DNA from: a virus
Length of the DNA: 64,000 nucleotides
Virus record (IMG/VR): IMGVR_UViG_3300021127_000004
Coordinates: 1-64,000 of that record
Reading direction: 5' to 3' (one strand)
A model generated the notes under the pieces. The model was not told the origin of the DNA, ran no database searches, and saw nothing but the letters and a program-made list of their open reading frames with translations. Within the stretch, counting starts at the first letter, position 1. The number at the start of each line of letters is the position of its first letter. The translations under genes and the position numbers were made by a program. Positions 1-64,000 of this stretch are shown one piece after another.

Positions 1-240
1 CGATACAGAATGTTTGGGACAATGCTACGATACAGAATGTTTGGGACAATGCTACGATACAGAATGTTTGGGGCAATGCTACGATACAGAATGTTTGGGA
101 CAATGCTACGATACAGAATGTTTGGGACAATGCTACGATACAGAATGTTTGGGACAATGCTACGATACATAATGTTTGGGACAATGCTACGATACAGAAT
201 GTTTGGGGCAATGCTACGATACAGAATGTTTGGGACAATG
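1..240. repeat. 27-bp tandem repeat, about 8.9 copies
   Basis: Units begin with CGATACAGAATGTTTGGG and repeat every 27 bp at 1, 28, 55, 82, 109, 136, 163, 190 and 217; the last is cut after 24 bp. Copies are near identical: the third and eighth have GGGG in place of GGGA, and the seventh has CATAAT in place of CAGAAT. Because 27 is a multiple of three, all three + frames stay open, so the long ORF across it (10-285, repeating MFGTMLRYR) is not by itself evidence of a gene. The array may continue to the left of the window. Candidate roles are an iteron-like replication or partition site, or a recombination-prone minisatellite. Confidence 0.97.
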
Positions 241-332
241 GATTGTATAAAGATTATAGAGGCATTAAGCCCAAACTATATTTAAAGAAAAATGCTTTCG
301 AAATAGTATTGATTGATTAAACAAACAACTTT

Positions 333-557
333 ATGACACTACAACAAAAAGAAACACGATTGAATCAGGAATTGGCAAATGAACCCGCAGCGATAATAAA
401 CGCCCGTTTCCTCTATCTTACAGACACGAATCGAAGAAACTATTGTTCCCCCACTTTATTATCTAAAAGGGTAAGTAGTGGAAAGGTAGGGAGTTTAATT
501 AAGGTTTTAGATAGGGGGTATTTTAACCAACTTACAGAGGGATATTTTGACAATTAA
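333..557 (+). CDS. small hypothetical protein, 74 aa
   Basis: First gene after the tandem repeat and first of the left + strand operon, 22 nt before the sliding clamp gene. The product is hydrophilic with no membrane segment or motif I recognise. No TAnnTTTG promoter was found between the repeat and this gene, so the operon may start in or beyond the repeat. Confidence 0.6.
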   Translation: MTLQQKETRLNQELANEPAAIINARFLYLTDTNRRNYCSPTLLSKRVSSGKVGSLIKVLDRGYFNQLTEGYFDN

Positions 558-579
558 TCACACTAAAAAATAAATACAA

Positions 580-1680
580 ATGAAAAGTAATGAAATTTTA
601 AAGGCTATCGGATTGCCTAAAAGCAAGTACAATAATGCACATTGCAGTAAGTTAGCAAGTGTTTACTCCCTCTTAAAAGAAGTTAAAGGGGATATTATTA
701 GTGCTGAAATAGTAGGCAGCGAAGAACTATTTTTTGGTAGAGATACTGAAAATAGTTACGATTGGAAACGAGGCAAAGAAATAAAGGTAAATAATGAAGG
801 TCAAAGCATTAAGGCTGAAAAAATAAAAGTAGTTACTTCTTATGGTGGGGTTTATTCGTTTGCTATCCCAATTGAAAATGCTTTTTATTATTCAGTTTTA
901 GACTTGTTGGGGATTTCTTACAAAGATACTAAGGTAGAAATAACAGAATTTAAGATGGGTGTGATTTTAGTTCCCGAAATTTTGGATGACATTAAAAGGG
1001 CAGCAAAGTTCGTAAGCAAGAATGACTTAAAACCACAATTAGGATGTGTTTGTTTGGATTTTAGCGGCGAATGTGTGCAAGTGGTCGCCACCGATGCACA
1101 TAGGCTTTATTTGAGCCGCAAAAGGGGATATGAAAGGAACGATAAAACCCCGTTCAAAATACTAATTAGTGCTGAATCAGTAAAAGAACTATGCAGCGTA
1201 AAGGTTGACTACGAATCCCCTATTACTATCAAAGTAGTGGACAAAGAAACGGCTTATTTCAATGATATTAAAGTAAGCCTTTACGATGGATACCAAAAGT
1301 TCCCAGACTACAAAGCAGTAATCCCCACTTACGATACATCTATGGTATTTGATAGAAAGGCTATGATAAGCAATGTCAAAAAAGTAATGCCTTACTCTAA
1401 TAAGTCCACAATGCAAGTAAACTTTCATTTGAACGGTAAAATAGAAATGATGGCAGAAGATAGGGATTTCGAGTTTGGCACTACTGCATCTTTCCCCTAT
1501 GTATCAAAAGACTTTCAAGATACTGATATAGCCTTTAATGGTAAGTTCTTAGTTGAAACGTTGGGGGTATTCAAAAGCAGCGAAGTATCTATGTTACACA
1601 ATGGTATCCCAACTAAGCCCGCTATTTTTACTGATGGCAGCGAACGAGTGTTAGTTTGCCCCTTAATGATAAAGGACTAA
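580..1680 (+). CDS. dnaN: DNA polymerase III beta subunit-like sliding clamp
   Basis: 366 aa, the normal length for a bacterial beta clamp. The second and third domains are clear: VVATDAHRLYLSR near residues 167-180, KFPDYKAVIP near 245, IAFNGKFLVETL near 323, and a C-terminal PAIFTDGSERVLVCPLMI that matches the PxxP/M-R-L clamp terminus in position and pattern. The first domain (about 1-115) is divergent. The clamp is a ring that tethers the replicative polymerase and its partners to DNA. No polymerase or clamp loader gene is in this window, so the clamp may serve a phage polymerase encoded elsewhere or recruit host factors. The gene contains several of the GCAGCGAA repeats. It leads a chain of small unknown genes on the same strand. 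Confidence 0.93.
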   Translation: MKSNEILKAIGLPKSKYNNAHCSKLASVYSLLKEVKGDIISAEIVGSEELFFGRDTENSYDWKRGKEIKVNNEGQSIKAEKIKVVTSYGGVYSFAIPIENAFYYSVLDLLGISYKDTKVEITEFKMGVILVPEILDDIKRAAKFVSKNDLKPQLGCVCLDFSGECVQVVATDAHRLYLSRKRGYERNDKTPFKILISAESVKELCSVKVDYESPITIKVVDKETAYFNDIKVSLYDGYQKFPDYKAVIPTYDTSMVFDRKAMISNVKKVMPYSNKSTMQVNFHLNGKIEMMAEDRDFEFGTTASFPYVSKDFQDTDIAFNGKFLVETLGVFKSSEVSMLHNGIPTKPAIFTDGSERVLVCPLMIKD

Positions 1681-1708
1681 TTTTTTAAACAATTAAAATA
1701 AATAAGTT

Positions 1709-1966
1709 ATGAGTACAGAAAACAAAAGCTGGTACAAGAAAGAAACTAGCGCAGGTCAATTTTTAATCATAAATGAAAGTAACGGGGATAATGTGGCAGT
1801 TGTTTATGATAACAACAACAATTCAGCATCTTTAATAGAATCAGCCCCAAATATGTATAAAGCCCTTAATGAAGTGCTTAAATTTATGACTGTTGACACT
1901 CCCCAATCAGTAGAAGCACAAAAGAAGGTAATAGCCGCTATTCGTAAGGCAGAAGGGCTAGAATAA
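1709..1966 (+). CDS. small phage protein with SAPxxYxAL motif, 85 aa
   Basis: Follows the clamp gene by 28 nt. Residues 45-56 read IESAPNMYKAL, a pattern seen in many small phage proteins (LIxSAPxLyxAL) whose function is not established. The N-terminal half looks like beta strands, the C-terminal half is helical and charged. A GCAGCGAA copy begins directly after the stop codon. Confidence 0.7.
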   Translation: MSTENKSWYKKETSAGQFLIINESNGDNVAVVYDNNNNSASLIESAPNMYKALNEVLKFMTVDTPQSVEAQKKVIAAIRKAEGLE

Positions 1967-2014
1967 GCAGCGAATCAAAAGGCTACAAATGTAGCACACC
2001 AGAGTAAAACGATT

Positions 2015-2185
2015 ATGATAAAAAAGATTTTGTCTATTTTCAAAAAGAAAAATTACAACAAAGAAGGGTATGGTAACTTTTTTATGTTAAGGATAGATTT
2101 AGATAAGGATAAGCGAAAATTTGACGCAGCGAATCCTAAGCCCGTTTACAAAATATCTAAAATTATTGACCCAAACAATCAGTAA
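2015..2185 (+). CDS. small basic hypothetical protein, 56 aa
   Basis: ATG at 2015, TAA at 2183. The protein begins MIKKILSIFKKKNYNK and is rich in Lys with no recognised domain. It fills the gap between the 85-aa gene and the next small gene in the same orientation, which supports it as real although it is short. Confidence 0.5.
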   Translation: MIKKILSIFKKKNYNKEGYGNFFMLRIDLDKDKRKFDAANPKPVYKISKIIDPNNQ

Positions 2186-2218
2186 ACATATTTAATCACT
2201 TTTAAACATTTTTAAGCA

Positions 2219-2374
2219 ATGGGAATAGGATATATTAAAGGGGATATTGTAATCCTTAGAATAGTGGGAAAGATTACAGAAGTAACTTTCTCACATTATA
2301 GCGGGAAGAGAGGCAAAGGGAACTTTTTCTTTGATTTTTTAGGAAACAAATATAATCTCAACCAAATAGCGTAA
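2219..2374 (+). CDS. small hypothetical protein, 51 aa
   Basis: ATG at 2219, TAA at 2372, ending four bases before the next start. It begins MGIGYIKGDIVILRIVGK, likely a small beta-rich fold. Retained because it tiles the operon without gaps. No function can be given. Confidence 0.5.
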   Translation: MGIGYIKGDIVILRIVGKITEVTFSHYSGKRGKGNFFFDFLGNKYNLNQIA

Positions 2375-2377
2375 CCA

Positions 2378-2608
2378 ATGGCAATATTATCAGTAGCAGA
2401 GTACACAAAGAATAAGAATATACGGTTATCACTTCCCTTTAAAATGGATAAAGAAGGGGGTAAATACTATCACAAGGGGGGATGGATAGACAAGCAGCGT
2501 TTAGACGAAATTTACCCAATAGATTTGCCTTTTGCAGAGAATAGGCGTAAGGGAGAAAACCCCGAAGTAAGCAAACGTTTTATTCATAATCAAAAAAGTT
2601 ATATGTAA
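2378..2608 (+). CDS. small hypothetical protein, 76 aa
   Basis: Begins MAILSVAEYTKNKNIRLSLP; the middle is rich in Gly, Tyr and Lys (KYYHKGGWIDKQ near residues 30-41). The stop codon overlaps the next start (TAATG at 2606-2610), typical of coupled translation. Function unknown. Confidence 0.6.
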   Translation: MAILSVAEYTKNKNIRLSLPFKMDKEGGKYYHKGGWIDKQRLDEIYPIDLPFAENRRKGENPEVSKRFIHNQKSYM

Positions 2609-2760
2609 TGGACAAGTATAAGTTGCAATCAGCGATTAATAAAATTAACGATAATCTTCGGTTGGGGAAATGTAAAAACCCCTTTGCAGCAAAGAACAAA
2701 AAGAAGCAATTACAAAGGGAACTAAGGGCAATATTGCAACAAGAATTTGAAGCTAAATAA
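2608..2760 (+). CDS. small basic helical protein, 50 aa
   Basis: Starts in the TAATG overlap with the preceding gene and ends with TAA at 2758. The sequence, MDKYKLQSAINKINDNLRLG and onward, is Lys/Arg/Gln-rich and predicted helical. No family recognised. Confidence 0.55.
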   Translation: MDKYKLQSAINKINDNLRLGKCKNPFAAKNKKKQLQRELRAILQQEFEAK

Positions 2761-2767
2761 ATAAATT

Positions 2768-2971
2768 ATGTACTCAATAGAAGTTCAAGAAGAACAAACA
2801 AGAAAGACTTTAATAACCTATGAAGGAACAATAACCCCACAAATAGGGGATATATACGCAGGGTCTATTTTAGGGAAAGGCTTCTCTCAAATAGTAGTAG
2901 GTAGGTTACTAATCCCCGCTTGCCCAAAAAACATTGTAGTATTTGTTAAAGATGCGTATATAAATGAGTAA
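2768..2971 (+). CDS. small hypothetical protein, 67 aa
   Basis: Begins MYSIEVQEEQTRKTLITYEG. Probably beta-rich, no membrane segment. It overlaps the next gene by 8 nt, in line with the tight packing of this operon. Confidence 0.6.
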   Translation: MYSIEVQEEQTRKTLITYEGTITPQIGDIYAGSILGKGFSQIVVGRLLIPACPKNIVVFVKDAYINE

Positions 2972-3152
2972 GCAAGAAAGCCCCTTTATAAGATGTTTTA
3001 GGCTGTATTTCATAGTAGAACGGGAACAAAACAAAGTAAGAAAAGCCCTACTGAAAAGTAAAGACAATAGTGTTGTTATCCCCCTTACTAACCGTTACGA
3101 TATTTTGCAGCGAAGAAAAGATAGACTTAACCGTATTAAACTTAAATTATGA
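2964..3152 (+). CDS. small basic hypothetical protein, 62 aa
   Basis: Starts inside the end of the preceding gene and overlaps the next by 4 nt (ATGA). Very rich in Lys and Arg (YDILQRRKDRLNRIKLKL at the C terminus), so nucleic acid binding is possible but not shown. Confidence 0.55.
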   Translation: MSKQESPFIRCFRLYFIVEREQNKVRKALLKSKDNSVVIPLTNRYDILQRRKDRLNRIKLKL

Positions 3153-3463
3153 CAATAAGTGACAAGGCATTAGCGTGGTGGGCGGCGTTAAGCCCAGAAG
3201 AAATAGAAGATTTATATACCATCAGTACTATTGGGGAAACTTTGCCAACCATAGACCCAGAAATATTCATTGAAGGTGTCGAAAATGGGATTTTAAAAGG
3301 TTACGATGCCCCCCTTGCAAAAAGAAACTACCAAGTAGCGGAATATCTATGGCAAGAACTATTAGGAGTAGTTATGATTAATGAAAGTGGCAGAACCCTA
3401 AGCAGCGAAGAAATAAAGTCTTGTAGGGATGCACTAGAAAAACAGCGACCCATTAAGCAGTAA
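3149..3463 (+). CDS. hypothetical protein, 104 aa, last gene of left + operon
   Basis: Begins MTISDKALAWWAALSPEEIE and is acidic and helical. No motif identifies a function. It overlaps the preceding gene by 4 nt and is followed at once by a strong bidirectional terminator hairpin, which marks the end of the left + operon. Confidence 0.65.
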   Translation: MTISDKALAWWAALSPEEIEDLYTISTIGETLPTIDPEIFIEGVENGILKGYDAPLAKRNYQVAEYLWQELLGVVMINESGRTLSSEEIKSCRDALEKQRPIKQ

Positions 3464-3466
3464 AAC

Positions 3467-3497
3467 AAAAGCCCTTACGATTTGTAGGGGCTTTTTT
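3467..3497. terminator. bidirectional intrinsic terminator
   Basis: AAAAGCCCTTAC pairs with GTAGGGGCTTTT (12 bp, one G-U pair) around a 5-nt loop. The outer A and T runs give a U-tract on both strands. It lies between the convergent genes ending at 3463 (+) and 3475 (-), and its stem overlaps the end of the minus gene. Confidence 0.9.
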
Positions 3498-3687
3498 GTT
3501 GGGTTAGAATATCCCTTTGCCATTGGATAGAAACATTATAGTGAATATAACGGGCTTCTAGTTCGTCCTTTGCCTTTTTCACTTCTTCTAGGTTATGTCT
3601 CCCCGTGATAGGTACTAGAAAAACTTGCATTAAATTACCTTTCGTTTCATAGGGGATATTATTGCTTGTGTGCTTAATTACTGCCAT
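3475..3687 (-). CDS. small hypothetical protein, 70 aa
   Basis: Last gene of the 7645-3475 minus operon. The middle reads VFLVPITGRHNLEEVKKA. Its 3' end forms part of the terminator stem. Its start overlaps the stop of a possible 26-codon gene upstream (TAATG). Function unknown. Confidence 0.6.
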   Translation of the reverse strand: MAVIKHTSNNIPYETKGNLMQVFLVPITGRHNLEEVKKAKDELEARYIHYNVSIQWQRDILTQQKSPYKS

Positions 3688-3767
3688 TAAATTTCGTTTT
3701 CGGTGTGAACATTATCCCAATCATCATCTTGCCAAATTAGAAGGGGAGTAAGTGGTGTTTCTTGCAT
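3687..3767 (-). CDS. possible tiny acidic protein, 26 aa
   Basis: ATG at 3767 lies inside the 3' end of the DnaA-like gene in another frame; TAA at 3689-3687 overlaps the next start. The peptide is acidic at its end (QDDDWDNVHTENEI). The double overlap suggests translational coupling, but nothing else supports it. Confidence 0.35.
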   Translation of the reverse strand: MQETPLTPLLIWQDDDWDNVHTENEI

Positions 3768-4281
3768 CTTGATTATTGTTTAGTGGCGTTATTGTAATTG
3801 GTTGTCCGAAAATCCCCGTAGGACGATATTTATTCAGTTCTTGTCTTAGGGTGATGTTCTTGTTTTTTAGTTCGTTGTTATCCCTTTGTAGGCGTTTGTT
3901 TACTCCTTTTAATTGGGCGTAATCCCTTACTAAGTCGTTGTACTCTTGTTCTAGTTGTTCGTATTTTTTTGGGTCTTGAACATTTAGTTCCAAGTGGGCT
4001 TTCAATAGTTCTATATCATTAAAAACAACTGCATCGCTTACCGATAATTGGTCTATTACGGTATCCCTACCGTGAATTATCGTCGTGTGGTCTCGTCCAC
4101 CGATAGCATCGCCCAAACTCATTAAAGAAAACCTATAATAAACCCTTCCAATATAGCAATAATACTGCCTTATCTTTACTAAGTCCCTAAACCTTCTTTT
4201 GCTTTTTATGCTGACATAATTGGCATTAAACAATATACATATTTTCTCTAGTAGTTGTTCAGGGGTTGTAATCAATGTCAT
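3724..4281 (-). CDS. DnaA domain IV-like DNA-binding protein with coiled coil
   Basis: 185 aa. Residues about 28-80 match the C-terminal DNA-binding domain of the initiator DnaA: SKRRFRDLVKIRQYYCYI, then SLGDAIGGRDHTTIIHG at 55-71, which contains the DnaA signature GGRDHTT. The AAA+ ATPase and other DnaA domains are absent. Residues about 100-155 are a charged coiled coil, then a short Asn/Gln-rich tail. In DnaA this domain binds the 9-bp DnaA box. A free domain IV could bind phage origin sequences or compete with host DnaA; which of these is inference. It lies in a group of small regulatory and metabolic genes of probable early expression. Confidence 0.85.
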   Translation of the reverse strand: MTLITTPEQLLEKICILFNANYVSIKSKRRFRDLVKIRQYYCYIGRVYYRFSLMSLGDAIGGRDHTTIIHGRDTVIDQLSVSDAVVFNDIELLKAHLELNVQDPKKYEQLEQEYNDLVRDYAQLKGVNKRLQRDNNELKNKNITLRQELNKYRPTGIFGQPITITPLNNNQDARNTTYSPSNLAR

Positions 4282-4300
4282 AACATTAAAATTTATCTTA

Positions 4301-4651
4301 CTAAAATAACGATTGTTGTTGAAATTCCCCTACCTTATCTAAAACTTCTTTAGTGGGGAGTGATTGCGTTGCATTCTCAAAATTAGTCTGTAATGCACTA
4401 TCCTTTGGAGTAGAAACCAAAAGATATTGTGCGTAGGTACATTCGTTGTTAAACCTATCGTGGGCGGTCTTGGGTACTGTTGAAATATCCCAACCCCCAC
4501 GCCTTAATAACAAGATGCTTTGCCCTATCCTAGTATGCCCGTAAAGTTGTATTGCTTGCCAACTTGTAATTGTTTTGTACTTCATTAAGTGGGCTACTAC
4601 CTTCCCGTGCTTAGTTACCTTAGCCGATTGTGTCGGATTTTTCTTTTCCAT
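4301..4651 (-). CDS. phage winged-helix DNA-binding protein
   Basis: 116 aa. Residues about 14-60 (HGKVVAHLMKYKTITSWQAI, then LYGHTRIGQSILLLRRGGWDI) match the pattern of a common prophage winged-helix domain: a helix, the ITSWQAIxLYG recognition helix region, then LRRxGWDI for the wing. The C-terminal half is polar and unrecognised. It probably regulates transcription or acts in replication; the family is often next to replication genes. It overlaps the next upstream gene by 32 nt. Confidence 0.7.
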   Translation of the reverse strand: MEKKNPTQSAKVTKHGKVVAHLMKYKTITSWQAIQLYGHTRIGQSILLLRRGGWDISTVPKTAHDRFNNECTYAQYLLVSTPKDSALQTNFENATQSLPTKEVLDKVGEFQQQSLF

Positions 4652-4814
4652 TTTCTTTTATTTTAGTATCAACAAATAGTTTTACCATATCCCAATGTTC
4701 TAGGTCAATGAAACATTTTTCATCAAAAGGGGAGTTAAAGTCGTTAGTAAATATAATGTTCCCGAACCCCACTTCAACAGAATTATGTTTATCGTATTTA
4801 AAAACTTCACTCAT
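4620..4814 (-). CDS. small hypothetical protein, 64 aa
   Basis: Begins MSEVFKYDKHNSVEVGFGNI and is acidic. It overlaps both neighbours (4 nt upstream, 32 nt downstream), as expected in this compact operon. No domain recognised. Confidence 0.55.
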   Translation of the reverse strand: MSEVFKYDKHNSVEVGFGNIIFTNDFNSPFDEKCFIDLEHWDMVKLFVDTKIKENGKEKSDTIG

Positions 4815-5023
4815 AAAATTTGTTTTTCTAGTCTCATGTAATAACCAATGTTACCACTACTAAAGTACTCTTTTTGCCCTTTTTTATGCCCCGTTTCATA
4901 TTGATAGACGTGCATTTTCTTATTCATTTTTTTGCCATCGGGGGCTATGTCACTATCCCCCACATATATTATTTTTTGCCTATCAAAAATAAATGAATCA
5001 GGGGGCTTAAATTCTTCTATCAT
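4811..5023 (-). CDS. small hypothetical protein, 70 aa
   Basis: Begins MIEEFKPPDSFIFDRQKIIY; Lys-rich with no recognised motif. Its ATG overlaps the TGA of a 26-codon upstream gene and its end overlaps the next ATG, so translation is probably coupled. Confidence 0.6.
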   Translation of the reverse strand: MIEEFKPPDSFIFDRQKIIYVGDSDIAPDGKKMNKKMHVYQYETGHKKGQKEYFSSGNIGYYMRLEKQIL

Positions 5024-5100
5024 AATTCTACTTGTTTAGTCCTATAAGGGTTCTTTTTATTGCCCCCGTATTTGTGACCGATAGGGAAGGTGTGTTTCAT
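5020..5100 (-). CDS. tiny basic protein, 26 aa
   Basis: ATG at 5100; the TGA at 5022-5020 overlaps the next ATG (ATGA). The peptide MKHTFPIGHKYGGNKKNPYR and six more residues is strongly basic. It fits the gap exactly, which is the main support. Confidence 0.45.
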   Translation of the reverse strand: MKHTFPIGHKYGGNKKNPYRTKQVEL

Positions 5101-5156
5101 AATTTCTTATATTTAATGGGTTTATAACTCCATATCATTTGGCATCTGTACCGCCG

Positions 5157-5654
5157 TCACGAATAAAGGACTTCTTCTAAGTAATCCCACATTACTTGAA
5201 GATAACCTTTGGTATAAAGCATTTCTTTAAAGTGAGCGTGTTCCTTTTGATATTTAGTAAACATACTACTACCCGTCATTCTGCTGTATTGACAATTAGC
5301 AATCCTATCGCATAGCTTTACAAATAGTGCATTAGGGGTTTCTTTAATGTCTTTATAAATCCAATCGGGCATTCTTTCAGCCCTATTTCTTCCCCTTGTT
5401 AAATTAGTGCAAACCCTTACTATTTCAGCCGTTTCATAAGATGTATTTTCAAGTACATCGTTATAACTTTGTCTAGTATCTTCAATAAGGTCGTGACACC
5501 AACACCCATTAATAACACTTTCTTGATTATCATTTGAAACTAAATGTATAAATTTTTCCCCATTCCTTACAACCATTCTTAGGTGAAACTCATAAGGTAA
5601 ATACTTGTCGTAAAAGTGATTTGTTTCAGCGTGTGCTTTAATTGCGTAATCCAT
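5157..5654 (-). CDS. HD-domain hydrolase of the MESH1/SpoT type (possible ppGpp hydrolase)
   Basis: 165 aa, the length of a stand-alone small alarmone hydrolase. Metal-binding and catalytic positions are visible in family order: His24 (YEFH), His54-Asp55 with Glu58-Asp59-Thr60 (HDLIEDT), and Asp116 with Asn120 in KLCDRIANC. This order matches the SpoT/MESH1 hydrolase domain, which removes the 3' pyrophosphate from (p)ppGpp. The synthetase, TGS and ACT domains of long RelA/SpoT proteins are absent. A phage enzyme of this kind could clear an alarmone signal made on infection, or act on other nucleotides. Substrate is inferred from the motif pattern only. Neighbours are small unknown genes. Confidence 0.8.
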   Translation of the reverse strand: MDYAIKAHAETNHFYDKYLPYEFHLRMVVRNGEKFIHLVSNDNQESVINGCWCHDLIEDTRQSYNDVLENTSYETAEIVRVCTNLTRGRNRAERMPDWIYKDIKETPNALFVKLCDRIANCQYSRMTGSSMFTKYQKEHAHFKEMLYTKGYLQVMWDYLEEVLYS

Positions 5655-5665
5655 AATTTTATTTT

Positions 5666-5758
5666 TTAAAAGTTAATAATATCATCGTCTATGTGTTTAG
5701 CCGTCACATAGCATTTAATTGTATATGCTATCATTGTGGCAATCGTTAGTAGTAGCAT
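5666..5758 (-). CDS. tiny membrane protein, 30 aa
   Basis: ATG at 5758, TAA at 5668-5666. One hydrophobic segment (MLLLTIATMIAYTIKCYV) is followed by a short acidic tail. It fills the gap between two genes. Role unknown. Confidence 0.45.
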   Translation of the reverse strand: MLLLTIATMIAYTIKCYVTAKHIDDDIINF

Positions 5759-5769
5759 GGGTAGGGGGT

Positions 5770-5955
5770 TTAACGGTTAAGTAATAATTTATCTAGTTCA
5801 TCACTTGTTATCTGTCCTGTATGTTCATAGCCTTTTGATAAGCCATATCTAAGAACTTTTAATACTTCCTCTTTAGTCATTCGCTTACCGTTATGCTCAA
5901 ATACTTTATAGCTTTTATTTATATTAGCTAAACAACCTTTTATGTCTTCATTCAT
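5770..5955 (-). CDS. small hypothetical protein, 61 aa
   Basis: Begins MNEDIKGCLANINKSYKVFE and continues as a helical, charged small protein (MTKEEVLKVLRYGLSKGYEH in the middle). No recognised family. Confidence 0.55.
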   Translation of the reverse strand: MNEDIKGCLANINKSYKVFEHNGKRMTKEEVLKVLRYGLSKGYEHTGQITSDELDKLLLNR

Positions 5956-5979
5956 TTTTATTTATTGTTTAATTGTGAA

Positions 5980-6279
5980 TTAAAATTTAACACCTCCGCT
6001 TTGTATAAAATTTTCGTAAGATTGACTAGCTGATTTATTTATTTCTTCTTGTGCTTCACTAGCAGAATTATAACTATCATCTAATACTAATCCGCCTATT
6101 AGCCTAATAAAATACTTATCACCTACTTTTAGTATAGTATAAGTTTTAGGGTCACAATAGCTAGGTAAATGCGACAAATCTATTTTTTGCTCAACAATAG
6201 GACTTACTATATTTACTTGCTCTTTTTGTCTACAACCAATTGCAACTGATGCAAAAATTATAAAGTATGCTTTTTTCAT
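5980..6279 (-). CDS. small lipoprotein, 99 aa
   Basis: The N terminus MKKAYFIIFASVAIGC is a lipoprotein signal peptide with Cys16 as the probable lipidated residue. The mature part is polar (about 84 residues) and unrecognised. It should be anchored in the inner or outer membrane facing the periplasm or the surface. Phage-encoded lipoproteins expressed away from the lysis genes often block superinfection; that role is inference. Its start overlaps the end of the upstream 226-aa gene by 1 nt. Confidence 0.75.
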   Translation of the reverse strand: MKKAYFIIFASVAIGCRQKEQVNIVSPIVEQKIDLSHLPSYCDPKTYTILKVGDKYFIRLIGGLVLDDSYNSASEAQEEINKSASQSYENFIQSGGVKF

Positions 6280-6959
6280 TATTTCTCATTTAATTGTTTA
6301 TGTAATACCGCCGCCACTTCCCGTAACTTACTCCATTCTTGTTTAACCTGTTCCAATCTTTCGTTTTCATCAACTCCAGAGAACATAGGGCAACCCTTAC
6401 GGATATTTCTTTCGTGGCTGCAAGCATCTTCTAATAGGTCACGAAGGGAGTAAATAGGGTCACATTTGCTAAATATATTTTCAGTCAATTTTTCAGCCAT
6501 TCTAGTACGCTTGTCTATTTCGCTTTCTTCCTTTACTTCTATCCAAGTGCCGTTTGCAAAGTTTGATACTACCCGGTCAACAGGAATTATTGGAGGTAAA
6601 TGAATGCCAGCTATTACATACCCTTCACTTTGTTTTTTTAATTCCCAAACAGAAACACCATTTCTATATACAAACCTAACCCCCGCCCAATTTCTTTCAT
6701 CTTCCTTTTCATACAGCATACCTTGTTCTTCCGCTAGGCGTTCGATGTCCGACAATTTGAAGATGTAAAAAAAAATATTAACATAGTCCTTTGCCTCAGC
6801 TAATATGTACCCTCTTTTGTGTAACCCAAAAGAGACTAATTCATTTTCATCACATCTTAATTTTTTAATAGGGAAGGGAGACGTTGAACTACAACTAAAG
6901 CCTTCGGGTATTTTTGGCAGTTTTGTACCAGCGATTATGAAATCTACTTTCTTTTTCAT
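6279..6959 (-). CDS. hypothetical protein, 226 aa
   Basis: Largest unknown of this minus operon. Two similar short stretches occur, IIAGTKLPKIP near residues 8-18 and VIAGIHLPPIIP near 115-126, suggesting an internal duplication. Cys-containing segments (CDPIYSLRDLLEDAC and GCP) lie in the C-terminal third, followed by a helical end. No catalytic motif identified. Confidence 0.65.
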   Translation of the reverse strand: MKKKVDFIIAGTKLPKIPEGFSCSSTSPFPIKKLRCDENELVSFGLHKRGYILAEAKDYVNIFFYIFKLSDIERLAEEQGMLYEKEDERNWAGVRFVYRNGVSVWELKKQSEGYVIAGIHLPPIIPVDRVVSNFANGTWIEVKEESEIDKRTRMAEKLTENIFSKCDPIYSLRDLLEDACSHERNIRKGCPMFSGVDENERLEQVKQEWSKLREVAAVLHKQLNEK

Positions 6960-6977
6960 TTTTGTGTAGTTTAATTG

Positions 6978-7169
6978 TTAAAAAGTTATTATGATGTGGT
7001 TTAAATAAATATTGTAAGCCAAATATGATACTGCCCAAAATAGCCATAATGCACACATTACAATAAGTAAGTCATCTAATCCATTATCGTCAACTATATA
7101 TACTATCCTTATAAATAGTATTATTATTAATATTAGGGCTACCACCCACAAAGCGTTAATCGTTATCAT
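6978..7169 (-). CDS. small two-helix membrane protein, 63 aa
   Basis: Two hydrophobic segments, about residues 6-25 and 34-54, are separated by a short acidic loop (DDNGLDD). It is too far from the lysis cassette to be called a holin. Small membrane proteins in early phage operons can act on host envelope functions, but nothing here shows that. Confidence 0.6.
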   Translation of the reverse strand: MITINALWVVALILIIILFIRIVYIVDDNGLDDLLIVMCALWLFWAVSYLAYNIYLNHIIITF

Positions 7170-7180
7170 TGTTAAGGGGT

Positions 7181-7435
7181 TTAATTGTTAAGTAATGAAT
7201 CTACATCAACGCCACGAGCCTTCATAACTTTTGAAAGTTCACGGTAAATAACTTGCGCCAAGTTTTCGTTTGTGCCGTTCCCGTTAATATACTTATAGTA
7301 AGTAGGGTTGCTGCACACTTTCGGCTTACCTAATTCGCCACGCTTTGTAAGATATTCAATATCACAAAGTTTTACTTTAGGCTTTAATGCTACCAATTTT
7401 CTATTGGCTAAATCTAGTTGTTCTCCTGCTATCAT
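7181..7435 (-). CDS. small hypothetical protein, 84 aa
   Basis: Begins MIAGEQLDLANRKLVALKPK. The N-terminal half contains KVKLCDIEYLTKRGELGKPK and the C-terminal half is helical. No family recognised. Second gene of the minus operon that starts at 7645. Confidence 0.6.
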   Translation of the reverse strand: MIAGEQLDLANRKLVALKPKVKLCDIEYLTKRGELGKPKVCSNPTYYKYINGNGTNENLAQVIYRELSKVMKARGVDVDSLLNN

Positions 7436-7453
7436 ATTTATTTGTTTAAATTG

Positions 7454-7645
7454 TTATGCCACTACGTTTAATGATTGACTTTCTTTTATTTCAGCATTTG
7501 ACATCATACCTACAAACCTGTAATCTTTAATATTATTTTCACGCATCCAAACAAGCAAATTTGCAAAATTAGTTGCCCTTACTTTTTTCCAAGTGTTATT
7601 TACTTTAATTTCGTAAACAATTGTAGTAATTTTTTGCATATCCAT
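7454..7645 (-). CDS. small hypothetical protein, 63 aa, first gene of minus operon
   Basis: The open frame reaches up to 7699, but the promoter -7 box at 7670-7677 would place the transcript start near 7663. The usable start is therefore the ATG at 7645 (MDMQKITTIVYEIKVNNTWK), preceded by an A-rich leader. The product looks like a small beta-alpha protein with no recognised function. Confidence 0.65.
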   Translation of the reverse strand: MDMQKITTIVYEIKVNNTWKKVRATNFANLLVWMRENNIKDYRFVGMMSNAEIKESQSLNVVA

Positions 7646-7669
7646 TTTTCTTTCATTTTTAATCTGATG

Positions 7670-7700
7670 CAAATATATAGGAATAATTTGGAATAACAAT
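7670..7700 (-). promoter_or_regulatory. Bacteroidota-type promoter for the 7645-3475 minus operon
   Basis: On the minus strand TATATTTG (7677-7670) matches the -7 consensus TAnnTTTG. ATTGTT at 7700-7695 supplies a TTG at -33, with 19 nt between the core elements. It sits about 25 nt upstream of the ATG at 7645. Confidence 0.7.
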
Positions 7701-7745
7701 CATTTACGTTTGTTAAATTTTATTTTAAAACTTTAACAATATTTA

Positions 7746-7777
7746 TTTAATAGTTTCAATAAATACCCTTACTTTTG
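7746..7777 (+). promoter_or_regulatory. Bacteroidota-type promoter for the 7804-11230 plus operon
   Basis: TACTTTTG at 7770-7777 matches TAnnTTTG. TTTA at 7746-7749, 20 nt upstream, is one base from the TTTG -33 consensus. The first + gene starts at 7804. With the opposite promoter at 7670-7700 this forms a divergent control region. Confidence 0.7.
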
Positions 7778-7803
7778 CTGTATCAAATTAAAAAATAGAA
7801 AAA

Positions 7804-8028
7804 ATGAAAAGTACAGTAACAAGAAAAACACCGTTAGCATTTACTACTACATTAGTAGAACGTATGAAAGGTAATTGGGATGTGCAATTAAGAAAAGCAG
7901 ATGATAATAGTGGCTATTATATGTATAGCACTAAAACAGGTACTCACTTTTTACCTAGTGAAAACGGTATCTATACTGATAGAGTAGATGCACATTGGAA
8001 AGGCTTTCAACTTAATCAATCTAATTAA
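7804..8028 (+). CDS. small hypothetical protein, 74 aa, first gene of middle + operon
   Basis: Begins MKSTVTRKTPLAFTTTLVER, contains WDVQLRKADDNSGYYMYST, and is hydrophilic. Its position right behind a good promoter suggests high early expression. No function recognised. Confidence 0.65.
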   Translation: MKSTVTRKTPLAFTTTLVERMKGNWDVQLRKADDNSGYYMYSTKTGTHFLPSENGIYTDRVDAHWKGFQLNQSN

Positions 8029-8068
8029 TCACAACAGGGGGCTAATAACTCCCTTAAAACTTATTACA

Positions 8069-8275
8069 ATGAGACACGAGAAAGTAATTAAAAAAGAAAA
8101 TACTACTGTTATAATACAAATATATATAGATGTAAGTTGTGAAGATATTTGGGATTATCAGGTTTTTCAAAAAAGCGAAAAAAATATTTATTATTACAAT
8201 AACCCAAGTGCTGCCACCCCTGCCGAAATACTAGAGGCTAAACTAGAATTGTGGAACTTAATTAAACCTTGTTAA
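8069..8275 (+). CDS. small hypothetical protein, 68 aa
   Basis: The frame opens earlier, but the ATG at 8069 (MRHEKVIKKENTTVIIQIYI) avoids overlapping the preceding gene. Residues 50-68 (PAEILEAKLELWNLIKPC) form a probable helix. Function unknown. Confidence 0.55.
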   Translation: MRHEKVIKKENTTVIIQIYIDVSCEDIWDYQVFQKSEKNIYYYNNPSAATPAEILEAKLELWNLIKPC

Positions 8276-8277
8276 TT

Positions 8278-8445
8278 ATGACCTCTCAATCAATATACGC
8301 TTTTATCGCCGCAAGGGATAGGCTACCAACAAACGAACAGCTACGGGAATTGCAACTAGAACGCTATCAGCGAATGATGCAGACCCCGAGAAATGATAAA
8401 CATAAAAGTTTTTTAAGGAAAGAAATAAAACAGTTAAAAAAATGA
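8278..8445 (+). CDS. small basic helical protein, 55 aa
   Basis: ATG at 8278, two bases after the preceding stop; TGA at 8443-8445 overlaps the next ATG (ATGA). The protein (MTSQSIYAFIAARDRLPTNE and onward) is Arg/Gln/Lys-rich and helical. The coupling on both sides supports it. Confidence 0.6.
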   Translation: MTSQSIYAFIAARDRLPTNEQLRELQLERYQRMMQTPRNDKHKSFLRKEIKQLKK

Positions 8446-8672
8446 ACGAGCAAATTAAGCAAGCCGCTACGGCACACTCCCAAAAGTTCGACACCGACTA
8501 TCAAGAACACGCATTTGATGATTTTGTAGACGGCGCAAATTACGTCCTCAACACTTACTACTATCCTCTAATTGAGGCAGTAGAAAAACTAAGGGATAGT
8601 AAAGAACACGATAAACATTGGGCAAGAGTGGAGACAATAATTTTAAATGGTAAAAAATTACAAAATGAATAA
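8442..8672 (+). CDS. small hypothetical phage protein, 76 aa
   Basis: Starts in an ATGA overlap. Pattern QAATAHSQKFDTDYQEHAFD, then FVDGANYVLN, resembles small phage proteins of unknown role that start with an alpha-helical IxxAAxxY segment and a DFxxGAxW-like motif. No catalytic function is known. Confidence 0.65.
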   Translation: MNEQIKQAATAHSQKFDTDYQEHAFDDFVDGANYVLNTYYYPLIEAVEKLRDSKEHDKHWARVETIILNGKKLQNE

Positions 8673-9000
8673 TAAAGAATTAACCCCCACAATAGCCGAG
8701 ATGAGCGAAGTAGTGGCGAAGTATATGGGATGGGAAAATCATAGAAACTATGATAAATGTTATTTTTTTGATGGTGAAAATATTATTAATTTTCATTCTT
8801 GGAAAAGGCTTCACGAAGTTTGGGAGAAGGTGAAGAAGGAAATAATATATATAAGAGAGGCAGATGAATACTACTTAGAATGTTCATATCAAATTTCGGA
8901 AGGCACTCCCTTAGAAACCCTTACAGCCCTATATGATGCAATAATATTTATTCAACAATTAAAACAAGAAAATGCAAACAATGCAAACAAAGACATTTAG
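8665..9000 (+). CDS. hypothetical phage protein, 111 aa
   Basis: ATG at 8665 (MNNKELTPTIAEMSEVVAKY) chosen over an earlier frame start because it gives a short 8-nt overlap with the preceding gene. The product has a Trp/His/Phe-rich centre (YDKCYFFDGENIINFHSW) and a helical end, a layout common in small phage proteins without known function. Ends with TAG. Confidence 0.6.
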   Translation: MNNKELTPTIAEMSEVVAKYMGWENHRNYDKCYFFDGENIINFHSWKRLHEVWEKVKKEIIYIREADEYYLECSYQISEGTPLETLTALYDAIIFIQQLKQENANNANKDI

Positions 9001-9097
9001 TGTGAAGGATGGTTCTGTTATCTTTTGCATCATCTACCCCAAAGGTAAACGACCCGACTTAGGGTATCCAGTTAACAATAAAAAAGAAGAAAAATGA
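8972..9097 (+). CDS. tiny hypothetical protein, 41 aa
   Basis: ATG at 8972 lies in the 3' end of the preceding gene; a second in-frame ATG is at 8981. TGA at 9095-9097 overlaps the next ATG. Contains FSVKDGSVIFCIIYPKGKRP. Overlap on both sides is the support. Confidence 0.5.
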   Translation: MQTMQTKTFSVKDGSVIFCIIYPKGKRPDLGYPVNNKKEEK

Positions 9098-9306
9098 CAA
9101 TATGGTTTAGTAAAATAAATAACGGAGTAAGAAAATATTGCAGTAAGTCAATATCAATTAATTACCACCTACAACATTGGAAGTTATTTAGCATTTATAC
9201 TAATGGTGCTATAAAAGGTAATAAACAACACACTTGCTTTGATTTGAATATTCAAGTATTAGGTATATTCTTTTCATATACAAATTGGGATTATAATAAT
9301 AATTAA
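9094..9306 (+). CDS. small hypothetical protein, 70 aa
   Basis: Begins MTIWFSKINNGVRKYCSKSI. Rich in aromatic residues, ending in a probable beta-rich segment (LGIFFSYTNWDYNNN). Starts in an ATGA overlap. No known function. Confidence 0.6.
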   Translation: MTIWFSKINNGVRKYCSKSISINYHLQHWKLFSIYTNGAIKGNKQHTCFDLNIQVLGIFFSYTNWDYNNN

Positions 9307-9318
9307 AAATTATAACAA

Positions 9319-9453
9319 ATGAACGCCCCTAACACACCTAACAAACACGCCCAACTTCCCGAAAACTTGATAGTAGTTGACAGGGGATGGTTGGAGGCTA
9401 AAATACGGGTATGGGAAGATTATTGGGAAAAAGCAGACGGCAAAAAATATTAA
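9319..9453 (+). CDS. tiny hypothetical protein, 44 aa
   Basis: ATG at 9319, TAA at 9451-9453, followed two bases later by the next ATG. The sequence includes LPENLIVVDRGWLEAKIRVW, a helical Trp-containing segment. It fills the gap in the operon. Confidence 0.5.
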   Translation: MNAPNTPNKHAQLPENLIVVDRGWLEAKIRVWEDYWEKADGKKY

Positions 9454-9455
9454 TT

Positions 9456-9842
9456 ATGAGCAACTTAAATTTAATGGTAGGGGATTGGGTGAATAGACTT
9501 TGTGGTGAAAGATTTAAAGTAACCGCCGAATACTTAGTGTATATTTCTGATTACCCCGAAAGACTTCCTACTCCTATCCCTATTACGCCCGAGGTTATGG
9601 GGAAGATTGAAAGTATTTCTAAAAATGAAAATAGAGGTAGTAGATACGGTTTTTTAGATGGTTATTACAATATTGACAGAGATACTGATTTAGTTGCTAT
9701 TTTTGAAGATGATGGTTTATTATACATTTATACTTACGAATATTCACACGAGCAATTTCAATTAGTTTGTACTTTCCAATACCTCCACCAACTCCAGCAA
9801 CTAATACGATTATTTACAGGCAAAGAAATAGAAGTAAAATGA
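9456..9842 (+). CDS. hypothetical protein, 128 aa
   Basis: The frame opens at 9411 but the ATG at 9456 (MSNLNLMVGDWVNRLCGERF) follows the preceding stop directly and is preferred. The N-terminal MVGDWVxxxxxxFKV resembles a small beta-barrel start seen in Bacteroidota phage proteins, with PIPITPEVMGKI downstream. No enzymatic motif. Overlaps the next gene by 4 nt. Confidence 0.6.
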   Translation: MSNLNLMVGDWVNRLCGERFKVTAEYLVYISDYPERLPTPIPITPEVMGKIESISKNENRGSRYGFLDGYYNIDRDTDLVAIFEDDGLLYIYTYEYSHEQFQLVCTFQYLHQLQQLIRLFTGKEIEVK

Positions 9843-10045
9843 TACCGTATATATATTTTAAAAGAGTAAAAAAAGGACAAAATCAGCCATATTTACTCAG
9901 GGTGTCAAGACATTTTCATCGCCTCAAACGAGTAGTGAAGGGTAGGCATTGGGTGAAATATAAACATTACCACCCAATAACGCATTACAAGAACAAGCAT
10001 CTATTTACAACTTATAGGGGTAATGTAGGGAACTACCCGTTTTAA
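9839..10045 (+). CDS. small very basic protein, 68 aa
   Basis: ATG at 9839 in an ATGA overlap. The protein is dense in Lys, Arg, His and Tyr (RHFHRLKRVVKGRHWVKYKH), so nucleic acid contact is plausible but unproven. Confidence 0.5.
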   Translation: MIPYIYFKRVKKGQNQPYLLRVSRHFHRLKRVVKGRHWVKYKHYHPITHYKNKHLFTTYRGNVGNYPF

Positions 10046-10057
10046 ACATAACACATT

Positions 10058-10282
10058 ATGACAATCGAACAACAAGCAGAAGCGATAGTAGATAAGTATA
10101 AAAACTTATTAAAGACATCAGATTTACAAACTTGCTACACGGGAGATTTAGATAATGAAACAAGGATAACTGCCATCCAATGCGCTATCACAGAAGTAGA
10201 GGCGATAATAGAAGCATTAGACACAGTTGGTTATTTTGGAGAAGATTATAGGGCTATTCTCGAACACTTAAAACAAATGTAA
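10058..10282 (+). CDS. small acidic helical protein, 74 aa
   Basis: Begins MTIEQQAEAIVDKYKNLLKT. The whole protein looks helical with Cys at two positions. No recognised function. Confidence 0.6.
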   Translation: MTIEQQAEAIVDKYKNLLKTSDLQTCYTGDLDNETRITAIQCAITEVEAIIEALDTVGYFGEDYRAILEHLKQM

Positions 10283-10299
10283 AATAATAGAGTAAAATT

Positions 10300-10707
10300 A
10301 TGAAATTAAAAACAATAGCAGACGCAATAAATGAAATGTCGGATAGATTATCAAAATCTATTTGCGAAAGAAATTATTTCAATCAAAAAGATATTGCCAC
10401 TATAATTAAGATAGGGGTATCTACTGATATTGAGCAATACATTAATAGCATAAGTAATGAACTAAAAGAAGAACGTGACTTGATGGCTGCTCAATATAAT
10501 TCAGCACAAACGCCTTTGTGGAAGAGAAAAGAATTGCAAAATAAGTTACTTGAAAATAAATCTTTAGTAAAAAAATCAAACATTTTAATTGCAGATTTGC
10601 GAAAAAATAATGAATATCAAAATTTAAAATCGTACCTTAGAGAAAACGGACATTCTTATATTTTAGAACAATTTTATGAGGAAGAAAATAAAACTACAAC
10701 GCCCTGA
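10300..10707 (+). CDS. charged helical protein, 135 aa
   Basis: Begins MKLKTIADAINEMSDRLSKS. Residues about 45-100 are a long charged helix (likely coiled coil). No motif identifies its role. Confidence 0.6.
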   Translation: MKLKTIADAINEMSDRLSKSICERNYFNQKDIATIIKIGVSTDIEQYINSISNELKEERDLMAAQYNSAQTPLWKRKELQNKLLENKSLVKKSNILIADLRKNNEYQNLKSYLRENGHSYILEQFYEEENKTTTP

Positions 10708-10809
10708 CTATCATCTTAGGCAGCAATGTGGGGTTAAAGAATTGAAAGCAATTTCATTTTTAAATAAGATAATAAAAAATTATAAACGTATGTTAAATTT
10801 AGAAAAATT

Positions 10810-10893
10810 ATGAGTTACAGTAAAGAAGATGCAGAAAAGTACGATGCTATGTTTTTGCAAATTAAAAAAAATGCAAGTAGAGGAAACAAATAA
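10810..10893 (+). CDS. possible tiny protein, 27 aa
   Basis: ATG at 10810, TAA at 10891. The peptide MSYSKEDAEKYDAMFLQIKK and seven more residues is helical. Kept only because it lies in the operon direction in an otherwise empty stretch. Confidence 0.3.
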   Translation: MSYSKEDAEKYDAMFLQIKKNASRGNK

Positions 10894-10935
10894 CCCTATC
10901 GTATTTTATTTTAAAACTTATAAACAAGATTGATT

Positions 10936-11106
10936 ATGAAACGAGAAAGCGGATGGTATTGGGTGAAAAACTATTGGATGCCTCATGCCTATCCTAGATA
11001 TTATAGTGCAAATAGTAAGTTATGGTATAGTAATATAGAATTTTTACCAGATAGTTTTTGGGAGATAATATATCCCGAAAGAATTAAATCACCAGAAGAA
11101 AAGTAA
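10936..11106 (+). CDS. small aromatic-rich protein, 56 aa
   Basis: ATG at 10936, TAA at 11104. The composition is unusually rich in Trp, Tyr and Pro (WYWVKNYWMPHAYPRYYSAN), not what random AT-rich sequence gives, which supports a real gene. No family recognised. Confidence 0.6.
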   Translation: MKRESGWYWVKNYWMPHAYPRYYSANSKLWYSNIEFLPDSFWEIIYPERIKSPEEK

Positions 11107-11110
11107 AGTT

Positions 11111-11230
11111 ATGACATTTGCGCACGGATTTATGATAAATATTACATTGTGCTATTATAGGAAAGAATTATATGAAGCGGTAATTGTAGTTATTGATAAA
11201 ATGCTTATTAGGCTAAAACCCCAACTGTAA
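11111..11230 (+). CDS. tiny protein, 39 aa, end of + operon
   Basis: ATG at 11111, TAA at 11228. It overlaps the 3' end of the convergent endonuclease gene by 18 nt. Contains one moderately hydrophobic segment (YEAVIVVIDKMLI). Weak support. Confidence 0.35.
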   Translation: MTFAHGFMINITLCYYRKELYEAVIVVIDKMLIRLKPQL

Positions 11231-12016
11231 ACGAGGATAATACTGTAAGATAATAGCCTTTAGTTTGTCAATTGGTATAGCCGCATCATTTGGCTTTGTG
11301 CTTGTATTGGTGCTATCATTAACTGCCAACCACGAGGCTATTTTACCACCTTTTATTTCAATCTTAAAATAGTAGTCACCTATGAATATATTATGGTACT
11401 TCTTAGGATGCGAAAGGCTTATAAGAACCCCAGTGTAAACGTGAATACTATCTATTGTAGCAGCATCATCAAGAACGCCTTTTTCAGTAAACGCCCATTG
11501 ATGCTGATTTTCAAAACCATCTTGGAAGCTAGTATTTGAGCAGAAGTACATTGTTTCTTTCGCCGCTATTGGGTCGAATGCCATAGCCTCAAAAGGTACG
11601 ATATGACCGACATTTATCTTATGTGCAGGGTTTTCTTTGTTGTAAGAATTATAATCTGTCTGAGATACTATTTGAAAGCGTTTAGGCACCAAAGGGTCTT
11701 GCGTAAATGATGCACAAGTTTTTCTATCTACTTTAGCACTTGTTTTTAAAGCGTTATAGTGCGCCGTTGTTTGCCAATAGTCGTTCAAAATCCCTTGACA
11801 AAATACCGTATCAAATTGCACCGTATAGTACTTATGGTTAAGTTGTATTGTATGTTGCCCCCACGACCATAACGTTGATGCCACCAAGATGGTAAACAGA
11901 ACCAACGACTTAGGCGTATGCTTAAACACTTTGCCTATAATTGCTTTTAATTTTATTACCTTGTTTACTCGTACGGTTACTCTTTCTGATTCTCCGTCTT
12001 TAAATAGTTTTTTCAT
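11213..12016 (-). CDS. DNA/RNA non-specific endonuclease, membrane-anchored or secreted
   Basis: 267 aa. A hydrophobic segment at about 36-52 (SLVLFTILVASTLWSWGQ) follows a basic N terminus, so the nuclease domain should lie outside the cytoplasm. The catalytic region matches the Serratia/NucA (beta-beta-alpha metal) family: NVGHIVPFEAM at 135-145, with His138 in the place of the DRGH histidine, and SNTSFQ at 160-165 followed by QHQW, with Asn161 as the Mg2+ ligand. The usual DR before GH is replaced by NV. Such an enzyme degrades DNA and RNA; a periplasmic phage nuclease could destroy host or competing phage DNA or release nucleotides. It is isolated, with its own promoter-like sequence and a terminator upstream. 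Confidence 0.85.
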   Translation of the reverse strand: MKKLFKDGESERVTVRVNKVIKLKAIIGKVFKHTPKSLVLFTILVASTLWSWGQHTIQLNHKYYTVQFDTVFCQGILNDYWQTTAHYNALKTSAKVDRKTCASFTQDPLVPKRFQIVSQTDYNSYNKENPAHKINVGHIVPFEAMAFDPIAAKETMYFCSNTSFQDGFENQHQWAFTEKGVLDDAATIDSIHVYTGVLISLSHPKKYHNIFIGDYYFKIEIKGGKIASWLAVNDSTNTSTKPNDAAIPIDKLKAIILQYYPRLQLGF

Positions 12017-12021
12017 AATTA

Positions 12022-12029
12022 CAAAGATA
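12022..12029 (-). promoter_or_regulatory. possible promoter -7 box for the endonuclease gene
   Basis: On the minus strand TATCTTTG matches TAnnTTTG and ends 5 nt before the ATG at 12016, so a transcript from it would be leaderless or nearly so. A TTG lies at 12046-12044, at shorter than usual spacing. Confidence 0.4.
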
Positions 12030-12032
12030 GTT

Positions 12033-12040
12033 TATATTTG
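12033..12040 (+). promoter_or_regulatory. possible promoter -7 box for a small RNA
   Basis: TATATTTG on the plus strand matches TAnnTTTG; TTTC at 12011-12014, 18 nt upstream, is one base from TTTG. No + gene follows, but a terminator lies about 100-130 nt downstream. Confidence 0.45.
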
Positions 12041-12045
12041 CCCCA

Positions 12046-12172
12046 ACAGTACTTGGCAGCTTACCATTAGAACAGCTTACTGGTCAAGTCTTTTATTTAA
12101 GCCGACTTGGTTTTACCCGTTTGGTCTTATCAAGCCGCAAAAAGTCCTCTGTTTTTTAACAGGGGCTTTTTT
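12046..12172 (+). ncRNA. candidate small RNA, about 127 nt
   Basis: Lies between a + strand -7 box and an intrinsic terminator and contains no ORF of note. Internal structure includes CAAGTC (12089-12094) pairing with GACTTG, and two copies of CAGCTTAC. It could be a regulatory RNA made opposite the endonuclease promoter. The alternative is that only the hairpin works, as a minus-strand terminator. Confidence 0.4.
12139..12172. terminator. intrinsic terminator hairpin, usable on both strands
   Basis: AAAAAGTCCTCTGTT pairs with AACAGGGGCTTTTT (one bulge, G-U pairs) around a T-rich loop, with T runs at the outer edge on each strand. On the minus strand it ends the late operon upstream of the endonuclease; on the plus strand it ends the candidate small RNA. 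Confidence 0.75.
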
Positions 12173-12390
12173 AATTACCCATATTTATGGGGAATCCCCC
12201 ATATTATCACTTACAGCGTTTACTGTGAATATGAATAATTATAATTGCAAGAGATGTCAATTATTTTGCGCATTTTACTTGCCATATTTTAATAAGCATC
12301 TCGGATATTTTTCGAATAGTAACCATTTAATTATCAATTTTGATAGATATTTTGATAATGTATTAACAAAATTACTATTATTGGGTGATA
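12173..12390. other. AT-rich intergenic stretch with a short palindrome
   Basis: The 374 bases between the genes at 12016 and 12391 contain no credible gene. Beyond the promoter and terminator elements listed separately, there is a perfect hairpin TATGGGG-AATC-CCCCATA at 12186-12203. A + strand ORF crossing this region is mostly the shadow of the endonuclease gene. Confidence 0.6.
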
Positions 12391-12600
12391 TTACGGCAAC
12401 TTCATATAATTAGCAGCACGTTCTTTAGCTATCTTTTTATTGTCATCCTCAAACCACTGTTTAATCAAACTATCCTTTCTTATTCGTGACATTTTAATAG
12501 CCGTATCGTAACCTAATTCCATGCACTCCTTCATTAATTCAAGAAGCATAAACGTAGGATTATAACCTATCTTTTTTAATCGCTTTTCTGCTTTAGTCAT
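12391..12600 (-). CDS. small helical protein, paralogue of the next gene, 69 aa
   Basis: The ATG at 12600 (MTKAEKRLKKIGYNPTFMLL) is preferred because the upstream gene ends at 12614. It aligns along its length with the protein of 12614-12796: MTK start, central LGYxT, then WFxxxxKK. The two are a tandem duplication. Function unknown; both are helical and charged. Confidence 0.65.
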   Translation of the reverse strand: MTKAEKRLKKIGYNPTFMLLELMKECMELGYDTAIKMSRIRKDSLIKQWFEDDNKKIAKERAANYMKLP

Positions 12601-12613
12601 AGTTGTATTTGTT

Positions 12614-12796
12614 TCAGTTACTAACTTTCTTCTTTTCCTCCGTAAACCAATCACGCTGCAAGTCCTCTAGTGTGGTGGTAGATATGCCCATTACAGACGT
12701 TGAATAGCCTAAACGCATAAAGTAGTCTAGTGCTGCTAGTATTTCTGGTGTTGGGGTTATATTGCGCTCGGAAAGGTATTGTTGGGATTTTGTCAT
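12614..12796 (-). CDS. small helical protein, paralogue of the preceding gene, 60 aa
   Basis: Begins MTKSQQYLSERNITPTPEIL, with LGYSTS near 33 and WFTEEKKK near 50, in the same spacing as the neighbour at 12391-12600. Ends a few bases before it. Function unknown. Confidence 0.65.
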   Translation of the reverse strand: MTKSQQYLSERNITPTPEILAALDYFMRLGYSTSVMGISTTTLEDLQRDWFTEEKKKVSN

Positions 12797-12798
12797 AA

Positions 12799-13200
12799 TT
12801 AAAAGCTATTTAGTATTTTTAAAATTTTATCCCGACCTACTGGGTTTTTAGAGTGAACGTAGAATTTAGGTTTAGTTTCCCAATATCTAACACGATAATA
12901 TCTTCTTATCATAGAAGCACAATCTTCGCCGTTGCGTTCTATTTTAGGCTGTGCTTCTTGCCATTTTTTACTAACTTCGTAATCACTCCAATATTCTTTA
13001 GGTGTATAATGTGAATGGTGTAAATCGTGGTCGAAAGAAATAAAGTAAGGTAAACCGTTTTTAAATACCCATTCTTTCAACTCTTTATAATTTCTTACTA
13101 TTACCCATTTTCTAAATAGGTATTTTAGCTTAAAAGTATATAAAAATACATCAAAGGGTCTTCTTACATCGTCTAATAATAGGTATGTTTTTTTTGTCAT
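12799..13200 (-). CDS. receiver-like cREC domain protein
   Basis: 133 aa. Key features match the cyclic-phosphate processing receiver-like (cREC) family: LLLDDVRRP at 7-15, SFDHDL at 55-60, and VHSKNPVGRDKI near 115-126. These are receiver-fold proteins with the acidic pocket retained, proposed from genome context to act in RNA repair or conflict involving 2',3'-cyclic phosphate ends. Its role in this phage is inference. It overlaps the upstream 67-aa gene by 4 nt and lies in the operon that follows the HTH-phosphoesterase. Confidence 0.75.
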   Translation of the reverse strand: MTKKTYLLLDDVRRPFDVFLYTFKLKYLFRKWVIVRNYKELKEWVFKNGLPYFISFDHDLHHSHYTPKEYWSDYEVSKKWQEAQPKIERNGEDCASMIRRYYRVRYWETKPKFYVHSKNPVGRDKILKILNSF

Positions 13201-13400
13201 AATTCATTAACTTTCTTTAATAATGTACCAATTTCAATCAATGCATAATCAGACCATAGTCCTTTAGTATCAATAGGCTCATAGTAGTAAGTGCCTAAGT
13301 CGCTTATAAATATGCCTATTGGCTTGTTATTGCTTTTTACAAAGACTTTATAAATGCCGTCTGCTAGTAGTTCTATTCTTACCGTTTGTGTTTCGGTCAT
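13197..13400 (-). CDS. small hypothetical protein, 67 aa
   Basis: Begins MTETQTVRIELLADGIYKVF and looks beta-rich. It sits between the phosphoesterase and the cREC gene with close spacing (4 nt overlap and 3 nt gap), so it is probably co-translated. No function recognised. Confidence 0.6.
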   Translation of the reverse strand: MTETQTVRIELLADGIYKVFVKSNNKPIGIFISDLGTYYYEPIDTKGLWSDYALIEIGTLLKKVNEL

Positions 13401-13403
13401 AAT

Positions 13404-14654
13404 TTACAATTTAGTCAAATCAAAAAAATAATCTTCGTGGCTTACTGTTGCCGAATGCTTATCTATCACTTGTATTGAATAGCCGCTATATGAACCGTTA
13501 TAGTTGTGGCTACTATGGAATGAAGGCGGCGCAAATGACATATAATTTCTATAATCAAACTTATTGCAACGCTTGTAGCCCAATTGGTGCAAGTCCCCTT
13601 TATCAACGTGAATAAACTTAGAATTAATGCCGTGATAGTCTATATAACTTCTAAAAAATTCTACTATCGCTGGGGTGAGGTCTAGCGATAGATTTTTAAG
13701 CCTTTGCTTTTCGTCTTTCCCGTGAGTGAGGATAAAACAATGGTCACCGTAAAAGAAATGCTCTACAAACTTATTGAGTATCTTAAAACCTATTTGCCCG
13801 TTTCCGTAAATTCTATCTAATACCATTTTGATAGTTTCATTCGCTATCCTTGCGAAGTCACCGCTATGGTTATCGTTTGACACATTACGGCATTCTATAT
13901 TGTCGGAAACATTGGCAGCAATTAGCCTTTCGATTAGGTTTAGTTTTCCTGTAACAAAAGTTTTAAAAGCATCTACGTTAGACATATTTTGTGGCAAGTC
14001 GTGACCGCCTCTAGTCGTTAACCCGTTCCAACCGTCTAATCCGTCCCCTAAGTCATCAATAAATAAAGTATCAAATTTACCAAATTGATTATGCTTTGCA
14101 ATAACAGAATTATAAACACTTTCTAAGTTTTGAAAGAATATATCCGCATTGTATTTGTAGTTGTAAATCCCGTATCCGTTGGGGTTTGGGTCTAATCCAA
14201 CGTGAGCATCCGATATAGTTACTTTAAGGGCTTTTTGGCACGTCTCATTGGGGGTTATTGGTACTGTTATTCTAGTAGTAAGCCTTTCAGTTACTATGTC
14301 CTCAATTGACTTTAAAATGTCGCTTTCTTGGGTTTGTTCGCATTTAACAAATATTGAGGCATCTTTAGTTTTCCACCAGTAATGCGTTACCCTTTCTTTT
14401 GGAATCCCAGTTGTTTCACATTCTTCTGCAAGTGCTTGGTGCTTTTCTTCTCCTCGTTTCCCTTTATTAAAATCTTCTGGCAATGGTGGTATTCCCCCCT
14501 CTTTTCTTAATGCCGACACAATATTAGACACCGTTTGTCGTGTGCTTTTGAATTTGTCCGCAATTACTTGCAAATCTTCCGACTGATGCGTTAGATAATA
14601 TTCCTTTATCTGTTCAGTCTTTGTTTTACTTTTTTCTTCGGCATTATTGGGCAT
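13404..14654 (-). CDS. HTH plus calcineurin-like phosphoesterase protein
   Basis: 416 aa. The N-terminal 14-55 form a helix-turn-helix (LQVIADKFKSTRQTVSNIVS). After a linker, residues about 143-370 carry the metallophosphoesterase motifs in order: DAH at 149-151, GDGLDG from 203, SNDNHSGD at 259-266 in place of GNHD, and THG at 310-312. Such enzymes use two metal ions to cleave phosphodiester or phosphomonoester bonds. Related HTH-phosphoesterase proteins occur in phages; the substrate is usually DNA or nucleotides but is not shown here. It is followed by small genes and the cREC protein and preceded by the lysis genes. Confidence 0.8.
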   Translation of the reverse strand: MPNNAEEKSKTKTEQIKEYYLTHQSEDLQVIADKFKSTRQTVSNIVSALRKEGGIPPLPEDFNKGKRGEEKHQALAEECETTGIPKERVTHYWWKTKDASIFVKCEQTQESDILKSIEDIVTERLTTRITVPITPNETCQKALKVTISDAHVGLDPNPNGYGIYNYKYNADIFFQNLESVYNSVIAKHNQFGKFDTLFIDDLGDGLDGWNGLTTRGGHDLPQNMSNVDAFKTFVTGKLNLIERLIAANVSDNIECRNVSNDNHSGDFARIANETIKMVLDRIYGNGQIGFKILNKFVEHFFYGDHCFILTHGKDEKQRLKNLSLDLTPAIVEFFRSYIDYHGINSKFIHVDKGDLHQLGYKRCNKFDYRNYMSFAPPSFHSSHNYNGSYSGYSIQVIDKHSATVSHEDYFFDLTKL

Positions 14655-14681
14655 ACTTTTGTTTTAATTATCTTCAACGGT

Positions 14682-14780
14682 TCAAATCGTATGGGTGGGG
14701 TTGGCATTGTCGATAAGATTAGCCCATAATATTGCTACTATGAGCGTTAATGAAAATAGTATCGTGTAAACTGCTAACAT
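14682..14780 (-). CDS. tiny membrane protein, 32 aa
   Basis: ATG at 14780 overlaps the end of the lysozyme gene by 7 nt. The first 20 residues (MLAVYTILFSLTLIVAILWA) are one membrane segment, followed by a short polar tail. The place next to the endolysin suggests a lysis accessory protein, such as a small holin or antiholin. This is inference from size and position. Confidence 0.45.
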   Translation of the reverse strand: MLAVYTILFSLTLIVAILWANLIDNANPTHTI

Positions 14781-15238
14781 GGTGTATTGTATAGTGTCCA
14801 TTCAGCCCTACGGCGTGTTTCTAGCCCTTTAACGGGCAAGTGGTTAGAGTATATCCATTTGTCAAATTCTAGCTGTATAGACGGGTCTTTTGGGTTTGCG
14901 TTTACTTTCTTTAGTAATGTACTTTCGGATAAGTTACCTTCACCCAAATTGTAAGCAAAAGACACCAACGCACCGAACTGATTATCGTTTAATTGTGATG
15001 TGACTAAATGACTAACGGCTACTGCTTTTTGATTGACTTCAAAGGTTAAGTATTCGATTGCTTGTTGTTCTGTAATTGCTGGTTCTCCTACTTTTACTTT
15101 GTTGCCATTGGGGTAAGTTGTTGAACCGTATCCGATTGTGTCTATCGAGGGGGCATCTATACTGTCATGATAGGCAGTTGCTGAAAACCCTTCGAAGTGT
15201 TTTATTAAATCTATTGTTTGTTTGTTTACTTGTCTCAT
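14774..15238 (-). CDS. endolysin, GH24 (T4-type) lysozyme
   Basis: 154 aa, close to T4 lysozyme in length. The GH24 catalytic set is present: Glu16 (HFEGF), Asp25 (YHDS) and Thr34 in DTIGYGS. Downstream motifs NDNQFGALVSFAYNLG and RRRAEW are typical of the family. No signal peptide, so export needs a holin; candidates are encoded at 16186-16642. It cleaves the MurNAc-GlcNAc bond of peptidoglycan at the end of infection. Confidence 0.95.
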   Translation of the reverse strand: MRQVNKQTIDLIKHFEGFSATAYHDSIDAPSIDTIGYGSTTYPNGNKVKVGEPAITEQQAIEYLTFEVNQKAVAVSHLVTSQLNDNQFGALVSFAYNLGEGNLSESTLLKKVNANPKDPSIQLEFDKWIYSNHLPVKGLETRRRAEWTLYNTPC

Positions 15239-15242
15239 AACC

Positions 15243-15542
15243 TTACTTTTTTAAATCTTCATACCTTAACCCATTGTGATAAGAACGGTAATTTATATCG
15301 TCAAAAAATCCATTCATATCATGTTCTACTCCATCCTCTTGCCATCTTAATATTAATCCCACTTCGCACTCATTATCTATATCGTAGCGTATATCGTCAA
15401 GATTGAAGAAATACTGGCAACAAAAAGAAGCAATCCCCCCAATATCATCTCCTACCCATCCATCGAAATCTAAAACTTGCTTTCTAATGAATTTATTTAA
15501 GTATGCTATTGCTACTGATTCGTAGCGTTGTTTAAGTGTCAT
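15243..15542 (-). CDS. hypothetical protein in lysis cassette, 99 aa
   Basis: Contains WVGDDIGGIASFCCQYFFNL, then DDIRYDID, a pattern I associate with small proteins found in many Bacteroidota phages and prophages without a known function. It overlaps the spanin gene by 4 nt and lies just before the lysozyme, so it is expressed with the lysis genes. Confidence 0.65.
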   Translation of the reverse strand: MTLKQRYESVAIAYLNKFIRKQVLDFDGWVGDDIGGIASFCCQYFFNLDDIRYDIDNECEVGLILRWQEDGVEHDMNGFFDDINYRSYHNGLRYEDLKK

Positions 15543-16063
15543 AACCTAGGTTTTACTATATACAATACCAACGCAATCACTATCGCTGCTAATAATAGCC
15601 AGAAATATAAGCACCATTCATTGCCTCTACTATGTTCTTTTGAAACTTGTAGTTGTTGAGTAGTGATTATTCCGTTTAATGTTGCTATCTGCTTGTTTAA
15701 ATTCTCTATTTGCGATTTGCAAAGGGATAGTTGTTGGTTGTCGATAATGGTGTCACGGTCGTGTATGTGCGTTGTATTTGTGTGGGTTATTGTAGTGGTA
15801 TCGTGTATGTAATTGCCTACTGTATCATGACAAGTAGCAATAGAGGTATCGTGCAAATAGGTTGTATCGCTCGAATGCGATATCACCTTATTATCGCAAG
15901 GGTGTAAGTTAGTGTAAACTTGCCCCACCGTATCAAATAGCGGTTCTTTAGTTAGCACTTTCTGTAACGCTGTACGGTCGGACATACAACCCGTTAAATG
16001 CCACATTATCAGTCCAAATAAAATGATAATTCCAATGTAACTATAACCTTTATCTGCTTTCAT
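15539..16063 (-). CDS. unimolecular spanin (lipoprotein with C-terminal membrane anchor)
   Basis: 174 aa. The N terminus (MKADKGYSYIGIIILFGLIM, then WHLTGC) is a lipoprotein signal with lipobox LTGC and Cys26. The C terminus has a strong transmembrane segment, about 149-170, followed by KPRL. Between them is a hydrophilic stretch with repeated His-Asp pairs (HDT, HDR) at 75-115 and a coiled coil at about 118-140. This is the design of a one-piece spanin: lipid anchor in the outer membrane, helix in the inner membrane, fusing both at lysis. Its position beside endolysin and holin candidates supports this. Sequence similarity alone would not prove it. Confidence 0.8.
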   Translation of the reverse strand: MKADKGYSYIGIIILFGLIMWHLTGCMSDRTALQKVLTKEPLFDTVGQVYTNLHPCDNKVISHSSDTTYLHDTSIATCHDTVGNYIHDTTTITHTNTTHIHDRDTIIDNQQLSLCKSQIENLNKQIATLNGIITTQQLQVSKEHSRGNEWCLYFWLLLAAIVIALVLYIVKPRL

Positions 16064-16077
16064 TTTTTCTCTTTTTA

Positions 16078-16115
16078 AAAGTACCCTCTATCGTTCTTGT
16101 GTTAGATAGAGGGCG
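16078..16115 (-). promoter_or_regulatory. hairpin in the leader of the spanin gene
   Basis: CCCTCTATC pairs with GATAGAGGG (9 bp), about 15-50 nt upstream of the spanin ATG at 16063. A shorter hairpin, GTGTC-TCG-GACAC, lies just beyond at about 16120-16132. It may limit read-through or translation from the holin genes; on the minus strand it lacks a clean U-tract. Confidence 0.45.
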
Positions 16116-16185
16116 TTAAATGTGTCTCGGACACTAGCCCCGTATGATTTAAGGGCGAACTTGGGGCAATGTAGCCGCAATCAGT

Positions 16186-16368
16186 TTACTGTGGCGTAGT
16201 GCCTCCTGTTACGTTACCGTCTTTAGCTGCAATCAAACCTGCTGCTACTAAAATAGTAGTTATAGCTGTTGCTACATCTGTTGTCACATATTGGGGATAT
16301 AAAGTATGTGCCAACGTAGGCAATACTGCTAAAATCCCTGCTAATGTTGTCTTCCACGATTTAATCAT
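16186..16368 (-). CDS. holin candidate, 60 aa, two membrane segments
   Basis: Begins MIKSWKTTLAGILAVLPTLA. Hydrophobic segments at about 8-25 and 30-47 are separated by a short polar turn, with a charged C terminus. Size, topology and position between the spanin gene and other small membrane genes fit a small holin that lets the endolysin reach the wall. It overlaps the 28-aa gene upstream by 4 nt. Confidence 0.6.
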   Translation of the reverse strand: MIKSWKTTLAGILAVLPTLAHTLYPQYVTTDVATAITTILVAAGLIAAKDGNVTGGTTPQ

Positions 16369-16451
16369 TTCTTCTGTTTTAAATTATTATCAAATATTTT
16401 ATAACCTATATACATAGACAAAACTACATAAATAAGTTTAATTATCCACAT
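16365..16451 (-). CDS. tiny membrane protein between holin candidates, 28 aa
   Basis: ATG at 16451 overlaps the stop of the upstream 63-aa gene (TAATG) and the TGA at 16367-16365 overlaps the next ATG (ATGA). The peptide (MWIIKLIYVVLSMYIGYKIF and eight more) is a single membrane helix with a Lys-rich tail. The coupling at both ends is strong support despite the size. Confidence 0.6.
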   Translation of the reverse strand: MWIIKLIYVVLSMYIGYKIFDNNLKQKK

Positions 16452-16642
16452 TATTTTTTACTAGCGTCTTTACGGATAGCTTGGTAGTAGTAAATTATGG
16501 CAAAAACGGATACAACACACCCTAATACAAATGAGATAATTTTCATAGTCCAATCGGCTACATTTGCCGATACTGCAAAAAAACCTAATCCCCCTATTAG
16601 TGTTGCAAATCCGTCTGCTGTCTGTTTAATGTGGTGTAACAT
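16451..16642 (-). CDS. second holin candidate, 63 aa, two membrane segments
   Basis: Begins MLHHIKQTADGFATLIGGLG. Hydrophobic segments at about 14-28 and 33-55 end in IRKDASKK. It may be the holin, or the holin/antiholin partner of the 60-aa protein; the sequence does not decide which. Confidence 0.6.
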   Translation of the reverse strand: MLHHIKQTADGFATLIGGLGFFAVSANVADWTMKIISFVLGCVVSVFAIIYYYQAIRKDASKK

Positions 16643-16659
16643 AGTCTCTTAATGTGATT

Positions 16660-17016
16660 TTATTTGAATGTTAATTTTAAAAACGCCGCAACGAATTGTA
16701 AAAGCATCAACGCCGAACCATCCCAAGCCGTGTATTGTGCTGATGTCAAAGTATACTGATTTGATTTAACCCTCCTGCCATCATTAGCTATTAAAACATA
16801 GCTAACAGTTACTAAGGTGTCATTTTCACTTGAATAAGACTGATTTGAGCCAGTTATCCCAATAGCTGACAAGGTGTCTTTCTGTTCGGGGAAACCTTGC
16901 CTAAAATAGACTTCGTTTATTCTTGCGGCTGTGCAGCCTGTAATAGTCGTGTCTATTGTTTGAGCCATAACACTTAACGACCCTAATACTAATAATCCTA
17001 ATAATAACTTCTTCAT
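16660..17016 (-). CDS. small secreted protein, 118 aa
   Basis: N-terminal signal peptide MKKLLLGLLVLGSLSVMAQ with cleavage before or at Gln, as often in Bacteroidota. The mature part (about 99 aa) includes INEVYFRQGFPEQKDTLSAI, then beta-rich segments. Gene order puts it just downstream of the LamG-like fibre gene, so it may be a fibre accessory or chaperone. Function not recognised. Confidence 0.6.
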   Translation of the reverse strand: MKKLLLGLLVLGSLSVMAQTIDTTITGCTAARINEVYFRQGFPEQKDTLSAIGITGSNQSYSSENDTLVTVSYVLIANDGRRVKSNQYTLTSAQYTAWDGSALMLLQFVAAFLKLTFK

Positions 17017-17027
17017 AATTGATTGAT

Positions 17028-17789
17028 TTATAATCCGTATCTACTTTTTAATGCGTTAAAATTTTGAGCGACTTCTGTTGATGTTAATGCCCTATTATAT
17101 AATTGGCAAACTGATATAAAACCATTATATCCTTGCGTAAGATCTCCCTTATCAGATGCTATTCTTGCATCAAGTCCGCTATTGGTTAGCGTGCTATTTG
17201 TTATAGTACCTGTTGCTTTTGAAACCCCATTAATATATACAGTAATAGCATTGGCGTTATTAGTTACACATATATTAGTCCAATTACTATTTAATATTGA
17301 AACACTTGTTTTTATTTGCGTTAAATTACCGGCATCATTACGTTGCACGAACCCTACTGTAAAACCATCAAAATTACTACCATTGTCTATTTTAAATATA
17401 TCATTGCCGCTAGATGCCCTTTCACAATACATTGCACCACCCGAAGAAGCGGAATTTACATTTACCCATAAACAAACTGTTGAACTAGATAATGCGCTAA
17501 TAATCTGTTTACCAAAAGAGGCATATTGATTTCCATTAAAAGTAAAGTAACCATTTTTTGAAGTATTAAATGTAGGGCTTGAAACTAAAGTAGTATTATT
17601 GCTCATTCCACTTATGTCATACCATAAACTCCCAATACCATTATAAGAATTTGAATTTTGAGCGGTAATGTTTGCTATCAATCCATTTGTTACAATTGGT
17701 GGGTATTGCCCGATTGCTCCTAAAAAGAATCGCATAGGCTGTGCGTTTGCAACGCCAATGAATAATAATAAAATAACTAAATATCTCAT
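17028..17789 (-). CDS. secreted LamG/concanavalin-like domain protein, probable fibre or receptor-binding protein
   Basis: 253 aa. Signal peptide MRYLVILLLFIGVANAQ. From about residue 60 to the end a LamG (concanavalin-like jelly roll) domain is recognisable: WYDISGMSNN, GYFTFNGNQYASFG, VCLWVNV, ITVYINGVSKATGTI, then VCQLYNRALTSTEVAQNFNA, which is the usual end of these domains. Such domains bind sugars. It lies one base from the large fibre-like gene at 17790 and may be its tip or attached lectin. The signal peptide is odd for a virion protein. The only GATC site I found in the window lies in this gene. Confidence 0.8.
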   Translation of the reverse strand: MRYLVILLLFIGVANAQPMRFFLGAIGQYPPIVTNGLIANITAQNSNSYNGIGSLWYDISGMSNNTTLVSSPTFNTSKNGYFTFNGNQYASFGKQIISALSSSTVCLWVNVNSASSGGAMYCERASSGNDIFKIDNGSNFDGFTVGFVQRNDAGNLTQIKTSVSILNSNWTNICVTNNANAITVYINGVSKATGTITNSTLTNSGLDARIASDKGDLTQGYNGFISVCQLYNRALTSTEVAQNFNALKSRYGL

Positions 17790-20246
17790 TTATTTACAAT
17801 TTAATAACCAAACAGACGTAAATTTCGTGCCATCATAAAATATACATATTTCATCCCTCGAACTTGCTGTTGTAGTAAGTGAGGGTATTACTCCTGCTGG
17901 CGAAATAAAGTTAGTATAAGTGGTGATTGTACGACTTCCTGTGGCATCTTGATAAACATCTAAATGATAAGTTCGCCCTGCTACCGCATTGGATATTGTT
18001 AGCGTTCTGCCTGTGCCTGCAAGTGTTACCTGTGCATTGCATCCGTTACGAGCATCCCAAGTAATAGTTGCCCCGTCTGTAAGGGTAATGATGGGGCTGA
18101 AAGTTTGTGTTACTGTTGCTACTGATGCGCTATCTACTTTTAAAGGGCTGCCACTCGTTCCAATTCCTGTCAATCCAAAGCCTGTTGTAATATTAGCCAC
18201 TATTTTAGTCGTATCCAAATTATATGCACCTGTGCTTGAATTGTAGGTAAAGATTGAACCCGTAGAAACGTTGCGAGTTGCAGATAGGCTACTTCCTGCT
18301 AAATAGTCGTTTGATGCACCAGCCGTTGCCGCGCTAACATTACCACTACCGTCCGCCTTTAATATCCCCGTTACACTACCTGCACCGCCTTTAGTACTGC
18401 CTATTACTGACCCGTTCCATGTAGCGTTGGTTATACTTGCCGCCCCTAGATTAAAAGTGTTTGTACTCCAACTTACCGCCGAAGGTGCGCTAAAATGATA
18501 ATCCCATGTACCCGCTGAACTGCCATTGCTTACCAATACAACATAGGCATAACCGCCCGAAGGGATGGATAAAACAGTTGTTCCAGAGTTATTGTTTACG
18601 GTTACTGCTCCACTAGACTGATTGTTATTGAAACTAAAAGTACACCCATTGGGCAAAGTAGTTGCATCAGGTAACTGCACAACCTGCCCACCTGACCCTG
18701 TTATGTAATAGTTGGGGGTAGATAAAACGGTTAAAGTTATCTGTGTGCCGCTTGCCGCTACGTTACTAAAACCGCTATAAAACGTATTCGCCGCTACATT
18801 ACCACACGCTGTATCTACTGTTACACCGTTGGTATATCCCACATGGTTTGTGCCATTCCAATAAGTTAGGGGTACTTTCGAAGATGTGATAGTTGGGGAG
18901 TTGCCTGTGATGCTACCTGTGCCTTTGTTAGCGTTGAAGTAAGTAGGGGTAATGTATAAACTACTATCCTTAGCCATTAGTACCTGCCTAAAATATTGCC
19001 CCGAACCTATTTGAGCAAATAAACTACCATTATGAGTGCCTATCAAATTATAAGCAACGTTTCTGTTGGTGTCGGGCAATGATAAGTAATTAATAGGATA
19101 TATCGCACCTCCTGTTATGGCTGCGCTACTCGATGCGGTTACGTCACCTGCAAAATCAAAAGAAACGCCACTATTACTTAATGTGCCTGTTTTGCCGAAA
19201 GTCCAATAGTTAGTATTGTTATTCATTATTTTCAAGTCGTTATTATCCGTAGTACCCAATGTTGCAGTTGTGCCGAATGAGTTGCCGCCTTGTGAGAAAT
19301 AATTAGAAGCGTTTAAACTATCTTTAGGAACGTTACCGATTGCAACCAATAATGAACCGTTTGTATTATTAGCGGTTACTATACCTATTCTCATTGCAGG
19401 GTATAATGTAGAGGGGGTTGGTGATATTCCCCCGTTATCGCCTAGATAAACGTTTTGTCCTGCATTGTATATGCTTAAATTAAGCCCCGTTACTATCCCC
19501 CCGTTATAAACTATTCTTCCATATCCATTATTAGGGATGGAATCTAAAGATATTGCAAAAGGGGGGTATCTAGGATTACTACCTTTTGCTATTGCTATAC
19601 TAGATGTTGAATCAAGGCAAACGGGTGTTAGTGGGGAAATCCCCGTCCCCGTATTTTTGGGACTAGCCCCTACTGTACTTAACCTACTTGAATTGCCAAG
19701 ACTATCTATGTAGTAGGGTTCTGTAAAGCCATTATTAGTCTTTGAATAAACCGATATTCCGACACTAGGATTAGAAGGGTCTGTACTTAGTGGGGTATAA
19801 TTATTTTTGGTTGTTTTACCTATGTAATAATATGTCGTACCGCTAGGTGTATCTATTGAAAGATTTGCAGTATAGCTTAATGAATGAACACCATTATAAA
19901 AAGGTATATCTTGAATTACCCCATTGCTGAATGTATTTCCACTTGCTAATGCACTATTGAATTGGGAAACTTTTTTAAAGTTGCTATTAGCTATCCCCCC
20001 GTTTAGAATCCAATAAGAACTATCTACCTTAGTATAAACCATAAAGGTTATAGTATCTCTATAATAAGTGGGGATTGCGTTTCTTGCAATCGTATCATAA
20101 ACTACTTTTGTAGCCCCTTGAAGATATGTGCCGTAATATCCTGCATAAGCCCCTGCGGGTTGAATCCCCCCACTAGAATTGATAAACACTTGCCCAAAAG
20201 AATTAAGGCTTATAAAAAGAGATAATATAATTAATAGTTTCTTCAT
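17790..20246 (-). CDS. large secreted tail-fibre-like protein, 818 aa
   Basis: Signal peptide MKKLLIILSLFISLNSFGQ. The body is rich in Ser, Thr, Gly and Asn, low in charge, and beta-rich as in trimeric fibres. About residues 605-645 contain NATWNGSVIGSTKGGAG and VTGILKADGSGNVSAATAG, a repeat type typical of phage tail fibres. The C-terminal part may be the receptor-binding tip. The protein is nearly abutted by its neighbours on both sides (1-nt gaps). Function as fibre is inferred from composition and repeat type. Confidence 0.75.
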   Translation of the reverse strand: MKKLLIILSLFISLNSFGQVFINSSGGIQPAGAYAGYYGTYLQGATKVVYDTIARNAIPTYYRDTITFMVYTKVDSSYWILNGGIANSNFKKVSQFNSALASGNTFSNGVIQDIPFYNGVHSLSYTANLSIDTPSGTTYYYIGKTTKNNYTPLSTDPSNPSVGISVYSKTNNGFTEPYYIDSLGNSSRLSTVGASPKNTGTGISPLTPVCLDSTSSIAIAKGSNPRYPPFAISLDSIPNNGYGRIVYNGGIVTGLNLSIYNAGQNVYLGDNGGISPTPSTLYPAMRIGIVTANNTNGSLLVAIGNVPKDSLNASNYFSQGGNSFGTTATLGTTDNNDLKIMNNNTNYWTFGKTGTLSNSGVSFDFAGDVTASSSAAITGGAIYPINYLSLPDTNRNVAYNLIGTHNGSLFAQIGSGQYFRQVLMAKDSSLYITPTYFNANKGTGSITGNSPTITSSKVPLTYWNGTNHVGYTNGVTVDTACGNVAANTFYSGFSNVAASGTQITLTVLSTPNYYITGSGGQVVQLPDATTLPNGCTFSFNNNQSSGAVTVNNNSGTTVLSIPSGGYAYVVLVSNGSSAGTWDYHFSAPSAVSWSTNTFNLGAASITNATWNGSVIGSTKGGAGSVTGILKADGSGNVSAATAGASNDYLAGSSLSATRNVSTGSIFTYNSSTGAYNLDTTKIVANITTGFGLTGIGTSGSPLKVDSASVATVTQTFSPIITLTDGATITWDARNGCNAQVTLAGTGRTLTISNAVAGRTYHLDVYQDATGSRTITTYTNFISPAGVIPSLTTTASSRDEICIFYDGTKFTSVWLLNCK

Positions 20247-21215
20247 TTATTGAAAAGTTACTGCTGTTGCTGAAAGATTACCAATTTGATTATTACTTAC
20301 TGTATAGTATCCATTATATGTTCCCCCACTTGCATTTGTAAAGGTAATTGAATTATTTAGACTAAATGCAGATGTAGATGGGAATCCATTTACGGTAACA
20401 CTTGTAACTGTACTCGTATTGACATAGAAAAGATACTTTGCGCTGCCTTGTTGTGGGATTGTGTACGAAAGTGAAGTTGCCCCCCCGCTATTATCTTGAT
20501 ATAAGGCTGCCAATATTTCTGCTTGGGTGGGGGTTGTTGTTGCCGAAAATCCCAAATACCTTTTGTTATAAAAGGAAAATATAGTCGTTGCCGTAGCCGT
20601 TTTTGAATCAGTAGTAGTGACTACATTGCTATATGTAGTATTAGTGTTTCTTGTTACTGAAACTCCTTGTGTGCCTGTTACTGTACTACCTGCACTTGGT
20701 TGTGTAAATGTTTGCCCTGTACCTGCTACTACTATTGTAGCAATGGGATTTGTTGCTCCCTGTGTTGATGTAGCCGATAATCTCCCCGCCCCCCAATTTA
20801 AAGTGTAAGACAATGCAGCCCCACTAGCAACGATTTCCTGTGAAAATCCCCCTGTCAAAGTAGCAGTAGGGTTTTGTGTTTGTATCTTAACATACCCCAA
20901 CAAGGTATCATTAAGTGCTGTATGGGTTACAAATAGGCTACTATCTACGGTTGATGAGTTTCGTTTCCATCCGAAACCATTCCAAAACCATTTTGCTGTA
21001 TCCACCCCTGCATTTGCAAAAATTATTTCTGTACCATAATAACGGGCTTTCATATTTGTATCCGTCCTTACTGCGGGGATATAGCCACTATCTGATTTTA
21101 AAAAAGCGTATTTTATCCAACTTGTAGAATTGGTTACGGGATTACCTTGTGGGAGTGATTGCGAAAATCCCCCTACCAAAAACAAACTTAATAATATAGT
21201 TAATAGTATCTTCAT
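20247..21215 (-). CDS. secreted fibre-like protein, 322 aa
   Basis: Signal peptide MKILLTILLSLFLVGGFSQ. The remainder is Thr/Ser/Asn-rich and probably beta-structured, with VAGTGQTFTQPSAGSTVTGT near the centre. The C terminus (NNSITFTNASGGTYNGYYTV) looks like an Ig-like strand pattern. Its place between two large fibre-like genes makes it a probable part of the same fibre. Confidence 0.65.
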   Translation of the reverse strand: MKILLTILLSLFLVGGFSQSLPQGNPVTNSTSWIKYAFLKSDSGYIPAVRTDTNMKARYYGTEIIFANAGVDTAKWFWNGFGWKRNSSTVDSSLFVTHTALNDTLLGYVKIQTQNPTATLTGGFSQEIVASGAALSYTLNWGAGRLSATSTQGATNPIATIVVAGTGQTFTQPSAGSTVTGTQGVSVTRNTNTTYSNVVTTTDSKTATATTIFSFYNKRYLGFSATTTPTQAEILAALYQDNSGGATSLSYTIPQQGSAKYLFYVNTSTVTSVTVNGFPSTSAFSLNNSITFTNASGGTYNGYYTVSNNQIGNLSATAVTFQ

Positions 21216-21253
21216 TTATTTAATTGTTATTTATTAAGGGTAAACGCGGATTT

Positions 21254-23365
21254 CTATTGATAAACACGTAAGTAAATATTTGAAAATGTCAATAACCCAT
21301 CCGTTAAAACACCGCTTGAATTATATGTATAAAAAGTGAAAATATTTTTATATATTATACCTGATTGCGTTGTAGAAAAAGTACCATTAGTTATTTTATT
21401 GTCGGAGAATGATATATCTGTATTATTCCCACAATATTGGAAGTGAATATTTGTTTTTGTAGATATAGTGCAAGTGTAAGTTCCTGTAGATATATAGTCA
21501 AAATGAACTGAATTAACACTAAATGTATCTATATCATCTACAAATACCTTTTGAATTGTAGGGGCTGTTGTTCCGCTTTGATATAACCTAGCTCTAAATT
21601 CATAATATCCTTTTGAGGGGATATTCGCTTGTACATAATTCTTTACTGCATTAACACTAGGATATAGTATATTGCTTGCGCTATCTGATGGATTTATTGA
21701 TACCGCTAAGTTATTTACGTCTTGGGGGATTAATCCTTGATTTTGCACTGAATATAACCATTCGCCGCTACCTACATATTGTAATCTAACTTGTATGCCC
21801 GAATCTACTGTAATATTATTTGTATAGCTTCCACTAGATGCTGTTGCGTAAAAATAAGTCCCTGTATTAGACCTTAAATTAAAATTGTTATTCAAACTAT
21901 AAGAACCTGTTATATTGTATATGTAATCTGTTTCACCTATTTTTGGGTTAGGATTAGTAAATAGTGAATACCCACTATTTGTAGGGTTTACAAAAGTATA
22001 TTTAGAAGTTGTAGTTATTGTTCCACTTAGGGTTATTACTGTGTCAGTATAAGAAACACTATTTGCTTTTACAAATCTAGTGATAGCTTGTACACTAGGG
22101 TACTTCGTAGTAGAAGCACTATCAGATGTTGCATTGTTAGATAAATTACTTAACGCTTGTGCATATCTGCCTACTGATTGAACTGTTGGGTATTTTGTTG
22201 TGCTGCTACTATCGCTTGCTACATTTGTTGATTTATTAGCAATATTTTCGGGTACATACCCTAAGCCAACATTAAGAATATCCCAATTAGTAGATGTTTG
22301 CCCGGGGCTATTAGTCAATGCCCTTACACTAGACCCTACTACAACCGATGTCCCGCCTAAAGTACCTGCTACTTTTATATACCATAAATCTCCCTTTTGT
22401 ATAGCCCCTGCTGTGCCACTACCCCCCGTTGAAGGGAAAACGTTGCCACTAGCATCGTAACTACCTCTGTCATTAAGAAGTCCTACTACTAGACCTGCGG
22501 CATAGGTTCTTGTGGCTTGTTGTGTAGGGTATAAAGTAGAACTATTTGCAGCCATAGTCCCATCGTTAGAAAGGTTTGATGTAACTTGATAGCCACTAAG
22601 GTTTGGGGCGTGGTTGGTTACATAAGACTTTACTGCGTTTTGTGTAGGTAGAGAATACAATGGGGAACTAGAAAGGGATGTATCATTTGAAAATGCGTTT
22701 ACACCATACCCCCCTAGATTAATAAAAGAACTAGCTTGTAAGGACAATGCTTCTATACTAGAAAAGTTATTATCTCCCGTAAACACATTGTTTTTAGCTA
22801 AATAAGGGATTCTTGTAGTGTCAATAGAACCACCTCCTCCACCTTGATGATTAGTTACATACGATTTTACTGCTTTTTGTGTGGGCAATATTGCATTTGA
22901 ATTACTTGTCATTGCGGTATCGGTAGATATTGATGATATTAATTGACCGCTAGTAAACCCCAAAAAACCATTTATTGTCAATGTATTATAATGCCCGTCT
23001 ATTGATAGGGTAGTTCCTGCATCATTATTATTAATATCTCCTATTGTAGTAATATCTCCATTTATTGATAACCCACTTGCATCGTTGTTGTTACTTACGT
23101 TTATATTAGGGAAAGTATTATTGCCTGTAAAATTATTATTCTTAGCTAAATAAGGTATTTTAGTACTATCAATAAGTTTTGAATTATTTATCTTGTTGTA
23201 GATAATGTTTTCAAACATCCTACCTACTCTTACGGCGGTGTTAGCCCCTGCCCTTGTTTCATTTTTTATTGTATCTGCTTGTGTAATTAATTGGGCATCT
23301 GTTAATTGGGATTTCCCCTCAAAGTAAACAAGCCCCAACAAAACTAATAAAATAACTTTCTTCAT
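21254..23365 (-). CDS. secreted repeat tail-fibre-like protein, 703 aa
   Basis: Signal peptide MKKVILLVLLGLVYFEGKSQ. Six copies of a fibre repeat with the core (L/K)YP(T/S)xxAVxxY are visible, at about residues 160-175, 240-250, 280-290, 390-405, 415-430 and 565-580: ILPTQKAVKSYVTNH, SLPTQNAVKSYVTNH, LYPTQQATRTYA, KYPTVQSVGRYA, KYPSVQAITRFV and LYPSVNAVKNYV. These repeats are typical of long phage fibres. The C-terminal about 120 residues lack the repeat and may be the tip. It is the first of the signal-peptide fibre series in transcription order. Confidence 0.78.
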   Translation of the reverse strand: MKKVILLVLLGLVYFEGKSQLTDAQLITQADTIKNETRAGANTAVRVGRMFENIIYNKINNSKLIDSTKIPYLAKNNNFTGNNTFPNINVSNNNDASGLSINGDITTIGDINNNDAGTTLSIDGHYNTLTINGFLGFTSGQLISSISTDTAMTSNSNAILPTQKAVKSYVTNHQGGGGGSIDTTRIPYLAKNNVFTGDNNFSSIEALSLQASSFINLGGYGVNAFSNDTSLSSSPLYSLPTQNAVKSYVTNHAPNLSGYQVTSNLSNDGTMAANSSTLYPTQQATRTYAAGLVVGLLNDRGSYDASGNVFPSTGGSGTAGAIQKGDLWYIKVAGTLGGTSVVVGSSVRALTNSPGQTSTNWDILNVGLGYVPENIANKSTNVASDSSSTTKYPTVQSVGRYAQALSNLSNNATSDSASTTKYPSVQAITRFVKANSVSYTDTVITLSGTITTTSKYTFVNPTNSGYSLFTNPNPKIGETDYIYNITGSYSLNNNFNLRSNTGTYFYATASSGSYTNNITVDSGIQVRLQYVGSGEWLYSVQNQGLIPQDVNNLAVSINPSDSASNILYPSVNAVKNYVQANIPSKGYYEFRARLYQSGTTAPTIQKVFVDDIDTFSVNSVHFDYISTGTYTCTISTKTNIHFQYCGNNTDISFSDNKITNGTFSTTQSGIIYKNIFTFYTYNSSGVLTDGLLTFSNIYLRVYQ

Positions 23366-23381
23366 ATATCTATTTTAATTT

Positions 23382-24179
23382 TTAACTAAACGTATTGTCA
23401 AATGTATTATCAAATGTATCTACCGAACTCCCCCCACTACTAACCGCATAATCTATTATTACTTTCATCCCATATTGTAATCCTAAGTTCTCTGTTGGGT
23501 TATCTATGGAATAGTTAAAGAATGTAATTGTGACAAAGGTAGGGGTATAAATTATATCTACGCTAAGTTGCCCTACAATATTTGGAAATATTCTTGTGCC
23601 GTCTATATATACCTTTACTGATTTAGTTGCTATATTAGCAGAATTTATAGTATATGTAGTGGCGTTTGCAGGAATTATAATGGGGGAATCCACTCCTACT
23701 ATTGCATCTATCTCATTGAATACGGTATTTCCGCTGCCGCTAGTTGATGTAAAGTTATTGGATTGATACCATAGTGAGTTTATCCCTTTGCTTATCCTTA
23801 AAGCCTGATTTGCAGGTATATAATTAAGTTGTTCACCAAAAGAAGTATAGTAGACTTTACCGCTTGCAAGGTTCACATCATCCCCTGTTAGGTTTATTAT
23901 AATCCATTCGTTATATACATTGTCCCCAAAAGTGATAGAAGTAGGGGTTATGCCACTTATTACCGTTACCCCGTTTGATAATGTTATATCCCCCCCTGTT
24001 GTTATAGTTTTAGCCCCGTTCCAATTAAGGGGGGATTGTTGGATAAATTTAGCCAACCCATTTATCTGTGCATTACCAAAAATACCCGTTATATCCCCAA
24101 CCCCATTTGGTATCCAAATAGTATTCGTGTCTTGTAATAGAGCCGCTAAGGTTTGATATGTAACATTTGGGTAAATCAT
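23382..24179 (-). CDS. structural protein candidate, 265 aa
   Basis: Begins MIYPNVTYQTLAALLQDTNT. Beta-rich, low in charge, with a Ser/Asp/Thr-rich C terminus (VDTFDNTFDNTFS) that repeats DNTF. No signal peptide, unlike the next genes downstream. Spacing to its neighbours is 0-17 nt. Probably a tail or head accessory protein. Confidence 0.6.
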   Translation of the reverse strand: MIYPNVTYQTLAALLQDTNTIWIPNGVGDITGIFGNAQINGLAKFIQQSPLNWNGAKTITTGGDITLSNGVTVISGITPTSITFGDNVYNEWIIINLTGDDVNLASGKVYYTSFGEQLNYIPANQALRISKGINSLWYQSNNFTSTSGSGNTVFNEIDAIVGVDSPIIIPANATTYTINSANIATKSVKVYIDGTRIFPNIVGQLSVDIIYTPTFVTITFFNYSIDNPTENLGLQYGMKVIIDYAVSSGGSSVDTFDNTFDNTFS

Positions 24180-24977
24180 TTATCCTTTATTTCTATGCAA
24201 TGAGTATTGTTCTATAAATTGGTCTCTAGTAACTATTCCAAACTTCTCTAATAATCTTCCAACAAATTCGTTTTTAAGGTTTACCCCCCACTCTAATTGT
24301 TGGCTATTTTTTGAATCATAAACTATTTGCCCCCCTGCACCCGTATTCAAATTAGGGGTTGTTGTTGTGTATGCAAATGTAGCTTGTTTTGGCAATCTAA
24401 AATAATATAGGACAACAACGCTTACATCTCTAGGGGCTACGTTGAAAACCCCGTTTACCTGTACCATTTTAGGTTTACTCATTGAAGGTCTTTTATCTTC
24501 AAATTCGTGGTTTAAACAAGCATCCCAACGTTGTAAGTCTACCTCTGTAATATCTACTTCTCTTATGCTATTTAAGTAGTCATTAATGCTTTGTGCAGGC
24601 GGAGTTACTTCTTGATTATCTTCATCTTTGTAACACAATCCTTTGTTTACTTTATCGTTGGGGATTGTTATTACACTATCATCTGTCTTTACTGTTATCA
24701 TCCCTGCTTTGAATAACCTTCCGTAGTCTTTAGGTATATTGGCAGTAGTGTAGTATGATGTAGCGGGGTTTGTTATGATATTTTGAGAAACTAAAAACGG
24801 GCGCATATTATCCCTCCATTCTTGGCTTTTTTCTGATTCACGGCATCCCATTTCCCATAACTCATAGTTGATAAGATTAAGATGCCTTATGAATACCGTA
24901 GCAGGGGGGATAAACCCCCCTTGAAACGTATTTGCTTCCGAACATAAATCTTGATATAAGTCGTATGAATCTATCAT
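24180..24977 (-). CDS. tail connector or ring protein candidate, 265 aa
   Basis: Begins MIDSYDLYQDLCSEANTFQG; a helical start with many Trp and acidic residues, then mixed alpha/beta (VAPRDVSVVVLYYFRLPKQA near 190-210). The size and the alpha-helical start followed by a beta domain recall head-tail connector or ring proteins of podoviruses. This is inference from layout. Confidence 0.55.
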   Translation of the reverse strand: MIDSYDLYQDLCSEANTFQGGFIPPATVFIRHLNLINYELWEMGCRESEKSQEWRDNMRPFLVSQNIITNPATSYYTTANIPKDYGRLFKAGMITVKTDDSVITIPNDKVNKGLCYKDEDNQEVTPPAQSINDYLNSIREVDITEVDLQRWDACLNHEFEDKRPSMSKPKMVQVNGVFNVAPRDVSVVVLYYFRLPKQATFAYTTTTPNLNTGAGGQIVYDSKNSQQLEWGVNLKNEFVGRLLEKFGIVTRDQFIEQYSLHRNKG

Positions 24978-24980
24978 CTA

Positions 24981-27575
24981 TTAAGGGCAATTTATTGATT
25001 GTAATGCACCTACTACTGCATTTGTTACTGCCCATATAGTACCATCCCCTAATGCAACTGCTGTAATAGTGTTTGAAATAGGTATTGATGTGCCACTATC
25101 TGTATATAGTGTAACCCCACTAGCAAAAGAAGAAGTCGTATAAATGGTGGTATAAGGTTGGCTACAAACCGCCGTTGTAAGTACTGTACCTAATTGTACT
25201 ACTGTCGCTATTGATGGTGGCGTAACTAATATTGTTTGTTCTACTCCGCTTGCAGGACTTGAACAATTTTGCAATACTTGAATGTCGTAAGTAACCCCCA
25301 CCGTAACAGGAATGCTTACAGGTGTAACCAAATACCCATTGCTACCTACTGTTATTGCGGTAGAATATGTTGTATAAGGATATGCAGGGGAATGTCCACT
25401 AACACGATAAAGGACTGTTACTGTTTGTGCTGATGTAGGTATTGTGTCAAAAGCCAACTTGGTAATATTCAAATTTGTCCCCGAAATATTATATAAGAAA
25501 GAAAGTATAAGTGGGCAACTTGTTGTATTTGCACAAATAGTCGATGCTATGCAAAAATTATTCAAGAATTGTGTATCTGTGATACCTATTGCCATTATAG
25601 CCCTTGCTAATTGTATAGGGGTTGCAAACCCACAAGCATTGGCAAAAACCCCCAATATAATATCTGTTGAAGCAACGGAAGATGCAGGTGTACCAAAAAC
25701 CCCCTTGACTACATTACAATTTGTCCCTTTGTTCCCTAATGAATAAGCAACCAAAGACCCTAAAGCAGTATTTACCGCTTGTATGTAAATATCTAATTCA
25801 CCCCCTTGTGCTACTACTATATCTTGCTCTAATCCTGTTGAATTATTTAAAGCAGGAACGGTATAAGATTGGGATGTGAATACTTCGCTAGTGTCTAGTG
25901 TACAGATTTTATTGATTATATTCTGTATTACTGTTTGTGCAGGGATAGGAACATAACCCCCACTTGTCTTAGTAAATGTAGCCGCATAATTAGAACTAGC
26001 AACTGAATAGTTAAGCCCTATGATTACATTAGGATTAGTGTTAGATACTATATGAATAGTGCCATCTGCGGGGGAATCCCCACTTACTGAAAAAGTACCT
26101 ATCCCTAAAGTGTTAAGATATGTTTGTAGTGCAGGTAAGTTATTAGTATTGAAAGTAAAGTTAGTAAGGATACTTTCGCTTTGTAGTTGGAAAGAAGTCA
26201 ATATTGCATACACCCCTACCCCTGTTGGGATATTGGACAATGTGAAAGTATAGTTATTTGCTACACTACTATTGAATACGCATTTACCATCTACTATTAT
26301 ATCGAAGTTGCTGCTTTGGTTTAATTGGTTTATCAAATTGGGGTTAGCCAAAATAGCATTAACCAAATCTTGTGCAAGTACTGCTTCGTTTACTTTTAGG
26401 GTGTATGTCTTTTGGTCTCCCGAAACAGAAGTACTCCAAGAATAAGCATCTTCATTTGAAGGGTCAACTGCCACTAAGTAAGTTATATCCCCTATTGTAA
26501 GGGTTACGTTATTACCTGTTGCAGAATAAGAGCCTGTTATATCCCCACTAGGATTAAGTATGTAGTTTATCCCGTTTGATATTGCATTTTTACCCGTAAC
26601 TATACCTGACCCAATACCATAACAATTACAAGAAAATTTACCAATACGTTTTATCTTTTCAATAGTTGCAGGGACATCCACGCCCGTAAGTGGCTGCCAT
26701 AAGCCAATTACTACTTGTATAAAAAGGCTATTAATTTGCATTAATTGGTCTCTTGCGGCAGATATATCCACACAAGTACCATATCTGATAGTATCCTCTA
26801 ATTTAGTTATTTCACATACTAAAGGGGAAAGGTCAATATTACATAATGCAGCAAATGTCTTTCTTTGGAAGTAAAGTATGGTTACATAAGTATCATTACC
26901 GTATGCGTAATTGTAAATAGAGTTTTGTACAAATTCATAAGCATCTGAACTTACTGTAAGTGGGGCAGAACATACGGCATAATTATTAGCCACAAAAGGG
27001 ATTGGGCTTGTCCCTGTCCCATCCAAAGGATATTTAAGGCTTAGTGTAGATGATATTTGTGTGCCTATCAAACCATTGTAACCATAATTTGTTTGGTCTT
27101 GGAATAAAACGCTTTGTTGGCTACATTGTACCGTTGCTATTGTAGATGCCAAACCTGTCATATCCTGCGAAGCAGTAGTGTTCCCGTTTGGTCTTATTAT
27201 TGTAGCATTTTGTACTGGGGCGGTATATATATTCCCTACACTATCCTGACAAGTTACTTGGAATGTAAAAGGTACAGGAGAAAATTCTATATTACCTGCG
27301 GGCATAGGGAATCTATCGTTCAATACCGTATTAGACCAAACCCCCACAATATCAGGATTACTAATATCCCCGTTATGTATGATTGTTTGTGAAGGTGATA
27401 TTACCAAAAATGCGTATGATACATTTTGTAGGTTTGTCCCCGTACTAAGATTTTGTAGTTTTACTTTAGGGGTTGGCTGTACGTTGCCATTTGAATCAAC
27501 ATTTTGTGTCAAATCAAAAGTTACGGCTACCCTTAAAAGACCTATATCGGGAGAATTTGTTATTACTAATGACAT
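24981..27575 (-). CDS. large structural protein with Ig/FN3-like end, 864 aa
   Basis: No signal peptide (MSLVITNSPDIGLLRVAVTF). The N-terminal 140 residues look like beta sandwiches with Pro/Asn-rich links. About residues 690-810 resemble a fibronectin type III domain (FLYNISGTNLNITKLAFDTI and VTVGVTYDIQVLQNCS). The middle has paired Cys residues. It is the first gene after the terminator at 27590-27624. A tail, collar or head-decoration role is likely. Confidence 0.6.
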   Translation of the reverse strand: MSLVITNSPDIGLLRVAVTFDLTQNVDSNGNVQPTPKVKLQNLSTGTNLQNVSYAFLVISPSQTIIHNGDISNPDIVGVWSNTVLNDRFPMPAGNIEFSPVPFTFQVTCQDSVGNIYTAPVQNATIIRPNGNTTASQDMTGLASTIATVQCSQQSVLFQDQTNYGYNGLIGTQISSTLSLKYPLDGTGTSPIPFVANNYAVCSAPLTVSSDAYEFVQNSIYNYAYGNDTYVTILYFQRKTFAALCNIDLSPLVCEITKLEDTIRYGTCVDISAARDQLMQINSLFIQVVIGLWQPLTGVDVPATIEKIKRIGKFSCNCYGIGSGIVTGKNAISNGINYILNPSGDITGSYSATGNNVTLTIGDITYLVAVDPSNEDAYSWSTSVSGDQKTYTLKVNEAVLAQDLVNAILANPNLINQLNQSSNFDIIVDGKCVFNSSVANNYTFTLSNIPTGVGVYAILTSFQLQSESILTNFTFNTNNLPALQTYLNTLGIGTFSVSGDSPADGTIHIVSNTNPNVIIGLNYSVASSNYAATFTKTSGGYVPIPAQTVIQNIINKICTLDTSEVFTSQSYTVPALNNSTGLEQDIVVAQGGELDIYIQAVNTALGSLVAYSLGNKGTNCNVVKGVFGTPASSVASTDIILGVFANACGFATPIQLARAIMAIGITDTQFLNNFCIASTICANTTSCPLILSFLYNISGTNLNITKLAFDTIPTSAQTVTVLYRVSGHSPAYPYTTYSTAITVGSNGYLVTPVSIPVTVGVTYDIQVLQNCSSPASGVEQTILVTPPSIATVVQLGTVLTTAVCSQPYTTIYTTSSFASGVTLYTDSGTSIPISNTITAVALGDGTIWAVTNAVVGALQSINCP

Positions 27576-27589
27576 ATTCTAAATTTTTA

Positions 27590-27624
27590 AAAACAAAAAG
27601 GGCGAACCGAAAATCAGCCGCCCT
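27590..27624 (-). terminator. intrinsic terminator after the head genes
   Basis: On the minus strand AGGGCGGCTGA pairs with TCGGT-CGCCCT (bulge and G-U pairs), followed by TTTTTGTTTTT. It lies between the genes ending at 27659 and starting at 27575, so it separates the head module from the tail and fibre module. Confidence 0.75.
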
Positions 27625-27658
27625 ATTACCCACCACCCACAGCGCAATGGGCAACTAT

Positions 27659-28438
27659 TTACACGGCTGTTATTACTGTACCAAAGTTATCTCCCAAAGT
27701 AAATCCTGTTGCGAATAATGTTGAGTTAGTCGAATCAAGATACCAAGTAATTTCACCCCCGTTTGTATAATTTGCGTTTAAGTATGTCAACAATGCTGCG
27801 GGTGTAGAATATGTAGTTGGTGCTGTTGGAAGAAACACGTTATTGATAATCCCTTGTGGGAAATATTTTAAAGAACCACTTAATGTTGGCAACGCTACGG
27901 TTGTGTAATTAACCCCTGCCGCAAAGTAAGTAATAGTCCCATCATTTGTTTGATTGATACTTACTTGTGGTATAATTACTTTAGGAAATAATGTAGGGTC
28001 AACTGCAAATATTTGTCTAGGTGAATTAAATGGGTCTGTTATTTGTACAATACCTTGCATCAATATAACCGTACCCCCACTTTGGACACTAGCTGCTGCC
28101 ATCAAATCTGTCAATTCCCCAAATATGTACCAATACTTAGATGTTCTAGGTTCTTTAATCAAGAAACAAGGAAGGCTATCTACGGTAGGTGGGGTTAAGT
28201 AATATTGCCCCGTCCTTAATGTATTGTAATCAAACCCCGTAAAAACACCATTATCTGAAATAGGTACAGCCCATCTATCGTAGTTATCAAACTTTAAATC
28301 AGATGCCTTTGTTGGAACATACAATGCCTTTGGAGAACAGGATAGACCGTTTACCATATCAAGGAAGTCTATCCCGTTTTCGTTTAAGACACACGCCGCA
28401 ACGGTATTACCAAAAATATAAGGAGCAGGTGTTGACAT
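27659..28438 (-). CDS. head or tail accessory protein, paralogue of next gene, 259 aa
   Basis: The C-terminal half aligns with the protein of 28458-29189: both have ALPTLSGSL, then PTA, TTYSTPAALLTYLNA and WYLDSTNSTL. The N-terminal halves differ. The pair are probably duplicated capsid decoration or tail components. Last gene before the terminator. Confidence 0.62.
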   Translation of the reverse strand: MSTPAPYIFGNTVAACVLNENGIDFLDMVNGLSCSPKALYVPTKASDLKFDNYDRWAVPISDNGVFTGFDYNTLRTGQYYLTPPTVDSLPCFLIKEPRTSKYWYIFGELTDLMAAASVQSGGTVILMQGIVQITDPFNSPRQIFAVDPTLFPKVIIPQVSINQTNDGTITYFAAGVNYTTVALPTLSGSLKYFPQGIINNVFLPTAPTTYSTPAALLTYLNANYTNGGEITWYLDSTNSTLFATGFTLGDNFGTVITAV

Positions 28439-28457
28439 TAATTACTTTTATTTACTA

Positions 28458-29189
28458 TTAAAGTGCAGGGTTCACCGCAATCACACCACCACCAAATACT
28501 ATTGGAGTGGTAGCACTAAAGTTTGTAATCGTACCAATCAAGGTAAGGTTATCAGAACTCAAAGCCCAAGTGAAAGTAGTAGAACCGATTGTAGTCCAAT
28601 GTGCATTTGCAAATGTCAATAGGTTTGCAGGGGTTGTATAAGTTGTACCTGCTATTGATGCAGTAGGATATGCTTCTGTACCATTCACGTTTGCAAAAGG
28701 GAATAGTTGCAAGCTACCTGACAAGGTAGGCAATGCTAGGTTTACAGTTGTGTTACCGTTTACATCTGCACCATATACTGTTTGTACCCCATAAAGCGTT
28801 GCAGCCCCGTGAATGTAATAAACAGAATTGTAAGGGTTGGCTGAACCATTCAAGTATGCAGTTGTAGTTGGCAATGCAGTACCACCATTGGAAGCAGTTA
28901 CATATTGTGCAGAAGTACCTACTACTATCCAACTGTCTGAACTATTAGTCATAGACAATTTGAATACAGGGATACCCCACAATGGCAATGGCTGATTAGG
29001 GCTGTCTGCAAGGTTATAAGGGATATAGTCGTAATCGGAAACAAACCCCTCATTAACAGGAACTGCATAATAATCGCCGTCTAAGTGACCGCCCTCTAAA
29101 GGGGTAGCAATTTCTTGTAAAGAACCTATTAGTTGGGATTTCACGAAATCAATCTGATTCCCCTTTCTTAATACTAACGCTTGTATCAT
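28458..29189 (-). CDS. head or tail accessory protein, paralogue of preceding gene, 243 aa
   Basis: Begins MIQALVLRKGNQIDFVKSQL. The C-terminal half carries LALPTLSGSLQLFPFAN, TTPANLLTFANAHW and WALSSDNLTL, in the same order as the downstream neighbour. It lies two genes downstream of the major capsid candidate, a usual place for decoration proteins. Confidence 0.62.
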   Translation of the reverse strand: MIQALVLRKGNQIDFVKSQLIGSLQEIATPLEGGHLDGDYYAVPVNEGFVSDYDYIPYNLADSPNQPLPLWGIPVFKLSMTNSSDSWIVVGTSAQYVTASNGGTALPTTTAYLNGSANPYNSVYYIHGAATLYGVQTVYGADVNGNTTVNLALPTLSGSLQLFPFANVNGTEAYPTASIAGTTYTTPANLLTFANAHWTTIGSTTFTWALSSDNLTLIGTITNFSATTPIVFGGGVIAVNPAL

Positions 29190-29201
29190 AATTTATATTG
29201 T

Positions 29202-30149
29202 TTAATTTTCTGAAACTTGTTTTTCTTTTAAGTCAACCTTTGCTATCAACTCTTGATATTTAGCTGCATATTCAGGGGTTTTAAGCAATTCTGCGATTTG
29301 TTTAATCTTAGTCTTTTCGCTTAAATTTTTACCTTCGTAATTAGCCAATACCTTATTGTCGTCAACAAATGAAGCTGTATTTGCCCCTATGTTTATAACT
29401 TGCAACTCTTTTGCGTGGACAATCAATGTTGTTACATTATCATCCAAAGTGGTAATAGTATTAAGGAACGTTTCAGGGTCTGCGCTTGCCATACCTGCCA
29501 ATACTGTTAATTTTTGGGAGTATGTATCGCCACCGTAAGCATTGAACAATGATAATAATGTATCAATCTTAGTTGTTTGGTAAACGTTTTTGCCCCCTTC
29601 TTTCTTGACTAAGTTAGCAACATACCCAATAGCCTTGTTACTTACTATCCACCTGTCGTTAAATTGTTCCTCGTCTTTCAAAGGCTCAATTACTTTAAAG
29701 AACTTCTTTGATGTATCCCCATCAGGTCTGTTTGTTGCATTCTCGTTAAAGGCGCAATCCCTCATAAAAGAAAACATCCCCCTGTCACCTTCGTCTTTAA
29801 GAACTAGGATACCGTTTGGTATCTTTATTTTCTCCCCACTAGGGATATACTCCCCGTTTTCATTGGTTCTAGTTTGGATGCCCTTGGCTTGTAATTTGGT
29901 AATCTCGTTTTCATAGATTCCTTTTACATACCTAATTGGGATTTGATTCCCTTCCTCATCCCACTTGTAACTAATTGTAGGTAGGTAAATCACGCTAGGA
30001 AAAGACTTTACATCTTCTGTCTTTTGTGACATTACATTCGGGGCGATTTCCCTTCTAAATCCGCTATCCCCCTTAATCGTACTTTCAAAGATTAATACCT
30101 GTACTTCTTTCTTTTTGCTAGAAGGTTTAGCTGTGGCTACTTCTGTCAT
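29202..30149 (-). CDS. hypothetical structural-region protein, 315 aa
   Basis: Begins MTEVATAKPSSKKKEVQVLI. N-terminal alpha/beta part with a Gly/Pro-rich loop, C-terminal third helical and charged (LSEKTKIKQIAELLKTPEYA). It is directly downstream of the capsid gene. Possible head completion or accessory protein; no family recognised. Confidence 0.55.
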   Translation of the reverse strand: MTEVATAKPSSKKKEVQVLIFESTIKGDSGFRREIAPNVMSQKTEDVKSFPSVIYLPTISYKWDEEGNQIPIRYVKGIYENEITKLQAKGIQTRTNENGEYIPSGEKIKIPNGILVLKDEGDRGMFSFMRDCAFNENATNRPDGDTSKKFFKVIEPLKDEEQFNDRWIVSNKAIGYVANLVKKEGGKNVYQTTKIDTLLSLFNAYGGDTYSQKLTVLAGMASADPETFLNTITTLDDNVTTLIVHAKELQVINIGANTASFVDDNKVLANYEGKNLSEKTKIKQIAELLKTPEYAAKYQELIAKVDLKEKQVSEN

Positions 30150-30170
30150 TTATCTACGTTTTATTGTTTA

Positions 30171-31736
30171 TTAGTTATTTTGATAACCTTGTGCAACTGC
30201 CCAGAACTCTGCGTTATGCAAAATCATACACATTGATTCTTCACAATCAATTTCGATTGCTTCACAACCACCTGCAAGGTTACGCAAGTCACGGTAGTGT
30301 TCTGTGTAAGCACCACCCCATTGATTGCTTTGGATTTGATAGAACTCCATAGCTTTCAATTCTTTACCGTTACCGTCTGTCAAACCGCCGTGAGGCATAA
30401 AGTAAGATATGTAACGGTTGTTATCAGAACCTATTGAACGTTCATCACTCAAAGCCCCAAGTTCTTTCAATGTCACTACACGACCCTTATAAGAGTATGC
30501 AGAAAGACCAATTTTGTTTACTGCTGTTTCGGCGTCTTTTTCACCTCTTTCGTTTGCGCTTCTTTTGAAAGCCTCAAACGCAAGTGTACCTACTACGTTA
30601 CGAGTAACCATCTTATTTGTACGGTCAACTGTTTTAAGGTTGAACCCTAAGCCTCCCAAAGCAGTAAATTCTTTTGTTCTCTTAAAGCCATCATTGTAAA
30701 GCAAGAATGGTTCGTAATCACTTTCCCAATCAAATCCAATAGATGCAGAGAAAGGAATCAATGAAGCACCACCGTAGAATAATGAAGGGTTCATACCGTA
30801 GAAACCAATAGTCCAACTATCAAGACCTTGATTTGTCAAACCGCCTGTATTTTGATATACAGAGTTGAAATCGGGGCTACCGCTAAAGCAGTGAATATTC
30901 AAGAAATATCTTAGTTTCTTTCTAAGTTGTTGCATTTCGTAAGTATCGAAAGCATCAAATTCTTTACCTTCTGCATCAATGAATACTGCATAACGTGCTT
31001 GGTCTAACAACCCACGCAAAGTATCAATTTGATAAGAAGCATCTTTTCTTGCTCTTAGGAAATAGTTTTCTCTAGCCCAACCTAAAGTTTCAAAACTTTC
31101 TTTAGGGATAGCACAAGAATAACCACCTACCGCAACCGCTTCCAATACTAAGTAAGGCTTGTTGGCATACAAAGTAATAGGGGTTGTGTTTGAAGCCAAA
31201 GAACGCACTTGGATTTTATGTGCATTAGGGATACTTGAATCCTTTGCAACTACTTCATACATTGTGTTCGTTTCCTTATCCAAAATACGATACCCTGCTG
31301 ATGGCAAAGAGTAAACACCGTTTTGGCTGTGGTTTGAAGGTATGATAGTACCTGTTGCAATTTGGGTAGTAATACCGTTTACAGTTGTTGCAGTACTTGT
31401 TACAGTAGCACCAAAGTAAATATTAAAGTTTGGCTCACCTGCATACCTGTTGTAGAAACGCTTAGTGTTCACCATTGTTTCCCCTGTATTGAACAAGTCA
31501 AACATAAAGTTGTAATCTATGTTTTCCCCTTTTAGGTTAATCAATTCGTGAATGATGTTCTTTTGGAATGTAGTCCCTTGCAGGTCATTCTTATTCAAAC
31601 CTAACGCATTCTGCGCTGAACCTGTCCAAGTGATAGCCCCTATCGCTTGGTTTAAATTTGCCATTGTCAATAACCCATCAACCGTAAAAGGTTTTTGTTG
31701 GAATCTAGGCGAGTTGCTAAATGAAGGTATTGCCAT
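30171..31736 (-). CDS. major capsid protein candidate
   Basis: 521 aa. It follows the acidic scaffold-like protein, the usual order scaffold then capsid, and is followed by accessory genes. The sequence starts MAIPSFSNSPRFQQKPFTVD and has no domain that can be named without a profile search; long beta and alpha segments are compatible with an HK97 fold. Residues about 233-290 (AREN through QQLRKKLRYF) may be the spine helix. Size fits capsid proteins of about 490-530 residues known in crAss-like phages, but homology is not shown here. The probable client of the phage GroEL. Confidence 0.68.
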   Translation of the reverse strand: MAIPSFSNSPRFQQKPFTVDGLLTMANLNQAIGAITWTGSAQNALGLNKNDLQGTTFQKNIIHELINLKGENIDYNFMFDLFNTGETMVNTKRFYNRYAGEPNFNIYFGATVTSTATTVNGITTQIATGTIIPSNHSQNGVYSLPSAGYRILDKETNTMYEVVAKDSSIPNAHKIQVRSLASNTTPITLYANKPYLVLEAVAVGGYSCAIPKESFETLGWARENYFLRARKDASYQIDTLRGLLDQARYAVFIDAEGKEFDAFDTYEMQQLRKKLRYFLNIHCFSGSPDFNSVYQNTGGLTNQGLDSWTIGFYGMNPSLFYGGASLIPFSASIGFDWESDYEPFLLYNDGFKRTKEFTALGGLGFNLKTVDRTNKMVTRNVVGTLAFEAFKRSANERGEKDAETAVNKIGLSAYSYKGRVVTLKELGALSDERSIGSDNNRYISYFMPHGGLTDGNGKELKAMEFYQIQSNQWGGAYTEHYRDLRNLAGGCEAIEIDCEESMCMILHNAEFWAVAQGYQNN

Positions 31737-31763
31737 ATTGTTTTATTTTATTGTTTGTTTGTT

Positions 31764-32882
31764 TTAATTATTTTCCGCACTATAATAAGCGTTTCTTTTT
31801 TCTATCCCCGTCTTTACTTCTGTACCATTGCTCAAAGCAACCCTGTCTTTCAATATCCCTTTCAACCCCCCTTTGTGCCTGATAACCCCCTTATTTACCG
31901 CATCTGACAATATGCTTGGCAAGTTTTCTACTATGATGGCATTTTTTACTATCGTAGATATTTGCTCTTTTGTAGCACCGTTTAGTATTTGCTTTCTAGC
32001 TTCTGATTCAGATAAGAAGTGTTCAATATATCCTTCTATCGCTTCACTAGCATCTACTTTTAAAGTCCAATCAACGCCTGCTATTGGCAATTCCAAACTT
32101 TTCAATTCGGTCTTTACTTCTTCTATGATAGCCTTATATGTTGGGGCTTTTGAAAGAACTTCTTTGTTTACCTTTTCTTCTTCTGATTTTTGTTTTTCAA
32201 AAGAAGTGTATTTATCTTCTAGGCTTACTATTTCGGGGAATGTACTTTCGATAATGTTTTTTGCAAGTGCATTAAGAAGTTTTTGCCCTCTCTTATACTT
32301 TGCGCTTTCTTTATCTTCGTTCAATCCAAACTTTTCGTCATATTCCGCCTTGAAATCATCTTCGTCAAATCCTTCTTCTTGTCTTGCTTCTTCAAGTTGT
32401 TGTTCATAAACTGCTTGGTGTGGGTTTGCATTTACTTTTGTAAACAATTCAAAACTTTCTGCATCAATCAGCTTGTTTTGTAACCCCCAAGCAAGGGATT
32501 CTGATTTACGTCTTGATTTTTCTGCCTTTTCATCAACTACGGGTTTAAATAAATCAGAAACATCATCACGACCCGTTTTCTTTTTAAGGTATTCTACGAC
32601 TGCTTCGTCTGTCAATTCGATTTTAGCAGGGGCATCGTCTTTTTTTTCTTCAACTATTGGGGTAACTTCTTCTTTTTGTTTTGCGCCAATCTTTAAAGGG
32701 GTTTCGTCAATAACTTCTTCTGACTTATCATCTACGTTATCAACTTTATTTGCAGGGGTTTCCAAAGAACTATAATATTCGTCTCTTTTCTTCCTAGCCT
32801 CTAGGACTGCGGCATCATCACCGCCTCCTCCTGTTATTTCTGTATCCGTGTTGAAAATGAATTTGCTGTGGGTGCGAATCAT
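31764..32882 (-). CDS. scaffolding protein candidate
   Basis: 372 aa, strongly charged and mostly helical, with coiled-coil character over about 25-270 (IDETPLKIGAKQKEEVTPIV, KSRRKSESLAWGLQNK). It lies between portal and capsid genes, the typical place of a scaffold that shapes the procapsid and is then removed. No catalytic protease motif seen. Confidence 0.68.
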   Translation of the reverse strand: MIRTHSKFIFNTDTEITGGGGDDAAVLEARKKRDEYYSSLETPANKVDNVDDKSEEVIDETPLKIGAKQKEEVTPIVEEKKDDAPAKIELTDEAVVEYLKKKTGRDDVSDLFKPVVDEKAEKSRRKSESLAWGLQNKLIDAESFELFTKVNANPHQAVYEQQLEEARQEEGFDEDDFKAEYDEKFGLNEDKESAKYKRGQKLLNALAKNIIESTFPEIVSLEDKYTSFEKQKSEEEKVNKEVLSKAPTYKAIIEEVKTELKSLELPIAGVDWTLKVDASEAIEGYIEHFLSESEARKQILNGATKEQISTIVKNAIIVENLPSILSDAVNKGVIRHKGGLKGILKDRVALSNGTEVKTGIEKRNAYYSAENN

Positions 32883-32916
32883 AAATAATTAATTACGATG
32901 TAAAATTGCACCCGAT

Positions 32917-32947
32917 TTTGTTCTTAAATAACATTCCATTACCTTTG
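32917..32947 (+). promoter_or_regulatory. consensus Bacteroidota promoter for the RHH-like gene
   Basis: TTTG at 32917-32920, a 19-nt spacer, and TACCTTTG at 32940-32947 match TTTG-N19-21-TAnnTTTG exactly. The gene starts at 32968. This is the best promoter in the window. Confidence 0.85.
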
Positions 32948-32967
32948 TAATCTTTCAAAGTGATTAT

Positions 32968-33291
32968 ATGTCAAAAAGGAATGTTGTTCAATTAAAACCC
33001 ACTAGGACTGAAAACGAGTGGAAAGCATTTGAAGAAAAAATTAAAAGGGATAACCCAAAGGTTACTATACGTTCCTATCTTAGAAAGAAAATAATAACTT
33101 TGATAAGGGATTTCAATGAATGTCCCGAATGTATAACTGAAATGGTTAGCCAAAAAAGGGTGTGGAGTAGTACTTATATATCTACTGACGAACACGAGGC
33201 ATTAAAGATAATATCCCAAAAAACAAATACCCCCATCAACACTATTATTGATAGGGGTATTATTCAACCCGTTCTGATAGAAAAAATCTAA
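32968..33291 (+). CDS. ribbon-helix-helix-like regulator, antisense in head operon
   Basis: 107 aa on the plus strand inside the minus-strand head module. The C-terminal third (TYISTDEHEALKIISQKTNT, then PINTIIDRGIIQPVL) fits a ribbon-helix-helix pattern: one strand, two helices, Thr/Asn at the turn. The N-terminal half (TENEWKAFEEKIKRDNP, then VTIRSYLRKKI) may be a second copy. It has its own consensus promoter and ends 4 nt into the convergent portal gene. Such a dimeric DNA-binding protein could repress or switch the late genes; this is inference. Confidence 0.6.
   Translation: MSKRNVVQLKPTRTENEWKAFEEKIKRDNPKVTIRSYLRKKIITLIRDFNECPECITEMVSQKRVWSSTYISTDEHEALKIISQKTNTPINTIIDRGIIQPVLIEKI
33212..33261 (-). 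terminator. strong hairpin terminator downstream of portal gene
   Basis: AATACCCCTATCAA pairs with TTGATGGGGGTATT on the minus strand (14 bp, one mismatch, 8-nt loop; 33226-33239 with 33248-33261), followed by TTGTTTTTTGGG. It lies 25 nt after the portal stop codon and inside the antisense RHH-like gene. Confidence 0.75.
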
Positions 33292-35768
33292 TAGCTTTCT
33301 TGCTGTTGCAAATCTGCTTTATGTGTGGCTAAGTCTTTTTGGTTAGCCGTTCTTGTTTGTTGTTTTGTAGGCTCGTTTTCTATCTTTTTATCTGTAATAT
33401 CTTCTTTAGTCTTATTGTTAAGTTGTGCAACTTGTACCATAGCTTGTGCAGGGATTTGAGCCTTTTGTATTTCTGCCGCATCTTTAGCTTGTTGCATCTT
33501 AGCTTGATTAGCTTGCATTTCTTTTTCGTGGTCTTGCTGCATCTTCATTTCTTCCAACTTTTCTTTTCTCACACGCTTTCTTGCTTTCTCACGATATTGC
33601 TCTAATAATGCTAATCCTTGTCTTGGGTCTTTCTCACGGGTAATAATTCCCCACTCGTTTAATTCTATCCCACCTTTACCGTCCTGATTAGCTAATGCCA
33701 TATCTGCTGCTTGAATAACCTTTTGTCTATCCATAGCTGTAATGTAGTTGCCTACATATAATCCTAATCTATGTGCTGCTTTGTTTTTATCTGCATAGTC
33801 TTTTAGGGTTTTCAAGTTGTTGAACTGTAATTCCCCTATTATTGACCTAATCCAATCGCAAGCCAAACTATCTTCAAAAGCTAAAGCATCTTGGGTTGTG
33901 TTTAGTATCCTAGTACATATACGTTCTTTTACATACTGTATTATCCTAAATATATACCCTGTGCTTTTTTCGCTTTGGGTTGTTTCCATTTCGGAAGCCT
34001 TGAAGCCTTTTCGTGCATTTTGCACTTGTCCTAATCTTACATCATTAAGACCTACCATTTGGGCAATGTTTTCAATAGCTGTCTTTTCTATTGATTCTAT
34101 CCACATTGATTGTAGGTCACGGGGTTGCTGTACTTCTATCCTATGGTAGTCTTGGGTTTTTCTGCCATCTATTCTAGGTCTTACCCTAATCCTAACGTGG
34201 GATTGTTTTTGTACTTTTACTATATCCTCTAAAATATTCCCTACTGAAAAGTTGGGGGAATCTTCGTTGTCTTGTTGATACTCCCTTTTGAATAGTTGAG
34301 CCAACTCCATTACCTCGTCCCAATCGTAATCTTCTTTGTTAGGCTGTACTTTTGATAGCAACCATAATATCCTATAAGCAGCTTGGTTTGCCTTGAAAAT
34401 ATCCGTCTTAGATATATCTACTGCGCTTGCACCTTCTTTACGGTAAACTATCATATTGCCACAAGAATATTCATCATTTACCCCTTGTGTATCTTGATAG
34501 ATTACTTTACCGAAATTATATATCCATTGGGATATGCTTGTAGTCGGTAAAAAGTAACTATAATAAAATTGCTCGTTAGTGATATTTTCTACAACATACC
34601 CTTCTGTAACTTCTTTGTCGTCTAAGTCATAACCATAAGGGACAATCTTGCCTACTTCTATTTCTTTCCCGTTCTTATCTTTTTTTGATAGGTATGACTT
34701 TGTGGCATCTATTGAGCAAAACTCAATATACCCAACTTGAACATTATAGGTATAGGCTTGTTCCCAAGAAAGGAATTTGCCCCCAAACTCCCCACTATAA
34801 CCTTGCGCTTGTGAGAAATAGTCTTTATCGCTTTCGTAATTTGGGTGATGTTTCCCGTTGTATTCCCTATTGCCCTGTGTAAAACCAGTGTAGGTGCTGT
34901 TGTTGCTGAAATTTAAAGCCCATAGTAATTGATACCAATCCCGTTCAAAGTCGAAATCCTGACCTGCCATTGCGATAAAATCCCTTAATGGGACATTCTG
35001 CACCCACCCGTTACAAATATCCCTAGAGCCATCACGTTTATTGCCAAATATGCCATATACTTCTTCGGGGAATATCCTTTGTATCTTTTGTTCCCCCGTT
35101 GTTTGGCTAACATATTTATGTACTGTACAAGTATTGGTGCTAAGAATGTCTATAACGTTGTCCTCTAATATTTCTTTGTCGTAGTTGTTTACATTTAGTA
35201 CTGCACTTATTACTTTGTTAGCGGCGATTTCTTGCTTTAATCGGATAAAGTCATTCCTATGAAAGAAGTCTATATCTTCTTTGTCATTGGGGTCTAACCC
35301 GTATAAAAGCATTTCTTTTATGTTGGTCTTAAACTTTGTATCGTCTGCTGGCAAAGGGGGTAATCCTACCCTTGAATTTAATTCAGATACTGCTTTTTGA
35401 TGTTGGGTAAAAGTAGACAATCTTTTAATATCTGCTTGCTTATCCATCATTGCTGATTCATCATTTGCCCTTACTGTTATTTCGGGGGGGTCGCTTCGCA
35501 ATTCTTCCAAGATGATATTGAATATACGCCCCCAAATCCCCAAAGGAACGAAATCGGTATTTTCTAAAAACTCTTTATCGCTAAAAAAAGCCTTTACATT
35601 GTCCATTGGTTGCTGTGAAAATAGTATCTGTCTATTTTCAATAGCACGTTCACGATTGACTAACTGTACCCAATCTCGTCTGAATATAGTTATTACATCG
35701 TTAAACCATTTTGCATCTTTTTTATTTGGATTAAGCTGTTTGTAACACTCCGAAGCAAATAAGTCCAT
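33288..35768 (-). CDS. portal protein candidate
   Basis: 826 aa. Position between the muzzle-like/TerL genes and the scaffold fits a portal. Helical N terminus with IFRRDWVQLVNRERAIENRQ at about 28-47, a central beta-rich region, and a helical C terminus, about 700-826, rich in Gln, Lys and Ala (coiled coil, EMKMQQDHEKEMQANQAKM), as in the barrel end of long portals. The portal ring is the DNA gate of the head and contacts TerL. Function inferred from size and order. Confidence 0.7.
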   Translation of the reverse strand: MDLFASECYKQLNPNKKDAKWFNDVITIFRRDWVQLVNRERAIENRQILFSQQPMDNVKAFFSDKEFLENTDFVPLGIWGRIFNIILEELRSDPPEITVRANDESAMMDKQADIKRLSTFTQHQKAVSELNSRVGLPPLPADDTKFKTNIKEMLLYGLDPNDKEDIDFFHRNDFIRLKQEIAANKVISAVLNVNNYDKEILEDNVIDILSTNTCTVHKYVSQTTGEQKIQRIFPEEVYGIFGNKRDGSRDICNGWVQNVPLRDFIAMAGQDFDFERDWYQLLWALNFSNNSTYTGFTQGNREYNGKHHPNYESDKDYFSQAQGYSGEFGGKFLSWEQAYTYNVQVGYIEFCSIDATKSYLSKKDKNGKEIEVGKIVPYGYDLDDKEVTEGYVVENITNEQFYYSYFLPTTSISQWIYNFGKVIYQDTQGVNDEYSCGNMIVYRKEGASAVDISKTDIFKANQAAYRILWLLSKVQPNKEDYDWDEVMELAQLFKREYQQDNEDSPNFSVGNILEDIVKVQKQSHVRIRVRPRIDGRKTQDYHRIEVQQPRDLQSMWIESIEKTAIENIAQMVGLNDVRLGQVQNARKGFKASEMETTQSEKSTGYIFRIIQYVKERICTRILNTTQDALAFEDSLACDWIRSIIGELQFNNLKTLKDYADKNKAAHRLGLYVGNYITAMDRQKVIQAADMALANQDGKGGIELNEWGIITREKDPRQGLALLEQYREKARKRVRKEKLEEMKMQQDHEKEMQANQAKMQQAKDAAEIQKAQIPAQAMVQVAQLNNKTKEDITDKKIENEPTKQQTRTANQKDLATHKADLQQQESY

Positions 35769-35795
35769 AAATTATAATTATTGTGTAAAAGTACA

Positions 35796-35803
35796 TAAAT
35801 TTG
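35796..35803 (+). promoter_or_regulatory. promoter -7 box for the antisense GroES-like gene
   Basis: TAAATTTG matches TAnnTTTG, 25 nt before the ATG at 35828. No good -33 TTTG is present at the usual spacing, so the support is moderate. Confidence 0.5.
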
Positions 35804-35827
35804 CACGAATTAATTAAACTAGAAAAA

Positions 35828-36601
35828 ATGAGCAATAAATACATCGCCATATCCCCTAATATAATAGTTAGAGTTTCAAAGGAATCCTTAGTTAAAAACC
35901 GTGAAGGTGAAGAAATATACCACCACCAATCTTTTGTATGGTACACCCGTAATCTTCAATGTGGTGAGATAGTTTCTATTTCTGATATTGCTAAAAAACA
36001 ACTGCCACTTGCTGAAATAGGGGATTTACTAATTTACCACCACTTCATAGAAGCATCTGCTTCATTAAGTGAAACTAAAAGCCACTACTTAGTAGATGAA
36101 ACAGAAACAGATTTTTATTTCAATGTATTGGCTAAAGAAGTTGCAGGGGAATTTATACAAACCTACGGCATCTTAAAAGACAATGAAATAATCCCACACC
36201 CCTTCTATACTTTTTTACACCAAGAAGAAATATGCTTGAATGAAGATAGTTTGGCTGCTTATCGTTTAAGTCGTGACGAAAAGATAAGGAAGCTAAACCA
36301 AGCAAAACAAGATAACCTCTACAAGATGCACAACTCCCCTGCTAATTGGGATTTGCGTACAGAAATAAGACGTAAAGAAAAAGAAAGCCTTGAAACGACC
36401 AAAGAACTAAGTAAAAGAAAAACCATTGCTTTCAAAGTAGCTTACGTTACAAATGAAAAGCCATATAAAAAAGAAGATATTATCTCTATCCCTAGCTTTG
36501 CAGCCAACACAATAGTTTCCGTTAATGGGAATGATTACCGTGTGGTGGAATCAAAATATATATCATCTGTTATTCCCGAAGTTGCCCCTTCTCTAATATA
36601 G
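35828..36601 (+). CDS. double GroES-like protein, possible co-chaperonin
   Basis: 257 aa from the ATG at 35828; a TTG 27 nt upstream belongs to the promoter. Two regions resemble GroES halves. The first is SNKYIAISPNIIVRVSKES with GEIVSISDIAKK and IGDLLIYHHFIEA near residues 70-90. The second, at the C terminus, is YKKEDIISIPSFAANTIVSV, then NGNDYRVVESKYISSVI, close in pattern to the GroES end (VGDxVxFxxYxGTEVxxDGxEYxxxxExDILA). The helical charged middle (150-210) is extra. It is transcribed against the head genes. It may cap the phage GroEL for specific clients. The resemblance is to a pattern and should be checked by structure prediction. Confidence 0.55.
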   Translation: MSNKYIAISPNIIVRVSKESLVKNREGEEIYHHQSFVWYTRNLQCGEIVSISDIAKKQLPLAEIGDLLIYHHFIEASASLSETKSHYLVDETETDFYFNVLAKEVAGEFIQTYGILKDNEIIPHPFYTFLHQEEICLNEDSLAAYRLSRDEKIRKLNQAKQDNLYKMHNSPANWDLRTEIRRKEKESLETTKELSKRKTIAFKVAYVTNEKPYKKEDIISIPSFAANTIVSVNGNDYRVVESKYISSVIPEVAPSLI

Positions 36602-39600
36602 GGTCACGCTTTGAATCAAACATTGTCACTTCACTACCAAAGTACTCCATGTAATTGTTGGCAGTACTACTATCTGTTATTAACCTTATTTGTATCCATT
36701 GACCGTATAATGGGTTACCCTCTTGACCGATATTGCCAAGTACTGTTGGGGTTGTGTTGGAATCAGTAGGGGTATTCATATCCCGTAAGAATCCTGCCGA
36801 ACTAAAGAATTGACCCCATTGAAAGTTGTTTAATAACAAATAAGACTTTTGACCCGTTTGTGTTATTATCCTATCTGCAAATAAAAGATTTTGCTTACAG
36901 TAATTTGATAGTGCTTGGAAGAACACTTGTGACAATGCTTGTGTGGCACAAACTATTTCAATAACACTTTCGCATTGCACTCCATAAAACACATTGAACG
37001 AATTATTTGTATTTATGTTATGGTGGGAATATATTGCACCGTTGTTAAATGTGAACAACTGCTTATTCAATAAGTCACCATCAATACTTGCATACATTTC
37101 GGGAGTAAAAGATACATCCCCCGTAACATTGGTAGTATTAATATCAAATGTTGTTGTATTGTTGTCTAGTGGGGTATAATTCCTGCTTTGGTTTATGTAA
37201 CTGATATTACTTAAAGAGAAGTCGGTCAATAGATATTTGTTTTCAAGTGGGTCTATTCCCCCTACAAAAAACTTAGTGCCATCTGCTGCAATAGCCTTTA
37301 ATTTAGCCCTAAAAGAACTATCTATTTTGCCTTTTATCACATTAGGCAGTATCTCATTTTCATCACTAATCATTGATTTGAAAGAAGAAAAATTAAACTG
37401 CAAAACATCACATTGCTGCCTATCAACAAACATAGTCAATTTACCTAAAGTCTGTATGCTACACTTGTCTATTAGTTGGCATCCGTAAACATCCCCTATT
37501 TCTCTTTCGGGATTTCCCCACACATTACTTGCAGAAGCAACACTTACCGTCCCTGCTGAATCTACCCTTAATAAGTTGTCATTATACCCTACTTTAAAGT
37601 TGCTGAATTGTGTCAAGAACCAAACAACACCAGTATCGAATACTGCCCCAGAAATGCCAAATGTATTTTTAATGTCGAAATCTTGTATTAAATTATCTGA
37701 AAAATATTGAAGATAATTCAATGCCCCATTCATAGATAAAGTCCCCGTCAATATAACTGAATTTATCTTATGTAAAACTTGTTCGTAAAGGTTATTTGTA
37801 TATGCCCTACCTTGATTGTTTATATTTAACCCCCAAGTATTGCTAGGGGATTTGCTTTCAAATCTAAACCCAAAATTATTTAACGAAACTATTGAATTAC
37901 TACTATCGAAGGTCTGCACTTGCGCCGTTACTATACTTCCAGATGTGTCAGTATTGGTTATTGTTGTGACCAAAGGCGTTTGTGATAATAAAGTTGGGAC
38001 TGGTATTTGCCTACTCAAAAAATAAGTGTCGTAAACATTTAGTTTAATTGATGTCTTTTGTGGCACTCCATCAACTAAATCAATCCTACTATTTGGTATT
38101 TCAAAGTAAGATATTTGCTCTAAATTATTTACTGATTTTGGTCTATATATCCTAATTATTGCATTTGGCAAAAGTCCCTTTAATTCCCCTGAATAATCAA
38201 TAAGAAAGTACTGCCCTGTTGTATCATATTTTACTACCGAAGATATATTTTTAGAAAAAAAAGTATTATCCCCATTTATCATAAACAAAACCCTGTCCCC
38301 TACTACGGGCGTATTTTTACCCTCTGCGATAAAAGACCAATTGCAAGTGGTATTGTAATTATTATTTGCGTTAAACTTATTTAGACTAGCATACCATATC
38401 CTTATTTGAGAAGGAGAATATATATTAATAGCCCCCGTATTATCAATAAAATCAGCCTTATCTACTATCCAAGTTACATAGTCTGATATAGACAATTCAG
38501 CCCCCATTGCCACTGTAAGATACTTTAAGTTTTTAGGGAATGTAGTCCCGTTTGTTATATCCAATTGTGGCGACCAAGCGTTTACCGATTGAGATTGAAT
38601 TAAAGATGGGACATTTAATACCCTTAAAGGCTCTGCGTATGTAACTCTTTTTCCATCGTGACCAATAAGTGAAAAAGGATATTTTCCCCCACTAAGCAAT
38701 GACTTAAATGATTTATATTCTAATATAACTACACCAATGTCATATATTCTTTCCCCACAAGCACCAACGCAAGCATCTATTGTTAGTGGTATAGTTGAAA
38801 TACAAGTATCCCCCACGCCCGTAAATGAACACGCCCCCCCGCTTATAATCAATGAATCGTATCGAACACTGCCATTGTAAACGTCATCGTGAGCAATCAA
38901 AGAAAAAGAACCATCATCATCCGTTGTTGTATGCCCACCCCTTGTTAATGTTATAGGCAAGTTCGGTATCCCTTCATCTGTGCCATTCAGTATTATTTTA
39001 CCCTGTATTATCACCCTATTACATGGCAAGTTATACATTTGTTCCCAAGCAGGGTTCTTTGTGTTTATGGTGAAATTAGAAAAACTCATCATCCCCCTGT
39101 TCCCCTTGCCTGTATTCCAACTCGCTTCTTGACAATTATAGTAAAAATTGTAATAATAAGTTCTAGGCGATGTAGATGTAACAAATTTATAATAAAACCC
39201 ATTATGGTCTGTTATCCCGCTAGTAAACCTGCCATCTATCCTCATCAACTCCATTGGGTTTTGTGGAAACCCATTCTGATTTGTTTCGTATATATAACCA
39301 CAAGTGGCATAGTTATCTTGCGATGTAAATTCTGCGATAGTAAGAATCCTTACGCTGTCTAGTGTATTATAGTCTAAATCACAAGCGTTTATAACTAATT
39401 CTTTTGTGGTTGGGTCGCCGTTACTGAAATTAAGTATCCCTGCCTTTATATCGTCTGGGTTAATAGTGTTTAAGCCATATACGGTTGTACTTGTAGACTG
39501 AAAATCACCCCCACTTGCTGGGTCGTATAAGTGAGATGCTAGTCTAAATATTTTAACCCCTGCCGTAACCCCTGTAAAAGTAAATCGTTGCAAGGAATTA

Positions 39601-41057
39601 CCTGTGTGTGAAAAATCTTCATCAACTTGCCAAGTGCCTCCGTCCCAATATACTTGTTCACTTACTGCAATGCTGCCATCGTTTAGATAACCAATAAAAC
39701 CGCTTTGGTAAATATTAGTAAAGTATTGACTGAAATTTCTTGCCAAGTCTGAATTTCCCCAAACATACCCCGTTGAACCTTTCTTAGTAACTCCACCAAT
39801 AGAACCATTAAGTACGCTTTGTATGGCAACGTATATCGTTATATTCCTTGTTTCCCCTATGCTTACGGGGGTTGAATTTAAAGATAACTTGCAATTATCT
39901 GTTATACTACTGCCAAACGGCGAGAACCCTTGCAAGAAATTGGCATAAGCAAGTTTTTGATTTAATTCAAATAAAACCTGTGGCTTTTGGGGAACGGGGT
40001 TTTCTATCCTGTTTGTTTCATCTTGGGAAACAGGCGTTTGTTGCCCATTATTGCAGAATGTATATGTTATTTGATTAGTTGAAGGGTTATATGTAACGTT
40101 GGGGTTTCTTTGCCTAGTCCACCATTCCCCTACTGTACTGCCTTTATAAAGTAGCAATGTGGAATCAACATACCATTGGTCACTATTTCCTATCCTATAT
40201 TCTACATCTATTGAATTGTTGAATGGATTACCCGCATCAAATGTCAATGACAAGCAACGTGGGCTAGTACTGCTTGATACCATACAATCATTGACCCCAC
40301 TAAAATATAGGTCACTGATTATCCCATGTTCAGAGGGTACGCCAAATACGTTTGTGTTTTTTATCCTAAATTGAAATCCTTGATACAATAAATCATTAGG
40401 TATAGCTAAATCTGCTGTTGTTGCGGGAATTTCTGCTATTAATATTTCAGAATCAGGCGTATCAAATCCAGTCCTTATTAATGTACAAGGGTCGTAATTA
40501 CCTTTAAAATAAGGGTAAATAGTACTATTAAAGCCTTGTGAAGATATTGCATCGTCAACTCTTAAATATCCGCCGTCATTAAATCCATCAGCCCAATACA
40601 AATCCCTTTTTAATACTGTAACCCCCGTGTCAGGGTCAGTTAGTGTAATAGGCAATAATACTATCGAAGCAATAAAGTATTGTGGCAACAACTGAAAATT
40701 AAGGCAAGCATTTTGATAAACTAAATCAGCCGTCCTATTACTTGCACTTACTCTATAAATTGAATGATTCCCATTACTGTTATATATGAAACAATAAACT
40801 TCATTTGTAACTGCAAAGCCTTTAGCACCTATGCAATAGTTATTCCCACTTGGGAGATTAAAAGGCACATACAACTCATTGCTTTGCAATTTTTTCAATG
40901 ATGCAGCATTATTCCCCTCTTTTATGTCACCATACTCATTGGTAGTACTTTCGTATGAAGTAACGTTTTTTAGATACCTAGCGGTAAATTCGTCAAAATA
41001 CGATGCGCTAAGGTCTGTGTTTATCTTTAGGGGCAATATCTTTTTTGTGTGTTGCAT
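36570..41057 (-). CDS. giant virion protein, muzzle or tail-needle-hub-like, 1495 aa
   Basis: No signal peptide; begins MQHTKKILPLKINTDLSASY. The N-terminal 150 residues have repeated beta segments with FNLPSGNNYCIGAKG and ENxxCF-like strands as in beta-propeller tail proteins. Around residues 680-745 a carboxypeptidase-regulatory-like beta-sandwich domain is visible (VIIQGKIILNGTDEGIPNLP, then TDDDGSFSLIAHDD). Paired Cys clusters follow (CIST, ACVGACGERIYDIG). Location between TerL and portal fits the tail-tip or muzzle protein of podovirus-like phages, including crAss-like ones. Assignment is by size and context. Confidence 0.6.
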   Translation of the reverse strand: MQHTKKILPLKINTDLSASYFDEFTARYLKNVTSYESTTNEYGDIKEGNNAASLKKLQSNELYVPFNLPSGNNYCIGAKGFAVTNEVYCFIYNSNGNHSIYRVSASNRTADLVYQNACLNFQLLPQYFIASIVLLPITLTDPDTGVTVLKRDLYWADGFNDGGYLRVDDAISSQGFNSTIYPYFKGNYDPCTLIRTGFDTPDSEILIAEIPATTADLAIPNDLLYQGFQFRIKNTNVFGVPSEHGIISDLYFSGVNDCMVSSSTSPRCLSLTFDAGNPFNNSIDVEYRIGNSDQWYVDSTLLLYKGSTVGEWWTRQRNPNVTYNPSTNQITYTFCNNGQQTPVSQDETNRIENPVPQKPQVLFELNQKLAYANFLQGFSPFGSSITDNCKLSLNSTPVSIGETRNITIYVAIQSVLNGSIGGVTKKGSTGYVWGNSDLARNFSQYFTNIYQSGFIGYLNDGSIAVSEQVYWDGGTWQVDEDFSHTGNSLQRFTFTGVTAGVKIFRLASHLYDPASGGDFQSTSTTVYGLNTINPDDIKAGILNFSNGDPTTKELVINACDLDYNTLDSVRILTIAEFTSQDNYATCGYIYETNQNGFPQNPMELMRIDGRFTSGITDHNGFYYKFVTSTSPRTYYYNFYYNCQEASWNTGKGNRGMMSFSNFTINTKNPAWEQMYNLPCNRVIIQGKIILNGTDEGIPNLPITLTRGGHTTTDDDGSFSLIAHDDVYNGSVRYDSLIISGGACSFTGVGDTCISTIPLTIDACVGACGERIYDIGVVILEYKSFKSLLSGGKYPFSLIGHDGKRVTYAEPLRVLNVPSLIQSQSVNAWSPQLDITNGTTFPKNLKYLTVAMGAELSISDYVTWIVDKADFIDNTGAINIYSPSQIRIWYASLNKFNANNNYNTTCNWSFIAEGKNTPVVGDRVLFMINGDNTFFSKNISSVVKYDTTGQYFLIDYSGELKGLLPNAIIRIYRPKSVNNLEQISYFEIPNSRIDLVDGVPQKTSIKLNVYDTYFLSRQIPVPTLLSQTPLVTTITNTDTSGSIVTAQVQTFDSSNSIVSLNNFGFRFESKSPSNTWGLNINNQGRAYTNNLYEQVLHKINSVILTGTLSMNGALNYLQYFSDNLIQDFDIKNTFGISGAVFDTGVVWFLTQFSNFKVGYNDNLLRVDSAGTVSVASASNVWGNPEREIGDVYGCQLIDKCSIQTLGKLTMFVDRQQCDVLQFNFSSFKSMISDENEILPNVIKGKIDSSFRAKLKAIAADGTKFFVGGIDPLENKYLLTDFSLSNISYINQSRNYTPLDNNTTTFDINTTNVTGDVSFTPEMYASIDGDLLNKQLFTFNNGAIYSHHNINTNNSFNVFYGVQCESVIEIVCATQALSQVFFQALSNYCKQNLLFADRIITQTGQKSYLLLNNFQWGQFFSSAGFLRDMNTPTDSNTTPTVLGNIGQEGNPLYGQWIQIRLITDSSTANNYMEYFGSEVTMFDSKRDPILEKGQLRE

Positions 41058-41061
41058 TATG

Positions 41062-41069
41062 CAAAATTA
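41062..41069 (-). promoter_or_regulatory. possible -7 box just before the muzzle-like gene
   Basis: TAATTTTG on the minus strand ends 5 nt before the ATG at 41057. No -33 element is seen. The same tight arrangement occurs at the endonuclease gene (12022-12029). Confidence 0.3.
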
Positions 41070-41074
41070 GTGTT

Positions 41075-43411
41075 TTAGGCGACTTGTTTTGGTTTTGAAT
41101 ATTTACCATTTAAAGCACCTAAGAAATTACCGAAAAACTGACTATCTTCCACATAGTTTTGTCGCCCCAAAATGGTAGCCATATAAATATCGTGCGCCAA
41201 TACCAAATATCCAAACATCATTACCAAATCCGAAGGTTTTGTCATTTCGGGGTCAAAATCCAAGAACTGTCTAAGTAATGGAATAAAGTGTATTGTTTCG
41301 ACATAATTAGGTTCATCTTTACCTACATAAAGGTAGTCCTTAGCACTTCTTATTATTGTTTCTAATAGTACGTTTTGGTGGGCGTTTCTTGTCCTTACTA
41401 TAAAGTTAAAATCAGCCCCTAATTGCATCCACGGTTCGTATGTTATAAGGGTAAATGTAGGGGCTTTGACATCTTTGAAAATCATATAGTACCCTAATCC
41501 CTCTTGCAACATCATATTTGCATAAGTGGGTTCGTTTGCTTCTACTATGCTTATCTTAGAAAAGAATATTGTTTCTTTTACTAATTGTTCGTATGATTCA
41601 CGGGGGTTATCTGGGCGTGCAAAGTAAACTGAAATCAATCGCTTAGATGCTATCTTTCTTTCACGGCTATCCCTGATTGGGTCGTAAATACTCATAGTTC
41701 CATAAGCACATTTAGAACCTTCGTTTATTGCTTCTGCCCATTTAACGGTATCTGCACCGCCTACGTTGTTAAATCTTTTTGGGGGCAATAAAGAACCGTT
41801 TGTATCGTACCCCCTTAATAAACTTTCGTTGAAAGTGCCTCTATAAAATTCTTCCTTATCTATCCAAAATTCGGGTTCAAATCCGTTTTGCACATCTTCT
41901 TCTGAAAGGGGAATACATCTTACTTTAGTAAACTTACCTTTGGGGCGTTTATCTTTTTTACCCATTTCCCAAGCTGCATTATCCCATATCAAACGTGCAG
42001 GTATCATTCCGTGTACCCCGTTTGCATTATCTTCTAATTCACTATCTATTTGGGCTATTATCGGTAGGGGATTGAATGTAGAACTTTCTCCACCTATTTC
42101 CCAAGCCTCTTTTTCAGTACGGGCTAACTGCCTTTTTACTGAAAGGTATCTTTTAGGGTCGGTCTTAACTTTTTCTAAGGCTTCCTCGATACTATCATTC
42201 GCCGCCACTTCGTCACATTCCCCGTACTTATCAATCAAACTAAGGAATGAATAAAGAGAAGAAACGTGGTAGCATATCAATTCACTAAGGGTTCTTTTAC
42301 TCCCTCTTTTTGTGTGTAATTTACTGCCAAAGAAAATATCCCTTGCTTCTGTAACCCCCACGTCATTTTGTTCTGAAACGTACCCAAATAACCACATTTT
42401 GCCTTCGATGTCATTTTGCATCTTAACGGTGGCATTGTTTGTTTCAAATATTTCTTTTGGGTGTTGGTTACTTTTGGCAAGGGTTTTATTAAACTCATCC
42501 AAAACAACGTCTGTCATTTTAGGGCTATCAAATCCTTTAGGGTCTGTGGGGGCTACGAATATTCTTGAATTAAGTGCCTTTTCTTGCATCATTGTGTTTA
42601 ATGCCGACTTATGTGAAGAAGTCCCACTAAATGATTTTGCCCCAAATATTGTATGACCTTCACTTCTTGCATCTGTTTTAGTAGAGGGTTTGAATATGTT
42701 TGGCAATCCATCAAAAGCATGATAAAAGTACATCATGTTACTTGTTATGGCAACATCTTTACTCATACTCATTACACCTACTTGTTGCCCTTTGTAAAGG
42801 GTTGTTTTGTTTAGTAGGTAACAAGAAAAAAGGAAAGTAACCCCTGTTTTTTTAGCCTTAGAAATGAAAGCCCCAAGTATATTTTCATCCTTATTAACCA
42901 AGTCTATCAAATAGAAAATATCTTGTTGGTATTTATAGAAATAACCATATTCTGCATAAACCCTAAGAAAATAATCTTTTGGCACACTATCCCCAAATGT
43001 GGCTACATACTTTTCATACCTAGCACTTTTACCATAACAACGGCAATGCTGCATAGTGAAGTAATGATGCCCCGTAATGTATTCTATTTCATTTTTGTTA
43101 CGGAAGAAAACCCCGTGTTCACGCCTATATAATTCTTTCGATACTGTTTCTATGAATAGTTGGCTATCTGCTGAATTAAAAGACTTGTAAAGCCCACTTT
43201 CATCTTGTAGTGTAGCATCTGCATCTAGTTCTGTATAATTAGGGACGAAATTATAAAACACACTAGGTAACTCTAATCTTCTCCAATAGGCGTTTTCGGG
43301 CTTTTCATTGTACCATAGTATTTCATCCGTGTTTTTAGGCAACGGGGGTTTGGTATAATGATGTTCCCCAATGATTGCAGTAGTTTTATATGTTACCCCT
43401 TTTTTTAGCAT
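41075..43411 (-). CDS. terL: terminase large subunit
   Basis: 778 aa, long for a TerL. ATPase domain: an adenine-binding segment, then Walker A SKAKKTGVTFL near residues 184-194, VGVMSMSKDVAITSN (motif like those of terminases) near 212-226, and Walker B MTDVVLDEF near 304-312 with acidic D and E. The nuclease domain in the C-terminal half shows acidic residues in context: NVGGADTVKW near 560, ISIVEANEP near 628, and SDLVMMFGYLVLAHD near 737-751. It pumps DNA into the head and cuts it. It overlaps the upstream 215-aa gene by 1 nt and is followed by the muzzle-like gene. Confidence 0.88.
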   Translation of the reverse strand: MLKKGVTYKTTAIIGEHHYTKPPLPKNTDEILWYNEKPENAYWRRLELPSVFYNFVPNYTELDADATLQDESGLYKSFNSADSQLFIETVSKELYRREHGVFFRNKNEIEYITGHHYFTMQHCRCYGKSARYEKYVATFGDSVPKDYFLRVYAEYGYFYKYQQDIFYLIDLVNKDENILGAFISKAKKTGVTFLFSCYLLNKTTLYKGQQVGVMSMSKDVAITSNMMYFYHAFDGLPNIFKPSTKTDARSEGHTIFGAKSFSGTSSHKSALNTMMQEKALNSRIFVAPTDPKGFDSPKMTDVVLDEFNKTLAKSNQHPKEIFETNNATVKMQNDIEGKMWLFGYVSEQNDVGVTEARDIFFGSKLHTKRGSKRTLSELICYHVSSLYSFLSLIDKYGECDEVAANDSIEEALEKVKTDPKRYLSVKRQLARTEKEAWEIGGESSTFNPLPIIAQIDSELEDNANGVHGMIPARLIWDNAAWEMGKKDKRPKGKFTKVRCIPLSEEDVQNGFEPEFWIDKEEFYRGTFNESLLRGYDTNGSLLPPKRFNNVGGADTVKWAEAINEGSKCAYGTMSIYDPIRDSRERKIASKRLISVYFARPDNPRESYEQLVKETIFFSKISIVEANEPTYANMMLQEGLGYYMIFKDVKAPTFTLITYEPWMQLGADFNFIVRTRNAHQNVLLETIIRSAKDYLYVGKDEPNYVETIHFIPLLRQFLDFDPEMTKPSDLVMMFGYLVLAHDIYMATILGRQNYVEDSQFFGNFLGALNGKYSKPKQVA

Positions 43412-44058
43412 TATTTATTCCTATTTATAAAGTCCTCTATTGAAGCAGTATTTTTTTGCATTGACATTTCGTTTGCAGCCCCAACGCTTACTTTTAGTTT
43501 TGCATGGTTTTGAATAAAAGACGACTTAGCTTCATTCATCATATTCATTAATTCCCTTGCGTTTTCTGCTGCTGCCATTTTGCCATCTACTATTGATTTT
43601 ATCTTAGCATAAGCATCCAAATCGGTAGTGCCATCATCATTTTTAATCTTAGGTTCGGGTAAAGACATTATTGAAAGGAATTGTGACCTTAACCCCCTGT
43701 ATGCAACATATTGGGCAAAGTTATCATCATTCTGTAACTTAATCCACCTATCAATACTTAGCCTTAAATTATCATTTCTTAGCTTTGCAACTTCATCATA
43801 ATATACTTCGGGCAATCCTACTTTTGTAAATATCCTTCTAGCTAAGTTATCCCAAGAAATCCCCCCTGTATTAAGCATTTCACTTTCCAAAGAAAACCCG
43901 TATAAGATAAACTTAACTACCCCTACAAAAACTTCTGCAACGGGGAAATCTTCTGATAACGGTTTAAATATTTCCCACAAATACCTATTTCTAAGAAATT
44001 GCTCGAAGTAATCATCCCCCTCATCGTAAGATATAATTTCGCTGTAATTATTTATCAT
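43411..44058 (-). CDS. terminase small subunit candidate, 215 aa
   Basis: Directly upstream of TerL (1-nt overlap). Helical throughout, with VDGKMAAAENARELMNMMNE as a likely coiled coil near residues 160-180 and a basic C terminus. Helical proteins at this place are often small terminases that recognise the genome, but no HTH is clear in the sequence. Confidence 0.5.
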   Translation of the reverse strand: MINNYSEIISYDEGDDYFEQFLRNRYLWEIFKPLSEDFPVAEVFVGVVKFILYGFSLESEMLNTGGISWDNLARRIFTKVGLPEVYYDEVAKLRNDNLRLSIDRWIKLQNDDNFAQYVAYRGLRSQFLSIMSLPEPKIKNDDGTTDLDAYAKIKSIVDGKMAAAENARELMNMMNEAKSSFIQNHAKLKVSVGAANEMSMQKNTASIEDFINRNK

Positions 44059-44059
44059 C

Positions 44060-45331
44060 CTAAAATAAGTTTATCCCGTACTTCTTTAAATTGCCAATAA
44101 CAACTTCTGCTTCATCTAGTGCAGATAATTCTATTTTTAATTCAAATCCCTTTACTTCTTTTGCTATTTTTATGCAACCTTCTTTTGCTGCCTTTAAAGT
44201 ATCTGCATAAAAAACAACTGCACCTATTTCTGTCATATCTGTGTTCTGTGGAACAAATATCGAAGTGCCATTTTCATCAATATGTAAACTTTTTATCTTT
44301 ACAAATTCTTTGTATTTTTTTGGGAAATAAACTCTTTGCGGGTGTTCTTTAGCCCTATATGACTTTATAATTAACTGTACGCCGTACTTTGCTTTTGCTT
44401 CTACATTGGGGATGATACCATTTGCAACTTCCCAACAATAAACAGGATAATCTTTAAACATTTCACAAGCCAATGAAGTAGGGGGTTCTCCCAAACGTGC
44501 GGTCATATCTAGGTAATAGCTAAAGTCTTTTTTAGTACACCTTTCTTCACTACTATACCATCCTTTATACTCGTTATCTTTGAAAGTTTGGGACATTTTT
44601 TCATTTGCTTCACGGGTTGTTTTGGGCAACTTATCATAGTCTGTAAATACGGCACAATAAGAAGCATCTTTCACTTCGCATCCAAACAAAGTTTTAGAAG
44701 TAAATTTCCCGTCAATCGTAAACCCATCAAACCCGTACTCCAAAGCATCTTTAATGGATTCCTCGATAATAAAATCTTCATTTTCTTTATTAATACCTAA
44801 GTCTCGTTCTAAATCCATTAAAGCATCTATGCCACATTCATCATCTTGATATTTGAACGTTTCACAATCGCCACGAAAAAAGCTAGCCTTAACCCAAACA
44901 TCTTTTTTCCCTTTCAACTTTTCACGAAGTTCCGTTATCCCGTGTGCTACTTCATATTTATTTACAGGCATATCTAGTTGTTCTAAGAACTTTTTTAGCT
45001 GCAACCGATATAATTCATAATCTTGTATTTTACCTGACCCAAATACAGCTTTACCTTCATTTCTTAGCCTGTTTTGCCTTGCCCCTTTATGTAAGTCTGT
45101 GAAAAAGAATAAATCTATTTCATGCTCGTAGTCATCTACATTATCTATCCTTGTTACATTAGGTATCCCCGTTCCAACTATAAAAGGTTGGCTTCTAGCA
45201 AACTCACTCTCATAGGGGGAGTAGTAAAGTACCGTACCGAAATATCTTGCAAATACTTCTACTAAATAAGTAAACCCCCCGTAATCTTCGATAAGTACAA
45301 CCTTATCTTTTAAATTATATTTATCCATCAT
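44060..45331 (-). CDS. PurD-like ATP-grasp enzyme in packaging cluster
   Basis: 423 aa, the length of a glycinamide ribonucleotide synthetase (PurD). Family pattern visible: VFGSGKIQDYELYRLQLKKF at 96-114 (compare the PurD FGP...SK..AK segment), VWVKAS at 145-150 (PurD VKADG lysine), FIIEESI at 187-193, then GVQLIIKSYRA and GAVVFYADTLKAAKEGCIKI near the C terminus. PurD joins an amino group to glycine using ATP. The glycine-rich loops of true PurD are altered, so a different carboxylate-amine ligation is possible, such as protein or nucleotide modification. It overlaps the upstream 130-aa gene by 4 nt. No other purine genes are near. Confidence 0.68.
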   Translation of the reverse strand: MMDKYNLKDKVVLIEDYGGFTYLVEVFARYFGTVLYYSPYESEFARSQPFIVGTGIPNVTRIDNVDDYEHEIDLFFFTDLHKGARQNRLRNEGKAVFGSGKIQDYELYRLQLKKFLEQLDMPVNKYEVAHGITELREKLKGKKDVWVKASFFRGDCETFKYQDDECGIDALMDLERDLGINKENEDFIIEESIKDALEYGFDGFTIDGKFTSKTLFGCEVKDASYCAVFTDYDKLPKTTREANEKMSQTFKDNEYKGWYSSEERCTKKDFSYYLDMTARLGEPPTSLACEMFKDYPVYCWEVANGIIPNVEAKAKYGVQLIIKSYRAKEHPQRVYFPKKYKEFVKIKSLHIDENGTSIFVPQNTDMTEIGAVVFYADTLKAAKEGCIKIAKEVKGFELKIELSALDEAEVVIGNLKKYGINLF

Positions 45332-45720
45332 AAATTATTTATCAAATTTTCGTATTCAGCCCAATCAACACCAAGTTCTGCTGCCAAAAGTAACTCTATC
45401 CCCGTACTTTGCGTATGTTGTTTGCGGTAAGGCGCATCGTGCCTAAAACCATTTTCAATATCATCATTCATTGTCCCTATTTCTTTTGCTTTTTCACAAT
45501 AAGCATCCCAATCGGTTATTTCTTTTTCGCTGACCCCATTGGCTTCGGTTGTTAGCACCTCCCATAATTCGTGCATAACAATTAATGATTCTTTCTTTTT
45601 GTCCCCCAACTCTGCAACTAATATATTTAAAACACCATTTGCATCATAGAAATAATCCCCAACATCATTGTTTCTTATTTTGCTTCTATCTACTGACTTT
45701 ATATGTATCTCTAATGACAT
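45328..45720 (-). CDS. HExxE-motif protein, possible metalloenzyme, 130 aa
   Basis: Contains IVMHELWEVL with His50, Glu51 and Glu54, followed by HDAPYRKQHTQSTGIE (His94, His102, Glu109) and ELGVDWAEYENLI at the end. I associate the APYxxxH...ELGVDWxxY pattern with small phage proteins of unknown function. The spaced His/Glu residues suggest a bound metal. It lies between the ATP-grasp gene and small unknown genes and overlaps both. Confidence 0.65.
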   Translation of the reverse strand: MSLEIHIKSVDRSKIRNNDVGDYFYDANGVLNILVAELGDKKKESLIVMHELWEVLTTEANGVSEKEITDWDAYCEKAKEIGTMNDDIENGFRHDAPYRKQHTQSTGIELLLAAELGVDWAEYENLINNL

Positions 45721-46019
45721 TCGCTTGTTTTAAACAGTTCATTATTAACTCGTTCAACTTCCTTGTAAATATCTTTCCTTAGTTTTGCATCGTACATCTT
45801 ACAAATACGGGAATGTGGTAAATGCCTCTTTACTTCTTTTACATTATCTTCATCACTTAGTAATTCAACCCAATGATAACCGAATTTATTAAAAGAAGTC
45901 CCGCCCAATCCAACCATTTTTCTAGTGGTAAAGTATCCATATATTTTCCCATCAAAAGGAACTATATCAATATTGTAACTAGCCTTAAATTGTTTTATAA
46001 CTTCTATTTTTAATGGCAT
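45711..46019 (-). CDS. hypothetical protein, 102 aa
   Basis: The frame opens further upstream, but the ATG at 46019 (MPLKIEVIKQFKASYNIDIV) is adjacent to the previous stop codon and is preferred. Basic, with mixed alpha/beta character (GKIYGYFTTRKMVGLGG). Overlaps the HExxE gene by 10 nt. Function unknown. Confidence 0.55.
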   Translation of the reverse strand: MPLKIEVIKQFKASYNIDIVPFDGKIYGYFTTRKMVGLGGTSFNKFGYHWVELLSDEDNVKEVKRHLPHSRICKMYDAKLRKDIYKEVERVNNELFKTSECH

Positions 46020-46020
46020 T

Positions 46021-46158
46021 TTATTTCTTTTTACCTTTTGCTTTTTTTTGAACACTATAAGCTATTGCTACTGCTTGTTTTTGGGGTTTCCCCGCTTTTA
46101 CTTCCTTCTTTACATTTTCAGAAAATGCTTTCTTACTTGTTGACTTTTTTAAAGGCAT
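46021..46158 (-). CDS. small basic peptide with QAVAIAYS motif, 45 aa
   Basis: ATG at 46158, TAA at 46023-46021. The sequence is Lys-rich and contains AGKPQKQAVAIAYSVQKKAK, the signature KQAVAIA of a small protein group found in many phages near packaging genes (DUF6496-like), role unknown. It ends just before the start of the next gene. Confidence 0.7.
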   Translation of the reverse strand: MPLKKSTSKKAFSENVKKEVKAGKPQKQAVAIAYSVQKKAKGKKK

Positions 46159-46168
46159 AAAATATGTT

Positions 46169-46357
46169 TTAAATTTGTATCCCTATAAAAACTGTTGAAA
46201 ACTCCATTAGTCTTTCGAGTGCCTTTTGCGACTTACCTTCTTCGTAACCTTCATAAGTAAGTGTGTCATATTCTTTGCCTTCGTTATCTATTACATTTAA
46301 GTGTAAACACCTTATTTCTGAATTATTCCTTATTACGCTTTTTACTATTTGTGGCAT
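46169..46357 (-). CDS. small hypothetical protein, 62 aa
   Basis: Begins MPQIVKSVIRNNSEIRCLHL and is followed by an acidic loop and a helix. Sits between the 2835-aa gene and the QAVAIA peptide in the same direction. No function recognised. Confidence 0.5.
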   Translation of the reverse strand: MPQIVKSVIRNNSEIRCLHLNVIDNEGKEYDTLTYEGYEEGKSQKALERLMEFSTVFIGIQI

Positions 46358-46370
46358 AATTGTTTATTTT

Positions 46371-49300
46371 TTATTTACTATACCCTGTTGCTTCTGCTTT
46401 CTTTTCATCAGTAGGGGCTAGCTTTCTCAATCCAACACCAGCCTCAACCTGTGAAATAACACCTTTGTCAATAGGTCTTAGATTTCCGTTACTATCTTTA
46501 TCAAACCATTCACTAACATTTTCCATAATAGGTACAGATAAGGCACTAAGCGCAATTTCAGACGGATGCAAGATACTCTTATATGGCAATCTTTCTGAAA
46601 CTTCATTTACATCAGACCAAAATGTATTTGATGCTGAATCCAACGCCCCTTTAAGTTTCTTTTTACCTGTCTTACCTGCATAATCATGTTCAAAGGTATA
46701 TACTTGCATAGAATTAACCAATAATGCAACTGAAAGAAATTCGGGTAAGTGATTTAATACTGAACTACCAAACTTGCCAAACCTATGACCATCTATTTCC
46801 CATTGACCAAACTCTAACGGTGTTCCATCTTCGCCGTAAACAACTCGTTTTTTGCCATCTTCATATTGACCACCATATCTTAATTTACCATTAGCATACA
46901 TCGCTCCTGCCGTTAAAAATAACGCTGCCCCAAACAATCCCCTAGACATAATTTTATTTATGTATGCTTTTTTAGCTTCGGGAATATTGTCTGCTGCCGA
47001 TTTGAACTTGTCCCAAACATCATTATACTCTTTCCCTTCTTTCTCATTCAGGTTCATTTGTTTACCTACTTCCCTAAAATAGCTTACCCACCCTTCTGCC
47101 CCTAATGTTGATACATCTATACCATGCTTAACTATATTAACTCCAATTTTAGCTGCTGGTAAAGCAAATTTAAGGAATCCTGAAATAATACGTTTTACAC
47201 GACTATTTTGCGGCTTAGACCATCCTTCTTTTAATTCATTTACCGCCTCTACTAATTGCGTTTTGTCATTAAACTTACCTGAATTATATTCTACATAAGC
47301 CTTATTTAAAGCCCTTTGTCTTGTTACTCCATCTAAATCTTCTCCACGATTTTGATAGTCCTCTAAATACTTATTATAGCTTTCAATTAACGCTCTCCTA
47401 GATGAAGGTGCTTTTAATGCTCCGTGTGTTCTATTCAGGGAACTAAGATAATAGTGTGCCTTATCCGCTCCGTTTACGTCAACAGAACCTATTCTTATAT
47501 TCCCACCCATCATTTCATCAAATTCAGTAGAACCAAATCGTGCTAATTCAATCATATCTATTCCTACATTACCGTGAATAAAACGATATATATTAGCACT
47601 TGCGTTTTCTAATTCTGCTTTTTTGTAATTAAATATTGCATCTTGATATTCTTTTGATGCCTTATACTTACTATATTCATCAGAGTATTTGCCATATTTA
47701 GACTTAATAGCATCTAAATTATCTGAAACCTTTTTAGTGTTTTTTATAGCATCTTCAAAAACAGCCTTTTTGCTATCAGCAAACTTAATGGCTTCTTTAT
47801 CTGACTTAAATTCTATTAGCCCCTTAAACCCTTTGCCTGTTTGAGAAATAGATGTCCTTTCTGATTTCATGCCCGGCAAGAATTTAATTGGATAACCAAA
47901 TATTCTAGTAACAATAAGTGGGTCAACTATCAATTTGCTTAATCCTGAAATACCTACACGACCTTCTGTCTTTAACCCGCCCGTCAAAAATGTGTTCCTC
48001 CACTTTATAAACTTTTGCCATCCTGTTTCATTCTCTAATTCTGCCTTTCTAGTTAAAAATTTAAGACGACCCTTTATCTTTGTTTTCTCTATTTGAGAAT
48101 TAGTCAATAAATTATCTTTCTTATAACTATAAGGGGTTGTTGGTATATCTGTATAGTTTCCAGATTTTATTTTTCTTTGAGTATTCTTTATTTCATTATC
48201 ATATTGCTTTTGAAGCCTTTTTTTAGAAATAGCATCTGCACTTTTTTGCCAATTATCTTCCAAATTAAGCCTTATCTCTTTCAGTTTTTTAGCCAAAGAT
48301 TTATCGCCTACACTATTTTCTAGTTTTTGAATAATGCCATGCGCTTTTTTTGCCGCTTCCCCTAAATCTTGTCCATTATCAATAAGGCTATTATGCAATA
48401 ACCCCAACTCTCTATTTAGATTGTTAAGTAGCATTACATTTTCAAAATCTCCTTTTTCTGCACTTTCAAGTGCTTCATGGGTAATGTCCCCTTGAAACTT
48501 ATTTAAGTCGTCCGAAATACTGCCAATAACAGCCCTTTTAGCATCCACACTATCTTTATCCCCACGCTCACGCTTTAATCCCCTATCAATGTATGATTGG
48601 TTTAAATCTTCCCTTGCTTTATTAAGTTCTTCTATTGAAGCCGACTTTTGTTTTATCTCTTTCCTGAAAATAGTTCCTTCATTATTGACGTGTTCAATTT
48701 CATCATTTATGGCATCTAACTTTTCTTGCCTACGTTGTTTTTCCGCATCCTGCTTCTCTTTTATTTTATCTAAATCAGGCGCAACCTTATCTAACAAATC
48801 CTGCTTTGCTTGCTTTATTTCACGAAGTGTTTTAGTTCGTTCAGAATCTTCTACACTTGCTGTTTTATTATCAATCTTTCTTTGACCTGCATTTATTTGG
48901 TCATTAAGGGAACTAATCTCATTTACCAACGATTGGTTGCGTTTCTTTAATTCCTTTTCATTTGCCCATTGGTCTATTGGTAGTGGGATATACTTATTTT
49001 CTAAATCCAACAAAGATTTTTCAACTTCTTTTAACCTGCTTAATTCAACATCATCCAATGGCTTTTTTTGTTCTTCTAATGCTCTTTTCTTTGCAAGTAT
49101 TTCATTCCTTATTTTCTCAATTGATTTTTTAACCGCATCCTTTGCTGCCTTTAATCGGTCGTAAGGTTGTTTCCTGTCGCTTTCTTCTATTTCTCTTTCT
49201 GCTTGCCTGCGCTCTTTAGTCAAATCGGACAATCTATTATCTAACCCTTTTTCGTATTCTGATTTTATTAATGATTTTTTTGTTTCATCCGTTTCCTCGT

Positions 49301-52300
49301 GCCATTCAACACCTTTCTCTAGTGCCGAAACCTTTAACTCTTTTGATGCAATACGTTTTACTTCTTTTCTTTTTGAAGTAACGTCACTGTCTAGTTTACT
49401 CTTTTTTTCTTTAGCAAATTCACCATCACCCAAATACGCTTCGTTCAGTTGTTGGCGTGTCAAAGAAGGTAACTCCTTTTTCAATTCATTGTAAGCATCG
49501 GACATGACTTTATCGCCATTAGTCCTGCCATCATGTATTATATCTTCTACATAGTCTTTAATCAATCCACTATCAACCATTTCTTTTGTAATGGTATCTG
49601 CGTTTAAAGTTTCTTTAATCGCTTGCAATTTCTTTAATGTTTCTTCTTTCGATGGAAGTTGCGTTTTAGATATTGCACTATTAATCAACTTCATAAAATC
49701 AGCTTCATCAAAATTCTCTTTGAAGTCTTTTTTATATGAATCTATTTTGTCTTTTATAAGTTTAGCCAATTCTTCGCCCTTATCTAATCCATCTGCAATG
49801 TGTTCTAACATATCCGCCAAATGTTCTTTGACGTTAAATCCACTTACTCCTGCCTTATAAGCATCGGGGGCAGCCGACTTACCTAACCCTAGTTTATCTA
49901 AAGTTTCACTTTCCCTAACCTTCTTTGCGAAATCCCTTATACTATCAGTTTTCTTTTTGTTTGCAATCGACTTCTTTTCTGCCGTACCCTCTTTCTTTCC
50001 TTTCTCAAATGCTTCTTTTATTTTTTGTTGCACTTCTTTGTCAGAAAGTTCCGTAATTTCAGTTTTATCTTTTGCAATACGTTCATCTAATTGCTTTTGC
50101 AATTTCTCCATTTCTTTTACATACGGTTCTATCCTTTTTGCATTGTACTTTGATATTTTCTTATCTTTAATTAATTGCTCTAAATCTGAACTAGATTTTG
50201 GTATATCAAAACCAAACATACCACTTTGGATAACTCTGTAAATATCTACTTGCCCCTTTTCATCTTTACTGAAAATACCACCAAACAGTCCTAGTGTTCT
50301 ACCTGCCTTACTGCCCAATGTATTTAGTACTTCTAATGTATCATCTTGCTGTTGCAGTAAATCAGCCATTATTGCTGCCGCATCCGTAATCTCTTTATCC
50401 GTTTCGTGCTTACCGTCTTTTATTGAATCTATTTGTTCGTCTAAATTCATCAAGTGTAATGCCGCCGTAACAACCTTATGTTCATTAAAAGCTAAAGTAC
50501 CTTCTTTTAAGTCTTTATACATTTGGTCAACTTCACTACGAGCAACATCATTAATAGTATTACCTCGCCTACTTGCCGTATCTGCAAGGCTACTTAATGT
50601 TTGCTTTGCTAATTCACCCCACCCTATCTTAATCTTTGCAAACTTTTTACCATACTTTTCAAAAACGCTCGCTTTGTCTATTCGTGTTCCACGTCCGTCT
50701 GCATTTCCTGTTTCTTTGTTGTCAGTGTCATTAGTAGGAGGTACACCACCTTCACTAGATGATGTACCGTCCCCACCAATTACATTGCTTTCTTCATCGC
50801 CTTCTTGGCTACCTTTTTGGCTATCGCCTTTTTGGCGACCTTTTTTACCTCTTTCTTTGCTGCTGCTTTCATCTGTTGATGTTTTTGTTGTTGTGCTGCC
50901 GATATTGGCATTATATTCTGTTGGGGTTTGTTCCCCTACTGTTTCTTCTTTCGGCTCAACGTTAATATTGCCGCTTTTTTCTGTAAATCCGTTAGTGGCT
51001 GCGTACTGTTCCCAATATTCTTTTTCAAGCTGTTCGATTGTATCAAACTGTTGTTCTGCAAGTTTTTGTTGCCCTTCTGTGAGTTTTCTAAATTCATTTT
51101 CTATCGCTTTTGTGGCTATCTCATTGTTTAATGGAAGCCCTGTTAATTTTTCAAATTTGTCTTTTGCACTTTGTGCAACGCTATTTTCTGATTCTTTTAA
51201 TGCGCTACTTTCGCCTTTAGGGAATTTGGTAATAAAGTCAACAATATCTTGTGGGGTTATTTCAGTTCCATAATGGTCGGACATTTCTTTTGCAACCTCG
51301 TCTATACTTCTTGCTTCTTCGCCTTTTTTGCCTTTAAAATAACTATTTATAATGTCGGAATCAATATTATTCCTATCCCCAAAACTTTTAAAGCTATCTT
51401 GAGATATTTTACCAAGACCATATTCTGCTATTTGTCTTTCTTTCGTGTCAATAACTTCCCCTTCGGGCTGTTGCCTAATATAAGTTTCTGCAATTTCTAG
51501 TGGATTATTTGAATTGTCAATTACATATTGGTCTGCTTCTTTCTCGTCTTTAAAAGAAATCCCTTTAGGTTCTTTTGAAACTTCTCCCACATTAAAATTA
51601 TAATTATCTGCCGCCTCGTTTATAACCTTTTTAGATGTTTTTTTACTTACTTCTTTACCCGTATTAATATCAACCACTTTGGCAAACCCGTTCTCGTCAT
51701 AAACTAATTTATTTCTGCCACTTTTTGAAATATACTCTTTTGGTTCTGCAACTTGGCTCTTTTCTTCACTAGGTACAGATAATTCTTCTTTAGTAGGGGT
51801 AGGGGCTTTTTCGGGTACTTCAAGCATACCTTCGGGTATATCTTCTGATTGACTAAATCCTAGTTTATCTTGTGCTTCACTTCTAGGTATTAATTCCCCA
51901 CTATCTGTTTTAAATTGCCCGTTTTCTGTTCTCCATTTTTTACCTTCTGCTGTATCGGGGCTTGGTATTTTTTGACCGTCTGCAATAGCAGCTTCCATTG
52001 CTTCCCCGTGATTAGCACCATAGTATTCTTTCCCATATACTACTATTGTAGGGGTTACTTTACCTTCGGGTATTTCAACTTCTGCACCTTTACCGTTGGT
52101 GGGTGTGACTTTCTCACTTTCGGTTTCTTCGATTGGGGTTTCCTCATTTACTCTTTGTTTTTGTTTTACTAAATAGTTATCGTTTAAAAAATCAACTTTA
52201 GCTTTTTTAGCTGCTAATTGTTCATCGGTTATTTTCCCATTTGAATGTTCTTGTACTGCTTCTTCAAAATCTTTTTTAGCTTGAAACAAATCATTTAAAG

Positions 52301-54878
52301 GCTCTAATGTGTCATTAAATTTTAACCCTTTTTGTATCTTATCATTTTGTTCATTTAAGGCATCAATTCTTTTTTGAATGTCGTTCTTTTCTGCCTCGTT
52401 CTTTGCACTTTCAAGTTTATCTGTTAATACGGATACGGCTGTTTTGTTTGCAACCCAAACTTTCTTTTGCTTATCATCAATAACAAGTCCATCTTCATTA
52501 ATAGCAGCATCTAAAGCCCCCTTAGAAGCCCTTGCCGTATTAAGTATTTTCATTTTTTCATTATAGCCTTGTTCAGTATCTAACCCTTTTTCTAAATTGG
52601 TTTTAAAAACATCTTGCCAACTATCGTGATTAAGTGCTAGGTCGTAAGTGAATGCTTTGAAGGATGAATTTTTAGCTTCTTGGTGTTCTCCAATAGTTTT
52701 TACACCCCCTAATAAAGCCATGCCTATCATTCCATCTACAAAAGACTTTCCTGCTTGGCTTACAATTTTATCAGAAGTCATAGACTTATCCCCCGCTACC
52801 ATTTTAAGCAAGTTGTCTGCTGCCCCAAAAGATGCCATAGTAACAGCCCCTTTAGCTACGTTTGTAGCATACTTGCCAACAAACTTAACTAAGTCTTTTT
52901 TACTACCTTGCAATAACTCATTGGCAACATCTTTAGACATCGTATTGTTAGATAATCCTTCTGCTATTTTAGCAAACTTATCAGTTACTGTTGATGGCAG
53001 TTTTACATAGTGGTCTAGTTCTAAGTATTTGCCTATTTCAGCATTAGTTACAGCCCCTAAAGCAGCATATAAGTGTCTCCCTGCATCATTATCTATAATG
53101 TCATAGCTTTCCTTTAAATGTGGGTCGTAAGAAGGTAACCCAAAAGACAAATAATTACCAACTCTTTCTGTTGCTTGTTTTGACAATCCTGCTGCTTCCG
53201 AAAATTCGCCCCCAACCGATGAAAGCGCAACCATACCTGCAACATTAGCAGTAGTATTTAATATAGTCTTTGGGACTGTAAAAAACCAATTAGCCTTATC
53301 TTTATTTGTTATTTCTGTTTGTGATGGATATAATTCATCTGCCATCTTGCTTGCAGTAATATCTTGTTTTGACCTAAACCCTGTAATATCTCCTAAAGAA
53401 AAACCTAAATTTTTAAAAGGGTCTATAAGAGAACGAAAAGTACTAGCTAGTAAACTATTATCTGCAAAAGATAATTCTTTATCAGTTAATGATTGTGCTA
53501 TATCTTTTGTTTTGGGGTTATCTAAAAAACCTAATTCCCCCATTATTCTTTCCAAATCCCCACTTTGAATACCTAATATTTTCTCTCTAATAGACTTAGT
53601 ATCCGCATCTTTATCTAAACCTTGTTCACTTAGTATCTTAGCATTAACTGCATTTATTATTTTTGATTTTACTAATGCTGGATATTTATAAATTGCATCA
53701 TCATCAACCAAATTATATTTTGCTTGTGCGGCATCAAATTTAATCTTGTCGCCACTTTCATAGGCATCAGACATTTCATCTAGTGCAGACTGCTTCTTAA
53801 CTTTATTATAATCTAATTCTGCATATCCTTTGACACTATTTAAAACTGTTGCGTTATTCTTATCGTTCCCTACTACTTTGTTATAAAGTTGCCCCATAGC
53901 TTCTATCCCACCTAAAACACCAATTGAATGTATTTCGGGGGCGAGTGCTTTTTGAACCATTTGATAACCCGTAGGATTAGTCCTTTGTGCTATTTTTTGT
54001 AATGTAACATCTTTAGGGACACCACTTGCTTCATCTTCTGTAATAGTTTGCTTAACAACGTGGTCTGATATTAATGCTTGATACTGTTTTGATTTAGTCA
54101 AAAAGTCACTTATATCATTTAATATTGGGTCATTAAAATTAGTTGGGACATCTTTAACGGAGGCTTCGTAATCCCATTTAGTATGTGCAATCGTTAAATC
54201 TTTTTTCTTTTTATTTTCCCCCGTCTTTAATGCTTCTAAAAATTGTGCAGACTTTTCAGCACTACTCAACACTTCATCTGTATTGAACGTAGTGCCAAAT
54301 TGTTTATTGTAATCTGAAATAGTGTTATCTAAATCAGACTTTATCTTCTTTCTGTTTTCTTGGTTTTCTAATAATACTCCTGCTTGATTCCCTTTTTTAA
54401 TATAGGCATCAATAACTTTAGGGGATTTCCCCGAACTTGAAGCTAAATGATTAATATCTTCATCATTAACAGTACCATCCATTACTCTCTTTTGTAACCC
54501 CTCAATAGCAGTAGGGTCGTTTGAATAAGGTACTTTATCGGTAGGTATTTCTAATCCACCACTTGTCTTAACTTTTTGTTTTGGGCTAACCCCGTAAAGT
54601 TCGCTCGTAGGTAATTGTGATTGACCATCCGTTGTTGGTTTTTGACCTTGTGAACTTGAAACGTCTGTACCATCTTTTTTTTTTACCGTACTAAATTCAT
54701 CAAAGCTGTAAGCCTTATCGCTAATCATTTTACTTTTTGTAGCGTTAGGCTTAACAGGGTTATTAATGGGTTTATTTGAGGCAATATTGGACTTATCGGA
54801 ACTTCCTTTTTGAAATTCATCGAAGCTATACGCATCGTCACTAATCATTCGCCCGTTACTACTTTTTGATGTTGCCAT
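46371..54878 (-). CDS. giant internal virion protein, probable ejection or cargo protein, 2835 aa
   Basis: The N terminus carries a repeated 12-residue motif: MISDDAYSFDEF at 11-22 and MISDKAYSFDEF at 51-62. Hydrophobic, Ala/Gly-rich segments lie near 545-570 and 650-720 (NVAGMVALSSVGGEF; AVTMASFGAADNLL). Residues about 1650-2350 are long charged coiled coils. Near the C terminus there are two membrane-like stretches (LFGAALFLTAGAMYANGKL and VALLVNSMQVYTF). This layout fits large internal proteins carried in the head and ejected to help DNA cross the envelope. No transglycosylase or RNA polymerase motif was found by eye. It is the longest gene of the window. Confidence 0.65.
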   Translation of the reverse strand: MATSKSSNGRMISDDAYSFDEFQKGSSDKSNIASNKPINNPVKPNATKSKMISDKAYSFDEFSTVKKKDGTDVSSSQGQKPTTDGQSQLPTSELYGVSPKQKVKTSGGLEIPTDKVPYSNDPTAIEGLQKRVMDGTVNDEDINHLASSSGKSPKVIDAYIKKGNQAGVLLENQENRKKIKSDLDNTISDYNKQFGTTFNTDEVLSSAEKSAQFLEALKTGENKKKKDLTIAHTKWDYEASVKDVPTNFNDPILNDISDFLTKSKQYQALISDHVVKQTITEDEASGVPKDVTLQKIAQRTNPTGYQMVQKALAPEIHSIGVLGGIEAMGQLYNKVVGNDKNNATVLNSVKGYAELDYNKVKKQSALDEMSDAYESGDKIKFDAAQAKYNLVDDDAIYKYPALVKSKIINAVNAKILSEQGLDKDADTKSIREKILGIQSGDLERIMGELGFLDNPKTKDIAQSLTDKELSFADNSLLASTFRSLIDPFKNLGFSLGDITGFRSKQDITASKMADELYPSQTEITNKDKANWFFTVPKTILNTTANVAGMVALSSVGGEFSEAAGLSKQATERVGNYLSFGLPSYDPHLKESYDIIDNDAGRHLYAALGAVTNAEIGKYLELDHYVKLPSTVTDKFAKIAEGLSNNTMSKDVANELLQGSKKDLVKFVGKYATNVAKGAVTMASFGAADNLLKMVAGDKSMTSDKIVSQAGKSFVDGMIGMALLGGVKTIGEHQEAKNSSFKAFTYDLALNHDSWQDVFKTNLEKGLDTEQGYNEKMKILNTARASKGALDAAINEDGLVIDDKQKKVWVANKTAVSVLTDKLESAKNEAEKNDIQKRIDALNEQNDKIQKGLKFNDTLEPLNDLFQAKKDFEEAVQEHSNGKITDEQLAAKKAKVDFLNDNYLVKQKQRVNEETPIEETESEKVTPTNGKGAEVEIPEGKVTPTIVVYGKEYYGANHGEAMEAAIADGQKIPSPDTAEGKKWRTENGQFKTDSGELIPRSEAQDKLGFSQSEDIPEGMLEVPEKAPTPTKEELSVPSEEKSQVAEPKEYISKSGRNKLVYDENGFAKVVDINTGKEVSKKTSKKVINEAADNYNFNVGEVSKEPKGISFKDEKEADQYVIDNSNNPLEIAETYIRQQPEGEVIDTKERQIAEYGLGKISQDSFKSFGDRNNIDSDIINSYFKGKKGEEARSIDEVAKEMSDHYGTEITPQDIVDFITKFPKGESSALKESENSVAQSAKDKFEKLTGLPLNNEIATKAIENEFRKLTEGQQKLAEQQFDTIEQLEKEYWEQYAATNGFTEKSGNINVEPKEETVGEQTPTEYNANIGSTTTKTSTDESSSKERGKKGRQKGDSQKGSQEGDEESNVIGGDGTSSSEGGVPPTNDTDNKETGNADGRGTRIDKASVFEKYGKKFAKIKIGWGELAKQTLSSLADTASRRGNTINDVARSEVDQMYKDLKEGTLAFNEHKVVTAALHLMNLDEQIDSIKDGKHETDKEITDAAAIMADLLQQQDDTLEVLNTLGSKAGRTLGLFGGIFSKDEKGQVDIYRVIQSGMFGFDIPKSSSDLEQLIKDKKISKYNAKRIEPYVKEMEKLQKQLDERIAKDKTEITELSDKEVQQKIKEAFEKGKKEGTAEKKSIANKKKTDSIRDFAKKVRESETLDKLGLGKSAAPDAYKAGVSGFNVKEHLADMLEHIADGLDKGEELAKLIKDKIDSYKKDFKENFDEADFMKLINSAISKTQLPSKEETLKKLQAIKETLNADTITKEMVDSGLIKDYVEDIIHDGRTNGDKVMSDAYNELKKELPSLTRQQLNEAYLGDGEFAKEKKSKLDSDVTSKRKEVKRIASKELKVSALEKGVEWHEETDETKKSLIKSEYEKGLDNRLSDLTKERRQAEREIEESDRKQPYDRLKAAKDAVKKSIEKIRNEILAKKRALEEQKKPLDDVELSRLKEVEKSLLDLENKYIPLPIDQWANEKELKKRNQSLVNEISSLNDQINAGQRKIDNKTASVEDSERTKTLREIKQAKQDLLDKVAPDLDKIKEKQDAEKQRRQEKLDAINDEIEHVNNEGTIFRKEIKQKSASIEELNKAREDLNQSYIDRGLKRERGDKDSVDAKRAVIGSISDDLNKFQGDITHEALESAEKGDFENVMLLNNLNRELGLLHNSLIDNGQDLGEAAKKAHGIIQKLENSVGDKSLAKKLKEIRLNLEDNWQKSADAISKKRLQKQYDNEIKNTQRKIKSGNYTDIPTTPYSYKKDNLLTNSQIEKTKIKGRLKFLTRKAELENETGWQKFIKWRNTFLTGGLKTEGRVGISGLSKLIVDPLIVTRIFGYPIKFLPGMKSERTSISQTGKGFKGLIEFKSDKEAIKFADSKKAVFEDAIKNTKKVSDNLDAIKSKYGKYSDEYSKYKASKEYQDAIFNYKKAELENASANIYRFIHGNVGIDMIELARFGSTEFDEMMGGNIRIGSVDVNGADKAHYYLSSLNRTHGALKAPSSRRALIESYNKYLEDYQNRGEDLDGVTRQRALNKAYVEYNSGKFNDKTQLVEAVNELKEGWSKPQNSRVKRIISGFLKFALPAAKIGVNIVKHGIDVSTLGAEGWVSYFREVGKQMNLNEKEGKEYNDVWDKFKSAADNIPEAKKAYINKIMSRGLFGAALFLTAGAMYANGKLRYGGQYEDGKKRVVYGEDGTPLEFGQWEIDGHRFGKFGSSVLNHLPEFLSVALLVNSMQVYTFEHDYAGKTGKKKLKGALDSASNTFWSDVNEVSERLPYKSILHPSEIALSALSVPIMENVSEWFDKDSNGNLRPIDKGVISQVEAGVGLRKLAPTDEKKAEATGYSK

Positions 54879-54891
54879 TTTTTATTTTAAT

Positions 54892-56943
54892 TTATGGATG
54901 CGCATCCACATCTACATTATCGTTTCCGTCAGATTGTTCTTCACTACTACCACCTTTGTCAATACCACCTCCTATTGCACTTTCGTGTTTTTCATGATTA
55001 TTTAATAAAACAGAACTTGCAAACATAGAACCCATGTTAGCATATACCTTGTTTCCTGCTTTATCCCTGCCTTCAAATACGGGTTCTATTCCGCTATCTT
55101 CGTTTAGTAAAATTTTCTCTTTTACAAATGTATTATAATCCCCGTCATATTTAGGTATTTTTTTGCCATTTGCCCCAATTCCGATTTTGGCATTATCATA
55201 CATTTTATGGAATCGTTCATCATTCCAATCTATTTCTTGACCACTTCTTTTGCTAATTACCTTAAAACCATATTGCGGACCTGCTTTTGTAGTAGCTATT
55301 GGTAAAAATGGAGAAGCTATCGGTTTAGTTCCCATAGTTTCGGTAACAGATTTATCCGCATTTGTCTTTTTAATAACGGGGTAAACTATACCACCTATAT
55401 TTTTATACCCCTCTGGAATACCTGCCGCATCAACCATCATTATGGTACGTTTTGAAGTAGTACCATCAGGCTTAGTAGTTGTTTCAAGAATAGGGTTAAC
55501 ATTATTTACATAGTTAGCTACAATATCACTAACATCTGTTTTTGCCTTACGTTCTGCTTCTGTGTGTTTTTCTTTATCCCAACCTAATCTATCTTCTGCT
55601 TCTTTATGTCTTAAACTTGCAATATAACGCTTAGTAGCATCATCCATATCTTCCTTTCTTCTCTTTTCTGCATCTTCTGTTGCTTTTTCATCAAATACAT
55701 AACCACCTGTTTTAAAGGCTTTTTGTTTTGCTAAAACTTGAAGTGCAGCATATTCGGGTGCAGATACATTAAGATGATATTTACCGTTTGCATCTTTGGT
55801 AGCAAGTATAGGTTTAGGTTTAACACCCGATGCCATTTGCTCTTTAGTCAAAGGAGGCGGTGGATTATTTACATCATAAATATCATAATCTAATTTTCTA
55901 GCACCCTCTACTCCTTGTGTTTCTTGATTATACCTATTAATTGCGCTATAAATATCTGCTACTACTCCTTCTTGTAAATAAGGTGGTATATTTTCAAACA
56001 TTTTTACCCCATCATCAAATTGCTCGTGGTCATTACTTTTAGGGTCTGAATATATTTGTGCTGCCTTATCTATAACAGAATTGTAATCAAATATCTTTTC
56101 GGGTTCTTTTCTGAAAACCCTTCCTGTTTGTGGGTCTGTCTTGTAATCGCTTTCTGTTGAAACTACGGGTTGTCCTACCCCTGATTGAGTTTTTGTTGAA
56201 ATAGTTTTTTTGCCTTTATTATCAACGGTTACTGTTTGGGTTTGTTTGCCTTGTGGTGTTGCCGTTGGGGCTACTTCACCTGTCGGTGTAGTAGTAGTTC
56301 CTTGTGCTTTAGCTGTTATTGTAGGGCTAGTCCAAAAAGAAGCCTCGCTACCACCTAATTTATCTTCTGCATAATTAGGGTTAAAATCTAATGCTTTTTG
56401 ATAAGGGTCAATATTATAACCAAACCCCTTAGACATTTGTTTATCTAAGTGTGCTTGCATTTCTGCTTTTTTAGCGGCATTAGGTTCGTCTGCAATAGCT
56501 TGTTTTTGTTCGTGTATTGTACTGTATCTACTTTGTGCTTCTGTTACTATGTCCGAATATTTAGTATGTGCATTTTGATATTCTTGTAAAGCCTTAGTAT
56601 CGCTAGGCGGGGCGTTTACAAATTTCTCATAAGCATCATTTACTTCTTTTTGAGCCTTTGTTATTATAGGGTTATCGCTATCTAAATGAGTGCCTACTTT
56701 TATTTGCCCTTCTTCAAATAGCTTTCTTTTGTAATCCCTATCCTTTATTTTTTGGTCGAAAATATTTTTATTGGCGTTTACTTGTTGTAAAGCCCACAAC
56801 TCCCCTGCACGATTTATATTTTCAAAATCAGACTTTTGGGGTAATACATTCCCACTCCCCCCTGCACCTAATGCAGCATTACCTTGATATGATTGTAATT
56901 CAGCTAATGAAGCCATTTTGTTTATTATATTATTGACCTCCAA
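54892..56943 (-). CDS. internal virion or ejection protein candidate, 683 aa
   Basis: Begins MEVNNIINKMASLAELQSYQ. Hydrophilic, helical N-terminal half with many Gln and Ala, a Pro/Thr-rich link (TTTPTGEVAPTATPQGKQTQ) near residues 215-235, and a C terminus rich in Asp and Gly (SSEEQSDGNDNVDVDAHP). It overlaps the upstream 262-aa gene by 14 nt and is followed by the giant internal protein. Together these three resemble the internal core gene set of podoviruses in size order (inference). Confidence 0.55.
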   Translation of the reverse strand: MEVNNIINKMASLAELQSYQGNAALGAGGSGNVLPQKSDFENINRAGELWALQQVNANKNIFDQKIKDRDYKRKLFEEGQIKVGTHLDSDNPIITKAQKEVNDAYEKFVNAPPSDTKALQEYQNAHTKYSDIVTEAQSRYSTIHEQKQAIADEPNAAKKAEMQAHLDKQMSKGFGYNIDPYQKALDFNPNYAEDKLGGSEASFWTSPTITAKAQGTTTTPTGEVAPTATPQGKQTQTVTVDNKGKKTISTKTQSGVGQPVVSTESDYKTDPQTGRVFRKEPEKIFDYNSVIDKAAQIYSDPKSNDHEQFDDGVKMFENIPPYLQEGVVADIYSAINRYNQETQGVEGARKLDYDIYDVNNPPPPLTKEQMASGVKPKPILATKDANGKYHLNVSAPEYAALQVLAKQKAFKTGGYVFDEKATEDAEKRRKEDMDDATKRYIASLRHKEAEDRLGWDKEKHTEAERKAKTDVSDIVANYVNNVNPILETTTKPDGTTSKRTIMMVDAAGIPEGYKNIGGIVYPVIKKTNADKSVTETMGTKPIASPFLPIATTKAGPQYGFKVISKRSGQEIDWNDERFHKMYDNAKIGIGANGKKIPKYDGDYNTFVKEKILLNEDSGIEPVFEGRDKAGNKVYANMGSMFASSVLLNNHEKHESAIGGGIDKGGSSEEQSDGNDNVDVDAHP

Positions 56944-57718
56944 ACCCTGCTACTTGTACAGGGTCTAAATTAAAATTGTTTGGGGCATAAACGTCACCAC
57001 CGCCTTGACTTTTCCAATCCATAGAATCCGAAACTAATGGTCTACTAGAGGCTACGGGTGTTGTAGGGGCTTGTGCAGGTTGTAAATACTTATTGTAAGA
57101 ATCACTTATTGATTTGCCCCCAAACGCATTTGATAATGCACTACCATAAGTATCTATCCCACTCATTATTAATGCACTATTCTTTTCCCTTGCGGCTGTA
57201 TTAGCCGTCTTTTCGTCTTTCCAAGGGTTTTCTTTATTGATAGCCCATTGCTTGTCTAATTGGTCGTTGTAATATTGGTGGGATTGTACTAAATTATTTA
57301 TCTTAGCCATACGATTGCTTTCCTTTAGCATAGCCAAGTTTTTTAACCCTTCTTCTGCATTACCAAATACACCAGAAACAGTATTAGGTGTTCCGCCACC
57401 TTTTAGTATTGCTGAAAGTGATGCTGCAAAATTCTTATCAACCCCCTCTTTATATGCTTGATTAGCTTCTGCACCCATACCGTTAGATAGGTTACTTTCT
57501 GCCAATGATACGTCTTGACCTGCATAAGGGGAAATGTTATACATAGGTCTCCTTGCATCAATAGCTGCTGCTTGTTTCTTTAGCTTTTTTGCATTTATTA
57601 ATCCATAAATAGCTTCCCCTGCACCAACTACTTGTTGCACTCCTGCACCTGCCGCTTTGCCTATTGCATCGTAAGGCATTGCATCGTATTGTAATATGGG
57701 TAAATAATTATTTTTCAT
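56930..57718 (-). CDS. internal virion or DNA-ejection protein candidate, 262 aa
   Basis: The N-terminal part (AIGKAAGAGVQQVVGAGEAI, then YGLINAKKLKKQ) is an Ala/Gly-rich helix with a basic end, like small ejected core proteins. The rest is polar. First of the presumed ejection set in transcription order (262, 683, 2835 aa). Its C terminus overlaps the next gene by 14 nt. Confidence 0.52.
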   Translation of the reverse strand: MKNNYLPILQYDAMPYDAIGKAAGAGVQQVVGAGEAIYGLINAKKLKKQAAAIDARRPMYNISPYAGQDVSLAESNLSNGMGAEANQAYKEGVDKNFAASLSAILKGGGTPNTVSGVFGNAEEGLKNLAMLKESNRMAKINNLVQSHQYYNDQLDKQWAINKENPWKDEKTANTAAREKNSALIMSGIDTYGSALSNAFGGKSISDSYNKYLQPAQAPTTPVASSRPLVSDSMDWKSQGGGDVYAPNNFNLDPVQVAGFGGQ

Positions 57719-57721
57719 ATA

Positions 57722-58786
57722 TTACCAATAGTTCTTTGTATCTTGTATCTTCCCAATAGAAGTTATACTTAATGGGTTTAAATATTGTATTATTTTCTTA
57801 CATTCTTTTAAATAGTTTGGTTCAGTTGCTTGCTTCATTTTAATATCTGAAAGCCTATATTCTATTCCTGCCCAAATTGCTTCTACTGAATATTCGGGGA
57901 CTTCTACTATTTTACCGCACCCTACGCCATTCGTCTGATAATTAACCAACAATCTAGTCGGGATTTTGCCACCCCTGCAATCGTTGTGGTGTGGTTTATA
58001 TCTTAGTTGTGTTCCACATTGTGATAACTTAACACCCCCCTTGTCATTCCCATCTACATCTGAATAAACTTGATTTTGGTTTATTTGTCTATCCCAATAT
58101 CTTTTATAACATCCACAATGATTGTTTAATAATTCAATGTTTTGTGGAGTATTGTCGGGGCATCCACAAGGCTTCAATGTAAGATTACAAAGAATAGTAT
58201 TGGTTTCTTTGATTGCTATTTCTAAGTCGGACGTATCGTTTACCAATAAGTAATCATCGTTATAATCATCCGTATAATCCCCCGTATTATCCCCATTTAG
58301 TGTATTGTATTTTTTATAAGGTAGTTGAACCCATTGTTGAATATCCCCATTAGGTAACATCCTTATCCAAGTATAGGAATAGTAATCAACACCACCATAA
58401 GTAAAAACATATTCAGAAGTCTTTACCCAATCCGTTTCAGTACTTGGCAAACCACCGCAAACACCACCACATTTAGTATTAGGTTTAGGGGTTACATTTA
58501 ATCTTTGGTTGTAGAATATTGGTTCTATTTCACCGTGTTTGTTTACAACCGCCGCCCCGAAAACCCTTTGTGCATCTTTTGGGATATTCACAAACAATCC
58601 ATCATTATCTTGTAAAACAGTTTGCCATACGCTTTGTTGGGACATTATTGTGTTCTTGAAAATATCTTTCCAAGTCCATTCTGCTGCCAATAAATAAGCA
58701 TCATAGTACTTCTTCTTATCAACTTGTTTTATGATAAAAAGTTGGTCTACAACTTCATCGAGTGAATATGTTTGTGCTGCTGCCAA
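57722..58786 (-). CDS. connector or tail structural protein candidate with Cys clusters, 354 aa
   Basis: Begins MAAAQTYSLDEVVDQLFIIK with a helical head. Cys motifs CGGVCGG near 107-113, then CGCPD and CGCYKRYW near 205-235, could hold metal ions. The last third has beta segments and a Lys-rich helix. Located among probable connector and ejection genes. No family named with confidence. Confidence 0.52.
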   Translation of the reverse strand: MAAAQTYSLDEVVDQLFIIKQVDKKKYYDAYLLAAEWTWKDIFKNTIMSQQSVWQTVLQDNDGLFVNIPKDAQRVFGAAVVNKHGEIEPIFYNQRLNVTPKPNTKCGGVCGGLPSTETDWVKTSEYVFTYGGVDYYSYTWIRMLPNGDIQQWVQLPYKKYNTLNGDNTGDYTDDYNDDYLLVNDTSDLEIAIKETNTILCNLTLKPCGCPDNTPQNIELLNNHCGCYKRYWDRQINQNQVYSDVDGNDKGGVKLSQCGTQLRYKPHHNDCRGGKIPTRLLVNYQTNGVGCGKIVEVPEYSVEAIWAGIEYRLSDIKMKQATEPNYLKECKKIIQYLNPLSITSIGKIQDTKNYW

Positions 58787-58978
58787 TTATTTGCGTTTGT
58801 TTGGTGTGCCTACTATTGCTTTGTGTGTTTGCTGAACGTGCTTTGTAACGTCACGCATAAGGCTTTTGTCGTTCCTTATTTCGTCTGCACGTTTCAATGT
58901 GTTTACAGCATTTTCAACTTGCCATTTCTTTTCTTGTTGTGCTTGCATCGCTCTAGCACTAATTTTAGGTATTGCCAT
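58787..58978 (-). CDS. small basic helical protein, 63 aa
   Basis: Begins MAIPKISARAMQAQQEKKWQ and is rich in Lys, Gln and Arg with a TPNKRK end. It lies between the 354-aa and 224-aa proteins with 0-2 nt spacing. May bind nucleic acid; function unknown. Confidence 0.55.
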   Translation of the reverse strand: MAIPKISARAMQAQQEKKWQVENAVNTLKRADEIRNDKSLMRDVTKHVQQTHKAIVGTPNKRK

Positions 58979-58980
58979 TG

Positions 58981-59655
58981 CTATTGTTTTAAACTTTGTT
59001 TGTTAATTTCCCCCTCGGGTATTTTATTCTTATTATTATCTATGCTTTCTTTGATAACAACCCCTTTAGCCATTTCTTTAAACATCATTACGGTCTTTGT
59101 TATTACATCTGCTACTATCCCATCAGGGACTTCCATTGTGGGGCTTGCTTTAGGAACGTAATAAACCCTAATCTTATTTAAAGAAAAATCGCCCAAACAT
59201 TGAAAATATATTCCCGTGTTGTCGGTGTAGAATAAAATCTTATTCACCTTTGGCATATATTTTTTGTTCAAGCGTTTAGAGAAAGTTATCCTTTCTATTC
59301 CTGCATCGCACTTGGGGGAAAGTATCGCAATATCTTGTATCCCTACATCTTGGTTTGAATACATAAAGTGCATTACATCATCCCCAAATAAAACAAACTT
59401 ATCCCCTAACTTTTCATCTTTAACTTCTAAGTCGGAACTTGCTAAAATCCCATCCTCAAACCCAACTATTTCATCTTTACCCTCTTTCTTTAATTCTGCA
59501 TAAACCTGCCTATACGTTTGTTCGTATATTTGAGTTACTGCATCCCCTGCATTTCTAACAAAGTCCTCTATTTCAAAGAAGTCTGTCATAGACTTATATT
59601 CTTGAAAGAACAAGTCCATTGATTGTTGGGCAATATAACGTAGTGGCTTACTCAA
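58981..59655 (-). CDS. head-tail connector candidate, 224 aa
   Basis: Begins MSKPLRYIAQQSMDLFFQEY; helical start, then a beta-rich centre (KFVLFGDDVMHFMYSNQDVG at about 85-105) and a helical end ending in KQSLKQ. Size and fold type recall tail stabilisation or adaptor proteins of podoviruses. Inference only. Confidence 0.52.
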   Translation of the reverse strand: MSKPLRYIAQQSMDLFFQEYKSMTDFFEIEDFVRNAGDAVTQIYEQTYRQVYAELKKEGKDEIVGFEDGILASSDLEVKDEKLGDKFVLFGDDVMHFMYSNQDVGIQDIAILSPKCDAGIERITFSKRLNKKYMPKVNKILFYTDNTGIYFQCLGDFSLNKIRVYYVPKASPTMEVPDGIVADVITKTVMMFKEMAKGVVIKESIDNNKNKIPEGEINKQSLKQ

Positions 59656-59835
59656 TTAGATACGTCTTGTTTTTATTGTTATTCCCCCTACATTAATTGG
59701 CATCTGATTAGCATTAATCAATTTTGCTTTTGCTTGCTCGTATGTATTAGCATTGCCTACTGTTTGCTGTGGGGTTGTATTAAATTCGTTTTTTTGCCTA
59801 TCAGGGCAATTTTTAACACTCGGAGGACACGCCAT
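59656..59835 (-). CDS. small protein with Cys-containing N terminus, 59 aa
   Basis: ATG at 59835, TAA at 59658-59656, exactly filling the gap between two genes. The sequence begins MACPPSVKNCPDRQKNEF, with two Cys seven residues apart, then becomes polar and ends GGITIKTRRI. Tiling and composition support it as a gene. Confidence 0.6.
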   Translation of the reverse strand: MACPPSVKNCPDRQKNEFNTTPQQTVGNANTYEQAKAKLINANQMPINVGGITIKTRRI

Positions 59836-59837
59836 AA

Positions 59838-60386
59838 CTAAAAATATTTAACTATTAAATTTATTAAGAACGACAAAACTACGACAAATATACACCAAAA
59901 AAACAAAATCCCGATAATAGGGTAATTTGCCCACAAAAATAGGTCTTTTATCAATAAGCAAGAAAAAAAATAAATAACACTACCATATACACTAGACATA
60001 CAAGTAGGACACTCTGAAATTGGGTTTCTAATCCATTCGGGGAAACGATAAATTGGTTCTTCTAAATAAAAAAATATCTCATCATCTGTAACTTCTATTT
60101 TGCATCCTATTTGTTCTTCTATTTCGGGAATTTTATTAATATCCCAAATGGGTTTTATTGCTTCTACCAATGCTTTCTCTGCATCCCCCTCGTAATAAAC
60201 TTTTTCAATCCCTATTTGTTTTTGCCAATAAGCAGACCACCCACTTACTATAAAACCTATACGCTTTACTCTTCCGTTTGGTTGTACTTCTAAACTATGT
60301 CTAGTCAAATAATGCCATTGATAAACTAAAAAGCTACCCAACACTAAAAGTATCGAGTAGCTTAATATGAAATTCAAAAAAGTCAT
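59838..60386 (-). CDS. membrane protein with CPTC motif, 182 aa
   Basis: One N-terminal membrane helix (ILSYSILLVLGSFLVYQW), a soluble region, then ISECPTCMSSVYGSV at about 130-145, followed by two or three more hydrophobic segments. The CPTCMSSVYGS segment between a soluble domain and membrane helices resembles small phage membrane proteins of the DUF1360 kind (pattern recall, not checked). Its ATG overlaps the GroEL stop (TAATG), so it is part of the chaperonin operon. Confidence 0.65.
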   Translation of the reverse strand: MTFLNFILSYSILLVLGSFLVYQWHYLTRHSLEVQPNGRVKRIGFIVSGWSAYWQKQIGIEKVYYEGDAEKALVEAIKPIWDINKIPEIEEQIGCKIEVTDDEIFFYLEEPIYRFPEWIRNPISECPTCMSSVYGSVIYFFSCLLIKDLFLWANYPIIGILFFWCIFVVVLSFLINLIVKYF

Positions 60387-62062
60387 TATCTAGCTAATTG
60401 ATTGTTATAAGCTAATTGTATATCTTCTTGTACTACAACACACTTACAAGTAAGTAAAGTACTAGCTACACTAGCTGCATTTTGTAATGCACACCTAAAG
60501 GCTTTTGCAGCATCAATAACCCCACTTTCTACTAAATTTTCGTACTTATCTATTTTGAAATTATAACCACCGTTTAATGGAAGTGCTTTAATAGCAGATA
60601 TGTCGGCGTTTTTAACTAGTGAATCATTTGTTTGGAATAACTTAGCCAACCCTTTTTTATCTTCAAACCCTGCATTTGCCCTCATTTGAAGGTACGGTGC
60701 TTCCAATGCTTTTGCAATGATTGATATGCCTAATTTTTCATCTTTGTTGTCATAAGGGATTTTTTCTAATGTGGGGATACATCTAATCCCCGTAACACCA
60801 CCACCTGCTACTATACCTTCTAATAGTGCCGCTTGTGAAGAACGAATAGAATCATCTACACGGTCTTTCTTTTCTTTTAATTCGCTTTCGGAGGTTGCCC
60901 CAACATAAATAACACCAACTTTACCTTCAAGCCTTGCAAGTCTTTGTTCTTTAGCTTTTTTATCAAAGTCGTTTGTTGAATTAGCTAAGTCTTTTCTTAC
61001 AAATTCTATCCTGTCGGAAACTAATTTTTTATCCCCACCGCCACCAAGTATAGTCGTGTTGGTTGAAGTAACAAGGATTTTATCGCAAGTGCCAAAATAA
61101 TCAACCTTAGTATCAATAGCCCTTATGCTATTTACATCGCTTATTAATTTACCACCAAGTACTGATTGTAAATCTTCTAGTATATCTTTTTGTGTTTCCC
61201 CGTATCCATCTGCTTTAATAATACAAATAGGTAATCCCCTTTGAGTACGATTAGCTAAGAAGAACATTAAAGGTTCATCTTCTATCATTGGGGTAATCAA
61301 TATGATAGGGGGATTTGTTTGTGTCTTATTTGCAATATCCAACCTAACACTAAGTATCTTTTTGGCTTCTTCCAAAGTACTTATTTTTTCGGTAGAAAGA
61401 AGTATTAATGGGTTTTCATATTGAACCGAAAAAGTATCTTGATTTGTGATATACAACTTATTAGTCCAACCCGTATTTAATTCAAGCCCCTCTACTAACT
61501 TAATGTATGTTTCCCCGTTTTGGCTTTCATCAATTCTTGCTGCACCGTTAGCCCCTGTTTGACTAATCAACTTTGCAACGTGCTTACCTATTTCTAAGTC
61601 ATTATTTGCTGAAATGGTTGCTATTTGTAGCAGTTGTTCACTATTGGGCTTTATTGGTAAAGCAATGTCTTTTACTTTTGCTACTACTGCATCTACTGCT
61701 TTGTTTATACCTTTAGTTATGGATATGGGGTTTGAACCGTTTTTTATAAGCCTAAACCCTTCGTTTATAATAGCTTGTGCTAAAACCATTGCAGTAGTGG
61801 TATTGTCCCCTGCTTCATCAACAGTATTACTGGCTACTTCTTTAATAACATTTGCTGCCCACGCCTCTCTTGGGTCACTAAGGTTTACATACTTTGAAAT
61901 GGTATAACCATCTTTTGTCAGGTCGTGGTAACTGTTAGTCCCCATAGCAACGGTGTTACCTTTTACCCCTAAGCTTACCTTTACTGCATCACAAATTTTG
62001 TTTACCCCTGCTAGGATTGCGTTTGTTGCATCTTCCCCAAATAAAATTTCCTTTGTTTTCAT
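60386..62062 (-). CDS. groEL: phage GroEL chaperonin
   Basis: 558 aa, full length. Group I chaperonin motifs are in place: VSLGVKGNTV near 29-38 (canonical TLGPKGRNV, with Pro and Arg/Asn changed), LTKDGYTIS at 48-56, GDNTTTA at 85-91 (canonical GDGTTTA), and RVDDSIRSSQAALLEGIVAG near 395-415 with the catalytic Asp equivalent to D398. The C terminus lacks the usual GGM tail. It forms a folding chamber driven by ATP and is translated after GroES. The loop differences suggest a phage-specific lineage, not a recent copy from a host. Clients are probably capsid or other large virion proteins. Confidence 0.96.
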   Translation of the reverse strand: MKTKEILFGEDATNAILAGVNKICDAVKVSLGVKGNTVAMGTNSYHDLTKDGYTISKYVNLSDPREAWAANVIKEVASNTVDEAGDNTTTAMVLAQAIINEGFRLIKNGSNPISITKGINKAVDAVVAKVKDIALPIKPNSEQLLQIATISANNDLEIGKHVAKLISQTGANGAARIDESQNGETYIKLVEGLELNTGWTNKLYITNQDTFSVQYENPLILLSTEKISTLEEAKKILSVRLDIANKTQTNPPIILITPMIEDEPLMFFLANRTQRGLPICIIKADGYGETQKDILEDLQSVLGGKLISDVNSIRAIDTKVDYFGTCDKILVTSTNTTILGGGGDKKLVSDRIEFVRKDLANSTNDFDKKAKEQRLARLEGKVGVIYVGATSESELKEKKDRVDDSIRSSQAALLEGIVAGGGVTGIRCIPTLEKIPYDNKDEKLGISIIAKALEAPYLQMRANAGFEDKKGLAKLFQTNDSLVKNADISAIKALPLNGGYNFKIDKYENLVESGVIDAAKAFRCALQNAASVASTLLTCKCVVVQEDIQLAYNNQLAR

Positions 62063-62071
62063 TTTTTTAAT

Positions 62072-62371
62072 TTAAAGTTTACAAATTATATGTCTTTCGT
62101 ATGCTTCGACATAATCAATATTGTCGTATGTGGCGTTTGATACCATCCTTTCTTCATACTTTACCCTATCCCCTACTTTTACCGTTACGGGGATATGCAA
62201 CACAAACGGTCTGCCATCATCCCCCGAAAAAGCATAGATGCCATCCCCCACTGAAACTACTTCCCCCGTATTGGCTTTTTTCTTTTCTAAACCAATCATA
62301 TCATCGTTACTGCTTTCTACTTCATCGGGCTTTATTAATACCCTGTCATGTAACATTTTTGGTAAACTCAT
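62072..62371 (-). CDS. groES: phage GroES co-chaperonin
   Basis: 99 aa. HDRVLIKPDEVES at the start, TGEVVSVGDG in the middle and VTVKVGDRVKYEERMV near the end are the GroES framework. The mobile loop (SSNDDMIGLEKKKAN) lacks the usual GGIVLTGSA, keeping only a short hydrophobic MIGL, so it may fit the altered phage GroEL. The stop precedes GroEL by 9 nt; the ATG overlaps the stop of the upstream gene (TAATG). Confidence 0.93.
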   Translation of the reverse strand: MSLPKMLHDRVLIKPDEVESSNDDMIGLEKKKANTGEVVSVGDGIYAFSGDDGRPFVLHIPVTVKVGDRVKYEERMVSNATYDNIDYVEAYERHIICKL

Positions 62372-63195
62372 TAACTAAAATTTTTTGATTTGATAACGTA
62401 ATTTATAAATTCTTGAACTTTTGCTATCCCTTTCCCGTTTATTGTAAATTTAGGAACGGTTGCATAAGCATATTCATTTAGGTATCCATTATTCATTAAG
62501 TACCTTATAGAGTTGGATATTTTTTGTTTTTGCCAAACCCCATCAAGCAACCCGTAAATACCTTCTTTAGTAAAAAACTTTGTCCTATTGACATATAATT
62601 TTAAAAGCAATTGTAAATCTATCTGCCTTAAACCAACAACGTCCTTGATAAACATTGTGCCAATACTAGCATTCGTTATTGTTTCTGCCACTAAGTCTGC
62701 ATTCTCTATTGAATCAAGTAATTCTAACTGTTCGGGGCTATCTAACCTTTTACTCCATTCTTTAGTGACATTCCCAACTTTATTAAAGTCCAACTGCCTT
62801 AAAACGCTTTCTTGATTACTTGCGTTACCCATTATATTGTAAAGGTGGATTATTTCTTTATCTGTTGTTGCATATACATTAAGGGATATTTGTTTTTTCT
62901 TAGCTTCGTGTATTTCCCCCTTGTTGTAACTTTTTATAAAGTCGTGTATCTGAACACCGTTATACAATTCAGAAGGGAAAAAAGAAATACTGAACCTTAC
63001 CCCTATCATAGCTAAAAAAGACATCCTTTCATCCATACTAGCACGGTCACAAAAGTTTTTAGTCTTAACTTCTGATTGTACCATACGCCTATACTTAATT
63101 GGTAAGTTATCCTTAACCTCTTTTTTTAGGTTATAGATAAAATCATAAGTGATTGCGTTTAAAATTGGTAGCCTTATAGTGTCGTGTTTAGCCAA
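62371..63195 (-). CDS. winged-helix-like protein, first gene of chaperonin operon, 274 aa
   Basis: The frame starts with TTG at 63195 (MAKHDTIRLPILNAITYDFI); no ATG lies upstream in frame. The N-terminal half is mixed and Lys-rich. The C-terminal about 100 residues (FFTKEGIYGLLDGVWQKQKI, then SIRYLMNNGYLNEYA) have the layout of a winged helix. It may be a DNA-binding regulator or accessory factor made with the chaperonins. It is divergent from the small HTH gene at 63239. Low confidence in function. Confidence 0.55.
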   Translation of the reverse strand: MAKHDTIRLPILNAITYDFIYNLKKEVKDNLPIKYRRMVQSEVKTKNFCDRASMDERMSFLAMIGVRFSISFFPSELYNGVQIHDFIKSYNKGEIHEAKKKQISLNVYATTDKEIIHLYNIMGNASNQESVLRQLDFNKVGNVTKEWSKRLDSPEQLELLDSIENADLVAETITNASIGTMFIKDVVGLRQIDLQLLLKLYVNRTKFFTKEGIYGLLDGVWQKQKISNSIRYLMNNGYLNEYAYATVPKFTINGKGIAKVQEFINYVIKSKNFS

Positions 63196-63220
63196 ATGAG
63201 AATTTTTTTTGTTACTTTTG
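63187..63220 (+). promoter_or_regulatory. promoter for the small HTH gene
   Basis: TACTTTTG at 63213-63220 matches TAnnTTTG; TTTA at 63187-63190, 22 nt upstream, is near the -33 consensus. The ATG at 63239 follows. Confidence 0.6.
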
Positions 63221-63224
63221 CTGT

Positions 63225-63232
63225 CAAAGATA
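63225..63232 (-). promoter_or_regulatory. promoter -7 box for the chaperonin operon
   Basis: TATCTTTG on the minus strand, about 30 nt upstream of the TTG start at 63195. It overlaps the leader of the divergent HTH gene, so polymerases at the two promoters could exclude each other. Confidence 0.55.
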
Positions 63233-63238
63233 TGACTT

Positions 63239-63439
63239 ATGATTGAATTAGAAAAAACAAATGAAAAATCTGCCGAAAAAATGGAGGTATATAGGAAAGA
63301 ACACGGGGTATCTTACACTTTTATAGCCAATAGAACCAATTACGCCCCATCTTATGTTAGAAGATGCCTACTTAAAAAGAATATACTTTCAGAAAATTTG
63401 CGTAAAAAAATAAATGAATTGTGGGGGACTGATTTCTAA
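63239..63439 (+). CDS. small HTH regulator candidate, 66 aa
   Basis: Begins MIELEKTNEKSAEKMEVYRK. Residues about 22-60 (GVSYTFIANRTNYAPSYVRR, then CLLKKNILSENLRKKI) fit a Cro/CI-type helix-turn-helix: FIA as the first helix end, YAPSYVRRCL as the recognition helix. Its divergent position and own promoter suggest control of the shared promoter region. Its 3' end overlaps the convergent glycosyltransferase gene by 4 nt. Confidence 0.65.
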   Translation: MIELEKTNEKSAEKMEVYRKEHGVSYTFIANRTNYAPSYVRRCLLKKNILSENLRKKINELWGTDF

Positions 63440-63444
63440 GTCCC
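63425..63444. terminator. weak hairpin between convergent genes
   Basis: GGGACT pairs with AGTCCC (6 bp, 8-nt loop) at the overlapping ends of the HTH gene and the glycosyltransferase gene, followed on the + strand by ATATAATATTTT. Short stem, so low confidence as a terminator. Confidence 0.4.
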
Positions 63445-64000
63445 ATATAATATTTTCCCTGCAAGAAAGTGGTCTAATAACCTATCTTGACTATAATTAA
63501 AAGAATATCCCTCTAGTTGTTTACATACATAAGGTTGGCATATCCTAAACTTATGTGTATCTATAAATTCATTTAAGTAGACATCTATGTTTTTAAGTTC
63601 ACCTTCGGGGGCTGCAAGTAATATATCATAAAGTGATTCTTTGATAATATAAAGGGTAGTACTATAAAATGCGTGTTGAACTACGTTGGTGGGGTAAGTT
63701 AATGTTGAATAAGAAACCCCCATATAAAAATCGAAGTCGGTTGGCATTTTCTCTAAAAAGTACGACCAAGCCCCCTTTGATGAAAACACTATATCATCTT
63801 CTGCTATTGCCACTTGCTTTAAACCTTTCTCTTTTGCATCCCTTACTATTGCTTTATGGCTTAAACAACATCCAAGCCCAATTACATCTGGTATATACTT
63901 AGCATCCCAAACTTTGTAGGCAATCCCCTGTTCTGCCATTTCCCAAATAAAAGACTTTTCACGCCTTACTGATTCTTTGTATTGGGGGCTATCTATTTGG
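63436..64000 (-). CDS. GT25-like glycosyltransferase, 5' end outside window
   Basis: An internal ATG lies at 63939, but the frame stays open to the window edge (upstream codons read QIDSPQYKESVRREKSFIWE), so the true start is beyond 64000. GCCLSHKAIVRDAKEKGLKQ, then VAIAEDDIVF, is the core of family 25 (LPS/collagen-type) glycosyltransferases, with Glu-Asp-Asp as the metal-binding motif. In phages such enzymes may modify host surface sugars, DNA or virion proteins; this cannot be decided here. It ends convergent with the HTH gene. Confidence 0.8.
   Translation of the reverse strand, partial: QIDSPQYKESVRREKSFIWEMAEQGIAYKVWDAKYIPDVIGLGCCLSHKAIVRDAKEKGLKQVAIAEDDIVFSSKGAWSYFLEKMPTDFDFYMGVSYSTLTYPTNVVQHAFYSTTLYIIKESLYDILLAAPEGELKNIDVYLNEFIDTHKFRICQPYVCKQLEGYSFNYSQDRLLDHFLAGKILYGT

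Follow-up and report, generated by a model that had tools for sequence, protein, structure and literature searches.

Structural proteins with cleavable signal peptides are familiar from filamentous phages: the M13 coat proteins pIII and pVIII carry them, and these phages are assembled by membrane extrusion without lysis. The proteins described here share such signals but belong to a tailed, lysing phage, whose head and tail would be built in the cytoplasm. A Gln-type end of the signal peptide is the known Q-rule of Bacteroidetes (PMC5837995; also PMC10653852), and the predicted Q-value averages 71% across species of the phylum (PMC5837995). Known Q-rule Sec/SPI substrates have the n/h/c signal architecture and the Gln at +1 seen in our fibre-block proteins, but they are host envelope proteins.

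The closest published observation concerns phages of Porphyromonas gingivalis, which also encode proteins with Q-rule signals; these five genes were reported as of unknown function and read as possible modifiers of the outer membrane (PMC10367356; repeated in PMC10653852). Our locus differs in that the signals fall in a consecutive fibre block, in the virion evidence available from related phages, and in a glycosylation footprint. Among openly licensed papers, none was found that links phage Q-rule proteins to tail fibres, virions or O-glycosylation.

The sites at which Bacteroidota O-glycosylate their exported proteins have the form D-[S/T]-[A/I/L/V/M/T], and modification is limited to non-cytoplasmic proteins; at measured sites, L, I, V, T, A and S account for ~90% of third positions (PMC12871550). 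The proteins analyzed here resemble these general O-glycoproteins in being exported and enriched in D[ST][A/I/L/V/M/T], and differ in that phage fibres are unreported among them and that the sequons here are read from sequence only.

Five consecutive fibre-block genes with Q-rule signals

The window, the whole stretch of DNA analyzed here, spans 64,000 nt (positions 1-64000 of a 78,699-bp viral record). The virus encodes a portal protein (phrog_6547) and GroEL; neither the window portal nor the first fibre gave a tblastn match among isolated phages. The window terminase shares 20-25% identity with the terminases of Cellulophaga phage phi46:3 (Pachyviridae) and Flavobacterium Elemovirus, a distant relationship; from these relatives, together with the Q-rule signals themselves, we infer a Bacteroidota host.

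The original prediction placed Sec signals with a Gln-type end on five genes of the fibre region; this is true and was, if anything, understated. The five ORFs lie at the coordinates given there and are on the minus strand. All five proteins begin with a basic n-region and an uncharged hydrophobic core, followed by a small −3/−1 pair and Gln at +1. The 703-aa fibre protein (21254..23365, minus strand) has a predicted signal peptide at residues 1-19 (23309-23365; MKKVILLVLLGLVYFEGKS↓Q, the arrow marking predicted cleavage), with Q20 at +1, and contains 7 O-glycosylation sequons. A 322-aa fibre-region protein (20247..21215, minus strand; 2 sequons) has its signal at residues 1-18 (21162-21215; MKILLTILLSLFLVGGFS↓Q), as does the 818-aa fibre protein (17790..20246, minus strand; 9 sequons; signal 20193-20246, MKKLLIILSLFISLNSFG↓Q). 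They are followed by a 253-aa LamG/concanavalin-like lectin protein (17028..17789, minus strand; signal at residues 1-16, 17742-17789, MRYLVILLLFIGVANA↓Q; 0 sequons), which matches PF13385 (Pfam, E = 4e-20) and the virion structural protein family phrog_8510 (PHROGs, E = 2e-22), and by a small accessory protein of 118 aa (16660..17016, minus strand; signal at residues 1-18, 16963-17016, MKKLLLGLLVLGSLSVMA↓Q; 3 sequons), whose five homologues all have Q-rule signals. Three of the five proteins matched no family in PHROGs, Pfam or NCBIfam, and the AlphaFold2 models obtained for two of them, of 118 aa and 322 aa (mean pLDDT, 51 and 33), were too poor for a fold search. We regard the five as probably comprising the adsorption fibres of a tailed Bacteroidota phage, together with a lectin and a small accessory protein.

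Signals were called with a home-made n/h/c-region rule. Among 27 fibre-block proteins it found Q+1 signals in 26, and among 83 virion or packaging proteins without signals it called none. Since its false-positive rate for Q+1 calls was 36 in 22,000 shuffled N termini and 0 in 640 internal Met positions, five consecutive Q+1 signals are far beyond chance. None of the upstream virion proteins of the window has such a signal. Elsewhere in the record, the exported proteins seen were limited to two lipoproteins (5980-6279 and 15539-16063) and a nuclease.

No T9SS C-terminal sorting domain was matched in any of the five proteins (Pfam, NCBIfam), so their predicted end station is the periplasm; a lipobox with Cys at +1, the mark of lipoprotein superinfection-exclusion factors of the T5 Llp type, is likewise absent from all five, each having Gln there. 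An early proposal that they act as surface decoys on infected cells is disfavoured accordingly, as it leaves them no route across the outer membrane. Disulfide bonds were considered as a reason for export and rejected, as the first protein set showed no excess of cysteine (4.2 versus 4.9 per 1000 aa). In the window clade, cysteines number 5.4 per 1000 aa, against 1.7 in signal-less fibres homologous to its proteins.

Fibre blocks with export signals in Cellulophaga phages

Isolated Cellulophaga phages of three families (Pachyviridae, Assiduviridae and Duneviridae) resemble the window in having four or five consecutive fibre genes with signals. Five consecutive fibre-block genes of phi46:3, gp079-gp083, all have Q-rule signals, which also occur in the fibre blocks of phi19:3, of phi19:1 and phi10:1 (Assiduviridae), and of Ingeline_1 (Duneviridae); the one exception, in phi19:1 and phi19:3, has a residue other than Gln at +1. 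These blocks differ from that of the window in that the fibres tested show no detectable sequence relationship and that the O-glycosylation sequon is avoided in them, whereas it is enriched in the window clade. Literature searches of openly licensed papers found the signals of Cellulophaga fibre blocks nowhere mentioned, and the term "signal peptide" is absent from a paper on North Sea flavobacterial phages.

Every one of phi19:1 gp101-gp104 and phi10:1 gp091-gp094 carries the GenBank note "annotation based on experimental MS/MS proteomics analysis". All eight proteins have a signal, seven with Q+1 and phi19:1 gp104 most likely cleaved at SFG↓K; none of the remaining MS/MS proteins read in these two phages has one. 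As far as these GenBank notes go, fibre proteins with signals are therefore in virions. For the window this support is an analogy of position and signal, because a homology search with its first and third fibres against the MS/MS-noted proteins found none.

The same notes bear on the idea that the window proteins are periplasmic or released non-virion proteins, that is, free lectins, depolymerases or receptor blockers that would serve superinfection exclusion or receptor clearing before release and may copurify with virions. Their signals and lectin or carbohydrate-binding domains would suit such a role, and for the P. gingivalis phage Q-rule proteins a role in modifying the outer membrane has been suggested (PMC10367356). 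Yet all four signal-bearing block genes are structural by MS/MS annotation in two phages, the domains are common to signal-less phage fibres, and the surface is unreachable without a T9SS domain or lipobox; we consider this reading unlikely.

Signals are not common to all Bacteroidota phages, an idea that we rejected. Q-rule signals are absent from the fibre genes of crAss001, phi14:2, phi38:1, phi17:2, phi12:1, Elemovirus, B124-14, P12002L, FCL-2 and Panino, ten cases that comprise genomes or genome parts (for phi14:2, the check covered 17 MS/MS proteins). The predicted fibre export signal is thus a lineage-specific trait, and we count it against our preferred explanation, fibre export with late attachment, that many Bacteroidota phages do without it.

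Two further features of these phages were observed. phi19:1 (Assiduviridae, L015:12001-15250) and phi19:3 (Pachyviridae, L014:12001-15250) are unrelated and share a host strain, and their blocks contain fibre genes of matching length; one such gene, compared over its whole length, is 98% identical, which points to an exported-fibre cassette having passed from one family to another. Q-rule genes with no assigned role also lie beyond the fibre block, in phi19:3 (L014:2633-2992 and L014:3405-3713) and Ingeline_1 (L023:27509-28141).

The signal as an exchangeable module

IMG/VR relatives of the 818-aa fibre fall into two classes. In the window's own clade (L024-L037), whose GC content is 34-40% at the eight loci measured, eight different N termini precede one fibre domain, and all eight have Q-rule signals. 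The distant class (L038-L086; GC, 40-48%) has the same domain (18300..18935, minus strand, in the window; ~46-64% identity in alignment), preceded by cytoplasmic N termini such as MADTKISALTG and MSNSIANTVTT. A first scan of genome contigs gave no relative, and a second gave one further signal-less relative (L087), in a Rhodospirillales bin. The concern that homologues might lack the N-terminal segment is borne out for these distant homologues of one domain but not within the clade, whose complete relatives all have a signal.

The gene for the 322-aa protein shows how signals are exchanged. Between the window and L025, its DNA is identical from the cleavage site onward over the aligned stretch, and the signals differ; between the window and L007, the signals are identical, and the sequences after them differ. 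Because the window shares a mature part with one relative and a signal with the other, the signal is an exchangeable module, and the comparison shows that the two parts recombined independently of each other, with the junction at the predicted cleavage site. In phi46:3, two adjoining fibre genes (L005:10514-13691; annotated as pectate lyase and tail fibre) start with the same 21 residues, signal included, and then diverge, as if a signal module had been reused.

These data can be set against the view, raised among the original options as membrane anchoring, that an uncleaved hydrophobic N terminus anchors the fibre in the tail or membrane. Across Cellulophaga phage families the first ~100 residues, signal included, are ~91% identical, as an attachment module would be. 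Against an anchor stand the Q+1 with small −3/−1 residues throughout, the free divergence of the signals of one domain, which nevertheless keep the Q-rule, and the separate recombination of signal and mature part. A signal-less phi12:1 fibre also has the same N-terminal segment: from residue 3 its sequence (LIERSEQIKNETTQGANTAERVG) aligns with LITQADTIKNETRAGANTAVRVG of the window 703-aa fibre, which begins six residues past the predicted new N terminus, although this match is short (E = 2e-7 for the single pair, 0.3 in a collection search). With a cleavage site, a signal that is swapped as a module, and a signal-less fibre starting near the window's mature start, we think anchoring improbable.

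A probable O-glycosylation footprint in signal-bearing fibres

We counted sequons with the published motif, D[ST][AILVMT], and took the expectation from composition; for the host side of the comparison, where the contig scans had given one signal-less relative, we used the literature. The five mature window proteins contain 21 sequons versus 8.0 expected, and 22 distinct signal-bearing proteins of the clade contain 96 versus 32.3 (3-fold), so that export signals and enriched sequons occur together in both sets. When all 20 residues were scanned at the first position, a threefold excess was found with Asp only. The third position is enriched for A (22/5.9, observed/expected), I (22/5.6), L (18/5.1), T (30/10.5) and S (21/9.7) and not for D, Y, K, G, W or E, a profile that matches the measured sequon.

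The controls showed no excess: virion and packaging proteins without signals, encoded by the same genome, gave 29/30.9, fibres that have the homologous domain but no signal gave 31/43.8, and cytoplasmic non-virion proteins gave 6/6.4. Spanin-like lipoproteins, whose expected location is the periplasm, were enriched like the fibres (23/5.0), the five counted being homologous to one another. Fibre composition or repeats were rejected as the source of the excess, since neither signal-less fibres with the same domain nor other first-position residues show it.

Cellulophaga phages gave the opposite picture, with 20/52 in exported fibres and 130/153 in signal-less virion proteins. With a six-residue set (AILTVS) picked after both the data and the paper had been seen, phi46:3, phi19:1 and phi10:1 each have ratios of 0.33-0.38 for the sequon and 0.77-1.08 for other D[ST]x. 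For this set, these exported fibres differ from signal-less fibres at Fisher p = 0.006 and the five window proteins alone give p ~3e-5, pooled-set p values being too optimistic because homologous proteins share sites and the counts are not independent. Enrichment in one clade and avoidance in the other are what exposure to O-glycosylation enzymes could select for, and the window-clade fibres are probably O-glycosylated in the periplasm.

The footprint also weighs on a dual use of the proteins, in which export would be partial, one pool being left in the cytoplasm for normal assembly and the other, once exported, blocking receptors or removing glycans from the surface. This would accommodate virion presence and export signals together, but the strength of the Q-rule signals and the sequon footprint point to an exported main pool, and Cellulophaga fibres even avoid sequons; we rate it slightly lower than the free, non-virion proteins considered above.

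Lysis genes and the phage origin of the fibres

The fibre block lies between tail and lysis genes and directly precedes holin-like, spanin-like and lysozyme genes. Two small membrane proteins (16451-16642 and 16186-16368, within 16186..16642, minus strand) are holin-like by position and hydrophobicity only, and neither has a family match. Next is the spanin-like lipoprotein (15539..16063, minus strand), with a lipobox (LTG↓C) and a C-terminal hydrophobic segment, which served as a sequon-rich internal positive control. It and its homologues in L025, L035, L036 and L037 have a His/Asp-Thr-rich middle (HDT repeats) and six sequons each in all five (A/I/L/T/V/S set). The endolysin, a phage lysozyme (14774..15238, minus strand; PF00959, E = 2e-33), lacks a signal peptide, and a holin is therefore needed.

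Near these genes is a DNA/RNA non-specific endonuclease (11213-12016, minus strand; PF01223) that looks like an exported protein, with 3 sequons versus 0.7 expected. Its relatives (L025:16510-17214 and L032:14693-15397) start with a clean Q-rule signal, MKQTLLFFSWLVIVVNSWG↓Q, and the window ORF has a longer N terminus ahead of STLWSWG↓Q.

The fibre block recurs with such lysis genes behind different tail modules, and similar cassettes were seen behind clearly different tail gene sets in L032 and L036, in L035 and L037, and in the window. This suggests that an exported-fibre and lysis cassette has been transferred between phages of apparently different morphology.

A phage origin of the fibres is indicated by the shared domain, matches to virion-protein PHROGs and C-terminal matches to other phages, and the window block contains phage fibre domains. 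Capture of host secreted proteins, with signals left over, had also been proposed; it finds some echo in a sequon enrichment that resembles host non-cytoplasmic proteins (PMC12871550) and in the LamG domain, widespread outside phages. For at least part of the set it is contradicted, since the shared domains are fibre domains of unrelated phages, the relative L037 contains a K1-lyase_C phage tailspike domain, and the block recurs beside lysis genes behind different tail modules; we give this origin very little weight. Carbohydrate-active hints among exported fibres are a CBM_4_9 match just below the cutoff (phi46:3, L005:12753-13691) and an arabinofuranosidase catalytic-domain match (L025:10237-11193).

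A model for fibre export and late attachment

We propose that the fibre genes are expressed late with cleavable Sec/SPI signals and that their products would be exported by Sec to the periplasm before lysis. Cleavage by SPI would expose an N-terminal Gln, which host glutaminyl cyclase may convert to pyroglutamate, and the fibres would fold in the periplasm, where in the window clade host O-glycosylation at D[ST][A/I/L/T/S/V] sites is probable. Fibres would then attach to head-tail particles assembled in the cytoplasm, either as the holin opens the inner membrane or shortly after lysis. Finished T4 fibres and P22 tailspikes are known to attach to finished particles in vitro, which makes late attachment chemically plausible.

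Of the options first offered for signals on virion proteins, attachment of the fibres outside the cytoplasm is the best supported, through the equivalent signal-bearing proteins in virions by MS/MS annotation and the sequon footprint. The model builds on the signals, their conservation and modularity, the MS/MS notes for equivalent proteins and the footprint; from these we infer that the signals are cleaved, that pyroglutamate and glycans are formed, and when and where the fibres attach. As a whole, exported, cleaved, pyroglutamylated and, in the clade, probably O-glycosylated fibres that join tails late has in our estimate a probability of about 0.7.

Implications

More tentatively, at odds that we put somewhat short of even, there may be a class of Bacteroidota tailed phages whose heads and tails are built in the cytoplasm and whose fibres mature in the periplasm, pyroglutamylated and in some clades O-glycosylated by the host. 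Infectious particles would be complete only at lysis, with host sugars on their fibres, and the exported-fibre and lysis cassette would move among tail types.

Our findings offer a likely identity, tail fibres, for phage Q-rule proteins published as secreted and of unknown function, and they imply an assembly step of tailed phages outside the cytoplasm. They also predict host-glycosylated virions in a phylum that makes up a large share of the communities of the gut and of aquatic habitats. Host glycans on fibres would bear on receptor recognition and on the production of such fibres for study; fibres made in Escherichia coli without the signal may be immature.
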